A stretch of 64,000 nt of DNA, from contig NZ_CP083723.1 of the NCBI RefSeq assembly GCF_020150815.1, forward strand, positions 1,240,001 to 1,304,000. Direction: 5' to 3'. This document shows, in pieces, positions 1 through 64,000 of this stretch. The notes under the pieces are model-generated. The model worked only from the letters and a program-made list of their open reading frames with translations. It was not told the origin of the DNA and made no database searches. Position 1 is the stretch's first letter; each line of letters begins with the position of its first letter. Source of the stretch: Haloprofundus salilacus. Its GTDB lineage: Archaea > Halobacteriota > Halobacteria > Halobacteriales > Haloferacaceae. The position numbers and the translations under genes are program-made.

Positions 1-905
1 TCGTCCCGAAGAGTCCACTCGGCGAGATGGCCGCGGGTGACGTGCTGCCGACTATCTTCTTCGTCGTCGTGTTCGGCCTCACGCTCGCACTCCTGCAGGA
101 GACGGCCGAAGAGGAGTCCGTTCGGCGAGGTGTCGAGACGTTCTTCGACCTCGCTGAAGCGGGCGCGGAGGCGATGTTCAAACTCGTCTGGGGCGTGATG
201 GAGTACGGTGTTATCGGCGTGTTCGCGCTGATGGCGGCCGTCTTCGGCGAAGCAGGCGTCGACGCCATCGTCCTGTTCGCGATGCTCATCGCGACGGTGG
301 CGCTGGCCTGCGCGATTCACATCGCCGTCGTCCACCTCGGTCTCTTCGTCGGACTGCTCGCCGGCCAGTCGCCGGTGGCCTTCCTCGTCGGGGTGAAAGA
401 CGTGCTCGTCACGGCGCTCAGTATCCGTTCGAGCAGCGGGACGCTCCCCGTGTCGATGACCGACGCGTAGGACAACCTCCGCATCGACGAGGGAATCTAC
501 GGCTTCTCGCTCCCGCTCGGCGCGACCATCAACATGGACGGGACGGCGATGTACCAGGGCGTCGTCGCCATCTTCGCGGCGAACCTCGCGGGCGTGACGC
601 TCTCGATCAGCCAGCAACTCACGGTCGTCGTCATCGCCGTCCTCGCGAGCATCGGCGCCGCGGGCGTGCCCGGTACCGGCCTCATCATGCTGACGCTCGT
701 CCTCACCCAACTCGGCCTCCCGCTGGAGATCGTCGGCTTCGTCGCGGGCGTCGACCCGTTTCTCGACCGTATGCGGACGATGACGAACGTCTTCGGCGAC
801 CTCTCGGTCGCGACGGTCGTCGGCAAGTGGAACGACGCCGTCGACTTCACCGCCGGCGTCTGGTCGGATACGACCGCTCGCTCGGCCGTTTTCGGCGACG
901 ACTGA
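1..905 (+). pseudogene. Na+/H+:dicarboxylate symporter (DAACS type), 5' cut by window edge, in-frame TAG
   Basis: Membrane carrier of the glutamate/dicarboxylate symporter family, which imports C4-dicarboxylates or glutamate with Na+ or H+. The frame is open from base 3; the second half has the family signatures SSSGTLPVSM and, after residue 170 or so, GATINMDGTAMYQG, which line the substrate and cation sites. A TAG at 468-470 interrupts the frame between these two motifs. The same frame continues without any shift (DNLRIDEGIYGFSLPLG) to the stop at 903-905, so one substitution (for example GAG or AAG to TAG) explains it. Both hairpin motifs are needed for transport, so the protein ending at 467 would be inactive. 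The N-terminal part lies before the window. It could also be a sequencing error. Confidence 0.85.
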
Positions 906-1002
906 GGGGACAGCCGGTCTCGTTTCTCTCCAGACGAGTGCGGACGACTGCGCGAACTGCCGGACACCCAAACGCTACGTTCGTCGGGCGGAATCTCCGA
1001 GT

Positions 1003-2340
1003 ATGACCGACGTAGCCGACCGCAAACGCCGGGCCGTCGAGGCCATCGACGCCCGCGCCGACGACATCGTCGACTTCGCGAAAAACGTCGAAGCCGAACC
1101 GGAACTCGGGTTCAAAGAGACCGAGACGACTCGCAAGGTCGTCGCCGAACTCGAAGGGATGGGACTCGACGTCGAGGAGAACATCGCCGTCACCGGCGCG
1201 AAAGCCCGATTGGGAGCTAGCGACGCGAGCGAGTTCGTGGTCGTGGTTCTCGGCGAACTCGACGCGCTCGTCAACCCTGCACATCCGAAGGCGAACCCCC
1301 AAACGGGCGCGTGTCACGCCTGCGGCCACCACGCCCAACTCGCGAACTTGGTCGGTGCTGCCTACGGTCTCACCGCGGCGGGCGTCACCGAGGACCTCGA
1401 CGGCGCTATCGACTTCATCGCCGTGCCCGCCGAGGAGTATCTCGACCTAGGCTACCGCCGAAAACTGGTCGAGAGCGGCGAAGTGGAGTTCCTCGGCGGC
1501 AAACAGGAACTCATCCGACGCGGGCACCTCGACGACGCGGACTGCGCGATGATGATTCACGCCGGGAGCGACACGCCCGAGCGCGTCGTCACGAGCGATT
1601 TCTCCTCGAACGGCTTCGTCGGCAAGTTCGTCACCTACGAGGGCAAGGAGTCGCACGCGGGGGCTGCCCCCGAGGAGGGCGTCAACGCGCTCAACGCGGC
1701 GATGCTCGGGATGAACGCCGTCCACGCTAACCGCGAGACGTTTGCCGACGACGACCACGTCCGCGTCCACCCCATTGTCACCAACGGCGGCGACGGTGTC
1801 AACGTCGTCCCGAGCGACGTGCAGATGGAGTCGTACGTCCGCGCGAGCACCGTCGAGGCCGTCGAGGACGCCAACGAGAAGACGAACCGCGCACTCGAAT
1901 CGGGTGCGATGGCCGTCGGCGCGAACGTCGAAATCGAGGATTACCCGGGCTACATGCCGCTTCGCACCGACGAGACTATGGTCTCGACGTACGACGCGAA
2001 CGTCTCGGAACTGCTGGGCGAGGAGACACTCACGCCGGGGAAACCGCACCTCACCGGGTCGACCGACATGGGCGACGTGACACAGATCATCCCCGGAATC
2101 CACCCCTACGTCGGCGGCTTCTCGGGGGCCGTCCACGCCCGCGACTTCGAAGTCGTGGACGAGGAGATGGCGTACGTGATTCCCGCGAAACTGACGGCGA
2201 TGCTTGTCGTCGACCTTCTGGCCGCCCCCGAAAAGCAGGCCGCGATTCGTGCGGCGAAGGCGGAGAAGCGCTCGAAAGCGGAGTATCTGGAGACGGTTCG
2301 GGCAATGCGAGAGACGATCGTCGGCGAGTACAAAGGCTAA
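1003..2340 (+). CDS. M20-family amidohydrolase (aminobenzoyl-glutamate hydrolase-like)
   Basis: 445-aa soluble metallo-amidohydrolase of peptidase family M20 (subfamily D type). Such enzymes release an acyl or amino acid group from amides, for example p-aminobenzoyl-glutamate. The metal-binding run CGHHAQLAN is at about residue 105, followed by the PAEE motif (VPAEEYLDL) that carries the catalytic Glu. The dimerisation domain is around 200-310 and the last metal ligand region (HLTGSTDMGDV) near 350. ATG at 1003 is the first in-frame start and gives the family's length. It ends 4 bases before the convergent regulator at 2345. The exact substrate cannot be read from the sequence. Confidence 0.85.
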   Translation: MTDVADRKRRAVEAIDARADDIVDFAKNVEAEPELGFKETETTRKVVAELEGMGLDVEENIAVTGAKARLGASDASEFVVVVLGELDALVNPAHPKANPQTGACHACGHHAQLANLVGAAYGLTAAGVTEDLDGAIDFIAVPAEEYLDLGYRRKLVESGEVEFLGGKQELIRRGHLDDADCAMMIHAGSDTPERVVTSDFSSNGFVGKFVTYEGKESHAGAAPEEGVNALNAAMLGMNAVHANRETFADDDHVRVHPIVTNGGDGVNVVPSDVQMESYVRASTVEAVEDANEKTNRALESGAMAVGANVEIEDYPGYMPLRTDETMVSTYDANVSELLGEETLTPGKPHLTGSTDMGDVTQIIPGIHPYVGGFSGAVHARDFEVVDEEMAYVIPAKLTAMLVVDLLAAPEKQAAIRAAKAEKRSKAEYLETVRAMRETIVGEYKG

Positions 2341-2344
2341 AGAC

Positions 2345-3139
2345 TCACTCGGCGAGGTCGGCCGGGTCGAGCGGCCGGGCGTCGCTCCAGTATTGGTCGT
2401 GAACGTCTCGCGCCCACGACAGCACGGCGTCGTCGTCGGTGTCGACGGCCGCCTGCAGGAGCCCGTCGCCGTCGCGGAGAAAGAGATGCACCACGTCGTC
2501 GGCGACGGTGACGGCCACGGGAACGTCGTCGTCGACAATGCGGAGTTCCGCGCCGGACAAGTCGACCAACTCCCGGAGACGCTCGCAGAGCGCCGAGTCG
2601 TCGGCGATGGCGTCGATAGCGCTCGCCGAGAAGACGCCCTCGAACGACTGTTCGCCGTCGGCGACGCGCCGCTGAACCACGCTCATACTCTGCTCGTTGA
2701 AGGCGTGCGAGACGATTTTAACGTCGCTTCCGTCTCGGAGCAGGTCGAGGACGCGTTGCACCGGCGCGTTCGGTCGGGTCTGCGAGGGAACCGTGATGTT
2801 CGCGTTCCGAAGTCGTCGGAGGTCGAACGTCATCGTCTCGGTTGGCAGCCAGTTCGCCACGTCGCGCAGTCGCTGCTCGGTTTCGACGATCTCGTGGAGG
2901 TCCGAAAACCCCTCCGCGACCAATCGCCCCGTCGGCGTCGCCGCGTACTCGTGACCCGACTGCTCGACCCAGTTGCGGTCCTCGAAATCGTGGAGGATGC
3001 GGCCGAGCGTCGGCTGCGACGCGCCTGTGCGCTCTTCGAGCGCGCGCCGCGTGTGCGGTTCGTCGGCGAGCGCGTCGAGCACCTCGACGCGATTCGCCGA
3101 GAGGGCGAGAAATTCGATGTCTTCGAGCGCCGACTCCAT
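2345..3139 (-). CDS. winged-helix regulator with FilR1 (DUF1724)-like domain
   Basis: 264-aa transcription regulator. Residues about 10-75 form an ArsR/TrmB-like winged helix (LEERTGASQPTLGRILHDFEDRNWV is the recognition region). The rest resembles the FilR1/DUF1724 middle domain found in many haloarchaeal regulators and ends with the typical FLRDGDGLLQAAVDTDD strand. The ATG at 3139 is the natural start; longer readings have no HTH support. It is divergent from the EamA exporter at 3360, with 220 bases between them, and so may control that exporter and itself. The effector is unknown. Confidence 0.75.
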   Translation of the reverse strand: MESALEDIEFLALSANRVEVLDALADEPHTRRALEERTGASQPTLGRILHDFEDRNWVEQSGHEYAATPTGRLVAEGFSDLHEIVETEQRLRDVANWLPTETMTFDLRRLRNANITVPSQTRPNAPVQRVLDLLRDGSDVKIVSHAFNEQSMSVVQRRVADGEQSFEGVFSASAIDAIADDSALCERLRELVDLSGAELRIVDDDVPVAVTVADDVVHLFLRDGDGLLQAAVDTDDDAVLSWARDVHDQYWSDARPLDPADLAE

Positions 3140-3249
3140 GGGCGGTCTTTGCCGGCGTTACACAAGTGGTTTTCGCACCGTGAATATCTTTCAATACGTG
3201 AAAAAGCGATGAACGTCGGCGTTCTTTCTTGCCTTGAAATATTTACTGA

Positions 3250-3262
3250 ATATATGTTTAAA
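3250..3262 (+). promoter_or_regulatory. AT-rich TATA-like element upstream of the EamA exporter
   Basis: The stretch around 3235-3262 (ATATATGTTTAAACC at its end) is the most AT-rich part of the 220-bp divergent region. Its distance to the GTG at 3360 would leave a leader of about 70-80 bases, so the assignment to that gene is uncertain. The rest of the spacer shows no gene. Confidence 0.4.
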
Positions 3263-3359
3263 CCCTGCGCTCCTCTACACAGTTGATGAGGACTTCTTTC
3301 ACTCTACAGGCCAATCGGTCCGCGGCCGTCGCACCGTCGACGCCAGAGGTGTCGCCGTA

Positions 3360-4355
3360 GTGGTCGAAAAGCGTGCACTCGCGTTCTTCGCGCTCGCGAG
3401 CGTCTTCTTCGGCGGCGTGTTCGTCGCTGCGAAGGCTGGGCAGGCGTACTTCCCGCCGCTGCTGTTCGTCGCGCTCCGCTTCGACGTGGCGGCGGCGGTG
3501 CTGCTCGGCTACGCGGCGGTCACGACGGCCCGCGAGGACCTGCTTCCCCGGACCCGCGGCGACGTTGCGGGTATCCTCGCCACCGGCGTGCTCGCCATCG
3601 GCCTCGCGAACGGTCTCTTGTTCGTCGGCCAGCAGTACGTCTCCAGCGCCGTCGGTTCCATCATCTTCAGCCTCTCGCCCATCTTCACGCCGCTTCTCGC
3701 GGCGTTTCTGCTCTCCGACGAGCGACTCTCCCGCCGCGGCACCGTCGGCGTGCTCGTCGGCCTCCTCGGCGTGGCGTTCGTCGTCGGCGTCAACCCCGAG
3801 AACCTACTCGGCGGCGGAGTCGTCGGCAAGGCCATCATCCTCGGCAGTGCGGCGAGCGCGGCGCTCGGCAGCGTGCTCATCCACCGCGCCGACGGCACCT
3901 TGTCGAGCACCGTCCGGACTGCGTGGGCGCTCCCGGTGAGCGCGCTCATGGTCCACGGGATGAGCCTCGGCGCGGGCGAGTCGCTCTCGGCGGTGTCGTG
4001 GACGCCCGCCGCCTTCGCCGCGCTCGTCTACGTCAGCGTGTTCGCTGGTGCGGTGGCCTACATCGCCTACTTCGGTCTGCTGGACCAGGTAGGCGCGATT
4101 CGGGCGAGCCTCGTCTTCTACGTTAGCCCCGTCGTCGCGACGCTCGGGGGGTGGGCGTTGCTCGGCGAATCGATTTCGCTCTCCACCGTCGCTGGCTTCG
4201 GCGTCATCTTCGCCGGATTCGCGATTCTCGGCTCCGAGGACAGCGAGGGTTGGTTGCCGGAGTTCGTGGCCCGGCTCCCGACGGGCGGGTCGTCGAAAGT
4301 CTTGACTGACGGCGGTCGCGACACCGAGTGTCGGACAGGTTGCGACGCGGACTGA
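3360..4355 (+). CDS. EamA/DMT-superfamily transporter
   Basis: 331-aa inner-membrane protein with about ten hydrophobic segments and two EamA repeats (first about residues 8-145, second about 155-290). The family exports metabolites or amino acids (RhtA/YdcZ type); the substrate cannot be predicted. The repeat-end signatures SLSPIFTPLLAAFLLSDE and FYVSPVVATLGGWALLGES are clear. I chose the GTG at 3360 because it begins just before the first membrane segment; the frame is open back to a TTG at 3234, but that stretch is not protein-like. The C-terminal 25 residues are hydrophilic. Confidence 0.85.
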   Translation: MVEKRALAFFALASVFFGGVFVAAKAGQAYFPPLLFVALRFDVAAAVLLGYAAVTTAREDLLPRTRGDVAGILATGVLAIGLANGLLFVGQQYVSSAVGSIIFSLSPIFTPLLAAFLLSDERLSRRGTVGVLVGLLGVAFVVGVNPENLLGGGVVGKAIILGSAASAALGSVLIHRADGTLSSTVRTAWALPVSALMVHGMSLGAGESLSAVSWTPAAFAALVYVSVFAGAVAYIAYFGLLDQVGAIRASLVFYVSPVVATLGGWALLGESISLSTVAGFGVIFAGFAILGSEDSEGWLPEFVARLPTGGSSKVLTDGGRDTECRTGCDAD

Positions 4356-4356
4356 A

Positions 4357-4818
4357 CTACTCCGGACACACCGTCACGACTCGTTTCAGCGTTCCTTCTG
4401 CTGTCACCCGGACCGAGAGCTCCCTCTCCCGACAGCGGTTCGACTCCGTGAGCGACTCGCGGTACGAGACGGTTTCTCCGCCGAGACCGACGGTGATACT
4501 GTAGCTTCCCGGCTCTCGAAGGGGAATTGTCTTTCTGTCGTCGGCTTTCACTGTGTGCGTTTGTCGGTGAACTTCCTCTCAGTAGCGTTTGACGACGACG
4601 TCCAGTTCGTGCGCCGTCGAATTCCAGTTCAGGAGAACGATGCGTCCAACGTTCGTGTCCGTTTCGGATTCCGGTGTCGTGGTCGAGGTTTCGATTTTGG
4701 GTTCTCCAAGACTCTCGTCTCTGGTCGCATCCGTCCGACCGGCGCACCCGCTCAACCCGAATGCGAGTGCGGCGGCCGTGAGTCGACCCATACGACGACG
4801 TGTCAGTGGAGGGCTCAT
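4357..4818 (-). pseudogene. small secreted lipoprotein interrupted by in-frame TGA
   Basis: A frame of 154 codons on the minus strand encodes a Tat/lipoprotein-type signal (LTRRRMGRLTAAALAFGLSGC, Arg-rich start and lipobox Cys near residue 26), then a Thr/Glu-rich spacer and a beta-rich domain. The first part ends ...HELDVVVKRY at a TGA (4579-4581). The very same frame resumes EEVHRQTHTVKADDRKTIPL and runs to 4357, so the two parts were one protein and one base change explains the stop. It is 1 base from the end of the EamA gene (convergent). The function of such haloarchaeal lipoproteins is unknown. Confidence 0.75.
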
Positions 4819-4904
4819 AGACTAATAGGACGACCGTGGGTGAGAGAATAAGCTTTCCGTGGTGCTTCTCGGCGTTTAGAGCGTTCTTCGTCTTTCTCAC
4901 CCCC

Positions 4905-6914
4905 TCACTTCGCCGCCTTCACCTTCTCCAGCGCCTCCGGGTTCTCGATGCTGCTCATGTCGCCGAGCTCTTCGCCCTCGTACACCGAGGCGATGGCGCG
5001 GCGGAGTATCTTCCCGCTCTGGGTCTTCGGGAACTCGTCGACGAACAGCACCTCGCGCGGGCGGAACGGCTTTCCGAGTTCCTCGCCGACGACGCCGCGG
5101 AGTTCCGCGCGCAGGTCGTCGATTCCTTCGACGCCATCTTCGAGGACGACGTAGGCGATGACCGCCGTCCCTTTGGTGTCGTCGGAGACGCCGACGGCGG
5201 CGGCCTGATTCACCGCGTCGTGGTCGATGAGCGCACCCTCGACTTCGGCGGGGCCGACTTTCCGCCCGGCGACGTTGAGCACGTCGTCGGCGCGGCCGTG
5301 GAGGAACCAGAAGCCGTCCTCGTCCTTCTGGGCCCAGTCGCCGTGGTTCCACATGTCGTCGAAGCGCGACCAATACTCCTGGAGGTAGCGCTCGTCGCCG
5401 TCCCAGAGGCTCTTGGTCATCGACGGACAGGAGTCGCGCGCGACGAGGTAGCCGCGCTCGTGGGTGTCGGCAATGCTCTCGCCCGTCGCGTCGACGATGT
5501 CGACGTTCATCCCGAGACCCGGACCGCCGAGGGTGCAGGGTTTCAGCGGCTGTGTCGGCATCGGCATGAGGAAGCAGCCGCAGATCTCGGTGCCGCCGGA
5601 GATGTTGATGATGGGCGCCTCGCTGCCGACGTTCTCGTAGAACCACATCCACGACTCGGGGTCCCATGGTTCGCCAGTCGATCCGAGCAGGCGCAGCGAG
5701 GAGAGGTCGTAGCCGTCGAGCCAGTCGTCACCATATTTTCGAAGCGCGCGAATCGCGGTCGGCGAGATGCCGAACACCGAGAGCTCGTGGCGGTCGATCA
5801 TCGACCAGAAGCGGTCGGGTTCGGGGTGGTCCGGCGCACCCTCGTACATGAAGACGGTGCCGCTGAAGGCGTGGTTTCCGATGAGCGTCCACGGGCCCAT
5901 CATCCAGCCGATGTCCGAAACCCAGAAGAATCGGTCCGACGGCTTGTGGTCGAAGCCGAAGTAGATCTCCTTGGCGCACTGCATCAGCACGCCCGCGTGG
6001 GTGTGGACGATGCCTTTCGGCTTGCCCGTCGTCCCCGACGAATAGAGGAGCATCGACTCCTGCTCGCTCGGCAGTTCTTTCGTCTCGTACTCGTTGTCGG
6101 CGCTCTCCACCGTTTCGTGCCACCACTCGTCGCGCTCGTCGTCCCACGGAACCCCATCGAACGAGTCCGGCGAGCCCTCGCTCCCGAGACGCTCGTAGAC
6201 GATGGTGTGCTCGACGTGTCCGGCCTGTTCGATGGCCTCGTCGGCGGCGTCCTTGAGCGTCACCTCGCTGCCGCGGCGGTAGAAGCCGTCGCCCGTAAAG
6301 AGCACCGAGCACTCGCTGTCTTCGATTCGTGTCGCCGTCGCGTCGACGCCGAACCCCGAGAAGATAGGAACTGCGATAGCGCCGACTTTGAAACAGCCGT
6401 AGAGAATCGAGATGACTTCGGGCACCATCGGCATGTAGAGTCCTACCGTGTCGCCTGTCTCGATGCCGCGTTCTTCGAGCACGTTGGCGACACGGTTCGC
6501 CTGTCGGTGAAGTTCGAGGTAGGTCACCTCGCGCACGTCGCCGGGTTCGCCTTCCCAGATGCAGGCGACTTTGTCCCGTGTCTCGGAGTCGACGGCGGCG
6601 TGTTTGTCGAGCGTGTTGTGCGCGACGTTGATGGTGCCGCCGGGGTACCATCGGGAGAACTGCGGACCGTCGGCGTCGTCGCGGACAGCGTCGTAGTCGC
6701 TGTAGAACTCGATGTCCAGATACTCGGGGAGGAGGTCCCAGAACCAGTCGACGCCCGAGGCACCTTCGCCGTCTCCCTCGCCGCACGTACGGGCGATAAG
6801 CTCCTCGTAGTCCTCTATTCCGTACTCCTGCATGAATGCGTGGACGTTGGTGGATTCGACGAATGCCTCGGTCGGTTCGTGAACCACCTCGTCGGTGTCG
6901 GGGAGCGTGTCCAT
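4905..6914 (-). CDS. AMP-forming acyl/acetyl-CoA synthetase
   Basis: 669-aa cytosolic enzyme of the ANL superfamily that activates a short-chain acid (acetate or propionate are the usual substrates) with ATP and CoA. It has an Acs-type N-terminal lid (about residues 50-110, WYPGGTINVAHN), the ATP loop YSSGTTGKPKGIVHTH, the A5-like ISGGTEI motif, and the C-terminal acyl-adenylate lysine in FPKTQSGKILRR. The ATG at 6914 is preferred over a GTG at 6923 because a TATA-like CTACTTGA lies about 30 bases before it. It is close to the usual Acs length. The substrate is not proven; haloarchaea keep several paralogues. Confidence 0.88.
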   Translation of the reverse strand: MDTLPDTDEVVHEPTEAFVESTNVHAFMQEYGIEDYEELIARTCGEGDGEGASGVDWFWDLLPEYLDIEFYSDYDAVRDDADGPQFSRWYPGGTINVAHNTLDKHAAVDSETRDKVACIWEGEPGDVREVTYLELHRQANRVANVLEERGIETGDTVGLYMPMVPEVISILYGCFKVGAIAVPIFSGFGVDATATRIEDSECSVLFTGDGFYRRGSEVTLKDAADEAIEQAGHVEHTIVYERLGSEGSPDSFDGVPWDDERDEWWHETVESADNEYETKELPSEQESMLLYSSGTTGKPKGIVHTHAGVLMQCAKEIYFGFDHKPSDRFFWVSDIGWMMGPWTLIGNHAFSGTVFMYEGAPDHPEPDRFWSMIDRHELSVFGISPTAIRALRKYGDDWLDGYDLSSLRLLGSTGEPWDPESWMWFYENVGSEAPIINISGGTEICGCFLMPMPTQPLKPCTLGGPGLGMNVDIVDATGESIADTHERGYLVARDSCPSMTKSLWDGDERYLQEYWSRFDDMWNHGDWAQKDEDGFWFLHGRADDVLNVAGRKVGPAEVEGALIDHDAVNQAAAVGVSDDTKGTAVIAYVVLEDGVEGIDDLRAELRGVVGEELGKPFRPREVLFVDEFPKTQSGKILRRAIASVYEGEELGDMSSIENPEALEKVKAAK

Positions 6915-7216
6915 CGTCCGCACCTTTTACTGCCGCCGTCAAGTAGCTTGCTCACCATCGTCTGTGAAGAACTGAGCGAGGCCGCTCTCTCGTCGGGCGC
7001 TGCGTCGGACAGTTCGAGAATCTCGCAGTCGGGACCTAGTTCCCTTCGAGCGCTCGAATCCCCGTATCAGCTATCGAATATGTAAAGTTGCAGTAGATTT
7101 TTGAACCTACTTTCGTTGCCGGTGGAGTCTCTATTCTCGCACATATACATGGATTCGAACCAATGTCACCAATCTGTTAAGTGTCTCGTCGTGGTACGTA
7201 GACACGGTGACGAAAC
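6915..7216. other. divergent intergenic region, no gene
   Basis: About 300 bases separate the divergent synthetase gene and the period-5 repeat protein. I see no convincing ORF or RNA. AT-rich pieces occur at 7070-7100 and 7165-7182 (CTGTTAAGTG, a TATA candidate about 38 bases before the ATG at 7217). Confidence 0.6.
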
Positions 7217-8653
7217 ATGTCTAACGACCCGACGAACTCCGACGACCCGACAGATCGTGAACGAAACGTCACGACGGACCGAGAGCACATTCGAACCTGG
7301 GCCGACGAACGCGAATACGTTCCTGTGTACGAGGAACGCGACGACGGAGCGATAAACTACCGATTCGTCCGAGAGAGTGAGATAGACGACACTCACGACC
7401 GACGCGAGTGGGACGAGTTCTTCGAGACGTTGGAGTCGCAGAACGTGGCGTTCGCGTACCCCGAAGAGGAGGTCGAGGGCGACGCCGAACCGTGGCAGTT
7501 CGTTACACGCTCCGACATCGCCGGGCGGGCCGCTCTCGACAACGAGGAGGTCGAAGAGGCGTTGATCGAGGGTGAGACGGTAACGACGGAGGTCACCGAG
7601 ACGAAAGTCGTCGAGCGCGAAATCGTCGAACACGACACTATCGAGAGCAACGTCGTCGACACCGAGACTATCGGCGAGACGCTCGTCGACCGCGACCTCG
7701 TCAGTCGAGAACTCGTGGAGGCGTCGTTCCTCGACGAAGCGCGGGTCGAAGCGACCATCGAGGAGGTGTGGACGAACACCTACGAGATACTCCAACGGAT
7801 GACTATCCACAGTCGTGTCGTCGACACGGAACTGGAGGAGACCGACACCGTCGAGAGCGACACGATGGAAGCGAGCGTCGACATCGGCGGCGTCGAACAG
7901 ACGCTCGTCGAAAGCGACATCATCGGGACGGAAGCCGTCGGTAGCGAGATCGTCGAGGCGGGCGTCATCGAGAGCGAGGTGATCGAGGGCGACATCATCG
8001 AGAGCGAACTGTTCCAGCGGCTCGTCGTTCAAGAGGAGGTCGAAGAGCGAAAGCGCGGCATCTACACCCTCTCGGAGACGGAGCTCCTCGAAACGGACGT
8101 CTTCGACACCGAAATCATCGAGCGCGAGATCGTCGACCGAGAGTACGAAGGCATGGAAGCCGTCGAGAGAGAGACGGCCGCGGCGCGCACGACCACTCTC
8201 TCCGAGCGTCTGGACCAGCTCGAGATGGGCGGAGGGACCGCAGCGCCGACGGAGACGGAAGGCACGGCGGCCGCCGAGGAGAACCGCTCGGAAGCGGTCG
8301 AACAGGCCGACACGACCGAGACCGAGGAGACGGAACCGTTCACCAGCGAGGCGACCGAGTCGACCGAAGGTGCGCAGGCCGGGACCGACCAGAGTACCGC
8401 CGACGAGGAGGCCCCCGAGGCGCACCTCGACGAGAGCGACCAAGGGAAAGATATCGTCGACGAGAGCGGCCGAGAAGTCGGCATCGTTGCGAAAGTCGAA
8501 GGTGACGTCATCCACGTCGACCCGTCGCCGAGTCTCACCGACCGGTTGAAAGCGGAACTCAACTGGGGCGACGTCGACGACGACACCTACACCCTCTCGG
8601 GGTCGGACGTTCGAGAGGTCACCAGTTCGCGTGTCGTCGTCCGCGACATGTGA
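7217..8653 (+). CDS. acidic protein with hydrophobic-hydrophobic-acidic pentad repeats and a PRC-like C-terminus
   Basis: 478 aa, strongly acidic, no signal or membrane segment. Residues 111-180, 230-269 and 290-319 consist of back-to-back five-residue units: two hydrophobic residues (V/I/L/T), then mostly an acidic residue, then two polar ones (VVERE, IVEHD, TIESN, VVDTE, LVDRD). About 28-32 units are visible, 14 of them in perfect phase. Residues 325-440 are an acidic Thr/Glu-rich linker. The end (about 440-478) resembles the small beta-barrel seen at the end of other haloarchaeal proteins (DESGREVGIVAKVEGDVIHVD). The pattern differs from the classic A(D/N)LxX pentapeptide repeat. I do not recognise the family. 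It is transcribed alone. Confidence 0.85.
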   Translation: MSNDPTNSDDPTDRERNVTTDREHIRTWADEREYVPVYEERDDGAINYRFVRESEIDDTHDRREWDEFFETLESQNVAFAYPEEEVEGDAEPWQFVTRSDIAGRAALDNEEVEEALIEGETVTTEVTETKVVEREIVEHDTIESNVVDTETIGETLVDRDLVSRELVEASFLDEARVEATIEEVWTNTYEILQRMTIHSRVVDTELEETDTVESDTMEASVDIGGVEQTLVESDIIGTEAVGSEIVEAGVIESEVIEGDIIESELFQRLVVQEEVEERKRGIYTLSETELLETDVFDTEIIEREIVDREYEGMEAVERETAAARTTTLSERLDQLEMGGGTAAPTETEGTAAAEENRSEAVEQADTTETEETEPFTSEATESTEGAQAGTDQSTADEEAPEAHLDESDQGKDIVDESGREVGIVAKVEGDVIHVDPSPSLTDRLKAELNWGDVDDDTYTLSGSDVREVTSSRVVVRDM

Positions 8654-8726
8654 ACTCGGACGCTGTCGTTCGCGGACGCTGAGTGCTGCGTAAATTCTTT
8701 TGCCCGCTCGGTGACTATCGGGTAAC

Positions 8727-9314
8727 ATGTACGTGCGGGACGCCAAGAACCGTGACGAGGTCTGGTTACTCGACCACATCGAGGCGATGGGACTCGACGA
8801 CGCCGCGTTCCGCTCGCGCGACTACGTCGTCGCCGTCGACGAGTCGTCGAACACTCGCGCGGGGTTCGGACGCATCCGTATCCACAAACACGACGAGGGC
8901 GACTTCTGCGAACTCACAGGTATCGGCGTGCTGGAGGCGTGGCGCGGACAGGGCGTCGGCGCGCACGTCGTCGAACGACTCGTGAAGACCGCCGGCGACG
9001 AGGTGTTCGAGCAGGTGTACTGCTTCACAGACGAACCGGGGTATCTCGTGCAGTTCGGTTTCGAACCGGTTGAGTCGGAGAACCTCCGCCCAGCGGTTCG
9101 CGAGCGACTCGAAGCCAAGCGCGATAGCGTGATGCCCGACGCGGTGGCGCTCTCGCTGCCCGTCGAGGCGTTCGAGATGTCGACAGAGGCTCGAGAGGCG
9201 TTCAAGCGAGCCGCACCAGAGTTGGACCCGGAGTCGGCGGAACCAGAGGAGAGCGCCGAGGACTTCGGTATCGACCCGGACTCGGCGACGTACAAGTACG
9301 ACACGGGGCGATGA
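8727..9314 (+). CDS. GNAT-family N-acetyltransferase
   Basis: 195-aa acetyltransferase. The acetyl-CoA binding motif A is visible as GIGVLEAWRGQGVGAHVVERL around residues 70-90, followed by the beta-bulge strand and the YLVQFGF motif B. The N-terminal 130 residues make one GNAT domain; the last 60 or so residues are an acidic tail. A TATA-like GTAAATTCTTTT lies about 30 bases before the ATG, supporting this start and a leaderless message. The substrate amine is not predictable. Confidence 0.85.
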   Translation: MYVRDAKNRDEVWLLDHIEAMGLDDAAFRSRDYVVAVDESSNTRAGFGRIRIHKHDEGDFCELTGIGVLEAWRGQGVGAHVVERLVKTAGDEVFEQVYCFTDEPGYLVQFGFEPVESENLRPAVRERLEAKRDSVMPDAVALSLPVEAFEMSTEAREAFKRAAPELDPESAEPEESAEDFGIDPDSATYKYDTGR

Positions 9315-9335
9315 CGAGCGGACCGACTCCGCCTC

Positions 9336-9611
9336 TCAGGTCCGGTCGTCAAGGAAGTCGGTGCTGAAGACGATCCACGCCAGCACCGAACAGAAGAGGA
9401 TGGGCGGGAGGATGGCGAACGCCCACAGCGGTTCGATGCCCCAAAACAGCAACAGCACCACGTCGAAGAGGCCCAGGGCGAGAAACGGTGCGACGGCGAG
9501 CGCGGCCCGTTTTCGGTTTCGCCCCTTCTCCTCCGTCAGCGGTGTGTTCTCCTCCGTTAGCGGCGTCGAGTCCGGCGAGTCGGAGTCGGAGTCGCTCGTC
9601 GTGGCGGCCAT
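9336..9611 (-). CDS. small two-helix membrane protein
   Basis: 91 aa. The first 30 residues are polar and repetitive (the element PLTEEN/PLTEEK occurs twice), then a charged GRNRKR patch is followed by two hydrophobic helices (about 33-57 and 60-82) with a short acidic end. The layout suggests a cytoplasmic N-terminus. No known function; it may form a pair with the similar small membrane protein upstream at 9666. Convergent with the GNAT gene. Confidence 0.65.
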   Translation of the reverse strand: MAATTSDSDSDSPDSTPLTEENTPLTEEKGRNRKRAALAVAPFLALGLFDVVLLLFWGIEPLWAFAILPPILFCSVLAWIVFSTDFLDDRT

Positions 9612-9665
9612 ACCCGAACTCCGTGTCCGACCCCCAAAAGGCCCGCGCTCCGTTCGACGCGTCGA

Positions 9666-9920
9666 CTACACTCGGTCTCGATTTTCTAGCCGCGAGACGA
9701 ACTCGACGGCGGCGAACAGCGCGGAGAGCGCTACCGTCGCCAGAACGGCGCCGTAGAGGGCCATCGTCACCGGACTCACTGGAAGCGTCGCGACGCCGAG
9801 GAGGTCGATAGACGCACCCGCGCTGTTCTCGCCGACGAACAGGCCGATGAGTCCCGCGACGAGGACAACGATACCACCGACGCCGAGGAGGATGCGACGA
9901 CCGCGGTCTGATTCGTTCAC
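9666..9920 (-). CDS. small membrane protein, resembles haloarchaeal cox-cluster protein
   Basis: 84 aa with two membrane helices (about 9-28 and 48-70) joined by a loop with ATLPVSPVTMALYG, a layout known from small proteins encoded beside haloarchaeal cytochrome oxidase genes. No oxidase gene is near, so the role is open. A TATA-like GTCTATAACC lies 20-30 bases before the ATG (minus strand), supporting the start. Confidence 0.65.
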   Translation of the reverse strand: MNESDRGRRILLGVGGIVVLVAGLIGLFVGENSAGASIDLLGVATLPVSPVTMALYGAVLATVALSALFAAVEFVSRLENRDRV

Positions 9921-10099
9921 GGTCGAACTCGGAGGCGTCGGTTATAGACTCTTTCTCACCAGGGTCGAAGGAGTCGCGTCGAGGAGGCGACGGAGCGGTA
10001 CCCCGTCGCCGACGGAACGACCGACCGCCCTGAGACCCGTTCCGGCACCGAAACCGCTGGCGGAGCGATTATGTCGGTCGCGTGCGTCCTCGAAGGTCC

Positions 10100-10516
10100 A
10101 TGGCTGACGAACTCGTCGAGAAGGCCCGCGAGGTGCTCTCGAACGCCCACGTCCCGTACTCGGAGTACCGCGTCGGGGCCGCGCTGCGAACGGTCGACGG
10201 CACGGTGTTCGTCGGGTGCAACATCGAGAACGCGAACTACAGCAACAGTCTCCACGCCGAGGAGGTAGCCGTCGCCGAGGCGGTGAAGAATGGCTACCGA
10301 GAGTTCGACCGCATCGCCGTCACCTCGGGTGTCCGCGACGGCGTCACGCCCTGCGGCATGTGTCGGCAGACGCTCTCGGAGTTCTGCGACGAGCCGTTCG
10401 TCGTCGTCTGCGACGAGGGCGGCGAGCGGACGAGCGAGTACACGCTCGGCGAACTGCTGCCGAACACCATCTCCGAAGGGACGCTCTCTGACGCCGAGCG
10501 CTCGGCCGACCGCTGA
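10100..10516 (+). CDS. cdd: cytidine deaminase
   Basis: 138-aa zinc enzyme that deaminates cytidine and deoxycytidine to uridine forms in pyrimidine salvage. It shows the full signature: substrate loop NIENANYSNSLHAEE with the zinc His and catalytic Glu, and PCGMCRQTL with the two zinc cysteines. Length matches the homotetrameric class. The ATG at 10100 is preferred over a GTG at 10082; a TATA-like GATTATGTC lies about 27 bases before it. The next gene, uridine phosphorylase, would use its product uridine. Confidence 0.95.
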   Translation: MADELVEKAREVLSNAHVPYSEYRVGAALRTVDGTVFVGCNIENANYSNSLHAEEVAVAEAVKNGYREFDRIAVTSGVRDGVTPCGMCRQTLSEFCDEPFVVVCDEGGERTSEYTLGELLPNTISEGTLSDAERSADR

Positions 10517-10841
10517 CCCGACCGGTTTTCTTTTTCACCCCTGTATACTGCATCAATCGAATGATTTATACTGTGAACGGGTAACAGGCGACACGCCCGC
10601 GGAACGATACCATACTATCGTCTGTCATCCCACCAGCGCGTGTCGCCGACGCCGTCCACGGACGTCGGTGAGCCGTCGCGGGCGTTTTCATTCGCCGAGT
10701 GAGTACGTCGCCGACCGTCGCCACCTACCGACGACCGTCGCCGACCGTCGCCGACTAACGACGACTAACGACGACTGGCTCGGTCTCGCCGGAACACTGG
10801 CTATCCTCGGATTATTTGTTACGTCGTCACCCAGAGCGGGT
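10517..10841. other. 325-bp spacer: T-rich terminator, orphan TATA, short repeats
   Basis: After cdd a T-rich run (TTTTCTTTTTC, 10524-10535) looks like a haloarchaeal terminator. A good TATA-like GATTTATACTG follows at 10562-10572 without any ORF in the next 250 bases. From 10705 to 10777 short repeats of CGTCGCCGAC and TAACGACGAC run in tandem. ATTATTTG at about 10811-10818 is the likely promoter of the uridine phosphorylase gene. Confidence 0.5.
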
Positions 10842-11666
10842 ATGACCGACACTGACGCCAGCGAGGACCCGAACGACGAGGTGCAGTACCACATTGAAGT
10901 CGGCGAGGGCGACGTCGCCGACGCCGTGTTGCTCCCCGGGAACCCCGAGCGCGTGGACAAGATCACCGCGCTGTGGGACGAGTACGAGGAAGTCGCCCAT
11001 CACCGCGAGTACCGGACGGCGACGGGTACGTACGACGGCACGCCCATCTCGGTCACGTCGACGGGTATCGGCAGTCCGTCCGCGGCCATCGCCGTCGAGG
11101 AACTCGCCCGCGTCGGCGTCGACACGTACGTCCGCGTCGGCTCCTGCGGCGCGATTCAGCCGGAGATGGACGTCGGCGACCTCGTCATCACCTCCGGCGC
11201 GGTGCGGCAGGAGGGAACCAGCGCCGAGTACGTCCGCGAGGACTACCCGGCGGTCGCCGATCACGAGGTCGTCTCCGCGCTCGTCGCCGCCGCCGAGCGC
11301 CTCGGCTACGACTACCACGTCGGACTGACGATGAGCGCCGACAGCTTCTACGCCGGGCAGGGGCGCCCGGGTCTCGACGGTTTCCGCGCTGCGGGCAGCG
11401 AATCGCTCGTCGAGGAACTGCGGGCGGCGAACGTGAAGAACATCGAGATGGAGGCGAGCGCGTTGTTGACCATCGCGAACGTCTACGGTCTCCGCGCGGG
11501 CGCAGTCTGTTCGGTCTACGCGAACCGCATCACCGGCGAGTTCCGGACCGAAGGCGAGTCGCGAGCGGCGGAGACGGCCAGTCTCGCCGTCTCGCTCCTC
11601 GCGCGCATGGATGAGGTGAAACGAGAGGCTGGCGTCGAGACGTGGCACGCCGGTCTCTCGCTGTGA
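10842..11666 (+). CDS. udp: uridine phosphorylase / nucleoside phosphorylase
   Basis: 274-aa NP-I family phosphorylase that splits uridine with phosphate into uracil and ribose 1-phosphate. Visible are the N-terminal LLPGNPERVDKI phosphate loop, the R-V-G-S-C-G-A motif (phosphate/ribose site) and the ribose-binding NIEMEASALL near residue 200. ATG at 10842 has a TATA-like ATTATTTG about 27 bases upstream; longer in-frame readings are not protein-like. It sits next to cdd and completes a salvage pair. Confidence 0.9.
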   Translation: MTDTDASEDPNDEVQYHIEVGEGDVADAVLLPGNPERVDKITALWDEYEEVAHHREYRTATGTYDGTPISVTSTGIGSPSAAIAVEELARVGVDTYVRVGSCGAIQPEMDVGDLVITSGAVRQEGTSAEYVREDYPAVADHEVVSALVAAAERLGYDYHVGLTMSADSFYAGQGRPGLDGFRAAGSESLVEELRAANVKNIEMEASALLTIANVYGLRAGAVCSVYANRITGEFRTEGESRAAETASLAVSLLARMDEVKREAGVETWHAGLSL

Positions 11667-11819
11667 GTCGGTGACTGTCTGAGCCGGTGACTGCCTGAGT
11701 CGGTGACGGTCAACCGCCGTCACAGAACCGTGACGCAGTCCAAAATCGTGCGTTCTCGGTCGCGACGGGGCCGTTCTCGTTCCAAAGCCCCTTTATCTCA
11801 TGGCTTCGCACCTACACGC

Positions 11820-12986
11820 ATGACTCAGAAGGTCGTCGTTCTCGGCGCCGGGTACGCCGGTGCCGGCGCGGTGAAAGCGTTCGAAGACGAGATCGAAGAC
11901 GACGAAGCAGAACTCACGTGGATTTCGGATCGAGACTACCACCTCGTTCTCCACGAGGTCCACCGGGTCATCCGCGACCCGAGCGTCGAATCGAAAGTCG
12001 CCGTCCCCGTCGACGACATCAAATCGCCGGAGACGGAGTTTGTGAAGGGCCGCGTTGAGAACGTCGACGTCGAAGAGCGCGTCGTCGAACTCGCTGACGA
12101 CGAAACCGTCGAGTACGACTACCTGCTCGTGGCGCTCGGCAGCGCCACCGCCTTCTACGGCATCGAAGGACTCGAGGAGTTCTCGCTCACGCTCAAGAGC
12201 CTCGACGACGCCCGCGAGATTCACGAGCAAATCAAAGCCGCCTCCGAGGAAGCGTCGCGCAGCGAACCCGCCCAGGTCATCGTCGGCGGCGCGGGGCTCT
12301 CGGGCATTCAGGCCGCTGGCGAAATCGCGGAGTTCCGCGACAAACACCGCGCGCCCATCGACATCAAACTCGTCGAAGGGCTGGACGAGGTGCTCCCCGG
12401 TAACGACCCCGAGCTGCAGGGTGCGCTCCGCAAGCGCCTCGAACTCCAGGATATCGAGATCATGACTGGCGAGTTCATCTCGAAAGTCGACGACGAGGCC
12501 ATCTACGTCGGCGACGAGACGGAGCTTGACTACGACGTGTTCATATGGACCGGCGGCATCACCGGCCAGAAGGAAGTCGCAGAGGCGAAAATCGACAAGG
12601 ACGAGCGCTCGAACCGCATCTTCGCGGGCTCGGACTTCGCGACGAGCGACGAGCGCGTCTTCGCCATCGGCGACTCGGCGCTCGTCGACCAGGGTAACGA
12701 CAACGTCGCGCCGCCCACCGCGCAGGCGGCGTGGCAGGCGGCGGAAGTCGCGGGCGAGAACCTCGCCCGATCCGTCCGCGGTCAGCCGTTGAAGACGTGG
12801 ACGCACAAGGACAAAGGGACGCTCGTCTCCGTCGGCGACATGGCCGTCGCCCACGACGTGATGGGCGTGCCCGTCCAGACGTTCGGCGGTACCGGCGCGA
12901 AAATCCTCAAGAAAGCGGTCGCGACGCGCTGGATCGCCGATATCTCGTCGGCCAAGCGCGCCGTCACCGCCTGGGACGACATGTAG
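11820..12986 (+). CDS. FAD-dependent NADH dehydrogenase-like oxidoreductase (NDH-2 type)
   Basis: 388-aa flavoprotein of the pyridine-nucleotide-disulfide family. The FAD site VVVLGAGYAGAG is at the N-terminus, the NAD site VIVGGAGLSGIQAAGEIAE near 160, and the second FAD motif FAIGDSALV near 285. The C-terminal GGTGAKILKKAVATRWI amphipathic stretch is typical of membrane-associated NADH:quinone oxidoreductases, which feed electrons to the quinone pool without pumping protons. The ATG at 11820 has CTTTATCTCA 20-29 bases upstream, a clear TATA and leaderless start. A sulfide:quinone reductase role is less likely, as the paired cysteines are missing. Confidence 0.85.
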   Translation: MTQKVVVLGAGYAGAGAVKAFEDEIEDDEAELTWISDRDYHLVLHEVHRVIRDPSVESKVAVPVDDIKSPETEFVKGRVENVDVEERVVELADDETVEYDYLLVALGSATAFYGIEGLEEFSLTLKSLDDAREIHEQIKAASEEASRSEPAQVIVGGAGLSGIQAAGEIAEFRDKHRAPIDIKLVEGLDEVLPGNDPELQGALRKRLELQDIEIMTGEFISKVDDEAIYVGDETELDYDVFIWTGGITGQKEVAEAKIDKDERSNRIFAGSDFATSDERVFAIGDSALVDQGNDNVAPPTAQAAWQAAEVAGENLARSVRGQPLKTWTHKDKGTLVSVGDMAVAHDVMGVPVQTFGGTGAKILKKAVATRWIADISSAKRAVTAWDDM

Positions 12987-13162
12987 GAGCCGGACGCCTC
13001 GCGCGGCGTCGTCTCCGTCTCTGGGCTTCCTCCTCTTTCCGTCGCTGTTTTTCCCTTCCGTCGCCCCGCAGAGCGGTTGCGCCGGACATCCCTTCGGCTC
13101 GACGTGCCGGAGAGACAGAGAAAACGAAGAACCGCGAGAGCGTGGCTTTTTCCCGAATCAGT

Positions 13163-13696
13163 TTAGTGTTCCGGCTCCTCCGCCGGCGCGGTCATGTCGT
13201 CGATGCGGAGGATGAGGATGTTGCTCGTGTCGTCCTTTCCGTCGACGGTTCCCTCGACGACGAGTTTCGATAGCGGCGTCGGCCCGACGACGACGCTGTC
13301 GCCCTCGTGGAAGTTGCGAACCGACCCCTGCAGGTGAATCTCCGCGCGGCAGAGTTCGGGGTGGTGGACGCTCGAGAGGTCTATCTCCTCGACGTTGGCG
13401 TTCTCGACGCGTTCGCCCTCGTGGAACAGCGGCACCGTCGCCGGTTCGTCCATCTCCTGTACGTCGAGTGCCTCGTAGGCGTTCGCCGTCGGCTTGTAGC
13501 CGCCCTTCGGTCCCGGAACGCCTTCGACCAACTGCAGCGCCTTCAGGCTCTGCATCTGGTTACGAATCGTGCCGGGGTTGCGGTTTACTTCCGCGGCGAT
13601 ATCTTCGCCCTTCACTGCGTCCTCGGCCTGACGGTAGAGATTTATTAGCGCCGTGAGTATCTGTTTCTGACTCGGGGTGAGTTCGATAGACGACAT
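13163..13696 (-). CDS. winged-helix transcription regulator (Rrf2/TrmB-like)
   Basis: 177 aa. The first 70 residues are a winged helix (LTPSQKQILTALINLYRQ, then IAAEVNRNPGTIRNQMQSL as recognition helix). The C-terminal 100 residues form a beta-rich domain that many haloarchaeal members share and whose ligand is unknown. The start at 13696 is supported by a TATA-like AATTTAAGAA on the minus strand about 28 bases upstream. A perfect palindrome CGAACGTTCG lies between TATA and ATG, so autoregulation is plausible. Confidence 0.75.
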   Translation of the reverse strand: MSSIELTPSQKQILTALINLYRQAEDAVKGEDIAAEVNRNPGTIRNQMQSLKALQLVEGVPGPKGGYKPTANAYEALDVQEMDEPATVPLFHEGERVENANVEEIDLSSVHHPELCRAEIHLQGSVRNFHEGDSVVVGPTPLSKLVVEGTVDGKDDTSNILILRIDDMTAPAEEPEH

Positions 13697-13699
13697 AAA

Positions 13700-13709
13700 C
13701 GAACGTTCG
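13700..13709. promoter_or_regulatory. palindrome CGAACGTTCG before the winged-helix gene
   Basis: Perfect 10-bp palindrome 4 bases upstream of the ATG (minus strand) and downstream of the TATA box. A repressor bound here would block a leaderless transcript. The identical palindrome sits in front of the arginase start at 16363-16372. Confidence 0.4.
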
Positions 13710-13900
13710 CAATTGATGTTCTTAAATTCGACGGATAGGGGGCTTTTCAATGAATATTCTGCCGAAGCTCTCGGCTGAGTAACTGTCCCTTCGGAGAATG
13801 TCCGTTCGATGACGTACGGCCGCCCGTTTCTGTCTCGAACTTTTCAGCTCGCTTGAGGGTAACCGGTAGGCCTTTACCGGCGCCTCTGGGGCGTATAGGT

Positions 13901-14818
13901 ATGCAGAACGAGCGAGTTCTCGTCACCGGCGGGGCCGGATTTATTGGATCGAACCTCGCGAACCACCTCGCCGTCGACAACGACGTGGTGGCCGTCGACG
14001 ACCTCTATCTCGGGACGCCGGAGAACCTCTCCGACGACGTTGAGTTCGTCGAGGCGAGCGTTCTCGACGACGATCTCCCCACGGACGTCGACGTCGTGTT
14101 CCACCTCGCGGCGCTCTCCTCGTACGCGATGCACGAGGAGAACCCGCGCCACGGCGCGCGCGTCAATGTCGAGGGGTTCGTCAACACTGTCGACCAGGCC
14201 CGACAGGACGGCTGTAACACCGTCGTCTACGCGTCTACCTCCTCCATCTACGGCAGTCGAACCGAACCCTCGCCCGAGAGCATGAGCGTCGAGGCGCGAA
14301 CCGGCTACGAGGCCTCGAAACTCGCGCGCGAACGGTACGCGGAGTACTTCCATAACCACTACGAGATGTCGACGGCGGGGATGCGCTTCTTCTCGGTGTA
14401 CCAGGGCTTCGGCGGCGCGGAGGAACACAAAGGCCAGTACGCCAACACGGTCGCGCAGTTCGCGCACAAGATCGCCAACGGCGAGCGGCCCGAACTGTTC
14501 GGCGACGGCTCGCAGACCCGCGATTTTACCCACGTCGACGACATCGTCCGGGGGCTCGAACTCGCCGCCGACCACGAACTACAGGGCGTCTACAACCTCG
14601 GCACCGGCGAGAGCTACGACTTCAACGAGATGGTGTCGATGATAAACGATGTGCTCGGTACCGACGTCGAACCGAAGTACGTCGAGAACCCGCTGGACGT
14701 GTACGTCCACGACACGATGGCCGACGCCTCGAAGATGCGAGAGGAGACCGGCTGGGAACCGACAATCGGCTTCGAGGAGGGCGTCCGACGCGTTTGCGCG
14801 CCCTACCTCGACGAGTGA
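13901..14818 (+). CDS. NAD-dependent epimerase/dehydratase (GalE-like)
   Basis: 305-aa extended short-chain dehydrogenase acting on nucleotide sugars. VTGGAGFIGSNLANHL at the N-terminus binds NAD; STSSIYG supplies the catalytic Ser, and YEASKLARE holds the Tyr-x3-Lys pair. UDP-glucose 4-epimerase or a related dehydratase for surface glycan synthesis is likely. ATG at 13901 has CCTTTACC 25 bases upstream; 6-bp inverted arms (CCGGTA/TACCGG, 13863-13880) overlap this TATA. The last 16 bases overlap the end of the convergent DUF389 gene. Confidence 0.88.
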   Translation: MQNERVLVTGGAGFIGSNLANHLAVDNDVVAVDDLYLGTPENLSDDVEFVEASVLDDDLPTDVDVVFHLAALSSYAMHEENPRHGARVNVEGFVNTVDQARQDGCNTVVYASTSSIYGSRTEPSPESMSVEARTGYEASKLARERYAEYFHNHYEMSTAGMRFFSVYQGFGGAEEHKGQYANTVAQFAHKIANGERPELFGDGSQTRDFTHVDDIVRGLELAADHELQGVYNLGTGESYDFNEMVSMINDVLGTDVEPKYVENPLDVYVHDTMADASKMREETGWEPTIGFEEGVRRVCAPYLDE

Positions 14819-16242
14819 GCGCGGGTCACTGAAGCGGGCGGCGGCGACGAAGGAGTCGGCACCGAGGCGAGAGCGGACGACGACCGTCCGTCGACCCGTT
14901 TCTGTCCAGCCACCGAGTGTCCGACGCGCTGGCCCTCGCGGAACTCCACGGCGACTGCGACGTCGTATCCGGTCTCCTGCCGAATTCGCTCGCGAATCGT
15001 CGACGCGAGATCCGGATACGATTCGTCGGCCGGTCGCATCACGACGACGGTGATTTCGGGCGTCTGCCCGAAGTAGCGCACCATTCCGACCTCCGCCCGC
15101 ATCGACGTGAGTTCGAGTTCGCCGTACTGCTCCTGTTCGAGCACGTCTTCGACGGCCGTGTTCACGTCGTTGTCGAACGCGATCTGGCCGACGAGGAGGC
15201 CGCCCGCCCCGACGAAGATGCCCGCGAGGACGAGCAGGGCGACGGCGGCGGCGGCGTACTGGGCGTGGCCGTCCGTCTCGGCGGCGGCGACGGACTCGCC
15301 GCCGTTGGTCTCGCGGGTGTTCTCGGTCCACGAGTCGGGTCGGTAGCCGAGATACCAGAGCACGAGAAACGCCGAGACGTTGACCGCCACCGCGTTGGCG
15401 ACGAGCAGCACGCTCGCGCCGAGGTAGACGCCTGGAAGCCCCCACGCCAACCCGATTCCGATGGCCGCCGCCGCGGGGATGAGCGCCGCGGCGATCATCA
15501 CGCCGACGAGCGAGACGGGCAGCGCCGTCGCGAGACCAAACGCTCCGGCGGCTCCGGCGCAGAGGCCGACGAGCAACGAGAGCAACCCCGGCGAAATTCG
15601 TTTGCTTATCTGGCTGACCGTCGACACGTCGAGGACGGAGGTGACTATCTGTCCCGACTGGAGGAGGAGTCCGAGCGCGAACGCGCCGAGAATCGCCGCG
15701 CCGAACCCGAACAGTTGCTGCGCGAAGCCGATACGGATCATGCGTCGGTCGTTCAGCGAGATGCCGACGCCCGCGATGAGCGCGGAGCCGACCTGCGGGG
15801 CGATGACCATCGCGCCGACGACGACGGCGGGCGAGTCCATCAGCAGTCCCGCCGCCGCGACGATGGCGCTGAACATCGTCATCGAGTAGTACGTCAGCTT
15901 GCTCCGGTGCATGTCCAGCGCCTTCGCACGAATCTCCTCGCGCGCCACCGCGTCGTCCTCCTCGACGCCGGCGACGAACCGCTCTTCGAGTTCGTGGTAG
16001 TTGCGGGTCTTCGCTGTCTCGGCGCTGGCGATGACAGTGTACTTCTTGTCGTCGACGCCCGCGTCGCGGAGTTCGTCGATGACGTATCCGACCGCCTGCG
16101 TCGGCAGCGGGAACTCGACGAGAACGTCGTTTTCGTGCTCCGTCGCATCCTTCGTGACAACGAAGTCGATGTTCTCGGTCTCCAGAACGTCGACGACGCT
16201 CTGTTTGGTGTCCTCGCTCACGAGGAGCTTGATGAGCCGCAT
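14803..16242 (-). CDS. DUF389 (TIGR00341) membrane protein
   Basis: 479 aa. Residues 1-80 form a small ferredoxin-like cytoplasmic domain; about 110-330 hold five to six helices with the family signature SPAVVVGAMVIAPQVG and [21 protein letters not shown]; one more helix is near 345. The C-terminal domain after it may face outward. Function of the family is unknown. The last 45 residues (after VEFREGQ) are Ser/Pro-rich and extend into the end of the epimerase gene (16-base convergent overlap). A paralogue lies at 17416; the arginase gene is between them. Confidence 0.88.
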   Translation of the reverse strand: MRLIKLLVSEDTKQSVVDVLETENIDFVVTKDATEHENDVLVEFPLPTQAVGYVIDELRDAGVDDKKYTVIASAETAKTRNYHELEERFVAGVEEDDAVAREEIRAKALDMHRSKLTYYSMTMFSAIVAAAGLLMDSPAVVVGAMVIAPQVGSALIAGVGISLNDRRMIRIGFAQQLFGFGAAILGAFALGLLLQSGQIVTSVLDVSTVSQISKRISPGLLSLLVGLCAGAAGAFGLATALPVSLVGVMIAAALIPAAAAIGIGLAWGLPGVYLGASVLLVANAVAVNVSAFLVLWYLGYRPDSWTENTRETNGGESVAAAETDGHAQYAAAAVALLVLAGIFVGAGGLLVGQIAFDNDVNTAVEDVLEQEQYGELELTSMRAEVGMVRYFGQTPEITVVVMRPADESYPDLASTIRERIRQETGYDVAVAVEFREGQRVGHSVAGQKRVDGRSSSALASVPTPSSPPPASVTRAHSSR

Positions 16243-16362
16243 CTACCACATCGATACGCGTATTCGCCTTGAGCGTGGCGGACTGTCGCATTCGGCGAAA
16301 CGTTCTGGTCGCCTCCTCGTCACGTCGACGACCGGGAACCGGAATCACTACCCGCTCGGTCA

Positions 16363-16372
16363 CGAACGTTCG
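16363..16372. promoter_or_regulatory. palindrome CGAACGTTCG before arginase
   Basis: Same perfect 10-bp palindrome as at 13700-13709, here ending 3 bases before the arginase ATG. It may be an operator for the nearby winged-helix regulator, but the 10-mer uses common haloarchaeal words and chance is not excluded. Confidence 0.35.
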
Positions 16373-16375
16373 GGT

Positions 16376-17284
16376 ATGACCCGAACGGTCCGAATCATCG
16401 GAGCACCGACCGACTACGGGGCGAATCGACGCGGCGTCGACATGGGTCCGTCGGCGATTCGCTACGCCGGACTCGCCGAGCAACTGGAGAATGCGGGCGT
16501 CGTCCCCGAGGACGCGGGCGACCTGCCGGTTCCGCGCGCCGAAGAGCGCGACCCGGAAGTCAACCAACCGACGAAGGGCCACGCGAAGTTCCTCCGCGAG
16601 ACCGAGGAAGTTTCGGTACGTCTCGCCGACGACGTCGCCGCCGCGCTCGAAGACGACGTGACGCCGCTGGTGCTCGGCGGCGACCACTCCGTCGCCATCG
16701 GGTCGCTCGTCGGCTCCGCGCGTGATGCCGACATCGGGGCCATCTGGTTCGACGCCCACGGCGACCTCAACACGCCGACGACGACGCCCAGCGGTAACGT
16801 CCACGGGATGCCGCTGGCGGCTGGTCTCGGCGTCGCCGACTTCGGGGGCGTCGAGTGGGCCAACGCCGACGGTCTCCGTCCCGAGAACGTTGCGCTCGTC
16901 GGTCTCCGGAGCCTCGACGACGCCGAGCGCGAACTCATCCGCAACACCGACCTCACTGCCTTTACCATGTCCGACATCGACGAACGCGGCATCACAGATG
17001 TCGTCGACGACGCGCTCGACGTGGTCACCGAGGGCACCGACGGCGTCCACGTGAGCCTCGATATGGACTGGCTCGATCCCAAGGAAGCCCCCGGCGTCGG
17101 GACGCCCGTCCGCGGCGGCGTCAGCTACCGCGAGGCGCACTCGGCGCTGGAGACGGTCGCCCAGTCAGAGGCGTTGCGGTCGCTCGAAGTCGTCGAGGTG
17201 AACCCGATTCTCGACGAACACAACGAGACGGCGGCGCTGGCGACGGAACTGGCTGCGAGCGCGCTGGGCAAGACGATTCTCTGA
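16376..17284 (+). CDS. rocF: arginase
   Basis: 302-aa ureohydrolase, Mn-dependent, splitting arginine to ornithine and urea. Metal ligands are seen in GGDHSVAIG (His), DAHGDLNTP (Asp-x-His-x-Asp) and SLDMDWLDP (Asp-x-Asp). SGNVHGMPLA is the arginase-type loop that separates it from agmatinases. Near the end are EVNPILDEHNETA and the C-terminal helix. The ATG at 16376 is the first start that begins the beta-strand RTVRIIGAPTDYG; the frame is open further upstream without protein-like sequence. It is flanked by two DUF389 genes. Confidence 0.9.
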   Translation: MTRTVRIIGAPTDYGANRRGVDMGPSAIRYAGLAEQLENAGVVPEDAGDLPVPRAEERDPEVNQPTKGHAKFLRETEEVSVRLADDVAAALEDDVTPLVLGGDHSVAIGSLVGSARDADIGAIWFDAHGDLNTPTTTPSGNVHGMPLAAGLGVADFGGVEWANADGLRPENVALVGLRSLDDAERELIRNTDLTAFTMSDIDERGITDVVDDALDVVTEGTDGVHVSLDMDWLDPKEAPGVGTPVRGGVSYREAHSALETVAQSEALRSLEVVEVNPILDEHNETAALATELAASALGKTIL

Positions 17285-17294
17285 CGCCCGGCCC

Positions 17295-17310
17295 CCGAAG
17301 CACCCTTCGG
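17295..17310. terminator. hairpin after arginase
   Basis: CCGAAG-CACC-CTTCGG gives a 6-bp stem with a 4-base loop 11 bases after the arginase stop. No T-run follows, so its role as terminator is tentative. Confidence 0.35.
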
Positions 17311-17415
17311 AATCGGCCGTTCGGCCTCCCCGGTGCCGTCGAACTCGCGTTCGCCACCGACGCACCCTGAATACACAGACACCCCGTTTTTCAGTCGTCC
17401 GTCGGTACCTACCAC

Positions 17416-18927
17416 GTGCGACACGTCCACATCTTCGTCCCCGCCGAGGAGCGCCCGGCGGTCGAAGAGACGCTCTCGGAGTTAGAGGTCGACTACGCCG
17501 TCACGAGCGACGGCAGCGGTACAGAGGCGAAGGTGCTCTTCCAGTTCCCCGTTCCGGCCGACGGCGTTCGGGAGGTGCTCGAAGATCTCCACGACGCCGG
17601 AGTGAACCAGGAGTCCTACACCGTCGTCGGAAGCACGGAGGCGGTGTTGACCCCGAACGTCGACCGACTGCAGAAGCGCTACGCGCAGGATTTCACTCCC
17701 CTCGCAGGCTTCGAACTCCAGTCGAAAGCGCAGTCGCTGAGTCGAGACGACTACTCCTACGTCTGGATGCTCTTTCTCAGCGCTATCATCGCCACGGCGG
17801 GGTTGCTCATCGACTCGCCCGCCATCGTCGTCGGGTCGATGGTCATCGCGCCCATCATGGGCCCGATACTCACCGCGACGGTCGGCGCGACGACGAACAA
17901 CTGGGAGATGGCCGTCGCCGGCGTCCGCCAGCAGGTGCTCGGCCTCGCCGTCGCTATCGTCGGCGCGACCGTCACCGCCTTCGCGATGAAGGAACTCTCG
18001 ATCGTCACGTCGACGCTCGCCCCCGCGAGCATCGAACTCGTCAGTCTCCGCCTCGCGCCCAGTTCCGTCGCCATCCTCGTTGGCATCGCCGCTGGGGCCG
18101 CGGCGACGTTCGGCGTCACGACGAAGGGGCCGCTGTCGCTCATCGGCGTGATGGTCGCAGCGGCGCTCATCCCCGCGGCGGGTGTCGTCGGTATCGGCAT
18201 CGCGTGGGGCACACCGTTGGTCGCGCTCGGAACCGTGCTCCTCTTGGTGGCGACGGTGCTCGCCATCGACGTCTCGATGGTGGCCACGCTGTCGTTTCTG
18301 GGCTACCACTCCAGCGTCGAGAGCTTCCGCAATTACTTGCAAAACGATTCGGTCAACGTGCCCGCCGTCGCGCTCGTGGCGCTGGTCCTGCTCGCGGGGG
18401 TCGGCGTCGTCACCGTTGGGACGGCACAGCAGATGAACTACCAGCAGACGGTGAATCAGCAGGTCGAGGAGGTGCTCGGACAGGAGCAGTACAGTAACCT
18501 CCAAGCGACGAGCGTCAGCGTGCAGTACGCATATCCGGTCGGGTTTGCCGACCGCGAAACGGTGACGGTATCCGTCGTCCGGCTGACCGATCGACCGTAC
18601 TCGTCGCTCCCGGGTGAGATACAGCAACAGATACGAGCGGCGACGGAACAGAACCCCGTCGTCCGCGTCCGGTTCGTCGACTACTCGCAGACGAACTACT
18701 CGACGTCTGTCTCGCCGTTGTCGTCGTCGGTCTCGTCGGCTTCGACCTCGTCGCCTCCGTCCGTCTCTGGGGTGACGGTTTCCAGTTCGTCCTCCGCGTC
18801 GTCGTCGTCGGTCTCGTCGGCTTCGACCTCGTCGCCTCCGTCCGTCTCTGGGGTGACGGTTTCCAGTTCGTCCTCCGCGTCGTCGCCGACGCTCGCGGCC
18901 GGAATCACGTCGACGGCGGCGACGTAG
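17416..18927 (+). CDS. DUF389 (TIGR00341) membrane protein with Ser-rich tail antisense to gyrA
   Basis: 503 aa, paralogue of the protein at 14803: N-terminal ferredoxin-like domain (1-80), five to six helices (about 115-300) with [17 protein letters not shown] and [20 protein letters not shown], one further helix near 325, and a C-terminal domain that ends near residue 430 ([13 protein letters not shown]). The remaining 75 or so residues are almost only Ser, Thr, Pro, Val and Ala and include a 27-residue unit twice. They are encoded on the opposite strand of the gyrA 3' end (18696-18927). Start is GTG at 17416. Whether the tail is made is uncertain; a shorter ancestral end before 18696 is likely. 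Confidence 0.82.
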
Positions 18928-21332
18928 TCGCCCTCGACTAAGTCCATCACGATGACGCCCATCGTGTTGCGGCCGTACTTCGAGATGTCGTCGACACGGG
19001 TGCGCATTATCTGACCGTCCTCGCTCATCACCAGCAGGTGGTCGCCGGAGGCGACGGCGTCGATGGCGCAGACCGTCCCGTTGCGCTCGTTCGTCTTGAT
19101 GTCGATGAGACCCTTTCCGTTTCGGGACTGCTTGCGGTAATCTTCGAGGTCGCTGCGCTTGCCGTAGCCGTTCTGCGTCACCGTGAGCAGCCAGTCGTGC
19201 TGGCTCGGATCGACGGCGGCGACGCCCGCGACCACGTCGCCGTCGGTGAGGCGGATGCCGCGGACGCCGCGGGCGCTGCGGCCCATCGCGCGGACTTCGT
19301 CCTCGTCGAAGCGGATGCTCATGCCGCCTTCGGTGGCGACGACGAGGTCGCGCTCACCGTCTGTCACCTCCACGTCGACGAGTTCGTCGCCGTCTTCGAG
19401 GCGAATCGCGCGGATACCCGTCGAGAGGATGTTCGCGAACTCGTCGACGGCGGTCCGCTTGGCGTAGCCGTCGCGGGTGACCATCGTGAGGAACTCGTCG
19501 TCGTCCATCTCGTCGGTGTTGACGACGGCCGTAATCTCCTCGTCGGCGTCGAGGTCTAGCAGGTTCACCGCGGACTTTCCGCGGGCGGTCCGGCCCATCT
19601 CCGGTATCTGGTAGGTTTTGAGCTGGTACACTTGCCCGTGGGTGGTGAAGACGAGCAGGTAGTCGTGGGTGTTCGCGAAGAACACCGACGACACCCGGTC
19701 GCCCTCCTTGAGGTCGGTGCCGATGATCCCCTTCCCGCCGCGGCCCTGCGCGCGGAAGTCGGCGGCGGGCATCCGCTTGATGTAGTCATCCTCGGTGACG
19801 ACGACGACCATGTCATCCTGCGGAATGAGGTCCTCGCGGGTGACGGTTCCGGTGTCCTCGATGAAACTTGTCCGGCGCTCGTCGCCGTACTCATCCTTTA
19901 TCTCGCGGAGTTCGTCTTTGATGACGCCGAGCAGTTCGGACTCGTTCTCGAGAATCTCGTTGAGACGCTCGATGGTCGCCTGCACGTCCTCGTACTCCTC
20001 TTCGATGGCCTCGGCCTCCATCGAGGTCAGCGACCCGAGCTGCATCGAGACGATGTGGTCGACCTGCGCCTCCGAGAAGTCGTACGCCTCTATCAGCGCC
20101 TCCTTCGCGTCGTCGCGGTTCTCGGAGTCGCGGATGAGGTCGACGACCTCCTCGACGTGTTCGAGCGCGGTCAGACGGCCTTCGAGGATGTGCGCTCGGT
20201 CTTCGGCCTCCTCGAGGTCGTACTCGCTGCGGCGGCGCACGACCTCGCGGCGGTGTCGGACGTACTCTTCGAGCGTCTCCTTGAGGGTGAGCACACGCGG
20301 TTCGCCGTCGACGAGCGCGAGGTTGATGACGCCGAACGTCGATTCGAGGTGGTGTTCGAGCAGTTGGTTCTTGACGACCTCGGGCATGGCGTCGCGCTTC
20401 AGTTCGACGACGATGCGGATCCCGTCGCGGTCGGACTCGTCGCGCAGGTCGCGGACGCCCTCTATCTTCCCCTCGTTGACGTTGTTGGCGATGCGCTCGA
20501 CGAGTCGCGCCTTGTTCTGCTGGAACGGTAGCTCCGTGATGACGATGCGCTCGTCGTCTTCAACCTCGAACTCGGCGCGGACGCGGATACGTCCCCGCCC
20601 CGTCTTGTACGCTTGATGGACGGCGTTTCGGCCGACGATGCTCGCGCCCGTCGGGAAGTCCGGTCCCTTCACGTACTCCATCAGGTCCTCGACGGTGCAG
20701 TCGGGGTTGTCGATGAGATGGACCGTCGCGTCGATGACCTCCGCAAGGTTGTGCGGCGGGACGTTGGTGGACATCCCGACGGCGATGCCGGAGGAGCCGT
20801 TCACCAGCAAGTTCGGGAACGCCGCCGGAAGCACGTCGGGTTCCTGCAGGCGGTCGTCGTAGTTCGCGCGGTAGTCGACGGTGTCCTTCTCGATGTCCGC
20901 GAGCAGTTCCTCGGCGATGGCGGACATGCGGGCCTCCGTGTACCGCATCGCCGCCGGCGGGTCGCCGTCGACGGAGCCGAAGTTCCCCTGACCGTCGACC
21001 AGCGGGTAGCGCATGGAGAAGTCCTGCGCCATGCGGGCGAGCGCGTCGTAGATGGCGGAGTCGCCGTGCGGGTGGTAATCACCCATCGTTTCGCCGACGA
21101 TGGAGGAACTCTTTCGGTGCGAGGAGCGCGAGGTGACGCCCGCCTCGTGCATCGCGTAGAGGATGCGACGGTGGACGGGTTTGAGTCCGTCGCGGACGTC
21201 CGGGAGGGCACGTCCGGCGATAACGGACATCGCGTAGTCGATGTACGACTGTTCCATCTCGTCTTCGATGCGTGCGGTCTGGACGCGCGCGGCCTCCGCG
21301 TTCACGTCCGGGTCCGGGAGTTCTGAACTCAT
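18696..21332 (-). CDS. gyrA: DNA gyrase subunit A
   Basis: 878 aa, breakage-reunion subunit of the type IIA topoisomerase that introduces negative supercoils. Visible: the quinolone-pocket region [20 protein letters not shown] near residue 85 with Ser and Asp conserved, the catalytic Tyr in [11 protein letters not shown], the beta-pinwheel domain from about 510, and the GyrA box QGRGGKG that wraps DNA. The last 70 residues are an Asp/Glu tail with a 27-residue unit present twice. Starts 20 bases after gyrB, so the pair forms an operon. Its 3' end overlaps the convergent DUF389 gene by 232 bases. Confidence 0.97.
18720..18885. repeat. 81-bp tandem duplication (about 2.05 copies) inside the gyrA/DUF389 overlap
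   Basis: Bases 18720-18800 and 18801-18881 are identical by eye, and the match continues for 4 bases more. The unit is 27 codons, so both overlapping reading frames stay open: an acidic unit ([18 protein letters not shown]...) in GyrA and a Ser-rich unit ([16 protein letters not shown]...) in the DUF389 protein. Confidence 0.95.
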
Positions 21333-21352
21333 ATATTATGGATACGTAGTAG

Positions 21353-23665
<2,313 letters not shown>

Positions 23666-26086
23666 ATGACCTCGTTTCAGTCGACACTCGGCGACGAGGC
23701 GGGAATCGCCGACGAGCTGGCCGAGAACCAGCGGTCGATTTCCATCGCCGAGTTCTTCGAGAAGAACAAACACATGCTCGGCTTCGACAGCGGGGCCAGA
23801 GGGTTGGTCACCGCCGTCAAGGAGGCCGTCGACAACGCGCTCGACGCCACCGAAGAAGCCGAAATCGCCCCCGACATCTACGTCGAAATCGCGGAGGTCG
23901 ACGACTACTACCGCCTGATCGTCGAAGACAACGGACCGGGCATCACCAAAGAGCAGGTCCCGAAGGTGTTCGGGAAACTGCTCTACGGCTCTCGCTTTCA
24001 CGCCCGCGAGCAGTCGCGCGGCCAGCAGGGTATCGGTATCTCCGCGGCCGTCCTCTACTCGCAGTTGACGAGCGGCAAGCCCGCCAAAATCACCTCCCGA
24101 ACGCAAGGAAGTGCCGACGCGCGATACTTCGAACTCGTCGTCGACACCGACAAGAACGAACCCGAGATACGCGAATCCCGGGACACCTCGTGGGACCGTC
24201 CCCACGGCACGCGCATCGAACTGGAGATGGAGGCGAACATGCGCGCCCGCCAGCAACTGCACGACTACATCAAGCACACGGCGGTCGTCAACCCCCACGC
24301 GCGATTCGAACTCCGCGAACCGGGTCTCGACGCGCCGCTGAAGTTCGAGCGGGCGACCGACCAACTCCCCGCCAAGACCGAGGAGATTCGCCCGCACCCC
24401 CACGGCGTCGAACTCGGAACACTCCTGAAGATGCTCGGCGCGACGGACTCGTACTCGCTGTCGGGCTTTCTCCAGGAGGAGTTCACCCGCGTCGGCCAGA
24501 AGACGGCGGGGAAAGTGCTCGACAACTTCCGCGACAACCACTACGGCCGCGAGATGGCGTGGCCCGCCGTCGCCGACGCGGACGAACTCGAAACCGCCGT
24601 CGCCGACGCCGTCTCCGGTAAGGGTCCGGAGGCGACGACGCAGTTCGCGTCCGGCGTCGCCGAAGTGCTGACCTCCCGCGAGCGGACGAGCCATCACGAA
24701 CTCGTCGACATCGTCGACAACGTCGCCGAGACAGTACAAGAGGAGACTGGCAAAACGTTCGGCAAGACGGTCCGCGAGAAGGCAGTCGCCGCGGCGTGGG
24801 CCGAACTGACCCGCCACGACGAGGCAGACGACGGCGTCGAGTCGTCGCTGACGCCGTCGCTATACGCCGCCGTCGACGGGGCGACGAGCACCCAGAAGGA
24901 CGATGCGACGGTCCACGGCCTCGCCGAACGTCTCGCCCGAAAGTTCGCCGCGCTCGACGACGACCGGCACCGCCTCTCGAAGAAAGCGCTCCGGGCGCTC
25001 GTCGCCGACGCCGCCGACGCAACCGTCGAGTACGACGATGCGACTATCGGCGAGAAAGCCCGCGAGAACGTCACGGAGGCGCTCTGGAAATCGATGCGGA
25101 CGGTTCCCGACGAAACGCCGCCGGTTCGCGATGTGGCGGACGACCGCGACGCCGCGAGCGACCTGCTCGAAGCGATGCGCGTGACCGACATCCTCGCGCC
25201 GCCGACGGAGTGCCTCTCGCCCATCACCGCTGAACTGGTCGAGGCGGGGCTCCGAAAGGAGTACGACGCCGACTTCTACGCGGCGGCGACCCGTGACGCG
25301 GAGGTTCACGGCGGCGATCCGTTCATCGTCGAGGCTGGCATCGCCTACGGTGGCGAACTCGCCGCCGAGGGGAGCGTCGACCTGCTCCGCTTCGCCAACC
25401 GCGTCCCGCTCGTCTACCAGCGCGGCGCGTGCGCGACGACGGACGTGGTCAAACAGATCGGCTGGCGAAACTACGGGTTGGACCAACCCGGCGGCAGCGG
25501 GATGCCGAACGGTCCCGCGGTCATCATGATCCACGTCGCCTCGACGAACGTCCCGTTCACGAGCGAGTCGAAGGACGCGCTGGCGAACATCCCGGCCATC
25601 GAAGACGAGATAGAACTCGCCATCCGCGAGGCCGCCCGCGAACTGAAATCCTACTTGAAGAAGCGGCGCTCGATGCAGCAGCGCCGCCAGAAGCAGAACG
25701 TCCTCGGGAAGATTCTCCCCGAGATGGCCGACAAGGTGTCGGAGGTTACCGGGCGAGAACGCCCGAACATCGACGGCGCGATGGCCCGCATCATGAACAA
25801 CGTGAGCGTTGAGCGCCGCGTCAACGACGACGAGGTGACGCTCAGCGTCCGCAACTACTCCGACCGCAGCGAGGAGTTGGACATCACCGACATCGTCTCG
25901 GTCGAACCGCAGGGTCTCAACGGCGAGGCGACCGTCGTCGACCTCGACGACGAGTGGTTCGTCCAGTGGAAGCCGTCGGTGCCGTCGGGCGAGACGGCGA
26001 CGCTCACGTACACGGTCGGTTCGGACGCATCGTTCGACATCAACGTCGAAGGGATCGACGCGGAACGACTCACGGTGAACGCCTGA
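23666..26086 (+). CDS. top6B: DNA topoisomerase VI subunit B
   Basis: 806-aa GHKL ATPase subunit of the type IIB topoisomerase that relaxes and decatenates [19 protein letters not shown] (Glu and Asn), VEDNGPGI and [16 protein letters not shown] mark the ATP site. A helix-two-turn-helix insert and a long insert rich in Asp/Ala/Lys (about 330-480) follow; this insert makes it longer than most archaeal Top6B, as usual for haloarchaea. The transducer domain contains the switch lysine in [13 protein letters not shown] region. The C-terminal Ig-like domain is present (about 720-800). top6A follows after one base. Confidence 0.96.
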
Positions 26087-26087
26087 T

Positions 26088-27188
26088 ATGAGTTCAAACA
26101 CGGATATTCAAGACGAGAAAGCCCGCGAGCGTCTCATCGACCTCGCAGCGGAGTTCTACGACCAGTTCGCGGGCGGGCAGATTCCGGAGATGAAACTGCC
26201 CACCCGAACAAAGAGCAACATCGAGTACGACGAGGAGAGCAAGGTCTGGGTGTACGGCGACCGCACCAGCACCCGAAGCGCCAACAGCGTTCGCGGTGCG
26301 CGGAAACTGCTCAAGGCCGTCTACACCATCGACTTCCTCGCCCAGCAGTTGGAGGAAGACCGCTCATCGACGCTGCGTGAGTTGTACTACCTCTCGGAGT
26401 CGTGGGACTCCGAGGAGGCAGGTTTCAACGACCAGGACGAGTCGAACCAGTTGGTCGAGGACCTCGAAATCGTCTCGAAGGTCACCCGCGAGGACTTCCA
26501 CATGCGCCCCGAGGAGTCCGGGGCGACCCTGATGGGACCGCTCGAGATTCGCGAGCAGACGCGACGCGGCGAACGCGAGATTCACTGCCAGCAGGACGTC
26601 GGCGAGGGCGGCTACCAGATTCCGAACAACCCGGACACCATCGAGTTCCTCGACCACGACATCGAGTTCATCCTCTGCGTGGAGACCGGTGGGATGCGCG
26701 ACCGCCTCGTCGAGAACGGCTTCGACGAGGAGCACGGCGCGATGGTCGTCCACCTGAAGGGCCAACCCGCCCGCGCGACCCGCCGCATCACGAAACGCCT
26801 CCACGACGAACTCGACTTACCCGTCGTGGTCTTCACCGACGGCGACCCATGGTCGTACCGCATCTACGGCTCCGTGGCGTACGGTTCCATCAAGTCCGCG
26901 CACCTCTCGGAGTATCTTGCGACGCCCGAAGCCAAATTCGTCGGCATCCAGCCGCAGGACATCGTCGACTACGACCTGCCGACCGACCCACTCTCGGACT
27001 CCGACGTCAACGCGCTGCAGAGCGAGTTGGACGACCCGCGGTTCCAGACGGAGTACTGGACCGAGCAGATAGAGCTCCAGCTCGACATCGGCAAGAAGGC
27101 TGAACAGCAGGCGCTCGCTTCGCGTGGGCTGGACTTCGTCACCGACACCTACCTCCCCGAGCGACTCGGCGAGATGGGTGTCCTGTAG
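26088..27188 (+). CDS. top6A: DNA topoisomerase VI subunit A
   Basis: 366-aa catalytic subunit, homologous to Spo11. The winged-helix CAP domain carries the active tyrosine in [12 protein letters not shown] (residues 95-106). The TOPRIM domain shows [13 protein letters not shown] and [15 protein letters not shown], which bind Mg2+. The ATG is one base after the top6B stop, so translation is coupled. Length is normal for the family. Confidence 0.96.
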
Positions 27189-27209
27189 GCTGTCGTTCAT
27201 CGAACGCGG

Positions 27210-27301
27210 CGGGGTTCGCCGGGATTCGCCGGGATTCGCTTGAACTCAGCGGAATTCGTTCGGACTCGACGGATTCGACCGAGTTCGACGGAATTCGACG
27301 G
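27210..27301. repeat. degenerate repeats of about 10 bp (CGGRNTTCG)
   Basis: Nine or so variants of CGGRATTCGC / CGGACTCGA / CGGAATTCGA follow each other between top6A and the EamA gene, spaced mostly 9-11 bases. It looks like slippage-type expansion. No ORF here is convincing. Confidence 0.6.
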
Positions 27302-27374
27302 CACCCCCGACGGCGAGATAGCACCGACGCCGTATCGGTAGATGCTTCTGTGGATTCTCACGAACAGTGAGACG

Positions 27375-28283
27375 ATGGATTCGCACGGCGACCGGGACCG
27401 TAGCTCCGAGAGGGTCGGGATGGTGCTCGTCGTCGTCTCCGCCGTCGGCTTCGGCACGCTGGCGGTTCTCGGGGAACTCGCCTTCGCCGCCGGGCTGAAC
27501 GTGCCGTCGGTGCTCGCGCTGCGCTTCGCGCTGGCGACGCTTCTCGTCTGGGCCGTTCTCGTCGCTCGTCGACGCCGGGCCGGCGCGTCCGAGCGACTCC
27601 GACTCCGCGGGCGACTCCTGTTCGTCGCCGTCGCGCTCGGACTGGTCGGCTACACGGGCCAGAGCGCGCTGTTCTTCTGGGGGCTCGAATACCTCACCGC
27701 GGGCGTGACGACGCTGGTGCTATACACGTACCCGGCGTTCGTGCTCGTCCTCTCGGCGCTGTTTCTCGGCGAGCCGCTGACGCAGCGACGACTCGTCGCC
27801 CTCCCGCTCGTCCTCGGCGGCGTCGCACTCGTCGCCGGCGTCGACCCCGTCGGCGTCTCGTCGGTCGGCATCGCCATCGTGCTCGGATCGGCGGTCGTCT
27901 ACTCCGGCTACATCGTCGTCAGTCGGGTCGCACTCGCCGATACCGACGGTCTCGTGCTCGCCGGACACGTCCTCCCCGCGGCCGCGGTGTCGTTTTTCGC
28001 CTACGGGACAACCACTGGGTCGCTGGCGCTGCCAGCGACGCCTTCCGGGTGGTTCACGGTCGTCGGTATCGCCGTGCTCGCGACCGTCGTCCCTGTCGTG
28101 ACGTTCTTCGGCGGAATCCGGCGCATCGGCGCCTCTCGGGCCGGCCTCGTCAGCACGGTCGAACCCATCGTCGCCGTCGTCCTCGGGGTTCTGCTGCTCG
28201 ACGAACCCCTCCCGCCGACGACGTTCGTCGGCGGCGCGCTCGTCCTCGTCGGCGTCTGGCTCATCCACGTAGAATCGAGGTGA
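27375..28283 (+). CDS. EamA/DMT-superfamily transporter
   Basis: 302-aa membrane protein with ten predicted helices and two EamA repeats (about 18-150 and 155-295). Signatures are GYTGQSALFFWGLEYLTAG and LYTYPAFVLVLSALFLGEP in the first repeat and GLVSTVEPIVAVVLGVLLLDEPL in the second. Likely an exporter of unknown metabolite. I take the ATG at 27375; an ATG at 27342 would add 11 residues and cannot be excluded. It is not closely like the EamA protein at 3360. Confidence 0.85.
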   Translation: MDSHGDRDRSSERVGMVLVVVSAVGFGTLAVLGELAFAAGLNVPSVLALRFALATLLVWAVLVARRRRAGASERLRLRGRLLFVAVALGLVGYTGQSALFFWGLEYLTAGVTTLVLYTYPAFVLVLSALFLGEPLTQRRLVALPLVLGGVALVAGVDPVGVSSVGIAIVLGSAVVYSGYIVVSRVALADTDGLVLAGHVLPAAAVSFFAYGTTTGSLALPATPSGWFTVVGIAVLATVVPVVTFFGGIRRIGASRAGLVSTVEPIVAVVLGVLLLDEPLPPTTFVGGALVLVGVWLIHVESR

Positions 28284-28336
28284 AGCTGCGGCCGGCCTCG
28301 AAGCGAGGCTCGCGCGGCGTCGAAGCGACTCCGACC

Positions 28337-29149
28337 TCAGGCCGACTCGCGGAGTTCGTCCAGTTCTCGCTCGCCCTCGTCGGCGTGGGAGTCGTCGACC
28401 GCGCACCGCCGACAGTAACTGTTCGACCCCTCGTCGTGGGTCTTGACCGGAAACCAGGCGAGGTACGTCTTGTCGGCGAACGTCCGCGTCACACCGTCGC
28501 GAGCGCGCTCGCCGCAGACGACGCAGCGCTCGCCCTCGTCGATGGGTTCGGTGTCGACGACGCGCTTGCGACCGAACGCGGTCGGCGAGCGCCGCTTCGT
28601 CGCCGCCGAGCGTCGCCGAATCACGAACAGGCCGACGACGAGGGCGACGAGCGACGCGACGACGAACCCCGAGAGGACGCCCTGTACGGCGGCGACCGCC
28701 GCCGCCCAGACGAGGAAGAATCCGACGACGACGCCGCCCGCCGTCGCGAGGTCGACGCCGAACTTCGAACGGCTCGACGACTGGCCGTCGACCCACCGTT
28801 CGGTGCCGTCGGCTCGGAGTTCCGCCCGCGACGCGCCGGGCGAGTAGCGGTACCACGCGTAGACGGCGTTGCCGACGCCGCCGGTGAACAGAAACAGCAG
28901 GACGTGAACCGGGATCGAGCCGAAGCCGCGCTTCTTGACGACGACCCGGTCGCCGTAATCGTGCTCTACTTCCCAGCCGTGGACGGTGTACTCGTGGACC
29001 CGCTGACGGAAGGGTGAGAGTGTCGTGTCCGCGCCGGAACCGGCCGAGGAGGAGACGCCCGAACCACACTGCGAGCAGAACGACGCCCCCGCGGAGAGAG
29101 ACGCTCCGCAGTTCGCGCAGAAGTTCGGCGTCGACGAGTCGAGGACCAT
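28337..29149 (-). CDS. zinc-ribbon membrane protein
   Basis: 270 aa. An N-terminal zinc ribbon (FCANCGASLSAGASFCSQCG, residues 9-28) is followed by a region with two helices separated by a loop (about 80-105 and 135-180) and a second Cys cluster (CVVCGERARDG and CRRCAVDD) near the C-terminus, enough for another zinc site. The start at 29149 fits a TATA-like TAAATTAC on the minus strand about 35 bases upstream; an ATG at 29176 would lie almost on that box. Function unknown. Confidence 0.75.
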   Translation of the reverse strand: MVLDSSTPNFCANCGASLSAGASFCSQCGSGVSSSAGSGADTTLSPFRQRVHEYTVHGWEVEHDYGDRVVVKKRGFGSIPVHVLLFLFTGGVGNAVYAWYRYSPGASRAELRADGTERWVDGQSSSRSKFGVDLATAGGVVVGFFLVWAAAVAAVQGVLSGFVVASLVALVVGLFVIRRRSAATKRRSPTAFGRKRVVDTEPIDEGERCVVCGERARDGVTRTFADKTYLAWFPVKTHDEGSNSYCRRCAVDDSHADEGERELDELRESA

Positions 29150-29203
29150 GTTCGAAAATCGACATCCGCGAAACAAGTAATTTACGTGAGGCGATCCGAC
29201 GAG

Positions 29204-30052
29204 TCAGTCGAGTCTAGCCATCGGTTCGGTTCGGTCGCCGAGAAACGCCCGTATCGTCGCGTCGACCGAGGCCTTTCGCTCCTCGAACGCGCCGTGACCG
29301 ACGCCGCCAAGCACGGCGACGCGGGCGTTCGGGATTCCGGCCGCAGTTTCCCGCAGTATCTCTTCGGGGAAGAAGTGGTCGTGCGCGCCGCCGATGACGA
29401 GCGTCGGTACGTCGATGTCGACGAGGCGTCGGCGCGCGTCGTGGTTCAAACAGGCGCGACACGAGACGCCGACGTCCGAATCGACGGTCGGTTCCGGGCG
29501 CAACCGCTGACCGAGTGCGCCCAGAAGCGGCGGATACAGAAGCGACCGGTAGCCGGAGTACGTCACGGCGACGCCGTCGAGCTGTATCTCGCGCCACTCG
29601 TTTCGCTCGGCCCACGAGTGCCACCGGCCGAGTGTCTCCGCGCCCTCTCTCCCGACGTAACAGCCGCTGGACCCGAGGACGACTCGTCGCGTCAACTCGG
29701 GGTAGTCGGCGGCGAAGTGCTGGGCGACCAGACCGCCCATCGAGTGGCCCATAATCGAGGCGGAACCGATGTCATCGAGCGCCTCCGCGTAGTCGGCGGC
29801 CATGTCGCGCGTCGTGTGGCCCGCTGGGAGGCCGCGCGGCCGACTGAGCACCCAGATGGTGTACTCGTCGGTGAACTCGCGGTAGCGGTATCGGGCGAGG
29901 TACTCGGCGAGCAGACGCGACGAGTCGCGCCCCCACAGCGCGTCGCGCAGGCCTGGAAAGACGACGAGGCGTCGCGGTCCGTCGCCGACGCGGTAGTACG
30001 GCAGTCGCCCGTTCAGGTGGCCGTAGTCGATTCGGTTCCTCATCGGGTTCAC
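29204..30052 (-). CDS. alpha/beta hydrolase
   Basis: 282-aa enzyme with the alpha/beta hydrolase fold. The nucleophile elbow is GHSMGG (Ser near residue 101), the acid is likely the Asp in GGAHDHFF (near 224), and the His is in GVGHGAF (near 252). Substrate unknown: ester, lactone or C-C bond hydrolysis are all possible. ATG overlaps the stop of the upstream beta-lactamase-fold gene by 4 bases (ATGA), so they are translated together. Confidence 0.85.
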   Translation of the reverse strand: MNPMRNRIDYGHLNGRLPYYRVGDGPRRLVVFPGLRDALWGRDSSRLLAEYLARYRYREFTDEYTIWVLSRPRGLPAGHTTRDMAADYAEALDDIGSASIMGHSMGGLVAQHFAADYPELTRRVVLGSSGCYVGREGAETLGRWHSWAERNEWREIQLDGVAVTYSGYRSLLYPPLLGALGQRLRPEPTVDSDVGVSCRACLNHDARRRLVDIDVPTLVIGGAHDHFFPEEILRETAAGIPNARVAVLGGVGHGAFEERKASVDATIRAFLGDRTEPMARLD

Positions 30053-30750
30053 CGTTCGTCCAGGACCACCGGGACGCCGCGCGAGGCGACGTCGGCGGCG
30101 AACGCGCTCGAATCGGTCTCCAGCGCCTCGAAGGTGTCGTAGTGGATGGGTAAGACGAGGTCGGGGTCAAGCGTCTCCGCGAGACCGGCGGCTTCCTCGC
30201 GATCCATTGTGAACGCGCCGCCGATGGGCGGCAGAAACAGCGACACCTCCAATTGCTCGTGGCCCTCGAGCACGTCGGAGTCACCCGGCCAGAAGACGGT
30301 TCGACCGCCCACCGACAGGAGGTAGCCGACGCCGAACCCCTCCGGATGGTAGGGTTCGCCGTCGTCACGGGTGTGGGGACCGTCGGGTTCGTTGTACGCC
30401 GGGAGCGTCCACACGTCCGCGCCCTCGGCCGAGAAGCGGTCCTCCTGCCCGAGGGCCACTACCTCGTAGTCGAGTTCCGACAGCGGCGTCACGTCGCGGT
30501 CGGTGTCGTCGACGTCGATGCCGCCGTAGGCGACGACCGTCGCGTCCTCCTTGGCGACGCGCTCGATGCCGTCGGAGTCGTAGTGGTGGATGTGCGAGAC
30601 GCAGACTAAATCCCCATCCTTGGCGTCGTAGCCGTCGAGGACGCCGTAGCGACCGGGATCGAGGTAGACGACGAAGCCGTCCGGCGTCTCGATCCTGACC
30701 GTCGCGTAGCCGAGCCACTCTACCGAGAGACCGTCGTGTCGGATCGTCAT
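30049..30750 (-). CDS. metallo-beta-lactamase-fold hydrolase (UlaG-like)
   Basis: 233-aa enzyme of the beta-lactamase-like superfamily. HIHHYDSDGIERV near residue 55 is the metal motif (HxHxxD variant HIHHYD), PGDSDVLEGH supplies a further ligand, and LPIHYDTFEAL the last His. The closest type is the L-ascorbate-6-phosphate lactonase / UPF0173 group. I choose the ATG at 30750 because it begins the first strand (VEWLGYATVRI); the frame is open upstream but overlaps the DehI-like gene. Part of a three-gene run with 29204 and 30842. Confidence 0.82.
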   Translation of the reverse strand: MTIRHDGLSVEWLGYATVRIETPDGFVVYLDPGRYGVLDGYDAKDGDLVCVSHIHHYDSDGIERVAKEDATVVAYGGIDVDDTDRDVTPLSELDYEVVALGQEDRFSAEGADVWTLPAYNEPDGPHTRDDGEPYHPEGFGVGYLLSVGGRTVFWPGDSDVLEGHEQLEVSLFLPPIGGAFTMDREEAAGLAETLDPDLVLPIHYDTFEALETDSSAFAADVASRGVPVVLDER

Positions 30751-30841
30751 ACCGTGTGAGTCGAACCGCGCCGGGATAAATCTCGCACGTCTTCGCAGGC
30801 GCTGTGACCGGACACCGATACCCTGGCGTCCACAGCGACTT

Positions 30842-31723
30842 TCAGTGCAGCGTCCGCTCGCCCCCGGCGTCGACCGTCGCCGCCCAGACGGGGAGTGTCG
30901 CGACGACGCTTCGAACCGGGTCGTCGTTGAATCCGGCAAACAGCGACTGCATCCCCTCGATGCTCTCGCTCTCGAAGCCCAGCTTTCGAAGCGTCTCCGA
31001 GTCGAGTCGCGGACGGTACGGCGTCGCGTCGACGAACGCCCCGACTCGTTCGTCGCCACCGGCGCGTGCGTCGGCGAACGCCTCGGATTCGAGGACGGGT
31101 TCGAGGTCGCGCCACGCCGTCGAGAGGTACTCCGGCCACTGCGCGAGACACCGGTAGATGCTCGGCAGCGAGTCGTCGAGACCGTGGTACCTCCGAAGCG
31201 AATCGAGCGTGTCGTCCAACTGGTCGGGAACGTCGTCGGCACCGACCATCGTCGGCGGGGCGCCCCGGCCGCGGTCGAGCCACGACGGCAGCGGTTCGGT
31301 CGCCGACCGGGACTCGTCCGGCTCTACGCCGACGGGTTCGTCGTGAAGCGCCCGGTCCATCAGCTCGAACAACACCAGCAGTCGCGGCGCGACGACGTCG
31401 AACGTTGCGAGTTGCCCCCGGAGTTCGCGGTACTCGGGGGGGCGGACACCGAGCGTCTCGCGGCGGTACGACGGGAGGTCGAACTCCGTGTCGACCGAGA
31501 GTATCTCGTCGCGGTAGGCGGTCGCGAACTCGCCGAACGCGCGGGTCCCGAAGACGGGGTTGACCTGTCCCCACGCGTAGCGCAGCAGCGCCGGTTCATT
31601 CGCCATCGCCGTCCGAAAGATCCAGTTGACGAACGGGGCGCGGAACGTTCCCTTCACATCCTCGTACAGGCCGCGTTTCCATCCCGTCGCCTCCGACTCG
31701 TAGAGTTGGGCGCTCGTGTCCAT
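30842..31723 (-). CDS. DehI-like protein (haloacid dehalogenase group I family)
   Basis: 293 aa, helical, soluble. The pattern ALLRYAWGQVNPVFGTRAF and, 150 residues later, SLPSIYRCLAQWPEYLSTAWRDLEP recalls the two pseudo-repeats of DehI-type 2-haloacid dehalogenases, which hydrolyse 2-halocarboxylic acids without a covalent intermediate. I cannot confirm the catalytic Asp by alignment here. The following hydrolase genes could act on related organic acids. Other DehI-fold proteins have no proven dehalogenase activity. Confidence 0.65.
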   Translation of the reverse strand: MDTSAQLYESEATGWKRGLYEDVKGTFRAPFVNWIFRTAMANEPALLRYAWGQVNPVFGTRAFGEFATAYRDEILSVDTEFDLPSYRRETLGVRPPEYRELRGQLATFDVVAPRLLVLFELMDRALHDEPVGVEPDESRSATEPLPSWLDRGRGAPPTMVGADDVPDQLDDTLDSLRRYHGLDDSLPSIYRCLAQWPEYLSTAWRDLEPVLESEAFADARAGGDERVGAFVDATPYRPRLDSETLRKLGFESESIEGMQSLFAGFNDDPVRSVVATLPVWAATVDAGGERTLH

Positions 31724-31864
31724 ACCGACAGTGCACTCTGCACGTAGTCAAACGTTGCTCCGGTAGGCACGTTTCCGAAGACCGTGGTTCAGTGGGCGTC
31801 CCTCCGACCGACTGCTTCCCCGGCGGAGTCGCGACCGACCACCGGCCGCTACAGCGACTTGCCG

Positions 31865-33640
31865 CTACTGCGACTCGGCCAACCGCTCGACCCGGGAGAG
31901 CGAGTCGGCGCTCTCCGGCGTCTTGTCCTCGCGCACCGAGAGAAAGCGCGGGAACCGGAGCGCGTATCCTGAGGAGTACGTCGGCGAACGCTGAATCTCC
32001 TCGTAGCCGACCTCGAACACCGTCGAGGGCCGAATATCAACCTCGCGACCGTCCTGTGAGAGGATCTCGGGTTCGAGTCGCTCGGTCAACTCGGCGAGTT
32101 TCTCGTCGGTGATGCCGGTGGCGACCTTCCCGAGCGTGTGGAACTCCTCGTCCTCATCTCGCGCCGAGAGCAGAAACGTCCCGAGGAACTTCGCGCGCCG
32201 TCCCTCGCCCCACTCTGCGCCCGTTACGACGAGGTCCAGCGTCTCCACGCCCGGTTTTCGCTTCAGCCAGTTCCGCCCGCGCCGCCCCGGCGAGTACGTC
32301 GACTCGGGATCTTTGAGCATGATTCCCTCGTGACCCGCCTCGAGCGCGTCGGCTTCGACGTCGGCTATCTCGTCGGCGTCGGCCGAGCAAAGCAGCGTCG
32401 AAACGGCCGATTCGGCGTCGTCACCGTCGAGAACGCCGGTGAGCCGCGCGTGGCGGTCGACGAGAGGTTCTTCGAGCAAGTCGTCGCCGTCGGCGTGCAG
32501 GCAGTCGAAGGTGTGCAGGCGGAGCGTCACCTCCTCGCGCATCCGCTCGACGTCGTGTTTGCGGCGGAAGCGCCGGAGCACCTCCTGGAACGGAAGCGGG
32601 TCGCCGTCGTCGTCAACGGCGACGACCTCGCCGTCGAGAATCGCGGGCGCGTCGACCGACGCCTCGACGAACTCGACGATTTCGGGGAGCGCATCCGTCA
32701 CGTCCTCCATGTTACGGGAGAACACCGACACGTCGTTCGGTTCGCGGTGGATCTGGACTCGCGCGCCGTCGTACTTCGTCTCGACAGCCGCCTCCTCCCA
32801 CTCGTCGAGGGCGTCGGTGACAGTCCCCGCCTGCGCGAGCATCGCCTGGACGGGTCGCCCGACTTCGAGTCCCATCGCGTCCAGTCCGCCGACGCCGTCG
32901 CTTCGCTTCGCATGTGACGAGCCTCCGCTTGCGTTGTCTTCTCGCGGGCTCTGCCCGCTCGAATGGTCCGCGGAACTCTGTTCCGCGCTACTCGCGGAGA
33001 CGCCCTCGTCGCGGGCGACTTCGGCGACGTGGCCGTAGTCGTTCGACACCTGAATCGCGCGCTCGACGGTCTCGACGGGCACCTCGAACGCCTCCGCAAT
33101 CGCGTCTCGAACGGCGCCTTCGCCGACGCCGATGCGCATCTCCGAGAGGACGATGCGCGCGAGGTAGCGCGCCTCCTCCGGCGTCGTCCGGTTGAACAAG
33201 CCGAACAGCGTGTCAAGTTTCCGGTCTCGGCTGCCGGACCCTTCCGCTGCCGCGAGCGTGCGCAGTTTTCCGTCCACCTCGGCGACGCTCAGGTCGGTCG
33301 GCCCGCCCGAACCGAACGCCGCGAGTCCCCGTTGCCCGCCGAACTCGTAGCTGGCGGCGACGGTTCCGATTTCGCCGACTTCGGCGAGTTTCGTCTCGAC
33401 GTCCGAGGCGTCGACGTTCGGCCCGGCGGCGCGGGCGATAGCCTCGTAGCAGAGGTTCGGGCCGACGTCGAGCGTCGCCGACTGCCACGCCGGAAAGACG
33501 CGACCCTGAACAAACCGCGCGACCACCGCCAGTTCCGACTCCGCCTCGCCGAACGTCTCCGCCAGCAGCGAGACGGTTTCGAGGTCCGCCGACTCCGCCT
33601 CGATAGCTGCCATCCGGTCTGCAAACGCCGCGAACTCCAT
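31865..33640 (-). CDS. lig: ATP-dependent DNA ligase
   Basis: 591-aa replicative ligase of the archaeal/eukaryal type. The N-terminal DNA-binding domain (about 1-210) is followed by the adenylation domain with motif I ETKYDGAR (Lys289), motif III FDCLHADGDDLL and motif IV AGHEGIMLKD, then the OB domain with motif V WLKRKPG. An extra linker at about 213-250, rich in Ser, Ala and Asp, separates the first two domains and is encoded by palindromic DNA (32944-32987). A TATA-like AGTTAAACC (minus) lies about 27 bases before the ATG. Confidence 0.95.
   Translation of the reverse strand: MEFAAFADRMAAIEAESADLETVSLLAETFGEAESELAVVARFVQGRVFPAWQSATLDVGPNLCYEAIARAAGPNVDASDVETKLAEVGEIGTVAASYEFGGQRGLAAFGSGGPTDLSVAEVDGKLRTLAAAEGSGSRDRKLDTLFGLFNRTTPEEARYLARIVLSEMRIGVGEGAVRDAIAEAFEVPVETVERAIQVSNDYGHVAEVARDEGVSASSAEQSSADHSSGQSPREDNASGGSSHAKRSDGVGGLDAMGLEVGRPVQAMLAQAGTVTDALDEWEEAAVETKYDGARVQIHREPNDVSVFSRNMEDVTDALPEIVEFVEASVDAPAILDGEVVAVDDDGDPLPFQEVLRRFRRKHDVERMREEVTLRLHTFDCLHADGDDLLEEPLVDRHARLTGVLDGDDAESAVSTLLCSADADEIADVEADALEAGHEGIMLKDPESTYSPGRRGRNWLKRKPGVETLDLVVTGAEWGEGRRAKFLGTFLLSARDEDEEFHTLGKVATGITDEKLAELTERLEPEILSQDGREVDIRPSTVFEVGYEEIQRSPTYSSGYALRFPRFLSVREDKTPESADSLSRVERLAESQ
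32944..32987. repeat. two palindromes with identical TCT loop inside the ligase gene
   Basis: GCGGGC-TCT-GCCCGC (32944-32958) and CGCGGAAC-TCT-GTTCCGCG (32969-32987) are perfect hairpins 10 bases apart. They lie in frame in the interdomain linker, next to short repeats (CGCTTCG, 32899-32909). The coding strand reads them as SAEQSSADHSSGQSP. Confidence 0.85.
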
Positions 33641-33846
33641 CGCTGGTGGATACTCGTCTCCCCGGTTTAACTATCCCGTCTCGCCGACTCCGCCGACTCC
33701 ACCGTCGACACTGTTCGAGAAATCCGCGGTCTGCACGTTTCGTCGACTCGATAGGTAGCGCGCCCCACGAATGTGATAAGGTATTATACATTATTCTGAG
33801 GAAGAAAGTAGGAGCGTTCTTATGTTGCACTCTCTTTACTTCACGT

Positions 33847-34605
33847 ATGCATCGGAGGCGGTTCCTCACGCTTGCGAGCGGCGCACTCGTGGGAATCGGT
33901 GGTTGTACGAGTCGCGACACGCGAACCGTCGACACGACAACCGACGATCCGACTGAGACCGAAAGCGGCGTCATCGACGCGCTCTCGGGTAACGACAGCG
34001 GCGGGAGTGACGACGCCGACGACAGCCCCGACATCGTCGTCAATTCGCATGAACTCGTCACGACGCAGGAGCAGTACCGTAAATCCGCGGCCGTCCTGGC
34101 GATGATGGAGAACGTCGGTCCCTCCCCCTCGGGCGGTATCCGTGTGACCGCCCGCTTTTTCGACGAGGACGATAACCCGCTTGACGTCGCCACGGAGTAC
34201 CTCATCGGTCTGAACCCGGGCGAGAGGTGGAAGGCGTACATCCCGTACTACGACGACGGGTCGGACGTGGCCTCACACGAACTCGAAGCGGCGTTTCAGG
34301 TCGACCCACTGCCGCGCGTTCCGGAGGGAATCGACCTTCTCGAAAGCCAACTCGACACCGACGGCGTCGAGGCGGAACTGACCGGGCAGCTCCGGAACGT
34401 CGGCGAGGAACAGTTCGACTACCTCAAAGCCGAGTCGAAGTTCTACGCCGACGAGACGACGGTGCTCACCTCCAACTACGCGAGCACGACGAACCTCGCC
34501 GCTGAGTCGGAGTGGTCGTTCACGGTCACCTACCTTCCGTACGACGAGGAGTGGGCCAGTCCCATCACCGACTCCGAGTTACACGTCGTCGACAGCCCGT
34601 ACTAA
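33847..34605 (+). CDS. Tat-type lipoprotein with FxLYD-like domains
   Basis: 252 aa. The start MHRRRFLTLASGALVGIGGC has a twin-Arg-like export signal and lipobox Cys20. A Thr/Asp-rich spacer to about 62 is followed by two beta-sandwich units of the FxLYD type (LVTTQEQYRKSAAVLAMMENVG... and a second from residue 160, ending VTYLPYDEEW). Such proteins sit on the outer cell surface; no function is known. ATG at 33847 has TTCTTATG about 27 bases upstream. Similar in build to the broken lipoprotein at 53590. Confidence 0.8.
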   Translation: MHRRRFLTLASGALVGIGGCTSRDTRTVDTTTDDPTETESGVIDALSGNDSGGSDDADDSPDIVVNSHELVTTQEQYRKSAAVLAMMENVGPSPSGGIRVTARFFDEDDNPLDVATEYLIGLNPGERWKAYIPYYDDGSDVASHELEAAFQVDPLPRVPEGIDLLESQLDTDGVEAELTGQLRNVGEEQFDYLKAESKFYADETTVLTSNYASTTNLAAESEWSFTVTYLPYDEEWASPITDSELHVVDSPY

Positions 34606-34653
34606 TCGGCCGATGCCGCCGCACTTTTAGATACTCCTCGCGCATGAGGCGGT

Positions 34654-36186
34654 ATGGAGAAGACGTTCGCGGAACGCGTGTCGGATGTACTCAACGTTGA
34701 CACCGACGAGTTCCGCGCACAGGCCGCGGCCGACGGGGAACTCGTCAAGGAGGAGTTGGACGCGGGCACGTTCGACAACTACCAGTCCATCGTCGGCTTC
34801 GAGTACGAGTTCTACGCCGTCGCAGACGGCCGGTGGACGGGGTCGACCGACGACGTAAACTCCCTGATGCGCGTCCCGCGTCGACTGCTCGAACTCATCG
34901 GCTTCGAGAAGGAACTCGGCCTACACAACGCCGAGATGTCGACGAGTCCGCAACCGTTCGGGCCGTACGGCATCCGCGCACAGGAGTCGGAGGTGCAGGC
35001 GCGACTGGCGGCGGCGCTCGACTGCACCGCCGCCGAGGGGATGCGCCTCGTCAGCGACGCGATGTGGACGATCCCGCCGACGGGCGAGACGGCCAGGAGC
35101 TACCTCGCCGACAGCGTCGTCGACGACGACGTTCGAATCGCCACCAACATGAGCGACTCCGTCCGGTACCACGCGATGGCGAACACGGAGGAGTCCGCCG
35201 ACTTCTTCTCCGTCGACGCGCCGAACGTCGAGATGACAGCCGACACGGTAATGCCCGAGAGCCTCATCACCTCCATCCAACCGCACTACCAGGTCGCCCA
35301 CGCCGACGACCTCCCCGTCTACCACAACTACGCGCTCCGCATCGCCGGACCGCTTCTGGCGCTCGGCGTCAACTCGCCGTTCTTCCCGCCGGACCTCTAC
35401 GAGGAGGGCGTCGACGCCAAGACCATCCTCGACGACGCGTGGGACGAACACCGCATCGCCGTCTTCGAGTCGGTGTTGAACGACGACGACGACGACAAGG
35501 TGGCGTTCCCCGAAGATCTGAACTCCGTTGAGCAGGCCGTCGACAGAGTCGTCGAGGACTCGACGCTCGTGCCGATGCCCGTCGAGCGCGGCGACCGCTT
35601 CGACGACGCGTTCGCGACGCTGCGGACGAAACACGGCACGTACTGGCGGTGGGTTCGCCCGGTGTTCGACGGGCCGACGCGCTCGGCGGCGAACGCCCGC
35701 ATCGAGTTCCGCCCGATTCCCGCTCAGCCGACGGTGCGCGACTCCATCGCCTTCCAGGCGGCTTTTGCAGGTCTGATGGAGGCGCTTCCGCGGCGCGAAC
35801 ACCCCGTGCTGTCGCTCGACTGGGAGCAGGCGCGCGAAAACTTCACCGCCGCGACGCGGATGGGTCTCGACAGCGGCCAGCGCTGGATCACGAACGACGG
35901 CCAGGAGACGACGAACCCGGTCGAACTGTACGAGGACCTGTTGGCCCACGCCCGCCACGGTCTCGAAGTCTCGGGCTTCTCGGAGACGGAGGCCGAACGC
36001 TACATCGCACCGCTTCGCTGGCGCGTCGATGCGATGGAGACACCCGCGACGTGGAAGCGCCGCGAGGTCCGAAAGCGACTCGACGACGGCGCGTCGCTGG
36101 CCGACGCTATCACCGGAATGCAGCGGACGTACATCAAGGCGCAGGAGGAGACGCTGCTGGAAGGAACGTTCGCCGACTGGGCGTAG
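34654..36186 (+). CDS. GCS2-family carboxylate-amine ligase (glutamate-cysteine ligase-like)
   Basis: 510-aa enzyme of the glutamate-cysteine ligase family 2. GFEYEFYAV near residue 50 holds the Mg/glutamate-binding acids, LGLHNAEMSTSPQPFGPYG is near 90, and ARIEFRPIPAQPT near 350 is the family's late Arg/Glu motif. Haloarchaea make gamma-glutamylcysteine as main thiol, but the dedicated GshA is usually shorter, so this longer paralogue may join a different amine to a carboxylate. Start fits the tightly spaced upstream lipoprotein gene (48 bases). Confidence 0.75.
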   Translation: MEKTFAERVSDVLNVDTDEFRAQAAADGELVKEELDAGTFDNYQSIVGFEYEFYAVADGRWTGSTDDVNSLMRVPRRLLELIGFEKELGLHNAEMSTSPQPFGPYGIRAQESEVQARLAAALDCTAAEGMRLVSDAMWTIPPTGETARSYLADSVVDDDVRIATNMSDSVRYHAMANTEESADFFSVDAPNVEMTADTVMPESLITSIQPHYQVAHADDLPVYHNYALRIAGPLLALGVNSPFFPPDLYEEGVDAKTILDDAWDEHRIAVFESVLNDDDDDKVAFPEDLNSVEQAVDRVVEDSTLVPMPVERGDRFDDAFATLRTKHGTYWRWVRPVFDGPTRSAANARIEFRPIPAQPTVRDSIAFQAAFAGLMEALPRREHPVLSLDWEQARENFTAATRMGLDSGQRWITNDGQETTNPVELYEDLLAHARHGLEVSGFSETEAERYIAPLRWRVDAMETPATWKRREVRKRLDDGASLADAITGMQRTYIKAQEETLLEGTFADWA

Positions 36187-36269
36187 CGCGTCCCGACGCG
36201 TGCTACCCTCGCTTTTACGCACACCGATAGCGGGGAAACCGTGATTATCGGTCGAGTCGACTGCTCGAT

Positions 36270-36767
36270 ATGGTCGATATCGGAGACAAAGCGCCCGATT
36301 TCACGGTGCCGAAGGCCGGCGGGGAGACGTACAACGACGTCGAACCGTTCACACTCGCCGACGTCGTCGACGACGGGCCGACAGTCCTCGCGTTCTACCC
36401 AGCGGCGTTCACCAGTGGGTGCACGGCGGAGATGTGCGCGTTTCGAGATTCGATGGAGTGGTTCGACGAACTCGACGCACGGGTGTACGGGGTCAGCGTT
36501 GATCTCCCGTTCTCACAGAACATCTGGATACGGGAAGAGGAGCTGAACTTCCCGATGCTCTCGGACTGGAACCACGACGTCATTCATGCCTACGACGTGG
36601 TGCTCGACGACATGTACGCGATGATAGAGGTCGCTCAGCGCAGTATCTTCGTCGTCGACACCGAGGGAATTGTGACGTACCGGTGGGTTCGCGACGGTGA
36701 GAACCCGGACTTCGACGACCTCGTCTCGGAGACGAGAGAAGCGGTGGAGGACGCCGCGACGAACTGA
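36270..36767 (+). CDS. peroxiredoxin (AhpC/TSA, BCP-like)
   Basis: 165-aa thioredoxin-fold peroxidase that reduces H2O2 and organic peroxides. The peroxidatic Cys51 is in FYPAAFTSGCTAEMC and a second Cys56 five residues later suggests the atypical 2-Cys BCP mechanism. Pro44 and Thr48 of the active site are conserved, and the C-terminal Arg-Phe motif is replaced by RSIFVVD, normal for the family. Convergent with psmB. Confidence 0.9.
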   Translation: MVDIGDKAPDFTVPKAGGETYNDVEPFTLADVVDDGPTVLAFYPAAFTSGCTAEMCAFRDSMEWFDELDARVYGVSVDLPFSQNIWIREEELNFPMLSDWNHDVIHAYDVVLDDMYAMIEVAQRSIFVVDTEGIVTYRWVRDGENPDFDDLVSETREAVEDAATN

Positions 36768-36961
36768 AAGCGTTGTGAACACTCGCATTCGAATCTCGAG
36801 TGCGAAAGTCGCCGGGGATCCCGTTGTCGCCGCACATCAGTCGAAAACAGCGGCACTTGCGGAGAGAACTCCCGAAGGTCAGAAATCGGCAGACCAGACA
36901 TCGCGAGCGAGGCGTAGGTTCGCGCGTCCCGGTCCGCGTCGGAGCGGCGGCGACCCGCCGC

Positions 36962-37687
36962 TTACAGCAGCGCGTCGATGTCTTTGTGACGCTCGATGTC
37001 GACGCCCTCCTTGGTGACGACGGCTATGTTGATGCCGTTGCCGGAGGCGAGGTCGCGCTCAACGGCGCTCTTGATGGCGCGCGTCGCAACGTTCTTCGCG
37101 TCGTCGATCGAGAGGCTGTTGTCGTACTCCTGTTCGAGCACACCGAGGGCGTACTGCGAACCGGAGCCACTGACGGTGTACTCCTCTTCGGTCGTGCCGC
37201 CCGCGGGGTCGATGCTGTAGATGTGCGAGCCCTCCGAGTCGACGCCGCCGAGGATGGGGCTGACGATGAAGAAGCCGCCCGAGCGGAGGAAGTTACCGAC
37301 GAGCGTCGACAGCGCGGTCATGCTCATCTCTTCGCCGCGGCGGGCCTCGTAGAGGCGCGTCTCCGCGCGGAGTGAGGCGATGAGCGACTGCGCGGCCGAC
37401 ACCGACCCGGCGATGGTGAGCGCGCCCGTCGGGTGAATCTCTTCGACCTTCTGGACGTCTTTGCTCGCCACCATGTAGCCGGCGCTGGCGCGCATGTCCG
37501 TCGCGAGGACGACGCCGTCTTCGGTTTCGAGACCGACGGTCGTCGTCCCGGTTTTCATCTCTCCCTCTCGCGGTTCCGACGACTGCCCGGCGTTCGGGAA
37601 TTCGCCGAGTTCCGGCCCGAACACGCTCGAACGGTCACCGTCGAGGGGACTATCGCTCCCAGAGAAATCCTGTGTCGGTGGACGCAT
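36962..37687 (-). CDS. psmB: proteasome subunit beta
   Basis: 241-aa N-terminal-nucleophile hydrolase forming the inner rings of the 20S proteasome. A 47-residue propeptide is cut before Thr48 in GEMKTG/TTTVGL; the catalytic Asp (about 64) and Lys (about 80, in ATDMRAS... AS region) follow. The SGSGSQYALG motif near 170 is conserved. The ATG at 37687 has a TATA CATTTATC about 27 bases upstream and GGAGGT close to the start. A 57-aa membrane protein gene follows upstream in the same direction. Confidence 0.95.
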   Translation of the reverse strand: MRPPTQDFSGSDSPLDGDRSSVFGPELGEFPNAGQSSEPREGEMKTGTTTVGLETEDGVVLATDMRASAGYMVASKDVQKVEEIHPTGALTIAGSVSAAQSLIASLRAETRLYEARRGEEMSMTALSTLVGNFLRSGGFFIVSPILGGVDSEGSHIYSIDPAGGTTEEEYTVSGSGSQYALGVLEQEYDNSLSIDDAKNVATRAIKSAVERDLASGNGINIAVVTKEGVDIERHKDIDALL

Positions 37688-37822
37688 TACCTCCACTTGC
37701 GCGGCCGCGCAGATAAATGCACCCCTTCGGTTACTCGTTGCCGCCGCCGTCGAAGCGATTATAGATCGCACGACGGCGCCGCCGCTGGCCGAGCGAGTAC
37801 GGCAAAACGACGGTCTTCGGAG

Positions 37823-37996
37823 TTACTGTGCGGCGGCGTTCTCGTAGGCGGTGCCGACGATTTCGACGAGGCGGCCGACGGGCAGACGGACGCCAAACTG
37901 TCGGACGACAAGCGTGAGCGGGAGGAGCGCGATGCCCAGCGCGAGCGTCAGGTGGTACAGGGCGAACAGGCTGATACGGGACAGCGATGCGAACAT
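37823..37996 (-). CDS. 57-aa membrane protein
   Basis: Below the usual ORF length limit but clearly real: the product begins MFASLSRISLFALYHL, continues with one or two hydrophobic segments (TLALGIALLPLTLVV, about residues 17-31) and ends VGRLVEIVGTAYENAAAQ. A textbook TATA TTTATATACTG lies about 27 bases before the ATG (38021-38034, minus strand). It is 135 bases upstream of psmB, same strand, with psmB having its own TATA. Function unknown. Confidence 0.7.
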   Translation of the reverse strand: MFASLSRISLFALYHLTLALGIALLPLTLVVRQFGVRLPVGRLVEIVGTAYENAAAQ

Positions 37997-38020
37997 TGCC
38001 TACTCCGGGGTCCGCCGTAG

Positions 38021-38034
38021 CAGTATATAAACTT
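38021..38034 (-). promoter_or_regulatory. TATA box of the 57-aa protein gene
   Basis: AAGTTTATATACTG on the minus strand, centred about 30 bases upstream of the ATG at 37996; one of the best promoter matches in the window. Confidence 0.75.
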
Positions 38035-38312
38035 TCTCGGTTCTCTCATCCGACGAACTCGACGCCCGCTTGCGATTAAACCACATTTGTATTCACACCA
38101 AGCAAACTGGATTTTTTGGCAACCACGACGGATACCGTGCGTGGCCAACCGCTGTCTCACACATAACTTACGGAGATAATCCGCTGTGGTGTGAGGGGGC
38201 GCGTCCGACCCGTTCCGCGCACCGCTGTACGGTCCGTCTGCCGATACATATCGCCGAATTCTGGCCACGACCGAATCACAAGACACGAAACCCCCTGTCC
38301 CCACCTACCGGT
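38035..38312. other. spacer before the DUF555 gene
   Basis: About 280 bases without a gene, moderately AT-rich. It contains GATACATATCG (38243-38253), a possible promoter about 70 bases before DUF555, and a CTCACAC ... GTGTGAG inverted pair around 38155-38197. I see nothing else. Confidence 0.5.
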
Positions 38313-38669
38313 ATGAGCAACTACCTCGTAGCTATGGAGGCGGCCTGGCTCGTGCGCGACGTGAAAGACATCGACGACGCCATCGGCGTCGCCGTCAGCG
38401 AGGCGGGCAAACGCCTCAACCAACAGAACAAGGAGTACGTCGAAGTCGAAGTCGGCGCGACACCGTGTCCGGCCTGCGGCGAACCGTTCGACTCCGCGTT
38501 CATCGCGGCCAACACGGCGCTCGTCGGTCTGCTCCTCGAAATCGACGTCTTCAACGCCGAAGGCGAGAAACACGCCGCCCGCATCGCCAAGAGCGAAGTC
38601 GGCGGCGCACTCCGCGACGTGCCGCTCTCGGTCATCGAAATCGTCGAGACGGAAGAAGAAGACGAGTAG
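38313..38669 (+). CDS. DUF555 / UPF0212 protein
   Basis: 118-aa conserved archaeal protein of unknown role. The family core is visible: MEAAWLVRDVKDIDDAIGVAVSEAG at the start, and a CPACGEPFD pair of cysteines near residue 50, followed by LVGLLLEIDVFNAE and an acidic end. The ATG at 38313 gives the usual family length; the frame is open for 80 codons upstream without support. Monocistronic. Confidence 0.88.
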   Translation: MSNYLVAMEAAWLVRDVKDIDDAIGVAVSEAGKRLNQQNKEYVEVEVGATPCPACGEPFDSAFIAANTALVGLLLEIDVFNAEGEKHAARIAKSEVGGALRDVPLSVIEIVETEEEDE

Positions 38670-38742
38670 CGCTGGCGCTCCCGATTTTCCTCTCCACCCG
38701 ATACACTCGCGAGCGGCGGCGCGGGCAGCCGAAACCTTTTCA

Positions 38743-38763
38743 ATAACCGCTGGTTATCAGCGG
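38743..38763. promoter_or_regulatory. nested palindromes over the promoter of the HTH-CBS gene
   Basis: ATAACC-GCT-GGTTAT (38743-38757) and CCGCTG-GTTAT-CAGCGG (38747-38763) overlap each other and the TATA-like CTTTTCAATAA, 3 bases before the ATG at 38766. This is where an autorepressor would bind. Confidence 0.6.
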
Positions 38764-38765
38764 AT

Positions 38766-39305
38766 ATGGAACTTCCGACGCCGCAGGACCTGCGCGAACG
38801 CAGAAACGCGCTCGGGTTGACCCAGAGCGCGCTGGCGGACGCCGCAGGCGTCTCACAACCGCTCATCGCTCGCATCGAAGGCGGCGACGTCGACCCCCGT
38901 CTGTCGACGCTCCGCCGCATCGTCGAGGCGCTCGACGAGGCCGAAGGCGACGTCCTCCGCGCCGCCGACATCATGAACGAGACGGTCATCAGCGTCGCGC
39001 CCGACGACTCCGTCCGCGCGGCTATCGGCGCGATGGAAGACGAGGCGTACTCGCAACTGCCGGTCCTCCAGTCCGGAATTCCCGTCGGCTCGATCAGCCA
39101 GTCGGACGTGATTCACGGCGGCGACAACGTCGGCGAGAAACCGGTGAGCGAACTGATGAGCGAGTCGTTCCCGACCGTCGCCCGCGACGCCACCGTCGAC
39201 GAAGTCCGGAACCTGTTGGACCATTACAAAGCCGTGATGGTCACGGAGGGCGGCGAGACGGTCGGCATCATCACCGAGGCGGACGTGGCTGCGCAACTGT
39301 CGTAG
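38766..39305 (+). CDS. HTH-XRE regulator with two CBS domains
   Basis: 179 aa. Residues 5-62 are an XRE helix-turn-helix (LTQSALADAAGVSQPLIARIEGG), residues 68-120 and 126-178 two CBS motifs (IMNETVISVAPDDSVRAAI and ELMSESFPTVARDATVDEV), which usually sense adenine nucleotides or S-adenosyl ligands. This fusion is common in archaea, and its target is unknown. Nested palindromes cover its own promoter, so autoregulation is likely. The next gene is convergent purM. Confidence 0.9.
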   Translation: MELPTPQDLRERRNALGLTQSALADAAGVSQPLIARIEGGDVDPRLSTLRRIVEALDEAEGDVLRAADIMNETVISVAPDDSVRAAIGAMEDEAYSQLPVLQSGIPVGSISQSDVIHGGDNVGEKPVSELMSESFPTVARDATVDEVRNLLDHYKAVMVTEGGETVGIITEADVAAQLS

Positions 39306-39498
39306 GAATCAACGATTCCCCTCTCGCTCTCCGGATCTTTTTGTAAGAAGACGGAACCACTCCGCCGCGTGACCTGACGAGTCGGCGCAGCGTGGTCGAG
39401 GCGGGTGCACGGTGAACCCGCTGCGCGTCCGGGGGTTCTCGGTTCGTCGTCTGTTCGCCATCTGTTCTCCCCTTCGAGCGTCGCGTACGGCCTCCTGA

Positions 39499-40464
39499 CT
39501 ACAGTTCCAGTCCGCGAATCGAGACACCGTCGCCGTCTTCGACGCGGCCGACGACGCGCCCCTCGGTCGCCTCGGCAAGCGCCTTGGCATTCCCGGGGTC
39601 AAGCGCGGCGACGAACCCGGTGCCCATGTTGAACGTCCGGTGCATCTCCTCGTCGGAGACGTTGCCCTCCGACTGGACGAACTCGAAGACGGGTTGCGGG
39701 TCGAACGCGTCGTCGACGACGTACCGATTCTCGCCGAGGCGTTCGAGGTTCGTCCACCCGCCGCCGGTGACGTGCGCCGCGCCGCGGACGCCGTGTTCGC
39801 GCATCGGGTCGAGCAGGTCTGTGTAGAGCCGCGTCGGTTCCAACAGCGCCTCGCCGACTGTCTCGTAGCCGTCGCCTGGGAAGGCGTCGTCGTACTCGTG
39901 GTTCCTCGTCGCGGCCGTCCGCGCGAGCGTCAGGCCGTTCGAGTGGATGCCCGACGAGCGAAAGCCGACGAGCGCGTCGCCCGGTTCGGCGCACCCCTCG
40001 AAGATGTCGTCTTTCGCCGCCAGCCCCGCGCACGTGCCCGCGAGATCGAGTCCGTTGATGACTTCAGGCATTACCGCTGTCTCGCCGCCGACGAGTTCGA
40101 CGTTCGCCTCCTCGGCACCGGCGGCGAGACCCTCACCCACCTGTTCGGCGAACGTCTCGTCGGGTTCGTCGACGGCGAGGTAGTCGACGAACGCGACCGG
40201 CCGCACGCCGGCGGCGACGAGGTCGTTCGCGTTCATCGCGATGCAGTCGATACCGACCGTCGAGTAGTCGCCGAGCGCCTCGGCGACGAGCAGTTTCGTC
40301 CCGACGCCGTCGGTCGCCAGCGCGAGATACCGGTCGCCGATATCGAGTAGTCCGGCGTAGTCGCCCTCGCTGTCGCCGACGGCCGACACGAGCGCGGCCG
40401 TCGCTGCCTCGCTCGCCTCGATGTCGACGCCCGCCTCGGAGTACGTGAGTTCGTCGTCTCCCAT
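39499..40464 (-). CDS. purM: phosphoribosylformylglycinamidine cyclo-ligase
   Basis: 321-aa enzyme making AIR, the fifth step of purine synthesis, with ATP. It starts LTYSEAGVDIEAS; ATDGVGTKLLVAE, DCIAMNANDLVAAGVRP and VGGETAVMPEV form the PurM core; VTGGGWTNLERL and MGTGFV close the active site. The ATG at 40464 gives the typical length; a TATA-like GCTTTTGAG (minus) is about 27 bases upstream. No other purine gene is adjacent. Confidence 0.95.
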   Translation of the reverse strand: MGDDELTYSEAGVDIEASEAATAALVSAVGDSEGDYAGLLDIGDRYLALATDGVGTKLLVAEALGDYSTVGIDCIAMNANDLVAAGVRPVAFVDYLAVDEPDETFAEQVGEGLAAGAEEANVELVGGETAVMPEVINGLDLAGTCAGLAAKDDIFEGCAEPGDALVGFRSSGIHSNGLTLARTAATRNHEYDDAFPGDGYETVGEALLEPTRLYTDLLDPMREHGVRGAAHVTGGGWTNLERLGENRYVVDDAFDPQPVFEFVQSEGNVSDEEMHRTFNMGTGFVAALDPGNAKALAEATEGRVVGRVEDGDGVSIRGLEL

Positions 40465-40803
40465 GCGCGAACCGGCGCGGTGACTCCTCAAAAGCCCACC
40501 GCTCGCGGGTCGCCTTCCCCGCGGTACGCGGTCCGTAACGGAACTGCGTGTCGGCCCGCTTCTGTGATAAGCCGAGCCAACTCCGTCGGTTGACGCCGCC
40601 TAACAGCGGTGACAGCGAGGTTGGCACCGCCTAAACGTCGCGTCGGCAGCGGGCGCGAAAACTTGACCAGACCGCGAGCGGGCGGCCCGACTTCGGCATG
40701 CGAGTTATTCCCACGGTCCGGTAGGCATCGACAACTTTTCAGAACGGTGTAGAACGAACTTATGCTTATATACGCACAGAAGGAGTCGAATAGAACGCAG
40801 TCC
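40465..40803. other. 339-bp divergent spacer
   Basis: No gene recognised. It holds the purM promoter at one end and at the other GCTTATATACGC (40764-40775), a strong TATA about 30 bases before the ATG at 40804. The middle is GC-rich without clear repeats. Confidence 0.55.
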
Positions 40804-41052
40804 ATGGCAAGTGCGCCTTCAACTGCCGACCGCCGTATCACTCGCCCCGCAGACGTTCAGTTCGGCCCCACGGTTCGCGCCGTCGTCGTCTCGGCGATCC
40901 GTTTCGCCGCCTTCTGGCTGGCGGTCGCACTGCCGTTCTGCCAGCTCGCGCTCCTCGTCGACGGGTTGGCCGGCGACCGCTCGCTGGTGCTCGCCGCCCT
41001 CGTCGGTGTGAACGTGCTCGCGCTCGTCGTCGGGCACAACTACAGGCGGTGA
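40804..41052 (+). CDS. small two-helix membrane protein
   Basis: 82 aa with a polar N-terminus (30 residues) and two hydrophobic helices (about 32-52 and 60-76), ending GHNYRR. The start at 40804 is supported by the TATA at 40764-40775. No function known. Its stop codon lies inside a long inverted repeat shared with the convergent ThDP enzyme gene. Confidence 0.65.
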   Translation: MASAPSTADRRITRPADVQFGPTVRAVVVSAIRFAAFWLAVALPFCQLALLVDGLAGDRSLVLAALVGVNVLALVVGHNYRR

Positions 41053-41093
41053 CGCGGACGCGCTCGGGTTCGGTCGCGTTCGACCGCGTCACC
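41048..41093. terminator. inverted repeat at two convergent gene ends
   Basis: GGTGACGCGG (41048-41057) pairs perfectly with CCGCGTCACC (41084-41093). The arms include the stop codons of the genes at 40804 and 41089, so the 10-bp stem with a 26-base loop may end transcription from both sides. Confidence 0.55.
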
Positions 41094-42666
41094 TCCCCAG
41101 CGGAACCTCAACGAGCGCCATCTCGTCGCTGCCGACCACCGAGTCGAGAACGTCCCGCAGCTCCGCCCACGACTCGGTTCGGTAGCCGTCGACGCCGAAG
41201 CTCTCCGCGAAGGCGACGAAGTCGGGATTGGTGAGATCCGTTCCGAACGCGTCGCCGGTGTGTTCGCGCTGTTTCGCCGAGATGAGTCCGTAGTCGTCGT
41301 CGTTGAACACCAAGACGGTAAAGCCGAGACCGAGACGCGTCGCCGTCTCAAGTTCGGCGGCGTTCATCAGGAAGCCGCCGTCGCCGGTGCCGACGACGAC
41401 GTTCGAGTCGAGCGCCAGGTCGGCGGCGACGCCGCCGGGGACGCCGATACCCATGCTCGCGAGGCCGTTCGAGATGATGCAGGTGTTCGGTTCGAACACC
41501 GGGAATCGCTTTGCGATCGCCATCTTGTGGTTCCCGACGTCGGAGATGAGCACGTCCTCGTCGGCCATCGCATCTCGGAGGTACGGCAGGACGCCCGCGA
41601 CGGAGAACGGGTCGGAGTCGTCGGGCGTGTCCAGCGCGTGGGTGAGCACGTCTTCGTGCACGTCGGCGCACCACGTGCCCCACGTCTCGTCGACCGTCTC
41701 TTCGAGACGCTTCAGTGCCATCGAGATGTCCGCGACGATTTCTACATCTGGATTGTAGTGTTGGTACACCTCGGCGGGTTCGTGGTCTACGTGGACGACC
41801 CGTGTATCGTCGTTCGGGTTCCAGCGCTTCGGGTCGTGCTCGGCGATGTCGTAGCCGACGGCGACGACGCAGTCTGCGCGCTCCATCACCGACTCCGTCT
41901 CGCCGTCCGGCCCGGAGTCGAGCGTCATCAGCGAGTGGGCGCTTCGGTCCGACACCGCGCCTTTGCCCATGTACGTCGCGACGACGGGCACATCCGTCGC
42001 CTCGACGAACGAGCGGAGGCGATCCGCGGCGTTCGCTCGAACCGCGCCGTTTCCGGCGAGGACGATAGGCTTCTCTGCTGCGGCGAGCAGGTCCGCCGCG
42101 CGTTCGACTGATGCCATATTCGGGTCGGGACGGCGAACTCTGTCGCGGACCGTCAGCGGTTCGTAGTCGACGGGTTCGGCGGCCACGTCTTCGGGGAACT
42201 CGAGGTGCGTCGCACCCGGTTTTTCGTACTCGGCGAGTTTGAACGCCTTCCTGACCGACTCGTTAATTATCTCGGTGTCGTTCAGTTGCGTGTTCCACTT
42301 CACGACGGCCTCGAACGTGTGGACGACGTCGAGCGCCTGATGGCTCTCCTTGTGCAGTCGCTCGCGGCCGCCCTGTCCGGTGATAGCGACGAGCGGCGAT
42401 TTGTCGAGGTGGGCGTCGGCGACGCCCGTGATGAGGTTCGTCGCGCCCGGGCCGAGTGTGGCGAGACAGACGCCTGCATCGCCGGTCAAGCGCCCGTGGA
42501 CATCGGCCATGAACGCCGCGCCCTGTTCGTGCCGCACCGGGATGAATCGTATCGACGAGTCTCGAAGCGCGAACAGCACGTCCTCCAGTTCCTCACCCGG
42601 GACGCCGAAGACATCGTCGACGCCTTCCGCCTCCAGACAGCGTACGAGGAGGTCGGCAGCCTTCAT
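41089..42666 (-). CDS. thiamine-diphosphate enzyme, acetolactate synthase-like
   Basis: 525 aa, same three-domain build as acetolactate synthase: the Pyr domain with catalytic Glu in VRHEQGAAFMAD (near 48), a central domain, and the PP domain with the ThDP/Mg motif GTGDGGFLMNAAELETA...NDDDYG. No regulatory small subunit gene (ilvN) is near. It follows an aldehyde dehydrogenase gene after 8 bases, in one operon. This suggests a 2-oxoacid decarboxylase or carboligase rather than the biosynthetic IlvB. ATG 42666 begins MKAADLLVRCLEAEGVDDVFG, the normal start. Confidence 0.82.
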   Translation of the reverse strand: MKAADLLVRCLEAEGVDDVFGVPGEELEDVLFALRDSSIRFIPVRHEQGAAFMADVHGRLTGDAGVCLATLGPGATNLITGVADAHLDKSPLVAITGQGGRERLHKESHQALDVVHTFEAVVKWNTQLNDTEIINESVRKAFKLAEYEKPGATHLEFPEDVAAEPVDYEPLTVRDRVRRPDPNMASVERAADLLAAAEKPIVLAGNGAVRANAADRLRSFVEATDVPVVATYMGKGAVSDRSAHSLMTLDSGPDGETESVMERADCVVAVGYDIAEHDPKRWNPNDDTRVVHVDHEPAEVYQHYNPDVEIVADISMALKRLEETVDETWGTWCADVHEDVLTHALDTPDDSDPFSVAGVLPYLRDAMADEDVLISDVGNHKMAIAKRFPVFEPNTCIISNGLASMGIGVPGGVAADLALDSNVVVGTGDGGFLMNAAELETATRLGLGFTVLVFNDDDYGLISAKQREHTGDAFGTDLTNPDFVAFAESFGVDGYRTESWAELRDVLDSVVGSDEMALVEVPLGR

Positions 42667-42674
42667 CCGCCGAA

Positions 42675-44066
42675 TCACTCCACCAGATCGCGCTCGCCTG
42701 CGCCGTGCTGGACCCAAATCGTCTTTGCGTTGACGAACTCGCGGATGCCGTGTCGGCTCAGTTCGCGACCGTAACCGGAGTTCTTCACGCCGCCGAAGGG
42801 GACGCGGGGGTCGGATTTCTCCATCTCGTTGACGAACGCCATGCCCGCCTCTAGTCGGCGGGCGACGCGCTCGCCGCGTTCGAGGTCCTCCGTCCAGACG
42901 CTCGAAGCGAGTCCGAACTTCACGTCGTTGGCGAGGCGGATCGCCGCCTCCTCGTCGGGCACCTGAAAGACCGTCGCGACGGGGCCGAAGATCTCCTCGG
43001 TGGCTCCGGTCGAATCCTTGGGCACGTCGGTGAGGACGGTCGGCGGGTAGAACGCCCCCTCGCGGTCCATCGGTTCGCCGCCGGTCTGCACCTCGGCACC
43101 GGCGTCGACCGTCTCCTGCACCTGCTCGTGGAGGACCTCGACGAGGTCCTCCCGGGCCTGTGGCCCGACTTCGGTCTCCTCGTCGGTCGGGTCGCCCACC
43201 GTGAGCGACTCCACCTCCTCGACGAACCGCTCGACGAACTCGTCGTACACCTCCTCGACGACAATGAAGCGCTTGGCGGCGATGCAGGACTGCCCGGAGT
43301 TCTGCACGCGGGCCCACGCACCCGTCTCCGCAGCCTGATCGAGCGGCGCGTCCTCGAGGACGACGAACGGGTCGCTCCCGCCGAGTTCGAGCACCGAGGG
43401 CTTGAGGTGCTTGCCGGCGCTCTCGCCGACCGACCGACCCGCCCCCTCGCTCCCGGTGAGCGTGACCGCGGCGACGCGGTCGTCGCCGATGACGTCGTCG
43501 ACCGTATCCGAGCCGACGAGCAGGCTGGTGAACGCGCCCTCGGGGAAGCCCGCTTCGCGGAACACTTCCTCGATAGCCTTCGCGCAGCCGGGGACGTTCG
43601 AGGCGTGCTTCAGCAGACCGACGTTGCCGGCCGCGAGATTCGGCGCGGCGAAGCGGAACACCTGCCAGAAGGGGAAGTTCCACGGCATCACGGCCAGCAC
43701 GACGCCCAGTGGATCGTAGCTCACGAACGCGTGGGCGTTCGGCTTCGTGCCGATGACCTCGTCCTGCAAGTGCTCTTCGGCGCGCTCGGCGTAGTATTCG
43801 CAGACCCAGGCGCACTTCTGCACCTCGGAGTGCGACTGCGCGATGGGCTTTCCCATCTCCTCGGTCATCAACTGCGCGTAGCGGTCCTCGTTCTCCCGGA
43901 GAACGTCGGCGGCCTCGTTCAATAGCGCCTGCCGCTCGGCGAAGCTGGTCTCCTGCCACGAGTCGGCGGTGCCGGCGGCGCGGTCGAGGAACTCGTCGAC
44001 CTCCTCGTCGGTGTGGGAGTCGTACGTCTCCAGTTGCTCACCGGTAGCCGGGTTCACACTCTCCAT
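42675..44066 (-). CDS. NAD(P)-dependent aldehyde dehydrogenase (succinate-semialdehyde type)
   Basis: 463-aa oxidoreductase converting an aldehyde to the acid. PWNFPFWQVFRFAAPNLAAGN is the cofactor-binding strand, LELGGSDPFVV holds the general-base Glu, and NSGQSCIAAKR the catalytic Cys (near 262). EEIFGPVATVF is also conserved. The short length and MPWNFPFWQ motif fit the succinate-semialdehyde/GabD-like subgroup. First gene of an operon with the ThDP enzyme, which could supply the aldehyde. Confidence 0.9.
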   Translation of the reverse strand: MESVNPATGEQLETYDSHTDEEVDEFLDRAAGTADSWQETSFAERQALLNEAADVLRENEDRYAQLMTEEMGKPIAQSHSEVQKCAWVCEYYAERAEEHLQDEVIGTKPNAHAFVSYDPLGVVLAVMPWNFPFWQVFRFAAPNLAAGNVGLLKHASNVPGCAKAIEEVFREAGFPEGAFTSLLVGSDTVDDVIGDDRVAAVTLTGSEGAGRSVGESAGKHLKPSVLELGGSDPFVVLEDAPLDQAAETGAWARVQNSGQSCIAAKRFIVVEEVYDEFVERFVEEVESLTVGDPTDEETEVGPQAREDLVEVLHEQVQETVDAGAEVQTGGEPMDREGAFYPPTVLTDVPKDSTGATEEIFGPVATVFQVPDEEAAIRLANDVKFGLASSVWTEDLERGERVARRLEAGMAFVNEMEKSDPRVPFGGVKNSGYGRELSRHGIREFVNAKTIWVQHGAGERDLVE

Positions 44067-44144
44067 ACACGACCTACCGAAGCCACGCGTAAAGTCGTTC
44101 TCCGGGCCGCAGTCGGGGGGTCTCCGCCGGCGGCCGAACCCTCT

Positions 44145-44744
44145 TCAGAAGATGAAGATAAACGCCGTCACAGTCACTGTCGGTACGGTGAAGACGACGT
44201 AGACGATCTTGCTCCAACCGAACACCTTCCGGCCGTCGAGCGGGCCGAACGGGATCATGTTGAACGCGGCCAAGAAGAGGTTGATTATCACGCCCAGGTT
44301 CGCGACTTCGGCGAGGAATCCGCCCGAGGGGACGACGAAGACGAGCGGCAGAAACAGCAGCGCCAGCACGACGTTGACGGCCGGTCCCGCCAGCGCGATG
44401 AGGCCGTGCTGTCGTTCGGTCAGCATCCCGCGGTGGTGAACCGCCCCCGGCGCGGCGAAGATGAAGCCGAGGAACGCGCTCAGAAGCGCCAAGACCAACA
44501 TACTGTAGTCGGCGCGGAACTCGGCGACCTGCCCGTAGTGGACGGCGACGACCTTGTGCCCCAGTTCGTGGAGGAGGAAGCCGACGCCGGCGGTCAGGAG
44601 GCTGACGAGGAGTCCGGAGACGAGCCCCCGTTCGAGGAGCGCGAAGGGGTCGCCACCGGCGAAAAAGAGCGCGAAGGCGACCCCGAGCGCCACCCACGCG
44701 ACGGCCAGATCACGTATCTCGCGGCCGCTGAAGGTGAGGTTCAC
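44145..44744 (-). CDS. site-2 protease family metalloprotease (M50)
   Basis: 199-aa membrane protein with about six helices. The zinc site HELGH is in helix 2 (residues 59-63), and NMIPFGPLDGRKV near 163 gives the Asp of the second motif (the usual NxxPxxxLDG). It cleaves peptides or membrane anchors within the membrane. Its ATG overlaps the end of the TraB gene by 4 bases, so the two are translated together. Confidence 0.9.
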   Translation of the reverse strand: MNLTFSGREIRDLAVAWVALGVAFALFFAGGDPFALLERGLVSGLLVSLLTAGVGFLLHELGHKVVAVHYGQVAEFRADYSMLVLALLSAFLGFIFAAPGAVHHRGMLTERQHGLIALAGPAVNVVLALLFLPLVFVVPSGGFLAEVANLGVIINLFLAAFNMIPFGPLDGRKVFGWSKIVYVVFTVPTVTVTAFIFIF

Positions 44745-46417
44745 GTCAGCACCCCCCAGATGAGTTCGGCGCTGTTACGCGCGCCATCGAGCATCAGGCG
44801 CGTAACGGCGTCCACGCCGCCGAGTTCCGCGCCGAACAGCGGCAGGATGTACGTCACGAACAGCAGGCTGGCGACGATGCTCCCGATGTTCGTCATCGCG
44901 ACGACCATGATGAGCCGAAACAGCGGTACGTCGAACATCTGGCCCAGCAGTTCGCCCAGCGGCGTCTCCTCGTCCGTCAGGAGTTCGTTCAGTCGGCCGA
45001 TATCGGCAACGTTCACCGCGGTGTGGCGCAGTTCCATGTAGCCGGTGAACCACCCCGGCGCGAGCAGCGGGTTGACCGAGGTCATCCACGCGACCAGGCC
45101 GCCGACGGTCGCCGACGACCACCGCGCCCCTGCCAGCTTGGCGAGGCTGGCGGCGAAGATGCCGTTGACGAGGAACCACGCGCCGAACAGCCGCAGCAGG
45201 AAGCCGTTTTGGACGCCCGCCATCGCCAGGAGGATGAAAAAGGCGACGAAGCCGACGGAGACGAGCGCGCCGATAATCTTCATCCACGGGATGCCCCGCT
45301 TCTTCGCGACGCCCGTCAGTGACTCCATCGGCGGCAGCGTCTCCGGATTCCGGAGATAGTTCTCGATGCCCTCTCTGTGGCCAGCGCCGACGACGGCGAC
45401 GACGCGTTTACGTTGGTTTCGGAGCGCGACGAGGTTGTGCGCAAGGTAGGCGTCGCGCTCGTCGATGAGCGCCTCGGCCCCGCCAGGGCTGAAGGCGCGG
45501 AACTCCTCCATCATCACCGTCACCACGTCGGTATCCGTGAGTTCCGACATGTCGAGGTCCTCCATCTCCTCGCCGCGGTCCAGCCCCGTTGCGGCCGCGA
45601 CGAAGCCGGCGAGCAGGCCGACGACGACGCCCCCGGAGATACCGATGGCGAGGCTTCCGAGTATCTGCACCGTCAGACCGTTGAACGTCGACCGAACGAA
45701 CGGGTCCGCGAGACCGAGCGTCGCGCCGCCGAGCAGGCCGACGGCGAGGCCGCCCGCGATGCCCGCGACGATATCGTCGCCGTCGCCGACGAGAAGGGAG
45801 GCGACCCACGAGATAGCAACGCCCGAAACGACGGCCAGGAGTGCGCTGCCGCCCGCGCGGACGAGAATCGCGTCCGTAATACCGAGGAAGCCACCGAACA
45901 GCGCGATGAACGGTCCGGCGACGACACCGGCCAGCAGGCCGAGCATGAGACCGACAACGCGGGCGTCGGTGACGCCGAAGGCGAGGCCGCCCGCCATCCT
46001 GAGTTTCTCGATGAACCCCATCCGCGCCCAGAAGCGCTGGATGGTCGTCTGGATGTCGCGGTCGACGAGCGCCACGTCGATGCCGAGTTCCTCGGCCGTC
46101 TCGACGGCCGCGAGCATGTCCGCGCCCGGTTTCACGTCGAACCGGTCGCCCATCTGCGCCTGCACGTACGAGAGCATCCAGTAGGCGATGAACTGAAAGA
46201 CCGTGTTCCCCTGCAGCAACTCGCTGGGGTCGATATCGTCGGGCGTCTCGCCCTGCATCTGCCGGTAGCGCCCCTCATCGAGTTCGACGGCAACCACGTC
46301 GGGCCGCTCGGCGTCGATGGTCTCTTCGACCTCGCGGACGCTCTCGGCGGAGACGTGCGCCGTCCCGACGACGCGCACGCTTCCCTCTGTGGGGGCGGAC
46401 TCCGCTCTGTTACTCAT
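44741..46417 (-). CDS. TraB/PrgY family membrane protein
   Basis: 558 aa. The N-terminal TraB domain (about 12-260 interrupted) begins VRVVGTAHVSAESVREV and VVAVELDEGRY, metal-binding-like motifs of the Tiki/TraB fold, and ends VVAVVGAGHREGIENYL. In between, residues about 150-280 hold glycine-rich membrane helices, an insertion typical for haloarchaea; the C-terminal part has four more helices. Bacterial members shut down peptide pheromones; a protease-like role is thought possible. It is coupled to a site-2 protease gene. Confidence 0.85.
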   Translation of the reverse strand: MSNRAESAPTEGSVRVVGTAHVSAESVREVEETIDAERPDVVAVELDEGRYRQMQGETPDDIDPSELLQGNTVFQFIAYWMLSYVQAQMGDRFDVKPGADMLAAVETAEELGIDVALVDRDIQTTIQRFWARMGFIEKLRMAGGLAFGVTDARVVGLMLGLLAGVVAGPFIALFGGFLGITDAILVRAGGSALLAVVSGVAISWVASLLVGDGDDIVAGIAGGLAVGLLGGATLGLADPFVRSTFNGLTVQILGSLAIGISGGVVVGLLAGFVAAATGLDRGEEMEDLDMSELTDTDVVTVMMEEFRAFSPGGAEALIDERDAYLAHNLVALRNQRKRVVAVVGAGHREGIENYLRNPETLPPMESLTGVAKKRGIPWMKIIGALVSVGFVAFFILLAMAGVQNGFLLRLFGAWFLVNGIFAASLAKLAGARWSSATVGGLVAWMTSVNPLLAPGWFTGYMELRHTAVNVADIGRLNELLTDEETPLGELLGQMFDVPLFRLIMVVAMTNIGSIVASLLFVTYILPLFGAELGGVDAVTRLMLDGARNSAELIWGVLT

Positions 46418-46564
46418 CGCCCTCCGCTACAAGTTCACCCCTGTTATCAGTGTCGGACTCGTGAACGAATCTCCCGTGCGATTCGACGGGTGGCATCTCG
46501 GTTCGGTCCCGTTCGGTCTTCCCCGCTCACCCACGTTTTTATCACCCCCGCGCGACGTTCCGGT

Positions 46565-47926
46565 ATGACCTTCGTCCGCAACGCCGCCGAACTCGGCGGC
46601 ACCGAGGCCCGCGAGACGGCGCTCGCCTGTCTCGACGCCGGAATCGACGCCGCGAACCCCGAACGTGTCGTCGCCGACGCGGTGACGCTCGACGGTAACG
46701 AGCTATGGATCGCCGACGAGAGCTACGACCTCCGGGAGTTCGACGACGTCGTCGTCCTCGGCGGCGGGAAAGCGGGCGTCGGCGTCGCCCGCGCGCTCGA
46801 AGGAGTCCTCGGCGACCGCATCTCCGACGGCGTGGTCGTCGTCCCCGACGCCGCCGAACTCACTCAGGTTTCGGTCGTCGTCGGCGACCACCCCGTCCCG
46901 AGCGAACGCGGCGTCACGGGCACGAAACGGCTGCTCGAACTCGCCGGGGCGGCCGACGAGCGGACGCTCGTCCTCGCCGTCGTCACCGGCGGCGGGAGCG
47001 CGCTCCTCGCCGCCCCCGCCGGAGACGTGAGCCTCACCGATCTCCAGCGGACGACGGACGCGCTGCTCGACAGCGGGGCGACTATCGACGAGATGAACTC
47101 CGTCCGCAAGCACCTCTCAGCCATCAAGGGCGGACGCCTCGCCCGCGCTGCAGCGCCCGCGACGGTGGTCGGACTCGTCCTCAGCGACGTCGTCGGCGAC
47201 GACCTGAGCGTCATCGCCAGCGGACCCACCGCGCCCGACGAGACGAGTTACGCCGACGCCCTCGACGTGCTGAATCGGTACGACGTCGACGCGCCCGCAG
47301 CGGTCCGCGACCGACTCGAACGCGGTGCAACGGGCGAACGCGGTGCGACGGGCGGACTCGAAGAGACGCCCCGAGCGGACGACCCGGTGTTCGACCACGT
47401 CCGAAACGTCGTGCTCGCGAGCAACTTCAGTTCCCTTGACGCCGCCAGAAACGAAGCTGAATCGAGAGGGTATGGCACCTGTATCCTCTCTTCGCGAGTT
47501 CGAGGCGAGTCGCGGGAAGCGGCGAAGACGCACGCCGCAGTCGCCGAAGAAGCAATTTTCACCGGAAACCCGGTGTCCCCCCCGGCAGTGGTGCTCTCGG
47601 GCGGCGAGACGACAGTGACGGTTCGCGGCGACGGCACCGGCGGGCCGAACCAGGAGTTCGCGCTCTCGGCCGCAATCGAGTTTGCGACGGCGTGGCGTGG
47701 CGAGACCGAAGTCGTCCTCGCGAGCGTCGATACCGACGGCCGAGACGGCGGGACCGAGGTCGCCGGTGCCGTCGTCGACGCCGAAACCGTCGACGATGTG
47801 GCCGCCGCGCACGCGGCCCTCGCGGACAATGACGCGCTCACGTACCTCGACGCCCGCGACGCTATCGTCGAGACCGGCCCGACGGGGACGAACGTCAACG
47901 ACCTGCGGGTCGTCGTCGTCGAGTAG
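46565..47926 (+). CDS. glycerate 2-kinase (MOFRL/DUF4147)
   Basis: 453-aa kinase that phosphorylates D-glycerate at position 2. DVVVLGGGKAGVGVARAL near 65 and VTGGGSALLAAP near 145 belong to the N-terminal DUF4147 domain; the MOFRL domain has LSGGETTVTVRGDGTGGPNQEFALSAA and SVDTDGRDGGTEVAGA. A small repeat GATGERGATGG lies in a linker near 260. The ATG at 46565 fits the TATA TTTTTATC 25 bases upstream. The product 2-phosphoglycerate enters lower glycolysis. Confidence 0.9.
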   Translation: MTFVRNAAELGGTEARETALACLDAGIDAANPERVVADAVTLDGNELWIADESYDLREFDDVVVLGGGKAGVGVARALEGVLGDRISDGVVVVPDAAELTQVSVVVGDHPVPSERGVTGTKRLLELAGAADERTLVLAVVTGGGSALLAAPAGDVSLTDLQRTTDALLDSGATIDEMNSVRKHLSAIKGGRLARAAAPATVVGLVLSDVVGDDLSVIASGPTAPDETSYADALDVLNRYDVDAPAAVRDRLERGATGERGATGGLEETPRADDPVFDHVRNVVLASNFSSLDAARNEAESRGYGTCILSSRVRGESREAAKTHAAVAEEAIFTGNPVSPPAVVLSGGETTVTVRGDGTGGPNQEFALSAAIEFATAWRGETEVVLASVDTDGRDGGTEVAGAVVDAETVDDVAAAHAALADNDALTYLDARDAIVETGPTGTNVNDLRVVVVE

Positions 47927-47978
47927 CCCCGGTCTGCTGACAAAAACGGTTTTGTTCACCGGTGGGTACTCTCTCGAT

Positions 47979-48599
47979 ATGGCGAAACTGTTGCCCTCCG
48001 CGCCCGACACCTCCGCCGCCGACGAGGCGGAACCCCGCGTCATCGGCGTCGACAGCGAAGACGCCGACGACCTGCTGTCGGCGCTCTCCTCCGACACCGC
48101 CCGAACGCTGCTCTCGAAACTCCACGACGAACCTGACACGCCCTCCGGTCTCGCGTCGAGGGTCGACTCGTCATTGCAGAACGTCCAGTACCACCTCCGG
48201 AAACTGGAGGACGCCGGCCTCGTCGGCGTCGTCGACACCGTCTACTCCGAGAAAGGCCGCGAGATGAACGTCTACGCGCCGTCGGACCGCCCCCTCGTGG
48301 TCTTCGCCGGGCGCGAGTCCGAGAGCGCCGGCCTGAAAACCGCACTGAAACGCCTGCTGGCGAGCGTCGGTATCCTCGCGGCCGTCAGCCTCGTCGTCCA
48401 GATCGTCGTCACCGGTCGACTCCCGTTCGTCACGCAGTCGGCCTCCGGAGACGGCGGGAGCGCCGAACTCGCCACCTCCGCCGCGGAGACGACGGCGTCG
48501 ACGGCAGCGTCGCAACCGTTCCCGCCCGGGCTGGCCTTCTTCCTCGGCGGCGTCGCTGTCCTCGCGCTCGGGTTCGCGCTCTGGTACGCTCGGCGCTGA
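47979..48599 (+). CDS. ArsR-like HTH protein with two membrane helices
   Basis: 206 aa. Residues 25-95 are a winged helix (LSSDTARTLLSKLHDEPDTPSGLASRVDSSLQNVQYHLRKLEDAGLV), and the C-terminal half carries two helices (about 120-142 and 182-203) joined by a Ser/Thr/Ala-rich extracellular loop. Such membrane-bound regulators are frequent in haloarchaea; how they signal is unknown. Start ATG at 47979 is 52 bases after the kinase stop; a short hairpin CAAAA-ACGG-TTTTG (47941-47954) lies between. Confidence 0.8.
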   Translation: MAKLLPSAPDTSAADEAEPRVIGVDSEDADDLLSALSSDTARTLLSKLHDEPDTPSGLASRVDSSLQNVQYHLRKLEDAGLVGVVDTVYSEKGREMNVYAPSDRPLVVFAGRESESAGLKTALKRLLASVGILAAVSLVVQIVVTGRLPFVTQSASGDGGSAELATSAAETTASTAASQPFPPGLAFFLGGVAVLALGFALWYARR

Positions 48600-48734
48600 G
48601 CGTCCGGACGCAACGCCAACCGACGTATCAACCGTCGTCATCTTCCCCTTCGATACTCTCTCCGCGCCGCCTGTCTGTTCGCGCGATTTGCGGGTCGCAG
48701 GTAGCTATTTACCCTCCACGACGAACGTGTGAGC

Positions 48735-49187
48735 ATGGAGCATACTGCCGAAGTGGAGGGCATCGGCGTCGGCGTCGGCTCCGACGGGACGAACGTCCCC
48801 GCCGTCGTCCTCCGCGCCCGCGAAGAGGTCCTTCCGATATTCGTCACGGCTGACCAGGCACAGACCATCCGCCTCGGTCTCGCCGGTGAACCGTTCGAGC
48901 GACCGCTGACTCACGACCTGTTGGTCGAGATGGTGACCGAGTTCGGCGGCGCCATCGACGGCGTCCGTATCGACGACCTCACCGACGGGACGTTCTACGC
49001 GAAACTCGACGCCGAGCGCTACGAGGACGGCGAACCCGTGAGCTACGTCTTCGACGCTCGCCCGAGCGACGCCATCGCGCTGGCGGTCCGCGTCGACTGT
49101 CCGATTTTCGTCTCCGACGAGATTCTCGACGCCGCCGGTCGACCGCCCTCGGCTATCGATCTCTCGCCCGACGACGACGAGTTCTAG
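48735..49187 (+). CDS. bifunctional nuclease family protein (BFN, DUF151)
   Basis: 150 aa. The core YVFDARPSDAIALAVRVDCPIFVSDEIL (residues about 97-124) and LPIFVTADQAQTI are hallmarks of the BFN domain, which has RNase and DNase activity in plants and is of unknown role in archaea. A GTG at 48729 is also possible, but the ATG at 48735 lies about 27 bases after the TATA CTATTTACC and fits a leaderless start. A decayed copy of its 3' part sits at 53353, on the other side of the PAS regulator gene. Confidence 0.88.
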   Translation: MEHTAEVEGIGVGVGSDGTNVPAVVLRAREEVLPIFVTADQAQTIRLGLAGEPFERPLTHDLLVEMVTEFGGAIDGVRIDDLTDGTFYAKLDAERYEDGEPVSYVFDARPSDAIALAVRVDCPIFVSDEILDAAGRPPSAIDLSPDDDEF

Positions 49188-49247
49188 CCGCTCGTATTCT
49201 CGGCGGCGGCCTTTTTCAGTCTCGCTCCGTGTCGAGTCCGACGATGC

Positions 49248-52200
49248 TCAGAACACGGTGCTATCGGCGAACAGCGCCCCGAATATCCTGTTTTCGGCCT
49301 TCCGAAGGTGCTGGGAGAACGTCGGTGCCGAGACCCCGAGCGACTCGGCGACCTCCCTTCCAGTACTCTCTCGGGGCCACTCGAAGAACCCGGCGTAGTA
49401 CGCCGACTCCAGTGCGGCCCGCTGCCGGTCGGTTAAGTCCCTCTGAAAGGCGTTTTTGGCCTTATTCGGGCTGTCGTCGGTGCGCGTGACCTGACGCTGG
49501 GAGCGCAACACCGCCGACGGATACGCCGTCTGGACGGTTTCTACGAACTCCCGAACGTCCGCCGTGACCGGGAGCTGGATCCCCATGTAGTAGTCGCCGT
49601 TCTCGATTCTGGCGCGTTTGACGTACCCCCCCAGCGACGCGATGGCCGAGAGTACCGGCGGCTCGGAGAGGCGGAGTTCGAACTTCGTTCTGCCGAACCC
49701 CTCGCTCAGCACGCGGACGGAGTCCCAGTGAGGCACTCGTTCGACGATTTCTCTCACGACGTCGAGGTCGTCTCCGTCCACCGTTCCGTAGACCAGATAC
49801 TCGCCGCCGCCGATGGGGACGGCCTGGTCGAGCGTGATCTCGCCGGCCGCCTCGGTCTGGAGGTCGAGTTCGTCGAAAACGTCGTTGATCTCGAAGCCGA
49901 CTTCGATCACCTGGTCGCTCGTGAGCGCGTGTTTGCGGCCGATGGCGGTGATTGCGTGTCCGATTACTTCGCCGAGTCGAGTCAGCACTTCGCTCTCCTC
50001 CGCGGAGAACGCCCTCGGCCGCGCCGCGTACACGTTCAGTACACCGTACAGGCTTCCCTCGTAGACGATCGGAATCGCGGCCGACGAGCGATAGCCGTAG
50101 GCTTTCGCGCGTTCGCGCCACTGGGCGTAGTCGACGTCCGAGACGATATCCTGCGTGACCTGCGTCTGTTTGGTCTGTACTGCCCGCGCCGTCGGTCCTA
50201 CCGAACCGTCGGACGCAATCGAGATCGTGACGTCGCTGAGATACCCTTCGACGCCTGCTTCCTCGCGGAGGTGGACCGTGTTCGTTTCGGTGTCCACGTC
50301 GCCGATCCACGAAAAGAGGTACGAGTCGGAGGAGGCGAGCGCTTCGCACACCGTCCGTTCGATCTCCTCGCGCGTAGACTGGTTGATGACCGCTTCGGTT
50401 ATCTCGCGGGCGACCGCGTTCAGGTTATTGAGCGCGGCGAGGCGCTCGCGTTGCTGTTCGAGCGCTCGCTCGCGCTCGCGCAGGTCGGTGATCTCCTGGG
50501 TCACGAGCATGCCAGCGAACGGCTCGCCGCTCTCGCCGACGACGGGGACCGCCCACGCCCGAAACGCGCGGTCGTTCCACTCGAACTCGTAGCGCGTCGT
50601 TTCGCCGTCGAGCGCGTTCCGGCAGTACTGCCTCACTCGGTCGCGCATCTCGCGGTTCGGGGAAAGATCGCCGACGTCGGTTCCCAGCAGCCGTTCTTTC
50701 GATACCTCGTACTCGTCGACGATAGCCCCTTCGAGGAGGGTGTACCGGAGTTCCTCGTCGAAGAGCGCGACGCCGCCATTGGGGAAGTGCTCCGCGAGCG
50801 TCCGGTAGCGTCGCTCGCTCTCCTCCATCGCCCGCTCGTACTCGGCGCGCTCGATTGCCGTCGCGAGGACGTTCGCGACACTCTGCAGGAAGTTCACGTC
50901 GTTCTGTGCGAACTCTCGACGCTCGGTGTCGTGCGTGCCCAAAATTCCCCACGGGTCGTCAGGCGGGCCGATGATGACGCTCATGCCGCTCGTGACGTTG
51001 TGATCGAAAAGGAGGTCGGGCCCCGTGAAGCGCGTCTCGGCGTCGAGGTCCTCGACGACCACTGGTTCGTCCGAAAGCAGTGTGTACCCCGCCTGTGATT
51101 TTCCCCTCGTTTCGACGGTCGCGACGCCGACGAGACCGTCGTACCAGCCGACGCCCGCCCGGAGGAGTAGCTCTTCACGCTCGGGGTGTAGCTCCAACAC
51201 TTTGCAGTAGTCCATCTCGAGCGTGTCGGCGACGCCGTCGACGACCGTCGCCATCAGCGCGTCGAGGTCGCGCTCGGCGAGCGCCTGCTGGCCGAGGTCG
51301 GTGACGACCTGTTGCTGGCGGATCTGTGCCTGTAGTTCCCGCTGGTGCTCGATTTGCTCGGTGACGTCGCGGACGACGCCGCACCGACCGATGCCGTTCT
51401 CCATCGGAAACGGACCCAGTCGACTCTCGACGGGTACGTGTTCGCCGTCCTTTCGCCGAATTTCCAGTTCGATGGTCGCGTCCTCGCGTTCGTTCGCCCT
51501 TATCTCCGTCGCCATCCGTTCGGCGCGCGGCGTGATTTTGGCGTCGTGGACGGTCGCGGCGTGCGCGCCGAGCAACTCCTCACGGTCGTAGCCGGTCAAC
51601 TTGCAAAAGGAGTCGTTCACGAACACGAACCGCGCGTCGGAGTCGACGGCGTAGATACCGTCGTCGACCGTCTCGACGATGGTTTCGTACAGTTCGAGCT
51701 CGCGCTCCCGTGCCTTCCGCTCGGTGATGTCCCGAGCCACGCCCACCCGATCGGCCGGTCCGTGGTCGGTTGGGAGACGGGTGAACCGCGCCTCTATTGG
51801 AATCTGTCGACCGTCGACGGTCCCCAACTCGAACTCGCCGGTGGCGACGTTCAGTCCGTCGTGCGGGAGCGCGGAGGCGAGTTCGTCGGCCTGCGTCGCG
51901 GCTTCCTCGCCGATGAACTCGGCGACCGATCTCCCGATGATCCGCTCGCGCGGGATGCCCGACAACTCTTCGGCCGCTCGGTTGACCAGGATGAACCGCT
52001 GGTTCTCGTCGACGACGTAGACGACGTCGCCGACCGTCTCGACGATGGTTTCGTAGCGTTCGAGCTCGGATTCGCGCCCTTTACGCTCGGTTACGTCCTG
52101 AAAGTAGACCGAAAGCCCCGTCTTCGACGGATACGCTCGCACCTCGAACCACGTCGACAACGGCGGGTAGTACTCCTCGAAGGAGACGGGTCGTTGGGTT

Positions 52201-53249
52201 CGCATCGCGCGCTCGTACTCGGTTCTAAACGCCATCTCGACCGCCTCGGGGAACTCCTCCCAGACGTTCGATCCGACGAGTTCGTTGGCCGATCGCGCCA
52301 GCAGCGACTCGGCCTGGTCGTTGACGTACGTGAACGTCCAGTTGGCGTCGAGTCCGTAGAACGCGTCCGTAACGCGGGCGAACACCTCGTCGAGTTCGGA
52401 CTGAAGTTCGTCGCGTTCGCGACGGAGCCACTCGGCCTGTCGCTTCAGCTGCGTGATGTCGTCGCCGACGACCACGACCTGCTCGACGGTATCGTCGTCG
52501 AAAAGCGGCATGGCGTTGATCGAGTACCACCGCCGCTCGCCATCGGGATGCTCCATCTGCGCCTGCCAGTCGTAGACCGGTTCGCCCCTCTCGAGCGCCC
52601 ATGCGTAGGGTCGCTCCTCGCGAGGGATGGGCTCTCCCGTCTCGTCGTACACGGGGATTTCCCCCGCCGAGTACCCTAACTCGGGTGTTCGCTCGCGGGC
52701 ACCGAGAACCTCGACGGCCGCGTCGTTCGCCCGAACGAGTTCGCGGCTCTCGGCGTCGAAGACGCCGATGATGACGGGACTCGTTTCGAGGACGTTCTCC
52801 AACAGGTCACGCTCGCGCCGCAGTTGTTTTTCCCGTTCGTGGCGCTCCGTGATGTCGCGGACGATGCCCACCGTCCCGACCACCTCACCGTCCTCTTCGA
52901 GGAGACCGAACCGAACCTCGACCGGAATCTTCCGCCCGTCACGAACGCGGACGGTTATCTCTCGCGTCCGCACGTCGACCGCCGGTTCGCGGAGGAGGTC
53001 GAGAATATCCGAGGCGAACTGCGAGATGTCGTCGTCGTCCAGCAGTATCGAGACGCTTTCGCCGATGAGCACCTCGCGCGAGTAGCCCGTGACGTCGAGG
53101 AGGACGTCGTTCACGTCGACGAAGCGCCCGGAGAGATCCAGGTGGTATATTCCGTCGCCGACCGTATCGATAATCGACTCGTACCGCTGGAGTTTCCGGG
53201 CACGCTCCTCGGGCGTCCGCGGTTCGTCAGTCTCGGCATCCCAAGACAT
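49248..53249 (-). CDS. multi-PAS/GAF regulator with bacterio-opsin-activator HTH
   Basis: 1333-aa one-component sensor-regulator. By eye: PAS at about 20-138, 150-268, 283-390, 397-512 and 518-633, GAF at 650-803, PAS at 812-925, GAF at 945-1105, a Bat-type middle domain to about 1260, and an HTH_10 DNA-binding domain at 1270-1325 (LTDRQRAALESAYYAGFFEWPRESTGREVAESLGV). There is no kinase domain. PAS 1, 4 and 5 share the opening YE(S/T)I(I/V)(D/E)TV, pointing to internal duplication. The start at 53249 begins the acidic head before the first PAS; the open frame further upstream is not protein-like. Ligands and targets are unknown. Confidence 0.9.
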   Translation of the reverse strand: MSWDAETDEPRTPEERARKLQRYESIIDTVGDGIYHLDLSGRFVDVNDVLLDVTGYSREVLIGESVSILLDDDDISQFASDILDLLREPAVDVRTREITVRVRDGRKIPVEVRFGLLEEDGEVVGTVGIVRDITERHEREKQLRRERDLLENVLETSPVIIGVFDAESRELVRANDAAVEVLGARERTPELGYSAGEIPVYDETGEPIPREERPYAWALERGEPVYDWQAQMEHPDGERRWYSINAMPLFDDDTVEQVVVVGDDITQLKRQAEWLRRERDELQSELDEVFARVTDAFYGLDANWTFTYVNDQAESLLARSANELVGSNVWEEFPEAVEMAFRTEYERAMRTQRPVSFEEYYPPLSTWFEVRAYPSKTGLSVYFQDVTERKGRESELERYETIVETVGDVVYVVDENQRFILVNRAAEELSGIPRERIIGRSVAEFIGEEAATQADELASALPHDGLNVATGEFELGTVDGRQIPIEARFTRLPTDHGPADRVGVARDITERKARERELELYETIVETVDDGIYAVDSDARFVFVNDSFCKLTGYDREELLGAHAATVHDAKITPRAERMATEIRANEREDATIELEIRRKDGEHVPVESRLGPFPMENGIGRCGVVRDVTEQIEHQRELQAQIRQQQVVTDLGQQALAERDLDALMATVVDGVADTLEMDYCKVLELHPEREELLLRAGVGWYDGLVGVATVETRGKSQAGYTLLSDEPVVVEDLDAETRFTGPDLLFDHNVTSGMSVIIGPPDDPWGILGTHDTERREFAQNDVNFLQSVANVLATAIERAEYERAMEESERRYRTLAEHFPNGGVALFDEELRYTLLEGAIVDEYEVSKERLLGTDVGDLSPNREMRDRVRQYCRNALDGETTRYEFEWNDRAFRAWAVPVVGESGEPFAGMLVTQEITDLRERERALEQQRERLAALNNLNAVAREITEAVINQSTREEIERTVCEALASSDSYLFSWIGDVDTETNTVHLREEAGVEGYLSDVTISIASDGSVGPTARAVQTKQTQVTQDIVSDVDYAQWRERAKAYGYRSSAAIPIVYEGSLYGVLNVYAARPRAFSAEESEVLTRLGEVIGHAITAIGRKHALTSDQVIEVGFEINDVFDELDLQTEAAGEITLDQAVPIGGGEYLVYGTVDGDDLDVVREIVERVPHWDSVRVLSEGFGRTKFELRLSEPPVLSAIASLGGYVKRARIENGDYYMGIQLPVTADVREFVETVQTAYPSAVLRSQRQVTRTDDSPNKAKNAFQRDLTDRQRAALESAYYAGFFEWPRESTGREVAESLGVSAPTFSQHLRKAENRIFGALFADSTVF

Positions 53250-53352
53250 GCTGATGGCTATACAGTCGGCTACGGGGGATAAACCAATCGGGAACTGAAG
53301 GTTAAAACAGCAATCTAAGCGAGATATTGGGGATATAACGGCAAATAGAGGG

Positions 53353-53471
53353 TACTTCTTCGATGCCCGGTCGAACGATACTATCACGCTGGCAGTCCGC
53401 ATCGACTGTCGGATTCTCGTCTTCGACGATACTTGACGCCACCAGATAGTCGCTTTCGGCAATCGACTTCT
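53353..53471 (+). pseudogene. remnant of a bifunctional nuclease (BFN) gene
   Basis: About 40 codons match the 3' half of the BFN gene at 48735. The readable part gives YFFDARSNDTITLAVRIDC, against YVFDARPSDAIALAVRVDC in the intact gene. Over the first 75 aligned bases I count 60 identities by hand. A 2-base deletion then breaks the frame, and the copy continues in step (GACGCC, three codons, TCGGCAATCGAC) to about 53471, with an in-frame TAG. No 5' part is visible. Confidence 0.75.
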
Positions 53472-53477
53472 GCTATC

Positions 53478-53557
53478 AATGACAATTATTTCAACTAGAG
53501 TTCCATACAAAATTACAAACCTCCCTATTCGCTCGTCATTTCGTGATAATTGTCATT
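53478..53557. repeat. 12-bp terminal inverted repeats, 80 bp apart end to end
   Basis: AATGACAATTAT (53478-53489) and ATAATTGTCATT (53546-53557) are perfect reverse complements with 56 AT-rich bases between. It could be a tiny MITE-like element, a pair of operator half sites, or chance in AT-rich DNA. Confidence 0.55.
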
Positions 53558-53589
53558 TATTCTTTATGTTGCCAATCATCTAGTCAGCC

Positions 53590-54374
53590 ATGTCACAAGA
53601 TGTGTGGAGCCGTCGTCGATATCTCGCTGCTGCAGGCCTTACTGGTTCATCTCTGATTGCCGGTTGCCCGGATACGAGTTCAAACGAAGTCGAAGGTGAG
53701 GGGAACCGACCAACTGATACTGCCGAAGACAGTCAATCGTCAACAGAAGAAAGCCAGCAAACCGATCAGTCCGAGACCGAAACGGCGACCCCGGAACCGT
53801 CGGGTGAAGCGTCGCTCGACATCACTAATGAAGAACTTGTCGTTGAAGAAGGCGACTACTCTACCGATGTCTACGTCTCGGCGACTGTCGAGAACACCGG
53901 CGACGCTGCATCTGGTTCCATCGAACTCACGGCTAACTGGTAGACGGCGACGATCACTACATGGACAACAGTAGTGCGTATCTTCAATCGTTCGGCGCTG
54001 GTGAGACGTGGGCTGCCCGCGTCTCGTATCTGGGTACCAGTGCTGAAGAGGTAGCCGCGTACGAGTTGGAAGGAGAGTATGACCGCGAACCACCAATTCC
54101 CGTCGGTGACGGACTGGAACTCCTCGATTCCGAGATGAAGGTCGGCGAAGATGAGGTAATCATCAGTGGACAGATTGAAAATGGAACCGGCGACAACGTG
54201 AGCTACCTCGAAGTCATCGGAAAAATATATGACGAGGGCGGAATCGTACTCGGCGATGAATGGACGAATGTAACGGATATTCCCGCCGGAGAGACGTGGT
54301 TGTTCGAAATGTCGTGGCTCGGGTGGGAGCGTGTGACGGCAGCAGACGACTACGAAATATCGCTCGCAGAGTAG
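53590..54374 (+). pseudogene. FxLYD-type lipoprotein with a single-base frameshift
   Basis: The first frame (53590-53943) starts MSQDVWSRRRYLAAAGLTG, an Arg-rich export signal with lipobox Cys (LIAGC), then a Gln/Ser/Glu-rich spacer and the start of a FxLYD-like domain ending IELTANW. The second frame is open from 53937 and goes on DGDDHYMDNSSAYLQSF to the stop at 54374. Adding one base after 53942 (TGGTA[C]GAC) restores a continuous Trp-Tyr-Asp-Gly, as in relatives. Codon use is more AT-rich than the neighbours. It is a recent pseudogene or a sequence error. Confidence 0.8.
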
Positions 54375-54487
54375 TCGGTACACTCGCTTCTCTGTTGTTT
54401 TCGCCTCGGAGTCGGGGTTATTGCATCTCTCATCTCTCGATGGTGACGTCTATCATTAAATCGGAGTGAAATAGCCTGAAACTGCGG

Positions 54488-54943
54488 TTACCGCCCGTTC
54501 GCCAGTTCCGCCTCCGCTGCCAGCGCCCGCTCGCGGAGGCGCTCTCCCTCCTCGCTTTCGGCGGTCAACTCCGGAACCGGCGACGGCTTGTGCCCCTCGT
54601 CGATGGCGACGTAGACGAAAAGCGACTCCGTGGTCAGTTCCGTCTCGCCGGTCTGTGGATTCTCGCGGAACGCCTTGATACGGACGCGGATGCTCGTCTC
54701 GCCGGCTTTGTAGACGTACGCCTGTATCAGCGCCGTGTCGCCGCGCGGGATGGGTTGGACGAAGTTGACCTGCTCCATTCGGGCAGTTACGCAGGTCTGA
54801 CCCGCAAATCGCATCGCCGACAGCGCCCCGTCGGTGTCCATCCACTTCAGGACGTTGCCGCCGTGGGCCATGTCGTAGTTGTTCGTGTCGTTCGGCTGGA
54901 TGAGATGGCGGTTCTCGATGTACGTCTCCATCAGGTCGGTCAT
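54488..54943 (-). CDS. acyl-CoA thioesterase (hotdog fold)
   Basis: 151-aa hotdog protein of the YciA/ACOT type. NYDMAHGGNVLKWMDTDGALSAMRFAG (about 18-45) holds the Asn/Asp-type active site helix, TARMEQVNFVQPI is the second strand motif. It hydrolyses acyl-CoA to free acid. I use the ATG at 54943, which begins the conserved METYIENRHLI; an upstream open frame is Arg-rich and not coding. Next gene upstream on the same strand is the acetyltransferase at 55003. Confidence 0.88.
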   Translation of the reverse strand: MTDLMETYIENRHLIQPNDTNNYDMAHGGNVLKWMDTDGALSAMRFAGQTCVTARMEQVNFVQPIPRGDTALIQAYVYKAGETSIRVRIKAFRENPQTGETELTTESLFVYVAIDEGHKPSPVPELTAESEEGERLRERALAAEAELANGR

Positions 54944-55002
54944 GTCTCTCCGTTTCGAGGGGTGACCGGATGAACGTGGCGACGTATCGTTCGCGACCGT
55001 TG

Positions 55003-55566
55003 TTATGGTTCTTCCAGTTCCTTCAGCACGCGCGCCGGGTTGCCGCCGACGACGACGTCTGCGGGCACGTCTTTGGTGACCACTGACCCGGCGGCGACGA
55101 CGGCGCGGTCTCCCACCGAGACGCCGGGGTTGAGCACCGCCTGCCCGCCGATCCACACGTCGTCCCCGACGGTGACGGGGTCGCCGAACTCGACGCCCTC
55201 ACGTCGCGCTTCGGCGTCGAGTGGGTGCGTCGCCGTATAAACGTGGGCGCCTGGCCCGAGCAGGCAGTGCGACCCGAAGCGTATCTCGCAGACGTCCAGC
55301 ATCACGCAGCCGAAGTTGGCGAAGAAGCCATTGCCAACGTGGATCTGTGCGCCGTAGTCGCAACGAAACGGCGGTTCGACGAAGGCGTTCTCACCGACGG
55401 CGCCGAACAGTTCCGACAGCAGCGCCCGACGCGTCTCCGCCTCGGTCTCCTCGGTATCGTTGTACCAGCGGGTGAGCGACCGCGCGCGGTTTCGTTCCTC
55501 GACGAGTTGCGGGTCGAACGGGTCGTAGGGATCGCCACGAAGCATTCTCTCCTTCTCTGTCGTCAC
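55003..55566 (-). CDS. maltose/galactoside O-acetyltransferase-like (LbH fold)
   Basis: 187-aa hexapeptide-repeat acetyltransferase. The N-terminal Mac domain begins KERMLRGDPYDPFDPQL; the left-handed beta helix shows IHVGNGFFANFGCVMLD, the catalytic His in TATHPLDA, and the coils VTVGDDVWIGGQAVLNPGV and VPADVVVGGNPARVL. It transfers acetyl from acetyl-CoA to a sugar hydroxyl. Full length compared with Maa/LacA. Confidence 0.92.
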   Translation of the reverse strand: MTTEKERMLRGDPYDPFDPQLVEERNRARSLTRWYNDTEETEAETRRALLSELFGAVGENAFVEPPFRCDYGAQIHVGNGFFANFGCVMLDVCEIRFGSHCLLGPGAHVYTATHPLDAEARREGVEFGDPVTVGDDVWIGGQAVLNPGVSVGDRAVVAAGSVVTKDVPADVVVGGNPARVLKELEEP

Positions 55567-55635
55567 GGGTGCGTACCGACTTGGCGTGCGAGTGAAAGTA
55601 GATTCGGGTTCGACGACGCTCCGGATGTGCCGTCG

Positions 55636-56841
55636 CTACTGCTCCGGACGCGCACCGAGCGTCACCGTCACCGTCTGTCGCTCGCCGTCGCGCAGAATCG
55701 TCACGTCGAGGTCGTCGCCGGGACTCGTCTCGATGGCGAGATACGTCGCGAGGTCGCTCTGAGAGCCGATTCGAGTGCCGTCGAGCGCGACGATCACGTC
55801 GCCTCCCACCGGGACGCGCGTGCTGCCGACGGCCTCCTCGCCGTCGCTTCCGCGGAGCGTCCCCGCCGACGGTCCGCCCGGAACAACGCCGACGACGAGC
55901 ACGCCCCGTACGACGTCGAGGTCGTTAGCCGTCGCTATCGGCGGCGTAACGGCCGCGAGGCGGACGCCCATGAACGCGTGGCGGTAGTCGCCGGTCTCGA
56001 CGAGCGCGGGGACGACGCGGCGCACCAGCGCCGCGGAGACGGCGAACGCGATATTGTCACCGCCGCCCGCGCTGACGACGCCGACAACGGTTCCGTCGAG
56101 GTTCACGAGCGGCCCGCCGCTGTTGCCCGGGTTCACCGCCGCGTCGGTCTGGACCGAGCCGGGGACGGTGAAGCCCGACGCCGCCGTCAGTGAGCGGTTC
56201 TGGCCGCTGATGATGCCCGCCGACGCCGACCCGCCGAGACCGAACGGCGACCCGATGGCGACGACTTCCGTCCCGACCGGGCCGTCGCGCTCCGCCACCG
56301 AAAGCGGCGTCGCGTACCCCGGCACGTTCCGGACGCGCAGCACCGCAAGGTCGCTGTACACGTCCGCGCCGACGAGTTCGGCCGGCCGCCATTCGCCTTC
56401 GCGAAACTGTATTCGGATCCGGTCGGCACCGGCGACGACGTGCTGGTTCGTCACGACGTACCGCTCGTCTGACGGCTCCTGTTCGGACGACTTGCCGTCG
56501 CTACCGTCGCCGCCACTCCCGCTATCGCCCCCGCCATCGTCGCTGTCGTCGCTGTCGTCGCCGTCGCCGCCGCCTTCGACGTCGTAGACGAATCCAGAGC
56601 CCTGACCGCCCCCGCCGGGTCCGCCGACGCGAACGAGCACCACCGAGTCCCGGACGTCGCGGTACACACGCGTGTACGGACTCTCCGACCACGTCTGCTG
56701 TGCGGTCGCCTCGGTCGTATTCGTCGTCTCGTTCTGCCGGGACGACGCTTTCGGAGCGGTCGTCCCGCAACCGGCGACGGACCCGGCGACCGCCGTGCCG
56801 AGCGCCCCGAGCACCGCGCGGCGCGTTTGCTCTCGTCTCAT
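55636..56841 (-). CDS. HtrA/DegP-like serine protease, lipoprotein
   Basis: 401-aa surface protease. The N-terminus is an Arg-rich export signal with lipobox SVAGC (Cys25). The trypsin-like domain has His134 (TNQHVV), Asp164 (YSDLAVL) and Ser241 (NPGNSGGPL). A PDZ domain occupies about 285-395 (GVLVVGVVPGGPSAG). Between the first strands and the His is a 35-residue Gly/Asp/Ser insert (about 90-125) encoded by low-complexity DNA. It likely degrades misfolded exported proteins. ATG 56841 gives the complete signal. Confidence 0.9.
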   Translation of the reverse strand: MRREQTRRAVLGALGTAVAGSVAGCGTTAPKASSRQNETTNTTEATAQQTWSESPYTRVYRDVRDSVVLVRVGGPGGGGQGSGFVYDVEGGGDGDDSDDSDDGGGDSGSGGDGSDGKSSEQEPSDERYVVTNQHVVAGADRIRIQFREGEWRPAELVGADVYSDLAVLRVRNVPGYATPLSVAERDGPVGTEVVAIGSPFGLGGSASAGIISGQNRSLTAASGFTVPGSVQTDAAVNPGNSGGPLVNLDGTVVGVVSAGGGDNIAFAVSAALVRRVVPALVETGDYRHAFMGVRLAAVTPPIATANDLDVVRGVLVVGVVPGGPSAGTLRGSDGEEAVGSTRVPVGGDVIVALDGTRIGSQSDLATYLAIETSPGDDLDVTILRDGERQTVTVTLGARPEQ

Positions 56842-57021
56842 ACCGACACGTTAGAGCCATCCTTGTTAAGCCCTGACACCGACTTCCCTTGGGACTCTCG
56901 GACCCCAATACTTGCTGCGCGTATGCTTTCGGCCGCCGATCAGATGGTCTGTCTACGCCCCCGCCGGAGACGATGGAGAGTCCGTTCGCGCTCTCGCGGT
57001 GATCGCCGCGAGAAGGAGAGG

Positions 57022-57069
57022 CTCACCGAAACGGTCACTCACCGAAACGGTCACTCACCGAGACGGCAC
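57022..57069. repeat. 16-bp tandem repeat, about three copies
   Basis: CTCACCGAAACGGTCA occurs at 57022-57037 and 57038-57053, and a third degenerate copy (CTCACCGAGACGGCAC) at 57054-57069. It lies in the 269-base spacer between the HtrA gene and 57111, just upstream of the start; it may hold repeated sites or be slippage. Confidence 0.7.
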
Positions 57070-57110
57070 CCGTCGCGGTACTTTTCTCTCTCGCCCGCGA
57101 CGCACGAACC

Positions 57111-57569
57111 ATGGCACTCGACGTTTCAACCCCCGACCCGCCGGAACTGTCCGCCGTCGACCCGAGCGAGTACGACGACGCCGAGGTCATCGCGGACGAC
57201 GACTACCGCCGCGACGAACTCGGCGAGTTCCTCGAATCGGGCGCGTGGGCGGAGTCGTTCGAGCAGTGGGCCGAAACGACCGAAGTCAGCGAGTCGGAAT
57301 GGCGAATCGTCGAAGACCTCGGACTCGTCGGGCGGTTCGACTTCTTCTGGGACGACTTCGCCGACCGAGTCGGGTACCACGCCCCGGGCATCCCCGAGGA
57401 CTGGAAGGAGCGAGAGATTCATCCGGACCTCGGCAGCTGGTCGGCAGTCTCCTCGATCAACGCCGGACTCACGGAACTGGGGCAGATCGTCTGCGACGTG
57501 CTGAAAGACGACTACGTCGACTGGGAGGCGGAGTTCGAAGCGCCCGACGATCTGCCAGATTTCGACTGA
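57111..57569 (+). CDS. acidic conserved hypothetical protein
   Basis: 152 aa, very acidic, rich in Trp (EWRIVEDLGLVGRFDFFWDDF and GIPEDWKER). It has no signal or membrane segment, so it is soluble and probably helical. I recognise no domain. The next gene, at 57664, is in the same direction, 95 bases on. Confidence 0.75.
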   Translation: MALDVSTPDPPELSAVDPSEYDDAEVIADDDYRRDELGEFLESGAWAESFEQWAETTEVSESEWRIVEDLGLVGRFDFFWDDFADRVGYHAPGIPEDWKEREIHPDLGSWSAVSSINAGLTELGQIVCDVLKDDYVDWEAEFEAPDDLPDFD

Positions 57570-57663
57570 CGGCATCGATGTCGGCCGATCGTTTCGGTCG
57601 ATTCGAGCGCCCGCCGCCGGATTAATCACCTCTCCGCGTGACTCACACGACAGGTGACTCGTC

Positions 57664-58104
57664 ATCTACTCCAAACACCATCTCGTCATCTCGCTGGCGC
57701 TCGGCGCACTGTTCGTCTTTGTCGCCGACTCGTCGCTTCCGCTGTGGTTCGTCCTCGCGTACTCGGCGGTTATCGGCGTCGGCATCGACTTCGACCATTT
57801 TCTCGTCGCCCGCGTCAACACCGGGAGTTGGCGCGCCGCCCGCGACTGCCTCCGAACTCCGACGCGCGTTTTCGCCGGACAGGACGACATCTTCGACGAC
57901 GGCGAGGTCGGGACGCTGCGACGACTGCTCAGCCACGTCGTCATCGTCGGCGTCGTGATTCCGGTGCTCGCGCTCGTGAGTCCGGCGCTCGCACTCCTGA
58001 CGGCCGTCGTCCTCTACGGCCATCTCCTGTCGGACCTCGTCTGGGACGTGTATCTGGAGACGAAAAACGGGAGTCCGGAAGTGCCGAACGTCGTTCGACG
58101 GTGA
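57664..58104 (+). CDS. membrane protein gene without a canonical start codon
   Basis: A frame open from 57658 to 58104 clearly codes: IYSKHHLVISLALGALFV..., a helix, SAVIGVGIDFDHFLVARVNTG, two further helices (about 105-130), ending SDLVWDVYLETKNGS. HHL and DFDHF could bind metal. The in-frame TGA at 57655 leaves no ATG, GTG or TTG before the first helix; the first codon of the expected MYSKHH is ATC at 57664-57666. So either ATG mutated to ATC, the base is misread, or translation starts at ATC. A GTG at 57654 lies in another frame, so a frameshift is an alternative. Confidence 0.6.
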   Translation: MYSKHHLVISLALGALFVFVADSSLPLWFVLAYSAVIGVGIDFDHFLVARVNTGSWRAARDCLRTPTRVFAGQDDIFDDGEVGTLRRLLSHVVIVGVVIPVLALVSPALALLTAVVLYGHLLSDLVWDVYLETKNGSPEVPNVVRR

Positions 58105-58225
58105 GCGACTGCGCGACGGTCGTGTGACGACTGTGCGATTACTGTGCGCCTCCCGCGCGTGACCCGTCTCACAACCGCACACACGGGACCACCGTTTTGA
58201 TATACGCCGGGCGACAGCACCCTAT

Positions 58226-61200
58226 ATGGAAGACGTCGCAGACCAGTACGCCCCGGAGGACGTGGAGTCCTCGGCGCAGGCGCACTGGGACGACACGGAC
58301 GCCTACGAGGCGACGAAGGAGGCGCACGCCGACGACCCATCCTTCTTCTTCGTCGACGGCCCGCCGTACACCTCCGGACAGATGCACCTCGGAACGGCGT
58401 GGAACAAGACCCTGAAAGACGCCATCATCCGCCGCAAGCGGATGGAGGGCCACCGCGTCACCGACCGGCCGGGCTACGACATGCACGGCCTCCCCATCGA
58501 GGTGAAAGTCGAACAGGAACTCGGCTTCGACTCCAAGCGCGACATCGAGGAGTACGGGATGGAAGCGTTCATCGAGGAGTGCAAGGAGTTCGCCGAGCGC
58601 AACAGAGAGAACATGGACGAGGACTTCCAGTCTATCGGCGTCTGGATGGACTGGGAGAACCCGTACAAGACGCTCTCGCCAGAGTACATGGAGTCCGGGT
58701 GGTGGGCGTTCAAGCAGGTCCACGAGAACGGCCTGCTCAGTCAGGGCAAGCGCTCCATCAACCAGTGCCCGCGCTGTGAGACGGCCATCGCCGACAACGA
58801 GGTCGAGTACCACGAGATCGAGTCTCCCAGCATCTACGTCAAGTTCCCGCTGAAGGGGAGAGAGGGCAACCTCGTCATCTGGACGACGACGCCGTGGACC
58901 ATCCCCGCAAACACGTTCGTCGCTGTCGACGACGAGATGACCTACGTGGGCGTGCGCGCCGAGCGAGACGGCGAGAGCGAGGTGCTCTACCTCGCCGAAC
59001 CCGTCGTCGAGGAGGCCCTCAAAGAGGGTCGCTACGAGGAGTACAAAGTCGTCGACGAGGTCACCGGCGAGGAGATGGTCGGCTGGGAGTACGACCACCC
59101 GCTCGCCGAGGAAGTGCCCGACCACGCCGACTTCGAGGGCGCGGGAGAGGTGTACACCGCCGACTACGTCGAAGCCGACCGGACGGGTCTCGTCCACTCC
59201 GCGCCCGGCCACGGGCAGGAGGACTTCGAACGCGGCCAAGAGTTGGGACTCGACGTGTTCTCGCCGGTCCGCGGCAACGGCGACTTCGCCGAAGCGGCAG
59301 GCAAGTACGAGGGGATGTTCGTCCGCGACGCCAATGACCAGATCATTGAGGACCTCGACTCCAAGAATCTGCTGTTCGCCTCGGGGCGACACCGCCACCG
59401 CTACGGGCAGTGTTGGCGCTGCGACACGGACATCATCTTCCTCGCCACCGACCAGTGGTTTATCACCATCACCGACGTCAAAGACGAACTCCTCGACAAC
59501 ATCGAGGACTCCGAGTGGCACCCGCAGTGGGCGCGCGACAGTCGCTTCCGCAACTTCGTCGAGGACGCCCCCGACTGGAACATCTCACGGCAGCGCTACT
59601 GGGGCATCCCGCTGCCCATCTGGGTGCCGCAGGGGAACGCCACACCGGACCCCGACGAGCTCATCGTCGTCGGCACGCGCGAGGAACTCGCCGAGCGCGT
59701 CGACCAAGATGTGAATCCCGAGGAGGTCGACCTGCATCGACCCTCGGTGGACCCGCTGACCATCACCGAGGACGGCACGACGTACGAACGCGTCCCCGAC
59801 GTGTTCGACGTGTGGATCGACTCCTCGGTCGCCTCGTGGGGGACGCTCGACTTCCCCGGTAACGAGGCCGCTCACGAGGAACTGTGGCCCGCGGACTTCA
59901 TCGTCGAGGCCCACGACCAGACCCGCGGGTGGTTCTGGTCGCAGCTCGGGATGGGAACCGCCGCCGTCGGCGAGATCCCATACAAGGAGGTGCTGATGCA
60001 CGGGTTCGCCAACGACAAAGATGGAAGAAAAATGTCGAAATCCGTCGGCAACATCGTCACGCCCGCGGAGGCTATCGAGCGCGCGGGTCGCGACCCGCTG
60101 CGCGCGTACCTGCTGAGCCACGACCAGCAGGGTGTCGACCTCTCGTTCGAGTGGGAGGGACTCGCCGACATGCAGTCGACGCTCAACATTCTCTGGAACG
60201 TGTTCCGCTTCCCGCTGCCGTACATGCGCCTCGACGGCTACGACCCCGCCGAGGCCGACCTGAGCGACGGCGAACTCACCGTCGTCGACGAGTGGGTGCT
60301 CTCGCGCTTGCAGTCGGTTAAATCGAACGTCGACAAGGCGTGGGCCGACTACCGCGTCCACGACGCGCTGAACGAACTGCTCGAGTTCGTCGTCGGCGAC
60401 GTCTCGCGGTTCTACGTGAAATCGATCCGCGAACGGATGTGGGAGGAGGAGGACTCCGACTCCAAACGCGGCGCGTACGCCACGCTCTCGACGGTGCTCC
60501 TGGAAACGGTGCGCTTCATCGCGCCGTTCACGCCGTACCTCGCCGAGGAGATGTACCAGCATCTCGACGGGAGCGAGACGACGGTCCACATGCTCTCGGC
60601 ACCCGAGGTCGACGACCAGTTCCACCAGCCGAAACTGGAGGCCGACATGGACGTCCTCCGGAGAGTGGAGGAGGCGGCGGCGAACGCCCGCCAGCAGGGC
60701 GGCCGGAAACTCCGCTGGCCCGTCCAGCGCGTCGTCGTCGAGACGACGGCCGACGAGGTGGCCGACTCGGTTCGCTCGCTCGAATCGCTCCTCCTGGAGC
60801 GCGTCAACAGCCAGTCGCTCGAAGTCGTCGACGGCTTCGATGAACTCGTCGAGACCGCCGACCCGCAGATGAGCGTCATCGGCCCGGCGTTCGGCGGCGA
60901 CGCCCAACAGATCATGAGCGCGGTGCAGGGTGCGTCCCGCGACGAACTCACTCGTGACGGTGGCCTCGCCGTCGACGTCGACGGCGAGACGTACGAACTC
61001 GACGAGGAGATGGTCGAGTTCCACGCCGAACCGCCCGAGTACCTCTCGGCGGCCGAGTTCGAGAGCGGGACGGTGTACGTCGACACCCGTCTGACCGACG
61101 ACATCGAGTCCGAGGGCTACGCCCGCGACGTTGTTCGCAGAATCCAGGAGATGCGCAAGCAACTCGACCTCGACGTCGAGGAGCGCATCCGCGCGCACGT

Positions 61201-61396
61201 CGACGTCGCCGACGACCGCGTCGCCGGATTCGTCGACGAGAACCGCGAGTTCATCGCCGAGGAGACGCGGACCAGCGAGTTCGTCGACGCCGACGCCGAC
61301 TTCGATCTCCGCGAGGAGTGGGACGTCGAGGGCGTCGAGGTGACTATCGGAATCGCCCGCGTCGCCGAGCAGTCCGCCTCGGCGCAGGACGACTGA
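58226..61396 (+). CDS. ileS: isoleucyl-tRNA synthetase
   Basis: 1056-aa class I synthetase. The HIGH-type motif is PPYTSGQMHLGTAWN (near residue 48) and the KMSKS motif DGRKMSKSVGN (near 600). The CP1 editing domain lies between (about 190-400, with TTPWTIPAN and GQEDFERG). A zinc-type pair CPRCETAI (near 178) and CWRCDTDI (near 393) are visible. The C-terminal anticodon domain ends in an acidic stretch. TATA GTTTTGATATACG lies about 27 bases before the ATG, giving a leaderless transcript. Confidence 0.97.
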   Translation: MEDVADQYAPEDVESSAQAHWDDTDAYEATKEAHADDPSFFFVDGPPYTSGQMHLGTAWNKTLKDAIIRRKRMEGHRVTDRPGYDMHGLPIEVKVEQELGFDSKRDIEEYGMEAFIEECKEFAERNRENMDEDFQSIGVWMDWENPYKTLSPEYMESGWWAFKQVHENGLLSQGKRSINQCPRCETAIADNEVEYHEIESPSIYVKFPLKGREGNLVIWTTTPWTIPANTFVAVDDEMTYVGVRAERDGESEVLYLAEPVVEEALKEGRYEEYKVVDEVTGEEMVGWEYDHPLAEEVPDHADFEGAGEVYTADYVEADRTGLVHSAPGHGQEDFERGQELGLDVFSPVRGNGDFAEAAGKYEGMFVRDANDQIIEDLDSKNLLFASGRHRHRYGQCWRCDTDIIFLATDQWFITITDVKDELLDNIEDSEWHPQWARDSRFRNFVEDAPDWNISRQRYWGIPLPIWVPQGNATPDPDELIVVGTREELAERVDQDVNPEEVDLHRPSVDPLTITEDGTTYERVPDVFDVWIDSSVASWGTLDFPGNEAAHEELWPADFIVEAHDQTRGWFWSQLGMGTAAVGEIPYKEVLMHGFANDKDGRKMSKSVGNIVTPAEAIERAGRDPLRAYLLSHDQQGVDLSFEWEGLADMQSTLNILWNVFRFPLPYMRLDGYDPAEADLSDGELTVVDEWVLSRLQSVKSNVDKAWADYRVHDALNELLEFVVGDVSRFYVKSIRERMWEEEDSDSKRGAYATLSTVLLETVRFIAPFTPYLAEEMYQHLDGSETTVHMLSAPEVDDQFHQPKLEADMDVLRRVEEAAANARQQGGRKLRWPVQRVVVETTADEVADSVRSLESLLLERVNSQSLEVVDGFDELVETADPQMSVIGPAFGGDAQQIMSAVQGASRDELTRDGGLAVDVDGETYELDEEMVEFHAEPPEYLSAAEFESGTVYVDTRLTDDIESEGYARDVVRRIQEMRKQLDLDVEERIRAHVDVADDRVAGFVDENREFIAEETRTSEFVDADADFDLREEWDVEGVEVTIGIARVAEQSASAQDD

Positions 61397-61427
61397 GCGG
61401 CGCGTACCCTCCGTAAATTCCCGATAG

Positions 61428-61443
61428 ACAGTTCCAGAACTGT
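61428..61443. terminator. palindrome followed by T-run after ileS
   Basis: ACAGTTC-CA-GAACTGT followed by TTTTA. It may end ileS transcription, but it also lies next to the TATA-like TTTTACAG of the next gene and so could be an operator. Confidence 0.4.
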
Positions 61444-61470
61444 TTTACAGCTTATCTGTTATCTCGCTGT

Positions 61471-61974
61471 ATGGTTGGCGACCCGCCCGAACAGTCGACC
61501 CTCCGTCAGTCGCACCGACTCGTCGAACACTACACGCCCGACGGGATGCTCGGCCGCCTCCTCCTCGCATCGGTGACGGGCGCTCTCTCCGGCGGCGCGT
61601 TCCTACTCGCAATCTTCGGACTAGCTTCCTTCGGCTTCGTCTGGTTTCTCACGGGAGTGCTCGCGGCGGGCGTCGGCGTCGTCGCCGCGTTGCTGACGGT
61701 ACTGACGCTATGGCCGGTGTACCTCTCGCTCATCGGCAACGTCGACTCGCCGGAGGAGTACGGTCGGTCGGGCTCGCCGTCAACGCCGGCGGCTACGCGC
61801 GCCGCCGACACTGACCCGTTGGAGATTCTAAAGCGCAAGTACGCGGCTGGAGAACTCTCCGACGAGGAATTCGAGCGCCGGTTAGACAAGTTGCTGGACA
61901 CCGACGAAGTCACTCGCCGCGGAAGCGACGGCGAAAACGCGGCCTCGAAGCGTACCCTTCGAGAGCGAAACTAA
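61471..61974 (+). CDS. membrane protein with SHOCT domain
   Basis: 167 aa. Two helices (about 30-52 and 56-82) are followed by a spacer and a SHOCT motif DPLEILKRKYAAGELSDEEFERRLDKLLD (about 113-142), a short helix pair thought to mediate oligomerisation. The ATG follows a TATA-like TTTTACAG by about 27 bases. Function unknown. Convergent with the GlpA-like gene. Confidence 0.85.
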   Translation: MVGDPPEQSTLRQSHRLVEHYTPDGMLGRLLLASVTGALSGGAFLLAIFGLASFGFVWFLTGVLAAGVGVVAALLTVLTLWPVYLSLIGNVDSPEEYGRSGSPSTPAATRAADTDPLEILKRKYAAGELSDEEFERRLDKLLDTDEVTRRGSDGENAASKRTLRERN

Positions 61975-61996
61975 ACTGAGACGGTCGCGTCTCAGT
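61975..61996. terminator. hairpin between convergent genes
   Basis: ACTGAGACG-GTCG-CGTCTCAGT: a 9-bp perfect stem with a 4-base loop, starting right after the SHOCT stop and covering the stop codon of the GlpA-like gene. Likely a bidirectional terminator. Confidence 0.65.
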
Positions 61997-63239
61997 CTGC
62001 CGTCAGCACGTCCTCGTCCGTCGGCGAGCGCGCGTCGTACTCGGCGACGAACTCGTCTACCGCCCGCTCGTCGTCGACGCCCGGCAGCCGCTCCTCGGCG
62101 GTGCGGCACGGTTCGTCGACGCCGAGCGCCTCGCAGACGTGGTCCGCCGCCGCCTCGGCCATCATCCGGTACGTCGTCAGTTTCCCGCCGACGATGCTCG
62201 CGAAGTTTGCGACGCCGTACGTCTCGTGGTCGAGCAGGAAGAACCCGCGCGAGATGCCGCGGGCGTTGCCCTCGCCACCGTCCATCGTCTCGCGCTCGGC
62301 CTCGTCGGGCGCGTACAGCGGGCGGACGCCCCACCACGTGCGGAGAATCTCGCTCGTCGCCACGTCCGGCAGCATCTTCGAGCACTCCTCGATCATCTTC
62401 TGGACCTCCCAGTGTTCTTCGTCGAACTCGTCGGGGTCATCGACTTCGATGCTGGTCGTCCCCAAGACTGCTTGCGTCTCGTGGGGGACGATAATATCGC
62501 CGTCGGCCGGGGGTCGGCAGCGATTGAGTACCGGGCCGAGTCCGGGGTAGTCGACCGAAACCATCACGCCCTTCGTCGGGCGCATCTCCACGTCGACGCC
62601 CGCGAGTTCGGCGCATTCGCCGGCCCACGTTCCGGCGGCGTTGACAACGTACTCCGCCTCGACGTCCTCGTCCACGTCGCCGCCGAGCGCCGCCCCCGTC
62701 GCTCGCCCGTCCTCGACACGGATGTCGGTGACCGGCGCGTGCGTGAGCACCTCCGCGCCGTGGTCGGCCGCGCTCGCCGCGTTGGCGGCGACGAGACGCG
62801 AGGCGTAGACGACGCCGTCGGGTACCTTCATCACCCGTTCCGCGTCGGGTGCGAGTCCCGGCACCTCCTCCTGAGCTTTCACGCTGTCGAGCAGTTCGGC
62901 TTCGATGCCGATGTCTTCGCATGCGGCTAATTTTTCCTCGAAGAACTCCGGGTCGTCTTCGGGGAGTTGGACGAAAAACCCGCCCGTATCGCGAATACAG
63001 TGGCCCGCGATGTCACGGAGAATACGATTCTCGCGGATACACTCCTCCGCGCCGAGTTCGTCGGCCTCCGCGTATCGAGCTCCGCTGTGCAGTAAGCCGT
63101 GCGACCGCCCGGAGGTACCGCTGGCGAGACCGCCGCGTTCGGCGACGACCACGTCGACGCTCCGCATCGCGAGGTCGCGTGCGATTCCCACACCCGTTGC
63201 TCCACCGCCGATGATGAGGACTTCAGTTTGGATAGTCAT
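61992..63239 (-). CDS. GlpA-like FAD-dependent glycerol-3-phosphate dehydrogenase
   Basis: 415-aa flavoprotein. The FAD site is IIGGGATGVGIARDLAMR; SGTSGRSHGLLHSGARYA, NAAGTWAGECAEL and RTWWGVRPLYAPD match GlpA-type dehydrogenases, and ASIVGGKLTTYRMMAE is the C-terminal FAD motif. It would oxidise glycerol 3-phosphate to dihydroxyacetone phosphate. Relative to archaeal GlpA it ends about 150 residues early and lacks the Cys-rich BFD-like [2Fe-2S] domain; no glpB or glpC is adjacent in the window. Its stop is in a hairpin and appears natural. Another alpha-hydroxy acid is a possible substrate. Confidence 0.82.
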   Translation of the reverse strand: MTIQTEVLIIGGGATGVGIARDLAMRSVDVVVAERGGLASGTSGRSHGLLHSGARYAEADELGAEECIRENRILRDIAGHCIRDTGGFFVQLPEDDPEFFEEKLAACEDIGIEAELLDSVKAQEEVPGLAPDAERVMKVPDGVVYASRLVAANAASAADHGAEVLTHAPVTDIRVEDGRATGAALGGDVDEDVEAEYVVNAAGTWAGECAELAGVDVEMRPTKGVMVSVDYPGLGPVLNRCRPPADGDIIVPHETQAVLGTTSIEVDDPDEFDEEHWEVQKMIEECSKMLPDVATSEILRTWWGVRPLYAPDEAERETMDGGEGNARGISRGFFLLDHETYGVANFASIVGGKLTTYRMMAEAAADHVCEALGVDEPCRTAEERLPGVDDERAVDEFVAEYDARSPTDEDVLTAD

Positions 63240-63355
63240 AGTCGTCGGGCGAGTCGCTCGCCCGCTCTCAGTTCGGGTGTTAGGACCCGACGTGGAAAAG
63301 CCCTCCGCGGGGGAGATTCGCCCGCGGACTCGACCTCAGTCTCGTCGGATCGCCG

Positions 63356-63911
63356 TCAGGTCCCCGGAAGGATGTCGCCGAGCGCTGCCCCGATAGCCAT
63401 CGGGACGAACGCGACCGTCGGCTCAGTCCAACTGACGCGCCCCCAGACGGTCATCGGGACGGGCGCCGTCAGAAACGAGGTGCCGAGCACGCCGACCAGT
63501 CGTCGCGGGATCACGCCGAGGATGGGGTTCGTGATACGGACGTCCTGGATGTTCGCGACGTAGATGATGCCGATGACGAGCCCTACCGTGACGAGGAGCG
63601 TCCCATCGAGAAACGCCGGGTGGCCGGCGACGAACCGGCCAACGTCCAACGTGCCGTCCTCGACGAGCATCGGGATACCGAAGAGAACGTTCCCGAGGAG
63701 CGCTTCGGCCACGTCACCCCGGCCGAACCCTTTACGACCCGTCCGAATACGGCCGATGGGTTCGTTCGAGCCAGTCGCCGTGCCGCTTCCGTCGCCCTGC
63801 GAACTCGCCTGTGCTCGTCGAGCGTTTGAACGCTCGCTTCGAGCGACCCGATATCCTCGAGAAGTTCGTCGACGGCGGCCGTCTCCTCGGCTCCGTGTCG
63901 CCTTCGGACAT
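63356..63911 (-). pseudogene. DUF2391-type membrane protein with two -1 frameshifts
   Basis: Three frames together make one protein: MSEGDTEP (ATG at 63911), then EETAAVDELLEDIGSLEASV to NPSAVFGRVVKG, then GRGDVAEALLGNVLFGIPMLVEDG to the stop at 63356. The second shift needs one more base near 63727 (GGTT to GGTTT gives KGFGRGD), and the first one near 63889 (GAGCC to GAGCCC gives TEPEET). Both are at short homopolymers. The last part has three to four helices and ends GAALGDILPG. A TATA-like GAGTATTCAC is about 25 bases before the ATG. Decay or sequence error. Confidence 0.7.
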
Positions 63912-63959
63912 ACCGAGACCGGTCGGCGGCGTCGAGTGAATACTCCGTCGTGTCGCCGC

Positions 63960-64000
63960 TCAGACGAGGGCTTCTTCGAGGACCTGCAGCGGGTGGCGAA
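63960..64000 (-). CDS. 3' end of an unidentified gene
   Basis: Only the last 13 codons are in the window: RHPLQVLEEALV and a TGA (63960-63962). Next gene is the DUF2391 pseudogene 49 bases on. It cannot be identified from this piece. Confidence 0.4.
   Translation of the reverse strand, partial: RHPLQVLEEALV

Follow-up and report, generated by a model that had tools for sequence, protein, structure and literature searches.

What kind of protein is built around some 200 residues of acidic five-residue units, and which fold and role could be assigned to such an array? This question is raised by a gene in the 64,000-nucleotide stretch of Haloprofundus salilacus DNA that was analysed here, which we call the window. 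The preliminary description of this DNA drew attention to positions 7547-8173, that is, to residues 111-319 of the ORF 7217-8653 (+), as about 30 acidic five-residue units unlike the classic pentapeptide repeat, and it put forward a beta-helix and a mimic of DNA as possible readings. The features needed for the argument are the following:

7169..7182, + strand: upstream element CCAATCTGTTAAGT, conserved, at a distance of 34 nt from the ATG
7217..8653, + strand: whole gene, 478 aa (ORF and translation)
7256..7540, + strand: N-terminal 'WDEFF' domain, residues 14-108 (domain profile)
7547..7741, + strand: pentad module A, residues 111-175, practically without indels in 148 homologs
7742..7924, + strand: pentad module B, residues 176-236, whose units are degenerate, with the main insertion point just before it
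7892..7903, + strand: phase slip, the 4-residue unit VEQT, residues 226-229 (reading of the array)
7925..8173, + strand: pentad module C, residues 237-319, a homologue of module A offset from it by 139 residues
8174..8422, + strand: acidic low-complexity linker, residues 320-402, of variable length
8423..8650, + strand: predicted C-terminal PRC-barrel domain, residues 403-478 (model, Foldseek and weak Pfam match)

Rhythm, chemistry and age of the array

The presence of a regular five-residue array in residues 111-319 is confirmed. Over residues 101-330, the spectral power of the hydrophobic residues at period 5 is 28.4, whereas none of 20,000 shuffles exceeds 9.4, and the N-terminal and C-terminal parts of the protein, which do not have this period, give 1.3 and 1.1. 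The best period lies at 4.95-5.05 in all of the 16 homologs examined. The five-residue phase runs unbroken from residue 111 to 225 and resumes from 230 to 319. The preliminary description placed units in perfect phase over residues 111-180 and further ones at 230-269 and 290-319; the period of five stands, but the array is slightly more continuous than was stated there, with a single 4-residue slip. A manual count from the unit listing gives about 41 pentad slots, and the hydrophobic pair is found in about 31 of them, which bears out the earlier figure of about 30 units.

The unit can be written as V/I/L/T - V/I - E/D - x - E/D, with an acidic residue at position 3 in 28 of 42 slots and at position 5 in 25 of 42. 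This chemistry is unusual. Aspartate and glutamate make up 30.6% of the repeat, with an E/D ratio of 3.6, and since 43 ORFs of the window have 17.0% D+E (SD 5.4) and an E/D ratio with a median of 1.15, the acidity of the array is above the usual haloarchaeal level. The non-repeat N-terminal part of the protein is equally acidic, with 30% D+E.

When the window protein is aligned with 148 homologs, whose median identity in the array is about 39%, residues 111-212 and 218-304 are almost gap-free. The main insertion point lies after residue 175, where extra residues (median 32 aa) are inserted in 75 of the aligned sequences, and the other indel sites are residues 214-217 (deleted in about 17%), 243-246 and, beyond residue 304, the end of the array. 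Particular units have invariant residues of their own among 39 sequences (L116, G119, V131 and E138), while R164, S199 and S233 are nearly invariant, and dN/dS in the array ranges from 0.12 to 0.34 against four congeners. Modules A and C align with each other, profile to profile, over 58 columns with a probability of 96.5%, and the module A profile matches again at module C inside the same proteins (E of 1.9e-7, 5.6e-7 and 7.8e-8 in genomes G010, G070 and G216). Across 145 genomes, this profile detects one gene per genome in 40 and has no match outside the family. The near-absence of indels, the unit-specific residues and the homology of modules A and C mark the array, to judge from these alignments, as an old structure of fixed length, and not as a slippery or currently expanding repeat. 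Likewise, the profile matches indicate that it arose in part by the duplication of a module of about 60 residues.

End domains, family and genomic setting

The array is set within a larger architecture, in which the WDEFF domain (a name given here, after its motif) is followed by the pentads, the acidic linker and the PRC-barrel. The profile of the WDEFF domain matches stand-alone plasmid proteins of rhizobia, of about 90 aa, with E values of 5e-18 to 1e-15, as well as a stand-alone haloarchaeal protein of 94 aa (L112); no Pfam family is found above cut-off for this domain. Apart from the stand-alone form, it occurs in haloarchaea with a PRC-barrel and without the array (L105) and, by Pfam, with a lamin tail domain (L106, which L107-L109 resemble). 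These matches point to a modular domain common to haloarchaea and to rhizobial and Rhodococcus plasmids. The AlphaFold model of this region has a pLDDT of about 63-72 over residues 21-70. The stand-alone form also gives a weak, sub-threshold match to Prim-Pol (E 0.003).

At the other end of the protein, the pLDDT is 74-84 over residues 401-440 and 77-81 over 461-478. All 50 of the matches listed by Foldseek against the PDB are PRC-barrel proteins (RimM, CdpB1/CdpB2, reaction-centre H and similar), with probabilities of about 0.9-1.0 and a best E of only 4.6e-3, and 4 homologs out of 16 match Pfam PRC, with a best E of 2.8e-4. A PRC-like fold of the C-terminus is thus shown by the predicted model, with sequence support that is weak but consistent. 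Further genes with the same type of PRC-barrel occur, several in the genome of the window and many in related genomes. The linker that precedes this domain has a gap fraction of 0.4-0.9 across the homologs and a pLDDT of about 30-48.

Among the genomes sampled, this unnamed family appears confined to Halobacteria. Full-length homologs were found in 76 of 125, 21 of 28, 20 of 146 and 5 of 9 genomes of the respective Halobacteria families, and when 295 genomes of the phylum were sampled, all matches fell within the window's own order. The nearest named relative is that of Haloprofundus marisrubri (L031), with 77% identity in pairwise alignment. Several genomes of one family (G725, G733, G737, G738, G743 and G744; loci L189-L210) carry two diverged copies each. 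The search for viral relatives found none, and sequence searches of the PDB returned nothing, or chance-level matches. The NCBIfam entry Mfer763_fam matches weakly (E 0.006, with 16.8 bits where the cut-off is 170 bits), and it gave no match in the genomes searched, controls included. No description of the family seems to exist in the libraries that were searched, and no counterpart of the repeat could be found in Pfam, NCBIfam or the PDB.

The gene is under purifying selection, with dN/dS of 0.04-0.54 across its domains when the window gene is compared with four congeners, and no signal peptide or membrane segment is apparent when the sequence is read by eye. The 14-bp element CCAATCTGTTAAGT is identical in the window gene and in its four congeneric orthologues, while the remaining upstream DNA has diverged; it is probably the core promoter (BRE/TATA-like). 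On the opposite strand, an ORF of 537 codons (7166-8779, -) mirrors the whole gene. We set it aside as a mirror ORF of the kind typical of GC-rich coding DNA, because it is the + frame that is conserved as protein across the whole family. The gene is flanked in the window by a divergent acetyl-CoA-synthetase-like gene on one side and by a GNAT gene on the other. The comparison of gene neighbourhoods found no neighbour conserved throughout the family and backs no particular pathway. In one family (f7), an HhH-GPD DNA glycosylase gene lies nearby (L077, L079-L081, L085 and L086), and four of these loci also have a peroxidase-family (katG-like) gene in the vicinity. This may be a lead toward a role in stress, or mere shared ancestry.

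Possible folds and roles of the array

In two AlphaFold runs of two sequences each (the window protein and L031), the array came out at a pLDDT of 25-58, with low-confidence helices, and a mean-field covariation analysis, underpowered with 149 sequences (effective 87), gave no clear contact pattern. Tested for super-periods that would reflect coils of 2-8 or 12 pentads, the array shows none that is significant, and a 10-residue alternation that had seemed to be present at long offsets was lost in this test. No period-4 signal was detected among the units, but a quadrilateral beta-helix does not require such a signal. A coiled coil is disfavoured because the units are rich in V, I and T and because periodicity at 3.5 or 3.6 is absent. 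Indeed, over residues 81-330 the power is 1.5 at 3.5 and 1.1 at 3.6 against 29.9 at 5, and coiled-coil membership was rejected for want of a heptad-type period. Disorder is disfavoured because the array is nearly gap-free. The beta-helix to which the period of five had been taken to point is thus one possible reading, and from the V/I/T composition, the lack of helical periodicity and the gap-free conservation we infer that an elongated beta structure is the likeliest form.

The known pentapeptide-repeat fold is a right-handed quadrilateral beta-helix with four units per coil, in which residues i (L/F, central) and i-2 (small) point inward. A divergent member of this group would account for the period of five and the many contiguous units, and a weak match to HetL (E 0.021) is seen in one homolog. 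Pentapeptide-repeat proteins are recognised by at least 8 contiguous units fitting the consensus (A/S/T/V)(D/N)(L/F)xx (PMC8145042). In its best 20-unit window, the array fits 3.05 of 5 positions (family mean 3.11, maximum 3.55), against 3.55-4.75 in 15 haloarchaeal pentapeptide-repeat controls, the weakest of which equals the family maximum, and a mean of 2.69 in shuffles. The fraction of central L/F (0.25 against 0.70-1.00) and that of the core pair (0.40 against 0.65-1.00) are below all controls, and since the two hydrophobics are adjacent, and not at i and i-2, a core built on the known layout would contain E/D or R. Pfam scans of the window protein and 15 homologs do not find PF00805, nor do the six frames of the window's genome contain a match to it, whereas 40 of 97 haloarchaeal genomes do. 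Membership of the PENTAPEPTIDE-repeat group is therefore rejected by sequence, as the preliminary description had anticipated, and a divergent quadrilateral beta-helix is very improbable. The DNA mimic that it had also proposed, a charged rod that would occupy a DNA-binding enzyme, was drawn from MfpA and Qnr, gyrase inhibitors that bind gyrase as a dimeric acidic rod. The D+E content of the array, well above that of the other window ORFs, and the recurrence of acidic residues every five residues would suit this idea, but the sequence features that define those inhibitors are missing here, and the high acidity is in part normal for haloarchaea, as the non-repeat N-terminal part illustrates. 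Moreover, no linkage with genes for gyrase, restriction or defence is conserved, and the PADLOC search yields nothing beyond a weak match to AbiEi (E 0.02). The mimic is thus unsupported, and we give it scarcely any credence.

Two further alternatives take the overall plan of the protein into account. An extended or disordered acidic polymer, serving as a sticky, cation-binding or salt-adapted spacer with no defined fold, would agree with the acidity of the array, with its low AlphaFold confidence and with the L105 protein, which has both end domains and dispenses with the array. Yet some 200 residues almost without indels in 148 homologs, a hydrophobic pair kept in most units and unit-specific invariant residues are hardly what it predicts, and the true linker alongside behaves quite differently, so that we regard it as unlikely. 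In bacterial stress proteins of the YsnF/AvaK type, a PRC-barrel is joined to E- and V-rich strands (DUF2382), and the protein studied here could be their haloarchaeal counterpart in role, with the array replacing DUF2382. The plan is similar, and the peroxidase-family and glycosylase genes of the f7 neighbourhoods suggest a context of stress, but these neighbourhoods are limited to related genomes. DUF2382 membership itself was rejected: PF09557 matches neither the window protein nor any of 116 haloarchaeal genomes, while the Bacillus subtilis and Deinobacterium controls are positive. Such a counterpart is, in our view, distinctly unlikely. A new type of beta-solenoid may be envisaged as well, with five-residue faces, an adjacent hydrophobic pair of which one member would point in and the other out, conserved glutamates, and three modules that would serve, in the high-salt cytoplasm, as a rigid acidic ruler or as a surface for binding; we consider it possible, if rather unlikely.

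The best explanation, to which we give a probability of about 0.48, is that of an intracellular adaptor specific to Halobacteria, in which the WDEFF domain and the PRC-barrel would be held apart by a beta-rich acidic rod of fixed length, followed by a flexible acidic tether. The two end domains, the PRC-barrel being a protein-docking fold, would bind partners; the roughly 40 pentads of the three modules would fold as one elongated beta structure, acting as a rigid spacer or as a binding surface; and the tether would join this rod to the PRC-barrel. The domain order, the period of five, the near-absence of indels and the homology of modules A and C are observed. The adaptor reading is supported by an array that stays almost gap-free while the adjoining linker varies freely, as well as by the period of five, the invariant residues of single units, the dN/dS of the array, its V/I/T-rich units that lack a helical period, the PRC-barrel fold search and the modular nature of the WDEFF domain. 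Against it stand the array pLDDT in the two-sequence AlphaFold runs, the lack of a covariation contact pattern and the lack of a conserved neighbour.

Comparison with known systems

An unnamed family of proteins, conserved in Halobacteria, is defined by this work. Should its array fold as a regular rod, there would be a second way to build a structure from five-residue units, and one that is stable in molar salt. Moreover, the joining of WDEFF, an unnamed bacterial-archaeal domain, to a PRC-barrel gives a testable context for both. Residues 403-478 are modelled as a PRC-barrel like the C-terminus of RimM, CdpB1/CdpB2 and the reaction-centre H subunit, and the archaeal CdpB1/CdpB2 have the same type of docking domain; however, these proteins have neither the WDEFF domain nor the pentad array, and solved PRC domains share only about 12-20% sequence identity with the C-terminal domain. 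The hypothetical WDEFF proteins of about 90 aa on plasmids of rhizobia and Rhodococcus are homologous to residues 14-108, but they consist of this single domain, with neither repeat nor PRC. The YsnF/AvaK type differs through its DUF2382, for which the window protein has no match, and through the extra N-terminal domain of the latter. Finally, the array resembles PF00805 proteins such as MfpA, Qnr and HetL in being a long contiguous run of five-residue units with a hydrophobic position in nearly every one; unlike theirs, its unit is h-h-E-x-E, with adjacent hydrophobics and no Pfam match, and the array is fixed, with conserved residues specific to individual units, and flanked by two other domains.

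Follow-up and report, generated by a model that had tools for sequence, protein, structure and literature searches.

Palindromic elements that insert in frame into genes are, to our knowledge, known chiefly from Rickettsia, and the genome decay of Rickettsia has been offered as their setting. In the parts of the literature that treat them, the Rickettsia palindromic elements (RPEs) appear as short dispersed repeats that lie in frame in unrelated genes and encode a conserved peptide (PMC10969869, PMC3733652), with a CGTC tag at one end in the RPE of R. conorii (PMC3733652). The account of the PATEs of Haloquadratum walsbyi presents transposase-free elements with near-terminal palindromes, without terminal inverted repeats or target duplications, and with 52-bp terminal-only forms (PMC3119063). 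Passages on the GTAG-tagged REPs, which go with RAYT transposases, place GTAG at the foot of the hairpin and some REPs inside genes (PMC3733652). A paper on extragenic repeats of bacteria and archaea uses neither 'intragenic' nor 'in-frame' anywhere in its text (PMC12306157).

Here, we analysed a window of 64,000 nucleotides (the whole stretch of DNA under study) from Haloprofundus salilacus, in which a DNA ligase gene carries an in-frame palindromic insert. Judged from a comparison of present-day sequences, this insert is very probably (probability of about 0.86) a non-autonomous palindromic mobile element of haloarchaea. Supported directly are its repetition in unrelated genes, the empty sites, the unit length, the frame and the compensatory changes in the stems. 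A preceding sequence-only reading had likened the insert to RPEs; it was right in substance, with the correction that the unit measures 54 bp and the ligase insert is a 108-bp composite.

Like the RPEs in their described features, the haloarchaeal element is a dispersed multi-hairpin palindromic repeat that lies in frame in unrelated genes and encodes a conserved peptide. It differs in being archaeal and order-wide, in its 54-bp unit (108-bp composite) against about 150 bp in RPEs, and in running TAGC...GAGAAGA without a CGTC end tag. Compared by description, the PATEs appear closest in anatomy: the unit, too, is haloarchaeal and transposase-free, has palindromes close to both ends and shows neither terminal inverted repeats nor a clear target duplication. 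In-frame insertion with a coding peptide is not among the traits described in the part of the PATE account that we drew on (PMC3119063). As in REPs, the hairpin foot of the unit contains TAG (TAGC; GTAG in some copies), but TAGC is near constant while the preceding base varies (GATAGC, AATAGC), and two different hairpins follow in fixed order. With MITEs and SMRs the unit shares being short, non-autonomous and dispersed, but it lacks terminal inverted repeats, and no clear target duplication accompanies it. A literature search of titles and abstracts returned no description of this peptide or of in-frame palindromic elements in haloarchaea.

The ligase gene and its in-frame insert

The host gene encodes the ATP-dependent DNA ligase LigA of 591 amino acids on the minus strand (31865..33640), as assigned with NCBIfam and Pfam. 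The protein scores 983 bits against LigA_Halo (NCBIfam; cut-off 830), and the Pfam domains A_N, A_M and A_C are all found, the insert separating the first two. The ligase structure predicted by AlphaFold has a mean pLDDT of 36 and supports no claim here. Alignments of ligase genes and linkers place an in-frame insert of 108 bp, or 36 codons, at 32897..33004 (minus strand, as are all features below unless stated otherwise); its end points are ambiguous by 6 bp because GGCGTC is present on both sides.

Within the insert, the 54-bp unit TAGC...GAGAAGA occupies 32937..32990 and codes for SAEQSSADHSSGQSPRE, with boundaries taken from filled and empty pairs in other genes. It reads 5'-TAGC, a 7+3+7 hairpin, an 11-nt connector, a 6+3+6 hairpin and GAGAAGA-3', and comprises 18 codons. 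Hairpin A (GCGGAAC-AGA-GTTCCGC, 32970..32986) is one flanking pair shorter than the 8-bp hairpin of the sequence-only reading, and hairpin B (GCGGGC-AGA-GCCCGC, 32944..32958) is the 6-bp hairpin of that reading. The connector GGACCATTCGA (32959..32969) is conserved among copies in alignment A2, and GAGAAGA (32937..32943) forms the right end, with the hairpins standing 4 and 7 nt from the unit ends. On the forward strand, the hairpins read GCGGGC-TCT-GCCCGC at 32944-32958 and CGCGGAAC-TCT-GTTCCGCG at 32969-32987, with a spacing of ten bases, and CGCTTCGCTTCG lies near 32900, close to the pair. Thus, the two hairpins ten bases apart and the nearby CGCTTCG repeats that had been noted from the letters are all present, in frame, in the linker between the DNA-binding and adenylation domains.

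The unit is flanked by parts of an outer element. Its left part GGCGTCTCCGCGAG (32991..33004) is shared with L204, where a DEAD-helicase gene from another family holds a copy, and its right part CAACGCAAGCGGAGGCTCGTC... (32897..32936) contains the CGCTTCG repeats. Taking the unit out of the ligase insert leaves 54 bp, and 32 of 35 nt are identical to the unit flanks in L204, a match of the joined outer parts that none of 500 shuffles reached. By these alignments, the 108-bp ligase insert consists of a single unit nested in another repeated palindromic sequence. An outer pair of hairpins of this kind is seen in many copies, so composites of ~108 bp are common. The nesting recurs in IleS of six genomes of one genus, where three hold the unit, one the outer part alone and two nothing, and the unit sits inside the outer double hairpin in all three genomes that bear it.

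We sought the ligase in 60 relatives and fetched 29, among which the linker was readable by motif in 21 and unmatched in eight. The supposition that relatives would be free of the insert was borne out: it is absent from all 21 readable linkers, including those of the four other genomes of the genus that were compared (G001, G002, G003 and G004). The extra DNA in the present gene amounts to 108 bp against G003 and G001, to 111 bp against G004, whose gene is short of one more codon, and to 113 bp against G002 in a split alignment. Ligases of other genera (L020, L026 and L038) carry long inserts, acidic and in part tandem, at another position upstream of the VERALQV helix; these are unrelated to the palindromic insert.

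Ends, pairing and distinctness of the 54-bp unit

The unit ends are fixed through comparison of filled and empty orthologous sites. Fourteen copies from the genus were tried against stretches of the own genome or of G004; a partner region existed for nine, and for five there was none or one flank only. Filled L220 of G003, presumably a CarB-like gene by its motif, against empty L267 of the own genome gave GATGGG|54 bp|CATCG, L221 (G004) against L051 (own genome) gave GAGGA|54|CGACG, and L219 (G001) against L267 gave GAAGA|54|CGGCG. The own-genome copy L229 exceeds L280 of G004 by 54 bp, summed over a split gap. The IleS pair L245 and L246 differs by the inner 54-bp unit and, at other places, by small gaps that add up to 6 nt. 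The difference was 51 bp, not 54, between L223 and L053, and 51 bp also at a site filled in G000, G001 and G003 (L224, L226, L228) and empty in G004 (L278). L225 lies in a longer insertion and, like the five partnerless copies, gives no unit length. The filled and empty pairs examined showed no clear target duplication and no terminal inverted repeats. For the ligase, GGCGTC had been considered as a target duplication; this was dropped, as that hexamer also borders the unit in L204, and it may be element sequence.

Alignment A2 was drawn from 36 copies, leaving out four identical rows (L187, L188, L193, L210) and L142 with its aberrant hairpin B. Across its 31 distinct copies, 97.9% of the pair cells are paired. 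Five of the 14 pairs have changed on both sides, against a mean of 1.0 in shuffles and with 0 of 500 reaching five, counts that are inflated because the copies share descent and are supportive rather than a probability. The pairing signal was lost when the partners were slid. The stems drift by compensatory pairs, and the loops are free. The TCT loop is indeed the same in both ligase hairpins, as had been pointed out, but loops vary freely among the aligned copies, and the identity is coincidental rather than a family signature.

Judged by palindromes alone, the locus would stand out little. The window holds 63 perfect hairpins with 3-base loops and arms of at least 6 (29-51 in 20 Markov shuffles); for arms of at least 8, the count is 12 (0-11 in the shuffles). 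In 464 kb there are 6 close hairpin pairs with summed arms of at least 14 and 3-base loops, where five shuffles gave 0-4, a weak excess. Such triloop hairpins are only moderately commoner than in shuffles, so the pair by itself is weak evidence; it is homology to other places that puts the ligase hairpins beyond chance. Exact counts are misleading here, as CGGAACNNNGTTCCG occurs at 4 places in the genome and GCGGGCNNNGCCCGC at 3, below its reversed control (10). The expectation that the hairpins recur in the genome therefore did not hold for exact copies, which are near unique and would have failed a simple exact-hairpin test, but it did for the unit: a covariance model found two further double-hairpin copies besides the ligase (E 2e-16 and 3e-11).

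Spread among genomes and host genes

BLAST with a 66-nt core gave matches at E<=0.01 in 226 of 392 genomes of the order, a lower bound with two candidates scored per genome, in 66 of 95 genera and with identities of up to 95%. Such identity extends over ~60 nt between copies in different genes and families. The covariance model, built on 31 copies, was positive in 57 of 79 genomes and zero in 22, with 1-37 copies per genome (median 6) and 445 in total, again a lower bound, since scoring covered 70 candidates in each genome. Within the genus, it detected 22 copies at E<=1e-3 in five genomes, three of these copies in the present one. In a sample of the phylum, 26 of 294 genomes matched, and all 26 belong to the order of the window. 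A scan of 84,980 genomes for GCGGAACNNNGTTCCGC was dominated, among the matches listed, by unrelated bacterial hairpins, and the haloarchaeal rows alone were carried forward. Both hairpins and the connector also occur together in a Natronococcus gene and a Halomarina gene, which we take by eye to be CBS-domain-like and peptidase-like, respectively, in a Haladaptatus spacer and in a glycyl-tRNA synthetase gene. In a siroheme-decarboxylase-like gene, one of 11 carried the unit; six of the ten others were checked at the DNA level and all six were empty. Eight haloarchaeal plasmid records matched, seven of the matches lying in annotated coding sequences (merA in five, CobN and a mismatch-repair gene), and three plasmid copies that were translated read through without stops. 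Phage records gave no match to the unit. A derivation of the copies from one ancient paralogous domain was rejected, as it would need related genes and the copies lie in unrelated ones.

Read in frame +0, the unit starts with a stop; +1 gives SAEQSSADHSSGQSPRE, and +2 is open and basic. The favoured frame follows the pattern SAExxSADxSSGxxPRE, which is hydrophilic, stop-free and 18 residues long; SSADHSSGQSPR is an example of the peptides in such inserts. Of the 30 best BLAST loci, 26 had this SAE frame within an open reading frame of at least 150 aa, or 27 with L200 re-phased; a second count that placed L194 differently gave 28 of 30. The SAE frame was the longest of the six frames at just 16 of 30 loci because GC-rich DNA holds long spurious frames. 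Named families were matched by 17 of the 19 SAE-frame proteins scanned and by L174 (glycyl-tRNA synthetase), and no named family matched L190 and L195. The host families include class I tRNA synthetases (L188 read as IleS, L208 as ValRS-like), CobN, P-type ATPase, FAD oxidase, an AMP-binding enzyme, TRM5/TYW2, DEAD helicase, CobJ/CbiH, methylaspartate ammonia-lyase and others. Coding DNA is not the sole target of insertion, as seen from L225 (G004), whose copy lies in the other open frame, and from intergenic copies, namely those at tRNA flanks in the genus and, among 20 stretches taken from G176, G209 and G178, the majority, which fall outside SAE-frame genes. Most close relatives of the ligase copy occupy one reading frame of real genes, and many other copies are intergenic.

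In one genome (G176, C1 and C2; L298 and L310-L314), six closely similar composite copies lie in apparent spacers; this genome has no Y1 hit, and the similarity suggests a fairly recent spread there. Four Haloprofundus genomes, including H. marisrubri, have a double hairpin with changed stems and loops beside a gene judged tRNA-like by its look (L222, L235, L238, L240, L069).

Proposed course of insertion and rival explanations

As we picture it, the unit, a pair of triloop hairpins whose connector and ends are conserved, would insert precisely into genes and spacers, probably by way of a single-stranded hairpin intermediate. Where it lands in the right phase, the protein would gain 18 hydrophilic residues, simply added because the unit spans 18 codons without a stop in the SAExxSADxSSGxxPRE frame. 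Selection would presumably act against other frames, while the added peptide may be near neutral, and copies in surface loops and linkers would survive, the ligase linker being one such place. A tentative and rather doubtful extension is that the element is an order-wide one suited to being read through, moved by something other than the known Y1 transposases, which has long donated linkers and loops to essential archaeal enzymes.

Single-strand (HUH) transposition would give precise insertion, no duplication and hairpins near both ends. A Y1 (IS200/IS605) transposase was the mover that we favoured at first; it was set aside when the copy-number test failed. Over 79 genomes, copy number bore no relation to Y1_Tnp (Spearman -0.06, P 0.59), and 9 of the 16 genomes with 10 or more copies had no Y1_Tnp at E<=1e-10. 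Both results speak against the insert being a PATE proper, that is, a terminal-only remnant of IS200/IS605 that a Y1 HUH transposase mobilises in trans, with hairpins A and B serving as left- and right-end recognition; nor was a full IS with these ends found. The near-terminal palindromes and the lack of terminal inverted repeats and target duplication nevertheless match the Haloquadratum PATEs, and the exact GCGGAACTCTGTTCCGC of four other genomes of the family falls in tnpA genes, although the hairpins there have different connectors and may be unrelated. On balance, we consider this origin unlikely.

Orthologues with common sites (IleS in one genus, merA on five plasmids, one gene in three Haloprofundus genomes) would suit a spread of carrier genes by transfer and recombination with loss at many sites, but the recurrence of the same 54 nt across many unrelated genes, and sites in single species that are empty in close relatives, make this highly improbable. 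We lend equally little credence to retention for a function, be it as a structured mRNA element or as a useful hydrophilic linker: the pairing kept across copies and the hydrophilic, stop-free frame would fit, but the distribution of sites is patchy even between close relatives, which evidently manage with enzymes that lack the insert, and intergenic copies exist. Local template switching or slippage that favours triloop palindromes in GC-rich DNA is extremely improbable as the origin. Unrelated bacteria do show similar GGAAC triloop hairpins and hairpin arrays, and the stems remain perfect while changing, but local events cannot give a connector, ends and length that are common at up to 95% over ~60 nt; for the unit, the shared connector refutes it. 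The same process may explain why the stems stay perfect.

If the insert is a mobile element as we propose, its presence in free-living archaea across a whole order, in genes of ligase, tRNA synthetase, CobN, P-type ATPase and mercuric reductase, suggests that protein linkers arise more generally from peptides which selfish palindromes insert. Annotators should be cautious, as such insertions resemble lineage-specific domains. Movement, enzyme and protein cost can be tested, since comparable species hold filled and empty sites and some haloarchaea are genetically tractable.

Hairpin series of other kinds were seen alongside. Long triloop-hairpin arrays with varied stems and two alternating conserved connectors occur in L141 (1-8000) and L086 (Euryarchaeota CSMAG_2293). 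Y1 tnpA-like genes of several haloarchaea (L040, L041, L042 and L044, ~1480-1520; L152, ~3020) have an in-frame double hairpin right after a PK motif, whose stems differ between copies with the pairing kept. In the own genome, a TnpB-like gene carries three consecutive in-frame hairpins (L047, 12917-12993) at its C-terminal end, possibly its guide-RNA region.
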